Part shown: piece by piece, positions 1-13,204 of the stretch
How positions within the stretch are numbered: position 1 is the first letter of the stretch
How the letters are laid out: each line of letters begins with the position of its first letter
From: Acinetobacter sp. WCHAc010034
GTDB taxonomy: Bacteria; Pseudomonadota; Gammaproteobacteria; Pseudomonadales; Moraxellaceae
Length of the DNA: 13,204 nt
Assembly: GCF_001696615.3 (NCBI RefSeq)
Contig: NZ_CP032271.1
Coordinates: 1 to 13,204, forward strand
Reading direction: 5' to 3'
Notes under the pieces: generated by a model
Seen by the model: the letters and a program-made list of their open reading frames with translations, nothing else
Told to the model about the DNA's origin: nothing
Databases searched by the model: none
Position numbers and translations under genes: made by a program

Positions 1-954
1 ATGAGAGAATTAGTTGTAAAAGACAATGCCTTAATCAATGCAAGCTATAATTTGGATTTAGTAGAACAACGTTTAATCTTATTGGCGATTGTTGAAGCAA
101 GAGAAAGTGGCAAAGGGATTAATGCTAATGATCCCCTTGAAGTACATGCAGAAGGTTATATCAATCAATTTGGCGTACACCGCAATACTGCTTATCAAGC
201 CTTAAAAGATGCCTGTAATGATTTATTCGCAAGACAATTCAGTTATCAGAAAATAAATGAAAGAGGGAATATTGAGAATTATAGATCCCGTTGGGTTAGT
301 GAAATTGGATATGTAGATAATGAAGCCGTGGTTAAGCTTATTTTTGCCCCAGCAATAGTCCCATTAATTACACGCTTAGAAGAACACTTCACTAAATACG
401 AATTACAGCAAGTTAGTAATCTCAGCAGTGCTTATGCTGTGCGTCTATATGAGCTATTGATTGCATGGAGAAGTATCGGCTCTACTCCAGTTATAGAGCT
501 AAGTGATTTCCGACAACGAATTGGTGTGCTTGATACAGAGTACAAGCGCATGGAGCGCTTTAAAACGAGTGTACTAGAGCTTGCTCTTAAACAAATTAAC
601 GAACATACAGATATCACTGTAAAGTATGAACAGCATAAAAAAGGGCGCTCAATTTACGGATTTTCATTCACATTTAAACAAAAGAAAGTGGATGCTCCGT
701 CTGTAGGAAATAAAGACCCAAACACAATAGATCTATTTTCAAAATTATCAGACTCTCAACGCTATTTGTTTGCTAACAAACTTTCTGAACTCCCTGAAAT
801 GGGAAAATATTCCCAGGGCACAGAAAGCTATCAGCAATTTTCCATTCGCATTGCCGAAATGCTGCAAGATCCCGAACGCTTTAAAGAACTATACCCATAC
901 TTAAAAAAAGTGGGATATATGCCATCCAATAAAAAGGACACAGTAAATGGCTAA
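1..954 (+). CDS. repB: Rep_3-family plasmid replication initiator RepB
   Basis: This protein initiates plasmid replication by binding the iterons that lie just upstream across the circular junction and opening the origin. It has 317 residues, a normal length for Acinetobacter Rep_3 proteins. The N-terminus (LVVKDNALINASYNLDLVEQ, residues 4-23) is the conserved start of the first winged-helix domain, and a second winged-helix region follows at roughly residues 130-225. The ATG is the first base of the window; upstream across the junction there is only a weak GGTG-like ribosome site. A 19-bp-arm inverted repeat at 13153-13202 ends two bases before the ATG and probably serves RepB autorepression. 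The gene overlaps the next one by 8 bp, so the two are likely cotranscribed. Family assignment is from recognisable motifs and context; no search was run. Confidence 0.93.
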   Translation: MRELVVKDNALINASYNLDLVEQRLILLAIVEARESGKGINANDPLEVHAEGYINQFGVHRNTAYQALKDACNDLFARQFSYQKINERGNIENYRSRWVSEIGYVDNEAVVKLIFAPAIVPLITRLEEHFTKYELQQVSNLSSAYAVRLYELLIAWRSIGSTPVIELSDFRQRIGVLDTEYKRMERFKTSVLELALKQINEHTDITVKYEQHKKGRSIYGFSFTFKQKKVDAPSVGNKDPNTIDLFSKLSDSQRYLFANKLSELPEMGKYSQGTESYQQFSIRIAEMLQDPERFKELYPYLKKVGYMPSNKKDTVNG

Positions 955-1522
955 GTTATCGTTAAGTGAAGTATCTAAACAATTTCACGTTGATAGATCG
1001 ACCATTTACAGAGCTGTACGCAATGGACGCTTATCACGCTCCAGTAATGGCCAGTTTGATCTTTCTGAAGTCATTCGATGCTTTGGAGAACCAGCACAAG
1101 CATCTCAGCAAAAAGTTACACCTAAGCAAGAAAGTGATGCCTCCACACAAAAACTCATCACTCATTTAGAGAATGAAGTTAAAAAATACCAGGAGCGCGA
1201 AGAACGTTTGATGCAGCAAATTGACCGCATGCAAACCCTCATTGAGTTAAAAAGTGTTGCACCTGCTACAGCAGTGCCACAACAAGATGCCACGGCATGC
1301 GACACATCAATGCCACGGCATGCGACAAGTAATCAAATAAATGAAAATAAAGAATATTTATATAAAAATATGACAGAAAATGTGGCAGTGCCACAACAAG
1401 ATGCCACGGCATGCGACACATCAACGCCACAGCATGCCACGCTGCAAAATGTGGCAATGCCACAGTCTAAAAAACGCGGTTTATTTGGACGGGTATTCAG
1501 CGCAGTCTTTAACGAAAATTGA
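947..1522 (+). CDS. Plasmid replication-accessory DNA-binding protein (RepA-like, N-terminal HTH)
   Basis: This 191-residue protein starts inside the end of repB (8-bp overlap), preceded by an AAGGA ribosome site at about 934-938. This is the position of the 'RepA / DNA-binding replication protein' found beside repB in many Acinetobacter plasmids. Residues 3-46 form an excisionase/MerR-like helix-turn-helix (SEVSKQFHVDRSTIYRAV). Residues 60-100 are charged and likely form a coiled coil (HLENEVKKYQEREERLMQQI). The C-terminal part is low complexity and carries two copies of a repeat (VPQQDATACDTS...P.HAT), encoded by an exact 40-bp direct repeat at 1271-1310 and 1385-1424, before a basic tail (KKRGLFGRVFSAVF). 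It is not usually essential for replication; a role in copy control or stability is inferred from position. Confidence 0.8.
   Translation: MAKLSLSEVSKQFHVDRSTIYRAVRNGRLSRSSNGQFDLSEVIRCFGEPAQASQQKVTPKQESDASTQKLITHLENEVKKYQEREERLMQQIDRMQTLIELKSVAPATAVPQQDATACDTSMPRHATSNQINENKEYLYKNMTENVAVPQQDATACDTSTPQHATLQNVAMPQSKKRGLFGRVFSAVFNEN
1271..1424 (+). repeat. 40-bp direct repeat pair with TGCCAC/GTGGCA motifs inside the accessory gene
   Basis: Bases 1271-1310 recur exactly at 1385-1424, 114 bp later and in frame (38 codons). The stretch 1271-1463 is dense in TGCCAC and GGCATGC words. It contains two near-identical 13-bp palindromes, GTGGCAGTGCCAC at 1382-1394 and GTGGCAATGCCAC at 1451-1463. At protein level the repeat gives AVPQQDATACDTS twice. 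It may be a coding repeat or may double as a DNA-level protein-binding or recombination element. Confidence 0.8.
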
Positions 1523-1545
1523 GCCTTCCAAGAAGGAGATCCAGC

Positions 1546-1689
1546 GTGAAAAAACTGAAAGAAGTTTTACAAGGCATTGCCTTTCTGCTTGCCGGTATTC
1601 CCATCATGATCATTGCCAGCATCATGGATCAAAAAGCCTTCAAAAAAGAACGGGAACAGCGCCAGAAAGCCCAAGAGCAAAGCAAGTGA
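1546..1689 (+). CDS. Small membrane peptide, 47 residues, unknown function
   Basis: A GTG start at 1546 is preceded by a strong AAGGAG ribosome site at 1533-1538 (7-base spacing). The frame runs 47 codons to TGA at 1687-1689. The peptide has a short basic N-terminus (KKLKEVLQG), one hydrophobic membrane helix at about residues 10-26 (IAFLLAGIPIMIIASIM), and a highly charged Lys/Glu/Gln tail (KKEREQRQKAQEQSK), so one transmembrane segment with a cytoplasmic tail is expected. It lies 23 bp after the replication-accessory gene and 70 bp before a terminator, so it is probably the last gene of the rep operon. The function is not recognised. Confidence 0.65.
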   Translation: MKKLKEVLQGIAFLLAGIPIMIIASIMDQKAFKKEREQRQKAQEQSK

Positions 1690-1761
1690 TTGTGCAGTGA
1701 GATTTATCAATCCAGGCTCAAATTGCTGATAAAATAGGCATATTGGATGAATGATCCACTA

Positions 1762-1791
1762 AAAAGCCCGGTTTGTGCAAACCGGGCTTTT
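1762..1791 (+). terminator. Rho-independent terminator of the rep operon
   Basis: A perfect 13-bp stem (AAAAGCCCGGTTT at 1762-1774, AAACCGGGCTTTT at 1779-1791) has a 4-base loop and a terminal T run. It closes the repB / accessory gene / 47-residue peptide transcript just before the first pdif site. The A/T flanks make it usable in both directions. Confidence 0.9.
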
Positions 1792-1834
1792 CAGCGGATC
1801 TCAAGATCTTGATTTAATTAAAATTATTGAGAGC

Positions 1835-1862
1835 ATTTCGCATAACGTGCATTATGTTAATT
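1835..1862 (+). other. pdif site 1 (XerC|XerD orientation)
   Basis: Arm ATTTCGCATAA (XerC), 6-bp spacer CGTGCA, arm TTATGTTAATT (XerD) gives the 28-bp layout of Acinetobacter plasmid dif sites. It marks the boundary between the rep backbone and the Abi_2/DUF4145 cassette, whose other edge is the oppositely oriented site at 4029. Confidence 0.92.
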
Positions 1863-1892
1863 TTAGAAAAACTAAACTTTTAAGTAGATGAG

Positions 1893-1918
1893 TACTAAAT
1901 TTAATATTTAATTTAGTA
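1893..1918. promoter_or_regulatory. Palindrome upstream of the Abi_2 gene (possible operator)
   Basis: Arms TACTAAATT (1893-1901) and AATTTAGTA (1910-1918) flank an AT centre, giving a near-perfect 26-bp palindrome. It lies 8 bp before a TTGACA -35-like element, which suggests a repressor-binding site, but AT-rich palindromes also arise by chance. Confidence 0.35.
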
Positions 1919-1926
1919 TCATTCTC

Positions 1927-1956
1927 TTGACATAAGCAATCTACATTCTTTACATT
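1927..1956 (+). promoter_or_regulatory. Candidate promoter of the Abi_2 gene
   Basis: A perfect -35 TTGACA (1927-1932) is followed after 18 bp by TACATT (1951-1956), a weak -10. A transcript from here would have a ~75-base leader before the ATG at 2035, including a small hairpin (ATCATA/TATGAT, about 1983-2001). Confidence 0.4.
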
Positions 1957-2034
1957 AGTTCTAACGACGCCTGTAATGGAGATCATAATAATTTTATGAT
2001 ATACATTATGGGCTTTTCTATTTTTATTAACTAG

Positions 2035-3000
2035 ATGAATACTTTACAAGAATATTGCAAACCATATATATCACCCCAAAAATTAGTTTTAGATTATTTA
2101 ATATCTAAAAAAGGGCTAGCTATTCAAGATAATGAAATTGAATTTGCTGAACAGGCTCTATCTCAAATTAATTGGTATCATCTAAAAATTTACTTCTACC
2201 CATTCATTGAGGATTTAACTGCTGAGGAAGAACGATATAAACCTCAAACAAATTTTCGTAATGGATGGGACATTTATTTATTAGATGATGAGTTAAGAAA
2301 AATTGTAATTAAGCACACACTAAAAATAGAGTTGATTGTTAAAAGCCATATAGATCAGGCAATTACTGAGTTTACAGAAGATCCTTTTTGGTACCTCAAT
2401 GATGATTACTTTATAAAAAATAAACAGCCTTATTATGAAAGAAACAAGGTTCTGGGTAGTATGAATAGCTCAGATGCAGAGTTTACAAAACATTTCCAAA
2501 AAAACTATAAAAGTCCTTATAAATCATATAGATCACTTCCTCCATTTTGGATAGCTATGGAAGTAATTACTTTTGATCAGTTTTTAAAAATTATAGAAAA
2601 AGTGAATCCCCAAATTTTTGAAAAAAGGGGAGAAAATGCTTTAGACAAATGTGCAATGAAATTAGGTGCAGAAAATTTCAAACAGCTAAAAAGTTGGCTA
2701 GAAGTTATAAAAGATATCCGAAATAAAGGGTGTCATAATAGTCGATTATGGAACGCTAATCATATGATCCCGAAGGGACTTGATATACATTCACAGCCAA
2801 TAGAAAGTTTGTCTAAACCTCATAAAATATATTTAGTTACGTTAGCCATATTTTTAATGACTAAAAATTCTGTTGCGATTGATAAGAATATTAAAGAAGA
2901 ATTAGAAGAGCTTTTTGAAGCTTATGGAAGCAAGATCAATGATCTAGAGAAACAAATGGGCTTCCCTGAAAGTTGGGCTACAAAGGCTATATGGACTTAA
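2035..3000 (+). CDS. Abi_2 / AbiD-AbiF family abortive infection protein
   Basis: This 321-residue protein is of the length and pattern of Abi_2 (AbiD/AbiF-like) proteins, linked in Lactococcus and elsewhere to abortive phage infection and built on a HEPN-type RNase fold. Typical features are the N-terminal segment that opens with a Gln-Lys-Leu helix start (SPQKLVLDYLISKKGLAI, residues 13-30), the helix with YHLKIYFYPF (48-57), the LPPFWIAMEVITF segment (168-180) and a Rx4H motif, RNKGCH, at residues 229-234, matching the HEPN catalytic signature. The start is fixed by an in-frame TAG directly before the ATG; no clear Shine-Dalgarno is visible, so translation may be weak or controlled. It shares the cassette with a convergent DUF4145 gene. 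The anti-phage role is inferred from the family. Confidence 0.82.
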   Translation: MNTLQEYCKPYISPQKLVLDYLISKKGLAIQDNEIEFAEQALSQINWYHLKIYFYPFIEDLTAEEERYKPQTNFRNGWDIYLLDDELRKIVIKHTLKIELIVKSHIDQAITEFTEDPFWYLNDDYFIKNKQPYYERNKVLGSMNSSDAEFTKHFQKNYKSPYKSYRSLPPFWIAMEVITFDQFLKIIEKVNPQIFEKRGENALDKCAMKLGAENFKQLKSWLEVIKDIRNKGCHNSRLWNANHMIPKGLDIHSQPIESLSKPHKIYLVTLAIFLMTKNSVAIDKNIKEELEELFEAYGSKINDLEKQMGFPESWATKAIWT

Positions 3001-3007
3001 TGAACCA

Positions 3008-3225
3008 GAATCTCTCCCCATATACCATCTGTTATCGTTTCGGGTATGAGCGTTTGTGTTTTACCACATCTTCCCATGCACCTAGACGATAGCGACGATA
3101 TGATCGGACGTTGACTAATTTCTCAGACATTGTCTATCTCCTATCTAATAAAGTCAGTTTTGGGAACTGACACCCATGCTTAGCTAAAAATATGCTTATA
3201 CAATGGGTAAGAATTGGAGAGATTC
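3008..3225. repeat. 10-bp inverted repeats bracketing the 32-codon mini-gene
   Basis: GAATCTCTCC at 3008-3017 is repeated inverted as GGAGAGATTC at 3216-3225. They bracket a 218-bp unit containing the mini-gene at 3032-3130 and a 7-bp-stem hairpin (GTCAGTT 3153-3159, AACTGAC 3165-3171). The layout resembles a miniature mobile unit, but no target-site duplication is visible. Confidence 0.4.
3032..3130 (-). CDS. Small basic protein, 32 residues, unknown function
   Basis: The minus-strand frame opens with ATG at 3130-3128, 5 bases after an AGGAG ribosome site (3138-3142), and runs 32 codons to TAA. The product is strongly basic with several aromatic residues, including RSYRRYRLGAWEDV and a tail KHKRSYPKR. 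The good ribosome site and skewed, non-random composition argue for a real gene. It lies downstream of and on the same strand as the DUF4145 gene, and tail-to-tail with the Abi_2 gene. I cannot name a family; nucleic-acid binding is only a guess from charge. Confidence 0.5.
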   Translation of the reverse strand: MSEKLVNVRSYRRYRLGAWEDVVKHKRSYPKR

Positions 3226-3264
3226 CTTGAAGGGAATTATATCTAACTATCTATTTTTTTAAAG

Positions 3265-3963
3265 TTAATATTCTACTTTTTTTAAATGATCTTTAGATGC
3301 TTTTAACTCTTTAATCTTTTTTAGCCTTTCCTTTCTTTTATGGGCAGCTATATACCACTCATCAAATAACATTTCTAATAGGCTTATTAGAAGTTGAGCT
3401 TCATCTGGTTCAACATCAACAATAATATTGATATCTTTTTCCATATGAGCACCAATATTTCCTAGTGATCGAATAGAATCAATAGCTTCCCAAACTTCTG
3501 GTTCTATTTTATTTTCAATAGCTTTTATTTCTTCGAATAGATTTTTTTCTTTTACATTCCAAAAATCCCTTATCATTCCTTGAAGGCATCTTCTGGCTAA
3601 TGTTGCAGAGGCCTTTGGACTTAGGTCCTTAATTAAACAAGCTTCTTCATAATCATTAATAATTACTTCTGGAATGATGGCTGTTGAATATGTTTTTGAA
3701 CTGCTTTGTGGTAATAGATTCCAGGTTTTTTCTGGCTTTTCTTCGGGGGTATAATCGTATGTAGTAGCACTTTTAAAGAGTAGCGCTTTCGCTGATATTT
3801 CTTTGCATTCAGGATTCGGACAGACAACAATTATTGTATTCACCCCTACAAGACGATCATATTTATTATTGAGCCTAAATCTATGAGTACTATCACTATA
3901 ATTTTCGCTAGTTACTGTACAAGTATGATTACAATAAGGACATTTCCAAGGAAAAGAAGACAT
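3265..3963 (-). CDS. DUF4145 domain protein with N-terminal zinc ribbon
   Basis: This 232-residue protein has an AGGAAG ribosome site just upstream of its ATG at 3963. Its N-terminus has a likely zinc ribbon, C8-x2-C11 paired with C48-x4-C53. Residues ~103-180 match DUF4145: an acidic helix (NDYEEACLIKDL), the ASATLARRCLQGMIRDF helix (118-134) and RSLGNIGAH (165-173). DUF4145 is HEPN-related and often sits beside restriction or other defence genes. It converges with the Abi_2 gene and shares its pdif cassette, so a joint defence role is plausible but not shown. It could act as a nucleic-acid-binding partner, a nuclease or an antitoxin-like regulator. Confidence 0.75.
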   Translation of the reverse strand: MSSFPWKCPYCNHTCTVTSENYSDSTHRFRLNNKYDRLVGVNTIIVVCPNPECKEISAKALLFKSATTYDYTPEEKPEKTWNLLPQSSSKTYSTAIIPEVIINDYEEACLIKDLSPKASATLARRCLQGMIRDFWNVKEKNLFEEIKAIENKIEPEVWEAIDSIRSLGNIGAHMEKDINIIVDVEPDEAQLLISLLEMLFDEWYIAAHKRKERLKKIKELKASKDHLKKVEY

Positions 3964-4028
3964 ATTACTTCCTATAAATTGAATTAGATTTTACTATGAA
4001 TATTTGAATAATATAAGTTTATACAGTT

Positions 4029-4056
4029 ATTTAACATAAAATCTCTTATGCGAAAT
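4029..4056 (-). other. pdif site 2 (XerD|XerC on the plus strand)
   Basis: On the minus strand it reads ATTTCGCATAA (XerC), spacer GAGATT, TTATGTTAAAT (XerD). It separates the Abi_2/DUF4145 cassette from the Fic cassette and is inverted relative to both neighbouring sites (1835 and 5751). Confidence 0.9.
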
Positions 4057-4093
4057 TCGACTGTAAGCCCAAAGTAGAAATGTCCTAGATAAA

Positions 4094-4139
4094 GTGAGCT
4101 GATTAATCATTTTATTCGGCTCACAATATGAGCCGAATA
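4094..4139 (+). promoter_or_regulatory. Competing inverted repeats over the fic start codon
   Basis: An 11-bp perfect stem (4113-4123 with 4129-4139, core ATTCGGCTCA / TGAGCCGAAT) surrounds the ATG at 4128-4130. An upstream GTGAGC (4094-4099) can instead pair with GCTCAC (4119-4124), which would break the first hairpin. No Shine-Dalgarno is visible. This could be an operator with TGAGC half-sites or a translational switch. Confidence 0.5.
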
Positions 4140-5303
4140 GATGCTATATTTAACTCATCTGAAATTTTAGATGAGCGATTGAAAATGCAGGAATGGATCT
4201 GGCAAGCTGAAAACTGGACAAATTTTACATGGCTAGATTCAATTATCTTGCCTAAAACCAGACAGATACATCAAAAAATAGGGATTCTTCTTGGGCAAAG
4301 TCAGCATGATTTAGCAAAAGAACAGTTCACCCTAGATACTCTGCTTGCCAATCTTGTTGCCTCATCTGCAATTGAAAACGAAACTATCAATGTTTTTTCA
4401 TTGCGATCATCTCTAGCTCAACGTTTAGGTGTCACACTTGAACAGCCTTATCCCAGCTCAGATCGATCAGAAGGTTTAGCTAATATCATGCTAGATGCGC
4501 TTAATGATGTTAAGCAACCACTGACTGTTGAGCGTCTCATGCAATGGCATCGTTGGCTTTTCAATGACCCAGATTGGACAATGCAACGTTTACGCATTGG
4601 TCAACTTCGAGGATCAGAGCCTATGCAGGTCGTTTCAGGTCGATTGGATTACCCTAAAGTACATTTTGAAGCACCGCCAAGAGAAGGCTTAGAAGAACGC
4701 TTAAACACCTTCATAGCGTGGTTTAATCAGAGTCTGAATGATTCATTGCTTGATCCTCTATTACGTGCAGGCATTACCCATTTATGGTTTGTTACCCTAC
4801 ATCCTTTTGATGATGGTAATGGACGTATTACACGTACACTTACAGACCTTGCTTTAGCTCAAATGGATGAACAAAGCATCCGTTTATATGCAATGTCTAC
4901 TGCGATATTGAATAAACGTAAAAGTTACTATGAAATATTAGAACAAACCCAAAAAAATGATTCTGATATCACAGATTGGCTAGTTTGGTTTTTAGATACA
5001 TTGAATGATAGCCTTGAAAAAACCTTAGCACAGATCAATCGAATATTATTTAAAAGCCAGTTTTGGCATAAATATTCAAATTTAGCCCTGAGTGAAGAAC
5101 AACGCAAAGTCCTAAATCGTTTATTAGACGGTGGAGAAAATGGCTTTGAACATGGTATTAGTGCTTCACAATATCAAAAGGTTGCTAAAACAAGTAAGGC
5201 GACAGCTACTCGTCATTTATCCGACTTACTTGAGAAAGAATGTATCGTCAAATTGGAAGGTGGTGGACGTAATACACGCTACCAGATCAATACTCAGTTA
5301 TAG
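4128..5303 (+). CDS. Fic family protein (DUF4172 + Fic domain + C-terminal winged helix)
   Basis: Fic enzymes usually transfer AMP from ATP to Ser/Thr/Tyr of target proteins. The catalytic motif HPFDDGNGR is intact at residues 225-233, with a following Arg at 236. An N-terminal inhibitory motif S79-AI-E83-N84 (SxxxEN) indicates a class II Fic protein that blocks its own ATP site until relieved. Residues ~20-100 form the DUF4172-type N-terminal domain, and the flap is near 164-180 (EPMQVVSG). The C-terminal ~65 residues (YQKVAKTSKATATRHLSDLLEKE) look like a winged-helix DNA-binding domain. The ATG at 4128 gives 391 residues; Met20 (4185) is an alternative start. It is the only gene in its pdif cassette and is followed at once by a terminator. 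Targets are unknown. Confidence 0.88.
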   Translation: MSRIDAIFNSSEILDERLKMQEWIWQAENWTNFTWLDSIILPKTRQIHQKIGILLGQSQHDLAKEQFTLDTLLANLVASSAIENETINVFSLRSSLAQRLGVTLEQPYPSSDRSEGLANIMLDALNDVKQPLTVERLMQWHRWLFNDPDWTMQRLRIGQLRGSEPMQVVSGRLDYPKVHFEAPPREGLEERLNTFIAWFNQSLNDSLLDPLLRAGITHLWFVTLHPFDDGNGRITRTLTDLALAQMDEQSIRLYAMSTAILNKRKSYYEILEQTQKNDSDITDWLVWFLDTLNDSLEKTLAQINRILFKSQFWHKYSNLALSEEQRKVLNRLLDGGENGFEHGISASQYQKVAKTSKATATRHLSDLLEKECIVKLEGGGRNTRYQINTQL

Positions 5304-5317
5304 ATATTTAAGCAATA

Positions 5318-5346
5318 AAAAACCCCGGCATCCTGCCGGGGTTTTT
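5318..5346 (+). terminator. Rho-independent terminator after fic
   Basis: A 13-bp perfect stem (AAAAACCCCGGCA 5318-5330, TGCCGGGGTTTTT 5334-5346) with a 3-base loop and terminal T5 lies 14 bp after the fic stop codon. Confidence 0.92.
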
Positions 5347-5655
5347 CGTATTGGTTCGCTCGGTATAACTCCTGTCGTACCTTACAGTCCTTGTGCGTAT
5401 CGTTGTTCTTATTATTGTCTGGAACTTCCTGTTCTCCATGTCCCCATGATATGAAATTGCAGCCAGGCCGCATAGGCGCAAAGGGCCGTAATTGCTGTGA
5501 GCATATGCGTACAAGGCCGGCTAAAAACTGTCCTCTTTTTATCCGCAGAAATTGGGGATAATTTTCTCCCTGGGAAGGACGGGAACACTGAAAAAAGTTC
5601 CAACTTGATTAAAAAATAATCAAATTTATTGGCAATAACTATCAAAACTGTTCAT
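5347..5655. other. Non-coding stretch with foreign-looking composition
   Basis: About 300 bases between the fic terminator and the next hairpin hold no convincing gene. Bases ~5347-5590 are richer in G+C than the surrounding cassettes. A minus-strand frame (5645-5412, 77 codons) contains a hydrophobic run (MLTAITALCAYAAWLQFHIM) but lacks a clear ribosome site, so it is probably a remnant of an unidentified insertion. Confidence 0.35.
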
Positions 5656-5688
5656 AAAAAAGCCGACTTATTTCATAGCCGGATTTTT
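5656..5688. terminator. Imperfect terminator-like hairpin before pdif site 3
   Basis: An A-run, CCGaCT stem half, short loop, AGcCGG stem half and T-run (AAAAAAGCCG ... CCGGATTTTT) fold into an imperfect hairpin with T-tracts usable on either strand. It could stop transcripts entering from either side. The 16-bp palindrome GTTAAAAATTTTTAAC follows at 5705-5720. Confidence 0.4.
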
Positions 5689-5750
5689 GCTATCTTTCAG
5701 GTCGGTTAAAAATTTTTAACTTGTTGAAAAACAAAATCTTTTTGTATTGC

Positions 5751-5778
5751 GTTTCGTATAACGCCCATTATGTTAAAT
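5751..5778 (+). other. pdif site 3 (XerC|XerD orientation)
   Basis: Arm GTTTCGTATAA (XerC, first base differs from the usual A), spacer CGCCCA, arm TTATGTTAAAT (XerD). It is the left edge of the formaldehyde cassette; the truncated NDH-2-like gene ends about 30-45 bp to its right. Confidence 0.9.
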
Positions 5779-5807
5779 AGAATGTAAATTAAGCTAAAAT
5801 TATGTTT

Positions 5808-5957
5808 TTAATGTAGACAAACCAAGAGCTGGAATAGGTGATAGTTGCGTCGATCGATGATCGTTATATTGATATCAGCGCCGGATAAGCCATTGACAGC
5901 GTCTAACCCACCGCAGCCTGCGCCGACAACAACATGATGCCGTTTGTCAGAGGCCAT
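5808..5957 (-). pseudogene. 5' fragment of an NDH-2-like NAD(P)/FAD-dependent oxidoreductase
   Basis: The minus-strand frame opens at ATG 5957-5955, 25 bp after the S-formylglutathione hydrolase stop, and ends after 49 codons. Residues 7-43 match the start of type II NADH dehydrogenase-like flavoproteins: HHVVVGAGCGGLDAV is the FAD-binding GxGxxG strand-turn-helix, followed by INITIIDRRNYHLFQ. A full-length enzyme is ~400 residues; here the similarity stops after LFQ (around 5825) and the frame ends at a stop near pdif site 3. The gene was evidently the last of the formaldehyde operon and was cut when the segment was joined to the pdif boundary. One Gly-to-Cys change in the nucleotide-binding loop (GAGCGG) is also visible. 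It should be inactive. Confidence 0.75.
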
Positions 5958-5982
5958 TTTTATTATCAGGGTCTCCTAATGT

Positions 5983-6816
5983 TCAGCGATTCAATGCGGC
6001 CGCATGGTGGGCCATGTGTTCGCTCAAGTAGGTCGAAATAAAGTAGTAGCTATGGTCATGACCAGGCCGCAGATTAAGCGTCAGCGGGTGGCCCACCTGT
6101 TCACACGCTGTACGCAACAGTTGCGGTCGAAGCTGGTGCTCAAGAAATTCATCGCTCAGTCCTTGATCGACAAGCAGCGGTAAGCGTTCTTGCGCCACGT
6201 GGATAAGCTCGACCGTGTCATATTGCTTCCATGCGTCCAGATTTTTTTCGCCCAAGTAAGCCGCCAGGGCCTTCTGTCCCCATGGAACTTGCGTAGGCGC
6301 CACGATAGGCGAGAACGCCGAGACACTTGCGTAGCGACCGGGGTTGCGAAGAGCAATAACCAGAGCGCCATGACCGCCCATGGAGTGCCCACTGATGCTG
6401 CGTCTTGACGACGCGGGGAAGTTCGCTTCGATCAGCGCTGGTAATTCGTCGACCACATAGGAATACATCTGATAGTGATCGCTCCAAGGTAGCTCTGTGG
6501 CGTCTACATAGAAACCCGCACCTTGACCGAGATCATAGGCAGCATCGTCTGCAACGCTTTCTCCGCGCGGGCTGGTATCTGGGGCTACGACAATGATTCC
6601 GTGCTCCGCTGCATACCGCTGCACCGAAGCCTTAGTGATGAAGTTCTGTTCGGTACAGGTCAGACCTGAGAGCCAGTACAGAACTGGGAGCTTTTCATGC
6701 TCAGCCTGAGGCGGAAGATAGATTCCAAACCTCATCATGCAGCCAAGCACTGTTGACTCATGCTGAAAAACGTCCTGCCAACCCTCGAAGCTGGCGTGAT
6801 GTTCAATGCGTTCCAC
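5983..6816 (-). CDS. fghA: S-formylglutathione hydrolase (FrmB/FghA)
   Basis: This cytoplasmic esterase splits S-formylglutathione into formate and glutathione, the second step of glutathione-dependent formaldehyde detoxification. I chose the GTG at 6816 (277 residues): it follows an AAGGAGAAA ribosome site by ~7 bases and aligns with the usual N-terminus (VERIEHHASFEGWQDVF). An ATG at 6858 in the same frame would add 14 residues absent from the family. The catalytic triad is visible: Ser145 in GHSMGG, Asp222 in GLSDEF and His255 in GHDHSYYF. Other family hallmarks are LPVLYWLSGLTC (43-54), APDTSPRG (78-85) and YDLGQGAGFYVDAT. The gene lies ~470 bp downstream of the VOC gene on the same strand; it is GC-rich relative to the backbone. 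Confidence 0.95.
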   Translation of the reverse strand: MERIEHHASFEGWQDVFQHESTVLGCMMRFGIYLPPQAEHEKLPVLYWLSGLTCTEQNFITKASVQRYAAEHGIIVVAPDTSPRGESVADDAAYDLGQGAGFYVDATELPWSDHYQMYSYVVDELPALIEANFPASSRRSISGHSMGGHGALVIALRNPGRYASVSAFSPIVAPTQVPWGQKALAAYLGEKNLDAWKQYDTVELIHVAQERLPLLVDQGLSDEFLEHQLRPQLLRTACEQVGHPLTLNLRPGHDHSYYFISTYLSEHMAHHAAALNR

Positions 6817-6858
6817 GGATTTTCTCCTTATTTCAACGAGGTGGTGCTCAGGCGCCAA

Positions 6859-7286
6859 TCAAGACGACTTTTCGTCCCATTCAGGATTAGTTAAAAACGC
6901 TTCACCGCACCACTCATCAGGTTTCCAGCGTTGTCGCTGGCATGAGGATCGCTGCTACAAACCCAGACATCACCACACCACGAAGGTCGGATGTCGGCTT
7001 CAATGTACAAGCAATAAAGTGTGTAATTCAGGGAGGCACTACCGCGATGCCTATTTCGAATTCTGTGTTTCTTGCATCACGCACCGAACTTTTAGTCCGA
7101 TCGTGTTTATTGACCGTCTTTGGCCATGAAGGCGAGGCAACATCTTTCTGAGCTCTAATCAGCAGATAGATATTCAGAGTACTATAAACCGTGTGGAATG
7201 AGCGGGCATGCCACACGGTTGCGGTGGAAGATGAAATCGTTTTGGCTGGAATCAGCCTTTTCACAATAACCTCACTTCCCCTAGTT
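6859..7286 (-). pseudogene. Gap with probable decayed gene between the VOC and hydrolase genes
   Basis: This ~430-bp gap in the operon has no intact gene. On the minus strand two coding-looking pieces lie in different frames: ...TLKPTSDLRGVVMSGFVAAILMP... (about 7030-6925) and PDEWCGEAFLTNPEWDEKSS ending at TGA 6861-6859. One or more small indels would join them, so a former gene is plausible, but I cannot name it. A GTG frame with a GAGG ribosome site at 7264 (78 codons to 7028) does not look like a folded protein. A 10-bp inverted repeat, AACCGTGTGG (7187-7196) / CCACACGGTT (7211-7220), with a 14-base loop is also here. Confidence 0.35.
7187..7220. repeat. 10-bp inverted repeat inside the operon gap
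   Basis: AACCGTGTGG and CCACACGGTT are perfectly complementary across a 14-base loop. There is no T-tract on either side, so it is not a classical terminator. It could be an operator, an RNA-processing hairpin within the operon transcript, or a leftover of the decayed gene. Confidence 0.55.
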
Positions 7287-7685
7287 TTAGACAAAGGTGT
7301 AGGCGCAGACCTTATTACCAGCAGGATCACGCAGGTAGGCCGCGTAAGCACCCGGCAGGTGGCCACGTGGGCCAGGCTGACCTTCATCGGTGCCACCAGC
7401 GGCGAGGCCGGCTGCGTGGAATGCATTCACCTCTGCAGGAGTGGCAGCTGCGAAGCCTACCGTCACACCATTGCTGGTTGGTTCTGCACCATTGCCTGGG
7501 CGGGCGATCATGAAAGCAGGTTTGTCGCGACCGTACAGAACCCAATCGTTACCAAATGGTCCTAGGTTTTTAATGCCGAGGGCACCTAAAGTGGCATCGT
7601 AGAATGCAACCGACTTATTAAGGTCGACTGCGCCGAGGAAGACATGGGAGAAAATGTCGTTACCGGAAATTACTGGAATAGCCAT
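7287..7685 (-). CDS. VOC family (glyoxalase/bleomycin-resistance fold) protein
   Basis: This 132-residue single-domain vicinal-oxygen-chelate protein lies between the formaldehyde dehydrogenase and hydrolase genes. The βαβββ pattern is seen in IFSHVFLGAVDLNKSVAFYDATLGALG (11-37) and AYAAYLRDPAGNKVCAYTF near the C-terminus, the classic VOC ending with the D-P-x-G-N-K turn. An AAGGAAA ribosome site precedes the ATG at 7685; the adhC stop is 52 bp upstream. Family members bind a metal and act on small electrophiles such as methylglyoxal conjugates; here a role with a glutathione adduct is suggested by the neighbours only. The exact substrate is unknown. Confidence 0.85.
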   Translation of the reverse strand: MAIPVISGNDIFSHVFLGAVDLNKSVAFYDATLGALGIKNLGPFGNDWVLYGRDKPAFMIARPGNGAEPTSNGVTVGFAAATPAEVNAFHAAGLAAGGTDEGQPGPRGHLPGAYAAYLRDPAGNKVCAYTFV

Positions 7686-7737
7686 TAAAGTGTTTCCTTG
7701 ATGGATGGTTCTGAAAAATCAGGTAGTGATCCATGGA

Positions 7738-8868
<1,131 letters not shown>

Positions 8869-9144
8869 TTATTTTAAATATGACTTAAGAATCTTTGCTA
8901 TTTCAGCAAGTTCTTCGTTTCGTTGTTGTTCTGTAGTTTCTCCAGATACTAGAGTGTCTTTTAAGTGAACCTCTAGCATCTCATTCATTAGACCATTAAT
9001 GGCACCGCGTACAGAACAGATTTGTTGCAGAATGGCATTACATTCCACATTGCTTTCTAGCGCTTTTTCAATCGCTTCAGCCTGACCCTTGATTCGTCTG
9101 ACACGCGTCAGAATCTTTTTTTTATCTTCGACTTGATTTGGCAT
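8869..9144 (-). CDS. frmR: Formaldehyde-responsive repressor FrmR (CsoR/RcnR family)
   Basis: This all-helical 91-residue repressor shuts off the operon until formaldehyde reacts with it. The residues used by E. coli FrmR are all present: Pro2 next to Met1, Cys35 (SNVECNAIL) and His60 (EMLEVHLKD). Pro2 and Cys35 of neighbouring subunits are cross-linked by formaldehyde in the E. coli protein, which releases DNA. Family hallmarks are LTRVRRIKGQAEAIEKALE (12-30) and QQICSVRGAINGLMNEML (40-57). An AAGGA ribosome site lies 8 bases before ATG 9144. It is the first gene of the operon. Its base composition is nearer the AT-rich backbone than that of adhC and fghA, hinting at a mosaic operon. Confidence 0.93.
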   Translation of the reverse strand: MPNQVEDKKKILTRVRRIKGQAEAIEKALESNVECNAILQQICSVRGAINGLMNEMLEVHLKDTLVSGETTEQQRNEELAEIAKILKSYLK

Positions 9145-9167
9145 AAAGCTAATTCCTTAAAGTTTCT

Positions 9168-9202
9168 TATAGTATAGTACCCTATAGTATATGGAATGAC
9201 AA
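9168..9202 (-). promoter_or_regulatory. frmR operon promoter with overlapping FrmR operator
   Basis: On the minus strand -35 TTGTCA (9202-9197), 17-bp spacer and -10 TACTAT (9179-9174) form a good promoter. The region 9168-9192 has TATACTATA-type half-sites around a short G/C tract (ATATACTATA GGG TACTATACTATA on the minus strand, written in parts), the layout of CsoR/FrmR operators, covering the spacer and -10. Binding would block RNA polymerase, so repression relieved by formaldehyde is expected. Confidence 0.7.
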
Positions 9203-9255
9203 GAAACCTTTATAAACTTAATAATTGATAAAAGCTTTGAATAGCCACCAAAACT

Positions 9256-10128
9256 CTAGACACACATAACCATCTTTTGATGGGACTTTTCATAATCTAA
9301 TGGAGAACGTTGTCCATTGGAACCATGTCTTCTTTTTGAGTTATAAAACATTTCAATATATTCAAAGATATCTGACCTCGCTTCAGTTCTTGATGCATAG
9401 TTTCTCTTCTTAACTCGTTCCCGTTTTAATAGCTGGAAAAAGCTTTCTGCAACAGCATTATCATGGCAATTGCCTCTACGACTCATACTGCATTCCAAAT
9501 TATGTTGTTTAAGGAATGCTTGCCATTCATGACTGGTATATTGGCTGCCTTGGTCAGAATGAATCAAAACCTTGTTCTTTGGTTTTCTCCGCCATAAAGC
9601 CATCAATAACGCATCTAGCACAAGATCTGTAGTCATTCTTGATTTCATAGACCACCCAACAACAAGGCGTGAAAATAGATCAATTACAACAGCAAGATAT
9701 AACCAACCTTCATGTGTACGAATATACGTAATGTCTGTTACCCACTTCCGATTAGGCTGAGTTGGATTAAACTGTCGTTCTAAGGTGTTTGCGGAAACAA
9801 TACTTGGCGTACCTGCATAAGATCTAGGCTTGCGATAGCCGCGCTGTGATTTAAGCCCATTCGCTTTCATTAACCTATGCACCCGGTTGATACCGCAATT
9901 TTCGCCAACATCTTTCAAATCACAGTGAATCTTGCGATAGCCGTAGACTCCGCCAGATTCCAGCCAGAACTGTTTAATCAATCCTGAAAGCTGTTGTCGT
10001 TTCCTCGCAGTTTTACTAGTGGGTTGTTTCAACCATGCGTAATAACCACTGTGATGAACATCTAGAGTCGAACATAAACGACGAACAGACCATATGTGCT
10101 GATTGTCCTGAATAAAGGCATACCTCAT
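9256..10128 (-). CDS. IS3-family transposase OrfB (DDE integrase core)
   Basis: This 290-residue catalytic half has an N-terminal HTH_21-type region (VYGYRKIHCDLKD) and then an rve/DDE core. The acidic triad is visible as D in WVTDITYIRTHEGWLYLAVVID (the D of TDITY), D in IHSDQGSQYTS and E in NCHDNAVAESFFQLLK. The frame opens 5' of the orfA stop, so a fused OrfAB transposase is made by -1 frameshifting rather than from the ATG at 10128. The stop at 9256 lies inside the left terminal repeat, typical of the family. The gene appears intact. Confidence 0.93.
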   Translation of the reverse strand: MRYAFIQDNQHIWSVRRLCSTLDVHHSGYYAWLKQPTSKTARKRQQLSGLIKQFWLESGGVYGYRKIHCDLKDVGENCGINRVHRLMKANGLKSQRGYRKPRSYAGTPSIVSANTLERQFNPTQPNRKWVTDITYIRTHEGWLYLAVVIDLFSRLVVGWSMKSRMTTDLVLDALLMALWRRKPKNKVLIHSDQGSQYTSHEWQAFLKQHNLECSMSRRGNCHDNAVAESFFQLLKRERVKKRNYASRTEARSDIFEYIEMFYNSKRRHGSNGQRSPLDYEKSHQKMVMCV

Positions 10129-10412
10129 TTGGACTGGCTTGCGAAGTACACCGCGGCTTTTTTTAATATGTCCCTTTCTTCAGTAACTCTTTGCAACTCC
10201 TTTTTTAGCTTTGCCAATTCTGAAACTGCATCCCTAGAGTCTGTGATTTTAGGTTCTTGAGGAGCATAACGCTTGATCCAAGCATAAAGACTATGCGTGG
10301 TTGTACCTAAACGTGCGGCAACTTCAGCCACGCTATGACCTTTTTCAGTCACTTGCTTTACTGCTTCAATTTTGAATTCTTCAGGGTATCGTTTGCTACT
10401 GCTCATAAGCAC
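10125..10412 (-). CDS. IS3-family transposase OrfA (HTH_Tnp_1)
   Basis: This 95-residue protein has an N-terminal helix-turn-helix (RYPEEFKIEAVKQVTEKGHSV, AEVAARLGTTTHSLYAWIKRY) and a C-terminal heptad region (ELAKLKKELQRVTEERDILKKA) for dimerisation. It overlaps orfB by 4 bp at its stop, with the slippery run A7G on the minus strand at 10164-10157. It binds the IS ends; alone it usually restrains transposition, and fused to OrfB it forms the active enzyme. ATG 10412 could be preceded by other starts; Met3 also fits. Confidence 0.9.
   Translation of the reverse strand: MLMSSSKRYPEEFKIEAVKQVTEKGHSVAEVAARLGTTTHSLYAWIKRYAPQEPKITDSRDAVSELAKLKKELQRVTEERDILKKAAVYFASQSK
10157..10164 (-). promoter_or_regulatory. 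Programmed -1 frameshift slippery site
   Basis: The minus strand reads TTAAAAAAAGCC. A -1 slip on A AAA AAG takes the ribosome from the orfA frame (ILKKAAVYF) into the orfB frame (SRGVLRKPVQ then MRYAFI), giving the OrfAB fusion. This is the standard IS3-family mechanism. Confidence 0.8.
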
Positions 10413-10513
10413 CTCGTTAATTAGCCATTTTATCTAACTAAAAGGTGTCTACAAAATCGGTGGCTATTCACTTATAATTAAAAAATTCTACATCTATTTT
10501 TAAATTTTTCGAA

Positions 10514-10541
10514 AATTAACATAATACGCGTTATACGAATC
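10514..10541 (-). other. pdif site 4 (XerD|XerC on the plus strand)
   Basis: On the plus strand: AATTAACATAA (XerD arm), spacer TACGCG, TTATACGAATC (XerC arm, last base atypical). It is the right edge of the formaldehyde cassette. Its XerD arm and spacer are identical to those of site 7 at 11553, in the same orientation. Confidence 0.9.
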
Positions 10542-10545
10542 TAAG

Positions 10546-10568
10546 AATGGGAGCCTTTAGCTCCCATT
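10546..10568. terminator. Hairpin between pdif site 4 and the antitoxin gene
   Basis: A 9-bp stem AATGGGAGC (10546-10554) / GCTCCCATT (10560-10568) has a 5-base loop. T5 follows on the plus strand. It lies 22 bp after the minus-strand antitoxin stop and probably also ends that transcript, though T's are fewer on that side. Confidence 0.7.
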
Positions 10569-10589
10569 TTTACTATATTTTTTAAAGTT

Positions 10590-10880
10590 TTAGGCGTGTT
10601 GTACTGTGAGTTTTAGGCCTAAAGCATTCACTACACGATTAATCGTATCAAAACGTGGTGCTGAATCATGACGTAGGGCTTTGTAGAGTGCCTCACGCCC
10701 AATTCCTGCTTCTTTAGCGATTTGAGTCATACCACGAGCTTTAGCAATAACACCAAGTGCATGAGCTAATTCAGCTGGATCATTCTCTTCAAGAACCATA
10801 TTGAGATACATCACAATGTCTTCTTCAGTTTTGAGTGACTCAGCCATATCAAAACTTGGTAAATCAGCTACTTTAACCAC
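10590..10880 (-). CDS. HI1420/HigA-like addiction-module antitoxin, without its toxin
   Basis: This 96-residue protein matches the 'putative addiction module antidote' family (HI1420-like, Xre-type HTH). Residues 17-45 (KTEEDIVMYLNMVLEENDPAELAHALGVI) are the family's N-terminal helix pair; the helix-turn-helix follows at 47-80 (KARGMTQIAKEAGIGREALYKAL). I use the GTG at 10880 because GGAGG lies 6 bases upstream. Normally a RelE/HigB-type toxin gene immediately precedes it; here only 178 bp of AT-rich DNA separates it from pdif site 5 and no toxin frame is present. It may serve as an anti-addiction factor against a chromosomal or other plasmid toxin, or be a remnant. Confidence 0.8.
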   Translation of the reverse strand: MVKVADLPSFDMAESLKTEEDIVMYLNMVLEENDPAELAHALGVIAKARGMTQIAKEAGIGREALYKALRHDSAPRFDTINRVVNALGLKLTVQHA

Positions 10881-10890
10881 TTTAATCCTC

Positions 10891-10929
10891 CAACGTTTTC
10901 GATAGTTTGACTGCAGAATTCAACGTTTT
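10891..10929. promoter_or_regulatory. Paired 9-bp repeats upstream of the antitoxin gene (possible operator)
   Basis: CAACGTTTT occurs at 10891-10899 and again at 10921-10929, exactly 30 bp (about three helical turns) apart, each containing the palindrome AACGTT. The first copy lies 10 bp upstream of the GTG. Spacing on one DNA face suits cooperative binding by the HTH antitoxin itself; this is inference. Confidence 0.45.
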
Positions 10930-11058
10930 ATGTCCTCATAGAATTAATCAATATTTTTGAAAATGATATTCTTTTTAAATGGGAAGTCTATAATGATAGA
11001 TAAATGCAATTTAAATTAGATAGTTACCAATTTTCTAGAAATTTTATAGTTTTTCTGA

Positions 11059-11086
11059 AACTAACATAATACACCTTATACGAAGT
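11059..11086 (-). other. pdif site 5 (XerD|XerC on the plus strand)
   Basis: On the plus strand: AACTAACATAA (XerD arm), spacer TACACC, TTATACGAAGT (XerC arm). It closes the antitoxin cassette on the right; it is in the same orientation as site 4, so this cassette is bounded by directly repeated sites. Confidence 0.88.
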
Positions 11087-11128
11087 CAAGAAATTGAGTC
11101 TATATCCTTAATTTTTTATTATTTTTTT

Positions 11129-11168
11129 AAATTTAGGAGCCTAGATTCTGGTCTAAGCTCTTAAATTT
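11129..11168. repeat. Long hairpin filling the gap between pdif sites 5 and 6
   Basis: Arms AAATTTAGGAGCCTAGA (11129-11145) and TCTAAGCTCTTAAATTT (11152-11168) pair over 17 positions with one G-T and one mismatch around a 6-base loop. The right arm overlaps the first four bases of pdif site 6. T7 lies before it on the plus strand, so it is not a standard terminator for the minus-strand gene at 11207. Confidence 0.7.
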
Positions 11169-11192
11169 CATGTAATCGCCATTATGTTAAAT
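11165..11192 (+). other. pdif site 6 (XerC|XerD orientation, degenerate XerC arm)
   Basis: Arm ATTTCATGTAA (two changes from ATTTCGTATAA), spacer TCGCCA, intact XerD arm TTATGTTAAAT. The XerC arm overlaps the end of a hairpin. The weakened XerC arm could reduce its activity. Confidence 0.78.
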
Positions 11193-11206
11193 AGTGATTT
11201 TTTTGT

Positions 11207-11530
11207 TTAGTCAAAGCAAGCAAATCCACCATATACAACTTCATTAGATAAAATTCTTGTTTCAAAATCCTTTTGAGAAAGCATCCGTTGAGCTAAATCA
11301 CCATATTTCTCTTTAATATGAATAGTCCAATCTTCAAGTGGCATTTCACAAATTGGATTGAGTATCTCATCTGGATGAATTCCATCTATCAGAAATCTTT
11401 CAAATACTTTTTTTATAGCTTCCTCATAATCATTCCCACCTGTATAGCAATTTACATATGCTTTGCTTGAGACAGGCATGATAGATTTTTGTAAAGCATG
11501 AACTTTACTAGTTATGATAAATACCTTCAT
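11207..11530 (-). CDS. Conserved-looking protein of unknown function, 107 residues
   Basis: The only gene between pdif sites 6 and 7. The product is soluble, with a β-strand start (MKVFIITSKVHAL), a helical centre (DYEEAIKKVFERFLIDG) and an acidic/aromatic stretch (PLEDWTIHIKEKYG) ending in GGFACFD. There are no membrane segments or obvious catalytic motif. The ribosome site is poor (AATAGA before ATG 11530), and the ATG lies only 22 bp from pdif site 7, so its promoter probably lies within or beyond that site. Size and shape resemble small immunity or accessory proteins, but I do not recognise a family. Lone-gene pdif cassettes often carry stability or stress genes. Confidence 0.65.
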   Translation of the reverse strand: MKVFIITSKVHALQKSIMPVSSKAYVNCYTGGNDYEEAIKKVFERFLIDGIHPDEILNPICEMPLEDWTIHIKEKYGDLAQRMLSQKDFETRILSNEVVYGGFACFD

Positions 11531-11552
11531 TCTATTTATTTAAATTCTCTAA

Positions 11553-11580
11553 AATTAACATAATACGCGTTATGCGAAAG
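11553..11580 (-). other. pdif site 7 (XerD|XerC on the plus strand)
   Basis: On the plus strand: AATTAACATAA (XerD arm), spacer TACGCG, TTATGCGAAAG (XerC arm). It is the last pdif site, separating the cassettes from the backbone. Its XerC arm overlaps the left stem of a terminator by four bases. Confidence 0.9.
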
Positions 11581-11602
11581 GCCCGATTCATGGGCCTTTT
11601 TT
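11577..11602. terminator. Bidirectional terminator overlapping pdif site 7
   Basis: An 8-bp stem AAAGGCCC (11577-11584) / GGGCCTTT (11592-11599), 7-base loop, then TTT on the plus strand and TTTCGC on the minus strand. It lies directly after the stop of the minus-strand gene at 11604, which it probably terminates. Confidence 0.8.
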
Positions 11603-11603
11603 G

Positions 11604-12002
11604 CTACTGATCAATCTTCAGTTTAGATAGAGACAGGCTATCTAATAGCTCTTTGGCTTTAGCACGCGATCTACTTATATCGCCTTTCATACCTTGCCGA
11701 TCCGCTAGGGATATAGCTTTGCTTTCCTCTAAGTCATTCTCTTTTTTTTCAGCATCTTGAAAACTAGATAAGAAACCAGAGCTAGTCTCTGTTTTTGGCT
11801 TATTAGAATAAGATTCTTCTTGAGTTTTTTTATCCTGTGAGCGATATCGATATAAATAGCTTTTAAATGTATTCAAATTGAGATCTAACTCATGATCCAT
11901 TTGAAGTTTTTCCACAATAGATTGTTGCGTATACCCCTCATTTATAAGTTGGTCAATGATTGGTAAAAGGAGAAAGAACCTCACACTTTTTTTCCGTTTC
12001 AT
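11604..12002 (-). CDS. Probable TraK/DUF5338-like DNA-binding protein
   Basis: The 132-residue product opens with a basic start (MKRKKSVRFFLL) and a helical N-domain (DQLINEGYTQQSIVEKLQMDHELDLNLNTFKSYLYRYRS, about 17-55) that follows the pattern of DUF5338/TraK-like oriT- or plasmid-binding proteins: 'xxLxxGYSxxxIxExLxxxxxxxxxxxTFxxxxxR'. The rest is charged, Ser/Lys/Glu-rich and likely disordered or coiled. It lies at the backbone edge, reading away from the origin region. The inverted motif TGTA..TACA at 12027-12039 just upstream may be an autoregulatory site. No relaxase gene is present, so if this is a mobilisation accessory protein the plasmid would need one in trans. The assignment is tentative. 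Confidence 0.45.
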   Translation of the reverse strand: MKRKKSVRFFLLLPIIDQLINEGYTQQSIVEKLQMDHELDLNLNTFKSYLYRYRSQDKKTQEESYSNKPKTETSSGFLSSFQDAEKKENDLEESKAISLADRQGMKGDISRSRAKAKELLDSLSLSKLKIDQ

Positions 12003-12780
12003 ATTCAGTTTTTCTAAGATGGAATATGTACAATATACAGATTAATTGCCTACTTTTTACATAAAATTTGAAACTTTTTGCTAAACTATAAAAACTATTT
12101 GCATTATTTTTGCAACTATTTACTAAAATTTTGCATCCTATTTGCATTTAAATTAAAAGAATTAAGGAATAAACGCCCTAAAAAGCTCAAAATAGCGAAA
12201 AATTCACCCAATAATTTTAAGTTTTTATTCCTATAAAGACCCTTATTTTATGGATACACCATACGCACCTTGCAGGATGCCAAAAATCAACGGTTTACAA
12301 ACTTTAGAAAAGTATAAAAATTAGAAACCTCATACATAAGTAAGCCTATTACATTGATTTTTATAGTATTGCGATGCATGAAGTAAAAAACTCTTTATAA
12401 CGTGGATTATAGTGAGTGCAATTCAGCCATACTCATGCTCAATTCTTCAGTTATACAAATCTAAGTTTTAAAAATTTGAGATAGCCTTTCTTTTTCTGAA
12501 TGGGTAAATGGCTACGTCTGTTTTTCAATTGAATGAAGGCAGCCATAAATTGCGTTTAAATGCGTTTTAATAGCACTTAAATAGAAAACAGAGAACTTTC
12601 TTGTCTCGTATTGAAAACAAGTCTAAAAACGCAAACGAGAGCAATTGAAGCCTACTTTGATTTAAACCATAAGAACAGAACGAGTGTCTACGAGTGATAC
12701 CCCCTCAATTGGAATTTTTGCCGCTCTTTCTCTGATTACAAGCTTTCTATCCATAAATCACCTTCATAGCAGAGCAGCCC
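12003..12780. other. AT-rich non-coding region between the TraK-like gene and the origin
   Basis: No credible gene on either strand over ~780 bases. It holds short hairpins such as GCACCTTGCAGGATGC at about 12267-12282, and T/A-rich repeats with TGCGTTTAAATGCGTTTTAA at about 12552-12571. It may house an oriT or a small RNA, but no nic motif or clear RNA structure can be recognised by eye. Confidence 0.4.
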
Positions 12781-12817
12781 GAATGGGTGCGAACTATTAG
12801 GCATTTGCTTCTAGACC

Positions 12818-12958
12818 GAGCGAAGCGAGTAAAAAAACTTATGAGCGAAGCGAATTCCGAGTTTCTTTTGCTTTTTCTAAGAGTCACGGAGATATTGACC
12901 GAAAATTGCCCCGGCGAATCGAGCGAAAGCGAGATTCAATAGAGTTTGAGCGAAGCGA
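12818..12958 (+). repeat. Four GAGCGAAGCGA repeats next to the origin
   Basis: GAGCGAAGCGA occurs at 12818-12828, 12843-12853 and 12948-12958, with a one-base-longer version GAGCGAAAGCGA at 12921-12932. Two copies lie inside the loop of the 12902-12975 stem. They could be protein-binding sites at the origin or in partitioning; no ParA/ParB genes are present. Confidence 0.75.
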
Positions 12959-12975
12959 AAACCGAGGGCAATTTT
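12902..12975. repeat. Inverted repeat bracketing two GAGCGAAGCGA-type repeats
   Basis: Arms at 12902-12915 (AAAATTGCCCCCGG-like; AAAATTGCCC then C CGG) and 12962-12975 (CCGAGGGCAATTTT) pair over 14 positions with one mismatch. The right arm is followed by a T, making it terminator-like on the plus strand toward the origin. It could insulate oriV from incoming transcription. Confidence 0.6.
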
Positions 12976-12984
12976 TCATACCCA

Positions 12985-13050
12985 GGGCTTTTAATTATTT
13001 TTAAGCTTTTAAATGCTTTTAGATATGCTGAAAGTCTTTATTAAAAGCAC
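12985..13050. other. Candidate DNA unwinding element
   Basis: A strongly A+T-rich run contains GCTTTTA three times (12987-12993, 13005-13011, 13015-13021) and once inverted (13042-13048). It sits next to the iterons, where Rep_3 origins place the melting region. No perfect DnaA box was seen nearby. Confidence 0.5.
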
Positions 13051-13061
13051 TTACAGAGCTT

Positions 13062-13148
13062 ATATGACACCGTTTACCTTGCAATATGACACCGTTTACC
13101 TTGCAATATGACACCGTTTACCTTGCAATATGACACCGTTTACCTTGC
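13062..13148 (+). repeat. oriV iterons: four tandem 22-bp repeats
   Basis: The unit begins ATATGACACC and ends TTTACCTTGCA. Copies start at 13062, 13084, 13106 and 13128; the first three are identical and the fourth departs at its last base. Two turns of helix per unit put RepB monomers on one DNA face. They lie immediately upstream of repB across the circular junction, the standard Rep_3 origin, and set copy number and incompatibility. Confidence 0.95.
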
Positions 13149-13152
13149 TTAT

Positions 13153-13202
13153 AGCACCAAAATTAATTATTGTGTCATAGCATAATAATTAATTTTGGTG
13201 CT
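13153..13202. promoter_or_regulatory. repB operator: 19-bp-arm inverted repeat with embedded inverted half-iteron
   Basis: Arms 13153-13171 (AGCACCAAAATTAATTATT) and 13184-13202 are perfect complements around a 12-base loop. The loop contains GTGTCATA, the reverse complement of the iteron core TATGACAC. RepB dimers of this family bind such repeats to repress repB, so this is the likely autoregulatory site; it ends two bases before the ATG and probably overlaps the promoter and leader. Confidence 0.75.
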
Positions 13203-13204
13203 TC

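What the first reader, a model, noticed from the sequence alone, without database searches (positions are those of the whole stretch)
5751..10541. Formaldehyde detoxification operon packaged as a pdif module
frmR, adhC, a VOC gene and S-formylglutathione hydrolase lie between oppositely oriented XerC/D sites. Well-known Acinetobacter pdif modules mostly carry antibiotic-resistance, metal-resistance or toxin-antitoxin genes; a complete glutathione-dependent formaldehyde pathway as a mobile module would extend the cargo to aldehyde or disinfectant tolerance. Plasmid-borne formaldehyde dehydrogenase is known from resistant Enterobacteria (E. coli VU3695), so the chemistry is established while the vehicle may be new.
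Basis: partly seen in the sequence, partly recalled or inferred. Interest (0 to 1): 0.78.

Follow-up and report, generated by a model that had tools for sequence, protein, structure and literature searches.

The report
Formaldehyde-detox operon in pdif module
A small Acinetobacter plasmid carries a ready-made set of genes for sensing and destroying formaldehyde, packaged between two recombination sites as a movable cassette that also sits in other plasmids, including hospital strains; both the cassette type and the pathway are known, but I found no report of the combination.

Summary
The window looks like a whole 13.2-kb Acinetobacter Rep_3 plasmid with seven pdif-like sites (none in shuffles). 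5751-10541 is a D-type pdif module holding frmR, adhC, a VOC gene and fghA on the minus strand.

Forty-six Acinetobacter plasmid records match the operon. In 13 of 14 fetched relatives it lies between sites of the same inverse orientation. Within each of two module versions homology stops at the 6-bp spacers while neighbours vary (some share short stretches): strong evidence that it moves as a unit. Among 175 Acinetobacter species genomes only this window has a full-length fghA-VOC match.

The cargo is a hybrid: Acinetobacter-type frmR before Pseudomonas-like adhC-VOC-fghA-oxidoreductase. A shorter version, mostly in A. baumannii, has another adhC allele.

The host chromosome already has adhC and fghA, so added tolerance is plausible but untested. 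Two published 'alcohol dehydrogenase' dif modules that I located are different genes. Nine literature searches found no paper describing this module. Verdict: a real, new member of a known kind.

The parts
5751..5778 (+). left pdif site, C|D, spacer CGCCCA; outer end of the D module
   Evidence: the same 24-base core occurs at two places on co-resident contig C7
5779..5966 (-). 5' remnant of an NAD(P)/FAD-dependent oxidoreductase gene; the rest is deleted relative to L009
   Evidence: tblastn with the protein of L009 and with the E. coli plasmid homologue
5983..6816 (-). fghA, S-formylglutathione hydrolase (277 aa)
   Evidence: TIGR02821 403 bits, over cut-off; solved homologues; GHSMG motif
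6817..7286 (-). non-coding or decayed stretch between fghA and VOC; a like stretch lies between VOC and fghA in Pseudomonas L093 (74% DNA identity)
7287..7685 (-). VOC/glyoxalase-superfamily protein gene (132 aa), role unknown
   Evidence: Pfam PF00903; beside adhC in 79 of the 80 genome loci fetched
7738..8847 (-). adhC/frmA, S-(hydroxymethyl)glutathione dehydrogenase (369 aa)
   Evidence: TIGR02818 729 bits, over cut-off; human class III ADH as a solved homologue
8869..9144 (-). frmR-like repressor gene (91 aa) with Pro2, Cys35 and His60
   Evidence: PF02583; best solved match FrmR 5lcy; residues; below the NF008464 cut-off
9145..9237 (-). frmR leader: promoter-like TTGTCA-17-TACTAT (9202-9174) overlapping the near-palindromic operator candidate ATACTATAGGGTACTATACTATA
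   Evidence: a like motif, seen by eye and without a control, stands before frmR in L009, L010, L052 and E. coli plasmid L053. The promoter scan is at chance level (5 found, 4.8 expected)
9238..10470 (-). IS3-family insertion sequence (1,233 bp; ORFs 10125-10412 and 9256-10128), target duplication CTT
10471..10513 (-). distal end of the module beyond the IS, matching relatives without the IS
10514..10541 (-). right pdif site, D|C, spacer CGCGTA; outer end of the D module
1..954 (+). repM (Rep_3 initiator) of the carrying plasmid
   Evidence: NF038290 501 bits, PF01051
947..1522 (+). plasmid replication DNA-binding protein gene, taken to be the OrfX of Rep_3/OrfX plasmids
   Evidence: NF038291; the equation with OrfX is my inference
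13062..13148 (+). four 22-bp direct repeats at the end of the contig, taken to be the iterons

Best explanation
5751-10541 is a D-type Acinetobacter pdif module. The host's XerC/XerD recombinases exchange it between plasmids at its two inversely oriented sites, by strand exchange within the 6-bp spacers with partner sites of matching spacer. Its cargo is a second, inducible, glutathione-dependent formaldehyde pathway: FrmR sits on the operator before frmR until formaldehyde inactivates it; AdhC oxidises S-hydroxymethylglutathione to S-formylglutathione; FghA hydrolyses that to formate and glutathione. Shown here: sites, gene identities, exchangeable contexts with breakpoints at the spacers, hybrid origin. 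Inferred: XerC/D as the agent, the operator and FrmR sensing, operon transcription, any gain in tolerance. The chemistry is established knowledge of these enzyme families.
For: Both sites in 13 of 14 fetched relatives. In the 12 modules aligned (window and 11 relatives) the left XerD arm and the last three spacer bases (CCA) are identical in 12 of 12, the right last three spacer bases (GTA) in 12 of 12 and the right XerD arm in 11 of 12; outside, XerC arms and flanks vary. L010 and L012 share their left neighbour (94% over 400 bp) but carry different versions of the module; L010 and L051 carry the same version and share the right neighbour (99% over 400 bp) but not the left one. Site counts: 54 in the window and 13 relatives against 1 in the reversed sequences. 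Gene families. No stops in frmR, adhC and fghA in 13 of 14 relatives. Contig C7 of the same genome has a D module bounded by the same two spacers, CGCCCA and CGCGTA, with an 81% similar left flank.
Against: No movement was observed and no phenotype measured. Flanks of different copies are not wholly unrelated: many share stretches of about 50-150 bp, and some pairs more. FrmR scores below the NCBIfam equivalog cut-off. The chromosome already has adhC and fghA, so the module may add little. The two module spacers differ from each other, so by the usual rule the module should not invert or leave by itself; it needs partner sites. This copy is eroding (truncated oxidoreductase, IS), and so are others: L011 has frame breaks in adhC, VOC and fghA, L045 in VOC, and L048 has an IS1 in VOC.
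Confidence: 0.82

Rival explanations
1. The vehicle reading is right, but the cargo is kept for another substrate: formaldehyde released inside the cell by metabolism (demethylation of aromatics, C1 compounds), or S-nitrosoglutathione, which class III ADH also reduces. Disinfectants then play no part.
For: AdhC is an ordinary class III ADH. The gene is nearly universal in the genus: 170 of 175 species genomes match the operon DNA, in the rows listed mostly in the adhC part (capped list). A search listing names A. baumannii gsnoR mutants sensitive to nitrosative stress (PMC12914303, start of abstract).
Against: An FrmR-type repressor and the paired fghA point to formaldehyde rather than nitric oxide. 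The source of the formaldehyde cannot be read from sequence.
Confidence: 0.35
2. The pdif sites are incidental: the operon spread by ordinary homologous recombination or with whole plasmids, and Xer recombination plays no part.
For: Many of the 46 records are near-identical plasmids of A. baumannii. Neighbouring flanks often share stretches of 50-150 bp and sometimes more, which could serve homologous recombination. The adhC allele swap inside the module shows homologous recombination at work.
Against: Within each version the homology ends at the 6-bp spacer on both sides in differing neighbourhoods. Homologous recombination would not place the ends there so regularly.
Confidence: 0.06
3. A transposon or composite IS element carries the operon, as in Tn6901.
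For: Tn6901 carries frmB-glo-frmA-frmR (PMC6737455, one passage), and an IS3-family element lies in the module.
Against: Only one IS copy is in the module, with its own 3-bp target duplication and the empty site in relatives. None of the 14 window proteins scanned matches a Tn3-type transposase or resolvase family. Relatives lacking the IS have the same pdif ends.
Confidence: 0.02

Closest known systems
Acinetobacter dif (pdif) modules such as tet39, msrE-mphE, chromate, sulP
   Same: 28-bp XerC/XerD-type sites in inverse orientation, D module, Rep_3 plasmid, interchangeable neighbours
   Different: Cargo is a formaldehyde pathway with an FrmR-type repressor. From passages of PMC13141974 and PMC6863613 and section 23 of PMC9455709
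dif-6874, dif-7136 and dif-2111 of GR13 plasmids ('putative alcohol dehydrogenases', PMC9455709)
   Same: pdif modules with dehydrogenase genes
   Different: Located by their lengths: dif-6874 (pOCUAc17-1, 33353-40282) and dif-7136 (p3ABAYE, 28546-35737) hold other zinc-ADH, SDR and LysR genes; the frmR-adhC-fghA cluster of those plasmids lies outside them. dif-2111 is described as LysR plus an NAD(P)-dependent ADH (passage); its sequence was not seen
frmR-adhC-fghA cluster of large Acinetobacter plasmids (p1_005046, p3ABAYE, pOCUAc17-1) and LAC-4 island GI11
   Same: same pathway; in p1_005046 frmR is 85% identical to the window's at the DNA level, and AdhC is 99.5% identical to that of the short module version
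   Different: no VOC gene annotated beside it; no pdif sites in the 17 kb of p1_005046, one on one side only in pOCUAc17-1, none within 5.4 kb in the half of p3ABAYE read. GI11 from PMC4345345 passages only
Tn6901 of Rts1 and the frm cluster of E. coli plasmid pEc19
   Same: frmR, frmA, glyoxalase/VOC and frmB/fghA together on mobile DNA
   Different: Tn6901 is a transposon with tnpA-res-tnpR (PMC6737455 passage; sequence not seen). pEc19 has a DUF3422 gene, uvrA/uvrB neighbours and no pdif site in 13.1 kb
frmR-adhC-VOC-fghA-oxidoreductase locus of Pseudomonas sp. ZH-FAD (L093)
   Same: adhC 92%, VOC 89%, fghA 90%, gap 74% identical DNA, in the same order
   Different: its frmR genes are 37% (before adhC) and 45% (further downstream) identical in protein to the window's; no pdif site in 12.4 kb

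Membership tests
Acinetobacter pdif (dif) module | two 28-bp sites of 11-6-11 architecture in inverse orientation bounding the cargo | tested here: met
Acinetobacter pdif (dif) module | same module in different neighbourhoods with breakpoints at the sites | tested here: met
   12 modules aligned; 13 of 14 fetched relatives with both sites; the exception L050 is a linear fragment without the left end
Acinetobacter pdif (dif) module | alternating C and D modules round the plasmid | tested here: inconclusive
   alternation holds except between 10514 (D|C) and 11059 (D|C), where a fused module must be assumed
Acinetobacter pdif (dif) module | Rep_3/OrfX backbone | tested here: met
   RepM NF038290, replication DNA-binding protein NF038291, 22-bp repeats; OrfX equated by inference
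Acinetobacter pdif (dif) module | movement depends on XerC and XerD | not testable with these tools
   needs recombination assays
FrmR-regulated glutathione-dependent formaldehyde operon | S-(hydroxymethyl)glutathione dehydrogenase | tested here: met
   TIGR02818 729 bits, cut-off 544
FrmR-regulated glutathione-dependent formaldehyde operon | S-formylglutathione hydrolase | tested here: met
   TIGR02821 403 bits, cut-off 282
FrmR-regulated glutathione-dependent formaldehyde operon | FrmR repressor | tested here: inconclusive
   PF02583 met; NF008464 109 bits against cut-off 133, so that cut-off is not met; Pro2, Cys35, His60 present and 5lcy/5lbm FrmR are the best solved matches. The role of Pro2 and Cys35 is recalled
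FrmR-regulated glutathione-dependent formaldehyde operon | FrmR operator before frmR | tested here: inconclusive
   an ATACTATAGGG...TATA-like motif seen by eye in window, L009, L010, L052 and L053; no chance control, no binding test
FrmR-regulated glutathione-dependent formaldehyde operon | induction by formaldehyde and detoxification | not testable with these tools
   needs the bench
Tn6901-type transposon | tnpA-res-tnpR and terminal repeats bounding the operon | tested here: not met
   only an IS3-family transposase among the window proteins scanned

The most novel reading that the evidence does not exclude
dif modules act as operon-building platforms: within one pdif-bounded unit a native Acinetobacter frmR promoter-operator unit was joined to a Pseudomonas-derived adhC-VOC-fghA-oxidoreductase block. 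The dehydrogenase was replaced at least once while the ends stayed fixed, giving a swappable, inducible aldehyde-tolerance cassette that circulates in clinical A. baumannii plasmids.
Probability: 0.3. Interest if true: 0.55.

Novelty: new member of a known kind. Interest (0 to 1): 0.4.

Why it matters
It widens the documented cargo of Xer-exchanged modules to a self-regulated detoxification pathway, with breakpoints clean to the spacer. Because the same cassette lies in plasmids of A. baumannii, A. haemolyticus, A. pittii and unnamed Acinetobacter, many from patients, it is a natural case for asking whether biocide or metabolic formaldehyde selects pdif exchange. The matching spacer pair on a second plasmid-like contig of the same genome makes the exchange directly testable by PCR.

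Tried and rejected
Chance sites: rejected. DUF3422 remnant between fghA and VOC: my first idea from the Comamonas and E. coli clusters. It is not supported: tblastn of two DUF3422 proteins finds nothing there, and the stretch aligns with the gap in Pseudomonas L093; my notebook entry still carries the old idea. Identity with published ADH dif modules: rejected for dif-6874 and dif-7136. Two of these records were read whole (AP024799, CP022299), the others in part: p3ABAYE 1-50000 of 94413, pDETAB5 1-50000 of 97035, CP068175 1-100000 of 120510. E. coli genomes: no near DNA match to the operon, which at this sensitivity would also miss the 78%-identical E. coli plasmid cluster. Rfam: no match in the window. 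Promoter scan: 5 found against 4.8 expected, so it is no evidence by itself. Literature: nine searches gave no paper describing a formaldehyde pdif module; most subscription papers and all supplements were out of reach. Term finds with no occurrence of the formaldehyde, glutathione and dehydrogenase terms asked for: PMC5559437, PMC10272872, PMC9501444, PMC6449649, PMC7315799. The FrmR operator search listed one paper that I did not open. PMC6776055 passages were irrelevant.
Full report
Where it is. The window is contig C5 (13,204 bp) of a 3.84-Mb, 13-contig Acinetobacter genome. It starts at the repM start codon and ends just after four 22-bp repeats, so it looks like a whole Rep_3 plasmid; circularity was not tested. 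RepM and the replication DNA-binding protein score well over their NCBIfam cut-offs.

The sites. Seven pdif-like sites match within 3 mismatches; 200 shuffles gave none. Their order is C|D 1835, D|C 4029, C|D 5751, D|C 10514, D|C 11059, C|D 11165, D|C 11553. The stretch 5751-10541 has XerD arms inside at both ends, which PMC13141974 (passages) calls a D module.

The cargo. On the minus strand: frmR, adhC, VOC, fghA. AdhC and FghA pass curated equivalog cut-offs. FrmR passes the Pfam family but not the FrmR equivalog cut-off; it has Pro2, Cys35 and His60, and its best solved relatives are two FrmR proteins. That Pro2 and Cys35 react with formaldehyde in FrmR is recalled. Before frmR lies ATACTATAGGGTACTATACTATA. 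A like motif stands before frmR in L009, L010, a large Acinetobacter plasmid (L052) and an E. coli plasmid (L053); this was seen by eye, without a control. A promoter-like TTGTCA-17-TACTAT overlaps it, in a scan that is at chance level.

An IS3-family element (9238-10470) sits 93 bp upstream of the frmR start, with target duplication CTT. Relatives L009 and L010 show the uninterrupted site, and four fully identical copies lie elsewhere in the genome. The promoter and operator candidates lie between IS and frmR, so the insertion leaves them intact. At the other end about 60 codons of an NAD(P)/FAD oxidoreductase remain; L009 has the whole gene.

It occurs elsewhere as a unit. A near search with the operon (5983-9144) finds 60 of 72,556 plasmid records; 46 are Acinetobacter, and 43 of the 60 have at least 80% of the operon in one place. 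By my count of that full listing the 46 are 38 A. baumannii, 5 A. haemolyticus, 1 A. pittii and 2 unnamed; many are near-identical plasmids. I fetched 14 of the 46, chosen for differing lengths. Thirteen of 14 have C|D on the left and D|C on the right; the other (L050) is a linear fragment without the left end. In L045, recorded as linear, the left site is reached only by treating it as circular. Site counts over the window and those 13 records are 54, against 1 in reversed sequences.

State of the copies. frmR, adhC and fghA show no stops in 13 of 14 relatives, and all four genes are full-length in 11 of 14. L011 has frame breaks in adhC, VOC and fghA; L045 has one in VOC; L048 has an IS1 in VOC, and its adhC runs across the ends of the record.

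Breakpoints. In 12 aligned modules (window and 11 relatives; L183 and L184 were fetched later) the left XerD arm and the last three spacer bases (CCA) are the same in all 12. On the right the last three spacer bases (GTA) are the same in all 12 and the XerD arm in 11. Inside the left site there are two sequences: one with the oxidoreductase end (window, L009, L011, L012, L049) and one without it (the other seven); each is nearly constant within its group. Beyond the spacer XerC arms and flanks differ, though many flanks share stretches of about 50-150 bp, and some pairs most of the 400 bp compared. L010 and L012 share the left neighbour (94% over 400 bp) but carry the short and the long version. 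L011, L045 and L049 share the adjacent 141 bp (94%), and L045 is short while the others are long. L010 and L051 share the right neighbour (99%) but not the left. Module lengths are 3,628-3,643 bp (short), 4,951-4,967 bp (long), 4,258 bp with the IS1 (L048), and 4,791 bp here.

Hybrid origin. frmR is 38% G+C; adhC, VOC and fghA are 55-56%. Among the 80 named loci fetched by the VOC protein the closest in DNA is Pseudomonas L093 (92, 89, 74 and 90% identity for adhC, VOC, gap and fghA, in the same order). Its two frmR genes are only 37 and 45% identical in protein, and it has no pdif site in 12.4 kb. The nearest other frmR genes examined outside the modules are Acinetobacter ones (85-91% DNA). 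In the short version (L010) fghA, VOC, gap and leader are 92-97% identical to the window and frmR 89.5%, but adhC drops to 74%, and its protein is 99.5% identical to that of large plasmid L052. So adhC was exchanged inside the module; which version is older is not settled.

Not a chromosomal locus as far as seen. In 175 Acinetobacter species genomes the fghA-VOC segment matches over its length only in the window; the other 39 genomes with a match have partial hits of at most 73% identity. This samples one genome per species and scores two candidates each. Of the 175, 170 match the operon DNA somewhere, in the listed rows mostly in the adhC and frmR part (capped list). The own chromosome-sized contig holds an adhC (85% identical protein) and an unlinked fghA. 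A second repressor of the family lies elsewhere, by my reading of the ORFs between transporter genes.

How it could move. The two spacers of the module differ (CGCCCA, CGCGTA), so partner sites are needed. The genome has 50 sites within one mismatch, against 0 for the control pattern. Contig C7 (11,378 bp, with a RepM gene) has a D module bounded by the same two spacers at 8920 and 9551, and a second pair at 2598 and 2994. The 491 bp ending in the left site here are 81% identical to the corresponding stretch of C7. An exchange of D modules between the two is thus predicted; none was observed.

Prior work. [quoted passage not shown] I located dif-6874 and dif-7136 in the records by their lengths: both hold other dehydrogenases, and the frmR-adhC-fghA cluster of the same plasmids lies outside them. 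PMC13141974 lists an alcohol dehydrogenase among dif cargoes (passage). Tn6901 carries frmB-glo-frmA-frmR (PMC6737455 passage). Nine searches gave no paper on a formaldehyde pdif module in the held library.

Verdict. The finding is real and the packaging is strongly supported; tolerance is untested and may be small given the chromosomal copies. It is a new member of a known kind.

Noticed in passing
window 1835-4056: Neighbouring D module carries an Abi_2/AbiD-like gene (2035-3000) and a DUF4145 gene matching the phage-defence model PD-T7-4 (3265-3963): candidate defence cargo in a pdif module.
   Followed up: partly
window 4029-5778: C module with a Fic protein matching the defence model SoFic (4128-5303), followed by a stretch (about 5304-5750) that recurs next to a pdif site on C7 and is matched in 94 plasmid records.
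   Followed up: partly
window 10514-11086: Two D|C sites in the same orientation in a row, enclosing an addiction-module antidote gene (10590-10880) with no toxin gene recognised beside it: probably a fused or eroded module. Contig C7 has a similar-looking antidote ORF next to a 109-aa ORF (by eye).
   Followed up: partly
window 10514-10541 and 11553-11580: Both D|C sites have the spacer CGCGTA in direct orientation, so loss of the 1.04 kb between them is predicted.
   Followed up: no
own genome contig C13 (L083, L084 and further places): The chromosome-sized contig has 16 pdif-like sites within one mismatch, including a CGCCCA/CGCGTA pair near 3,563,445-3,564,091; one may be the chromosomal dif, the rest suggest dif modules or plasmids in the chromosome.
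   Followed up: no
L010 8414-9523 against window 7738-8847: adhC allele replaced within an otherwise 90-97% identical module; sharp drop at the VOC/adhC border.
   Followed up: partly
L052, L185, L191: Large Acinetobacter plasmids carry a separate frmR-adhC-fghA cluster that is not in a two-sided pdif module as far as read; pOCUAc17-1, p3ABAYE and pAJ1044-2 also carry a uvrA gene, and the E. coli plasmid L053 has uvrB and uvrA flanking its frm cluster.
   Followed up: partly
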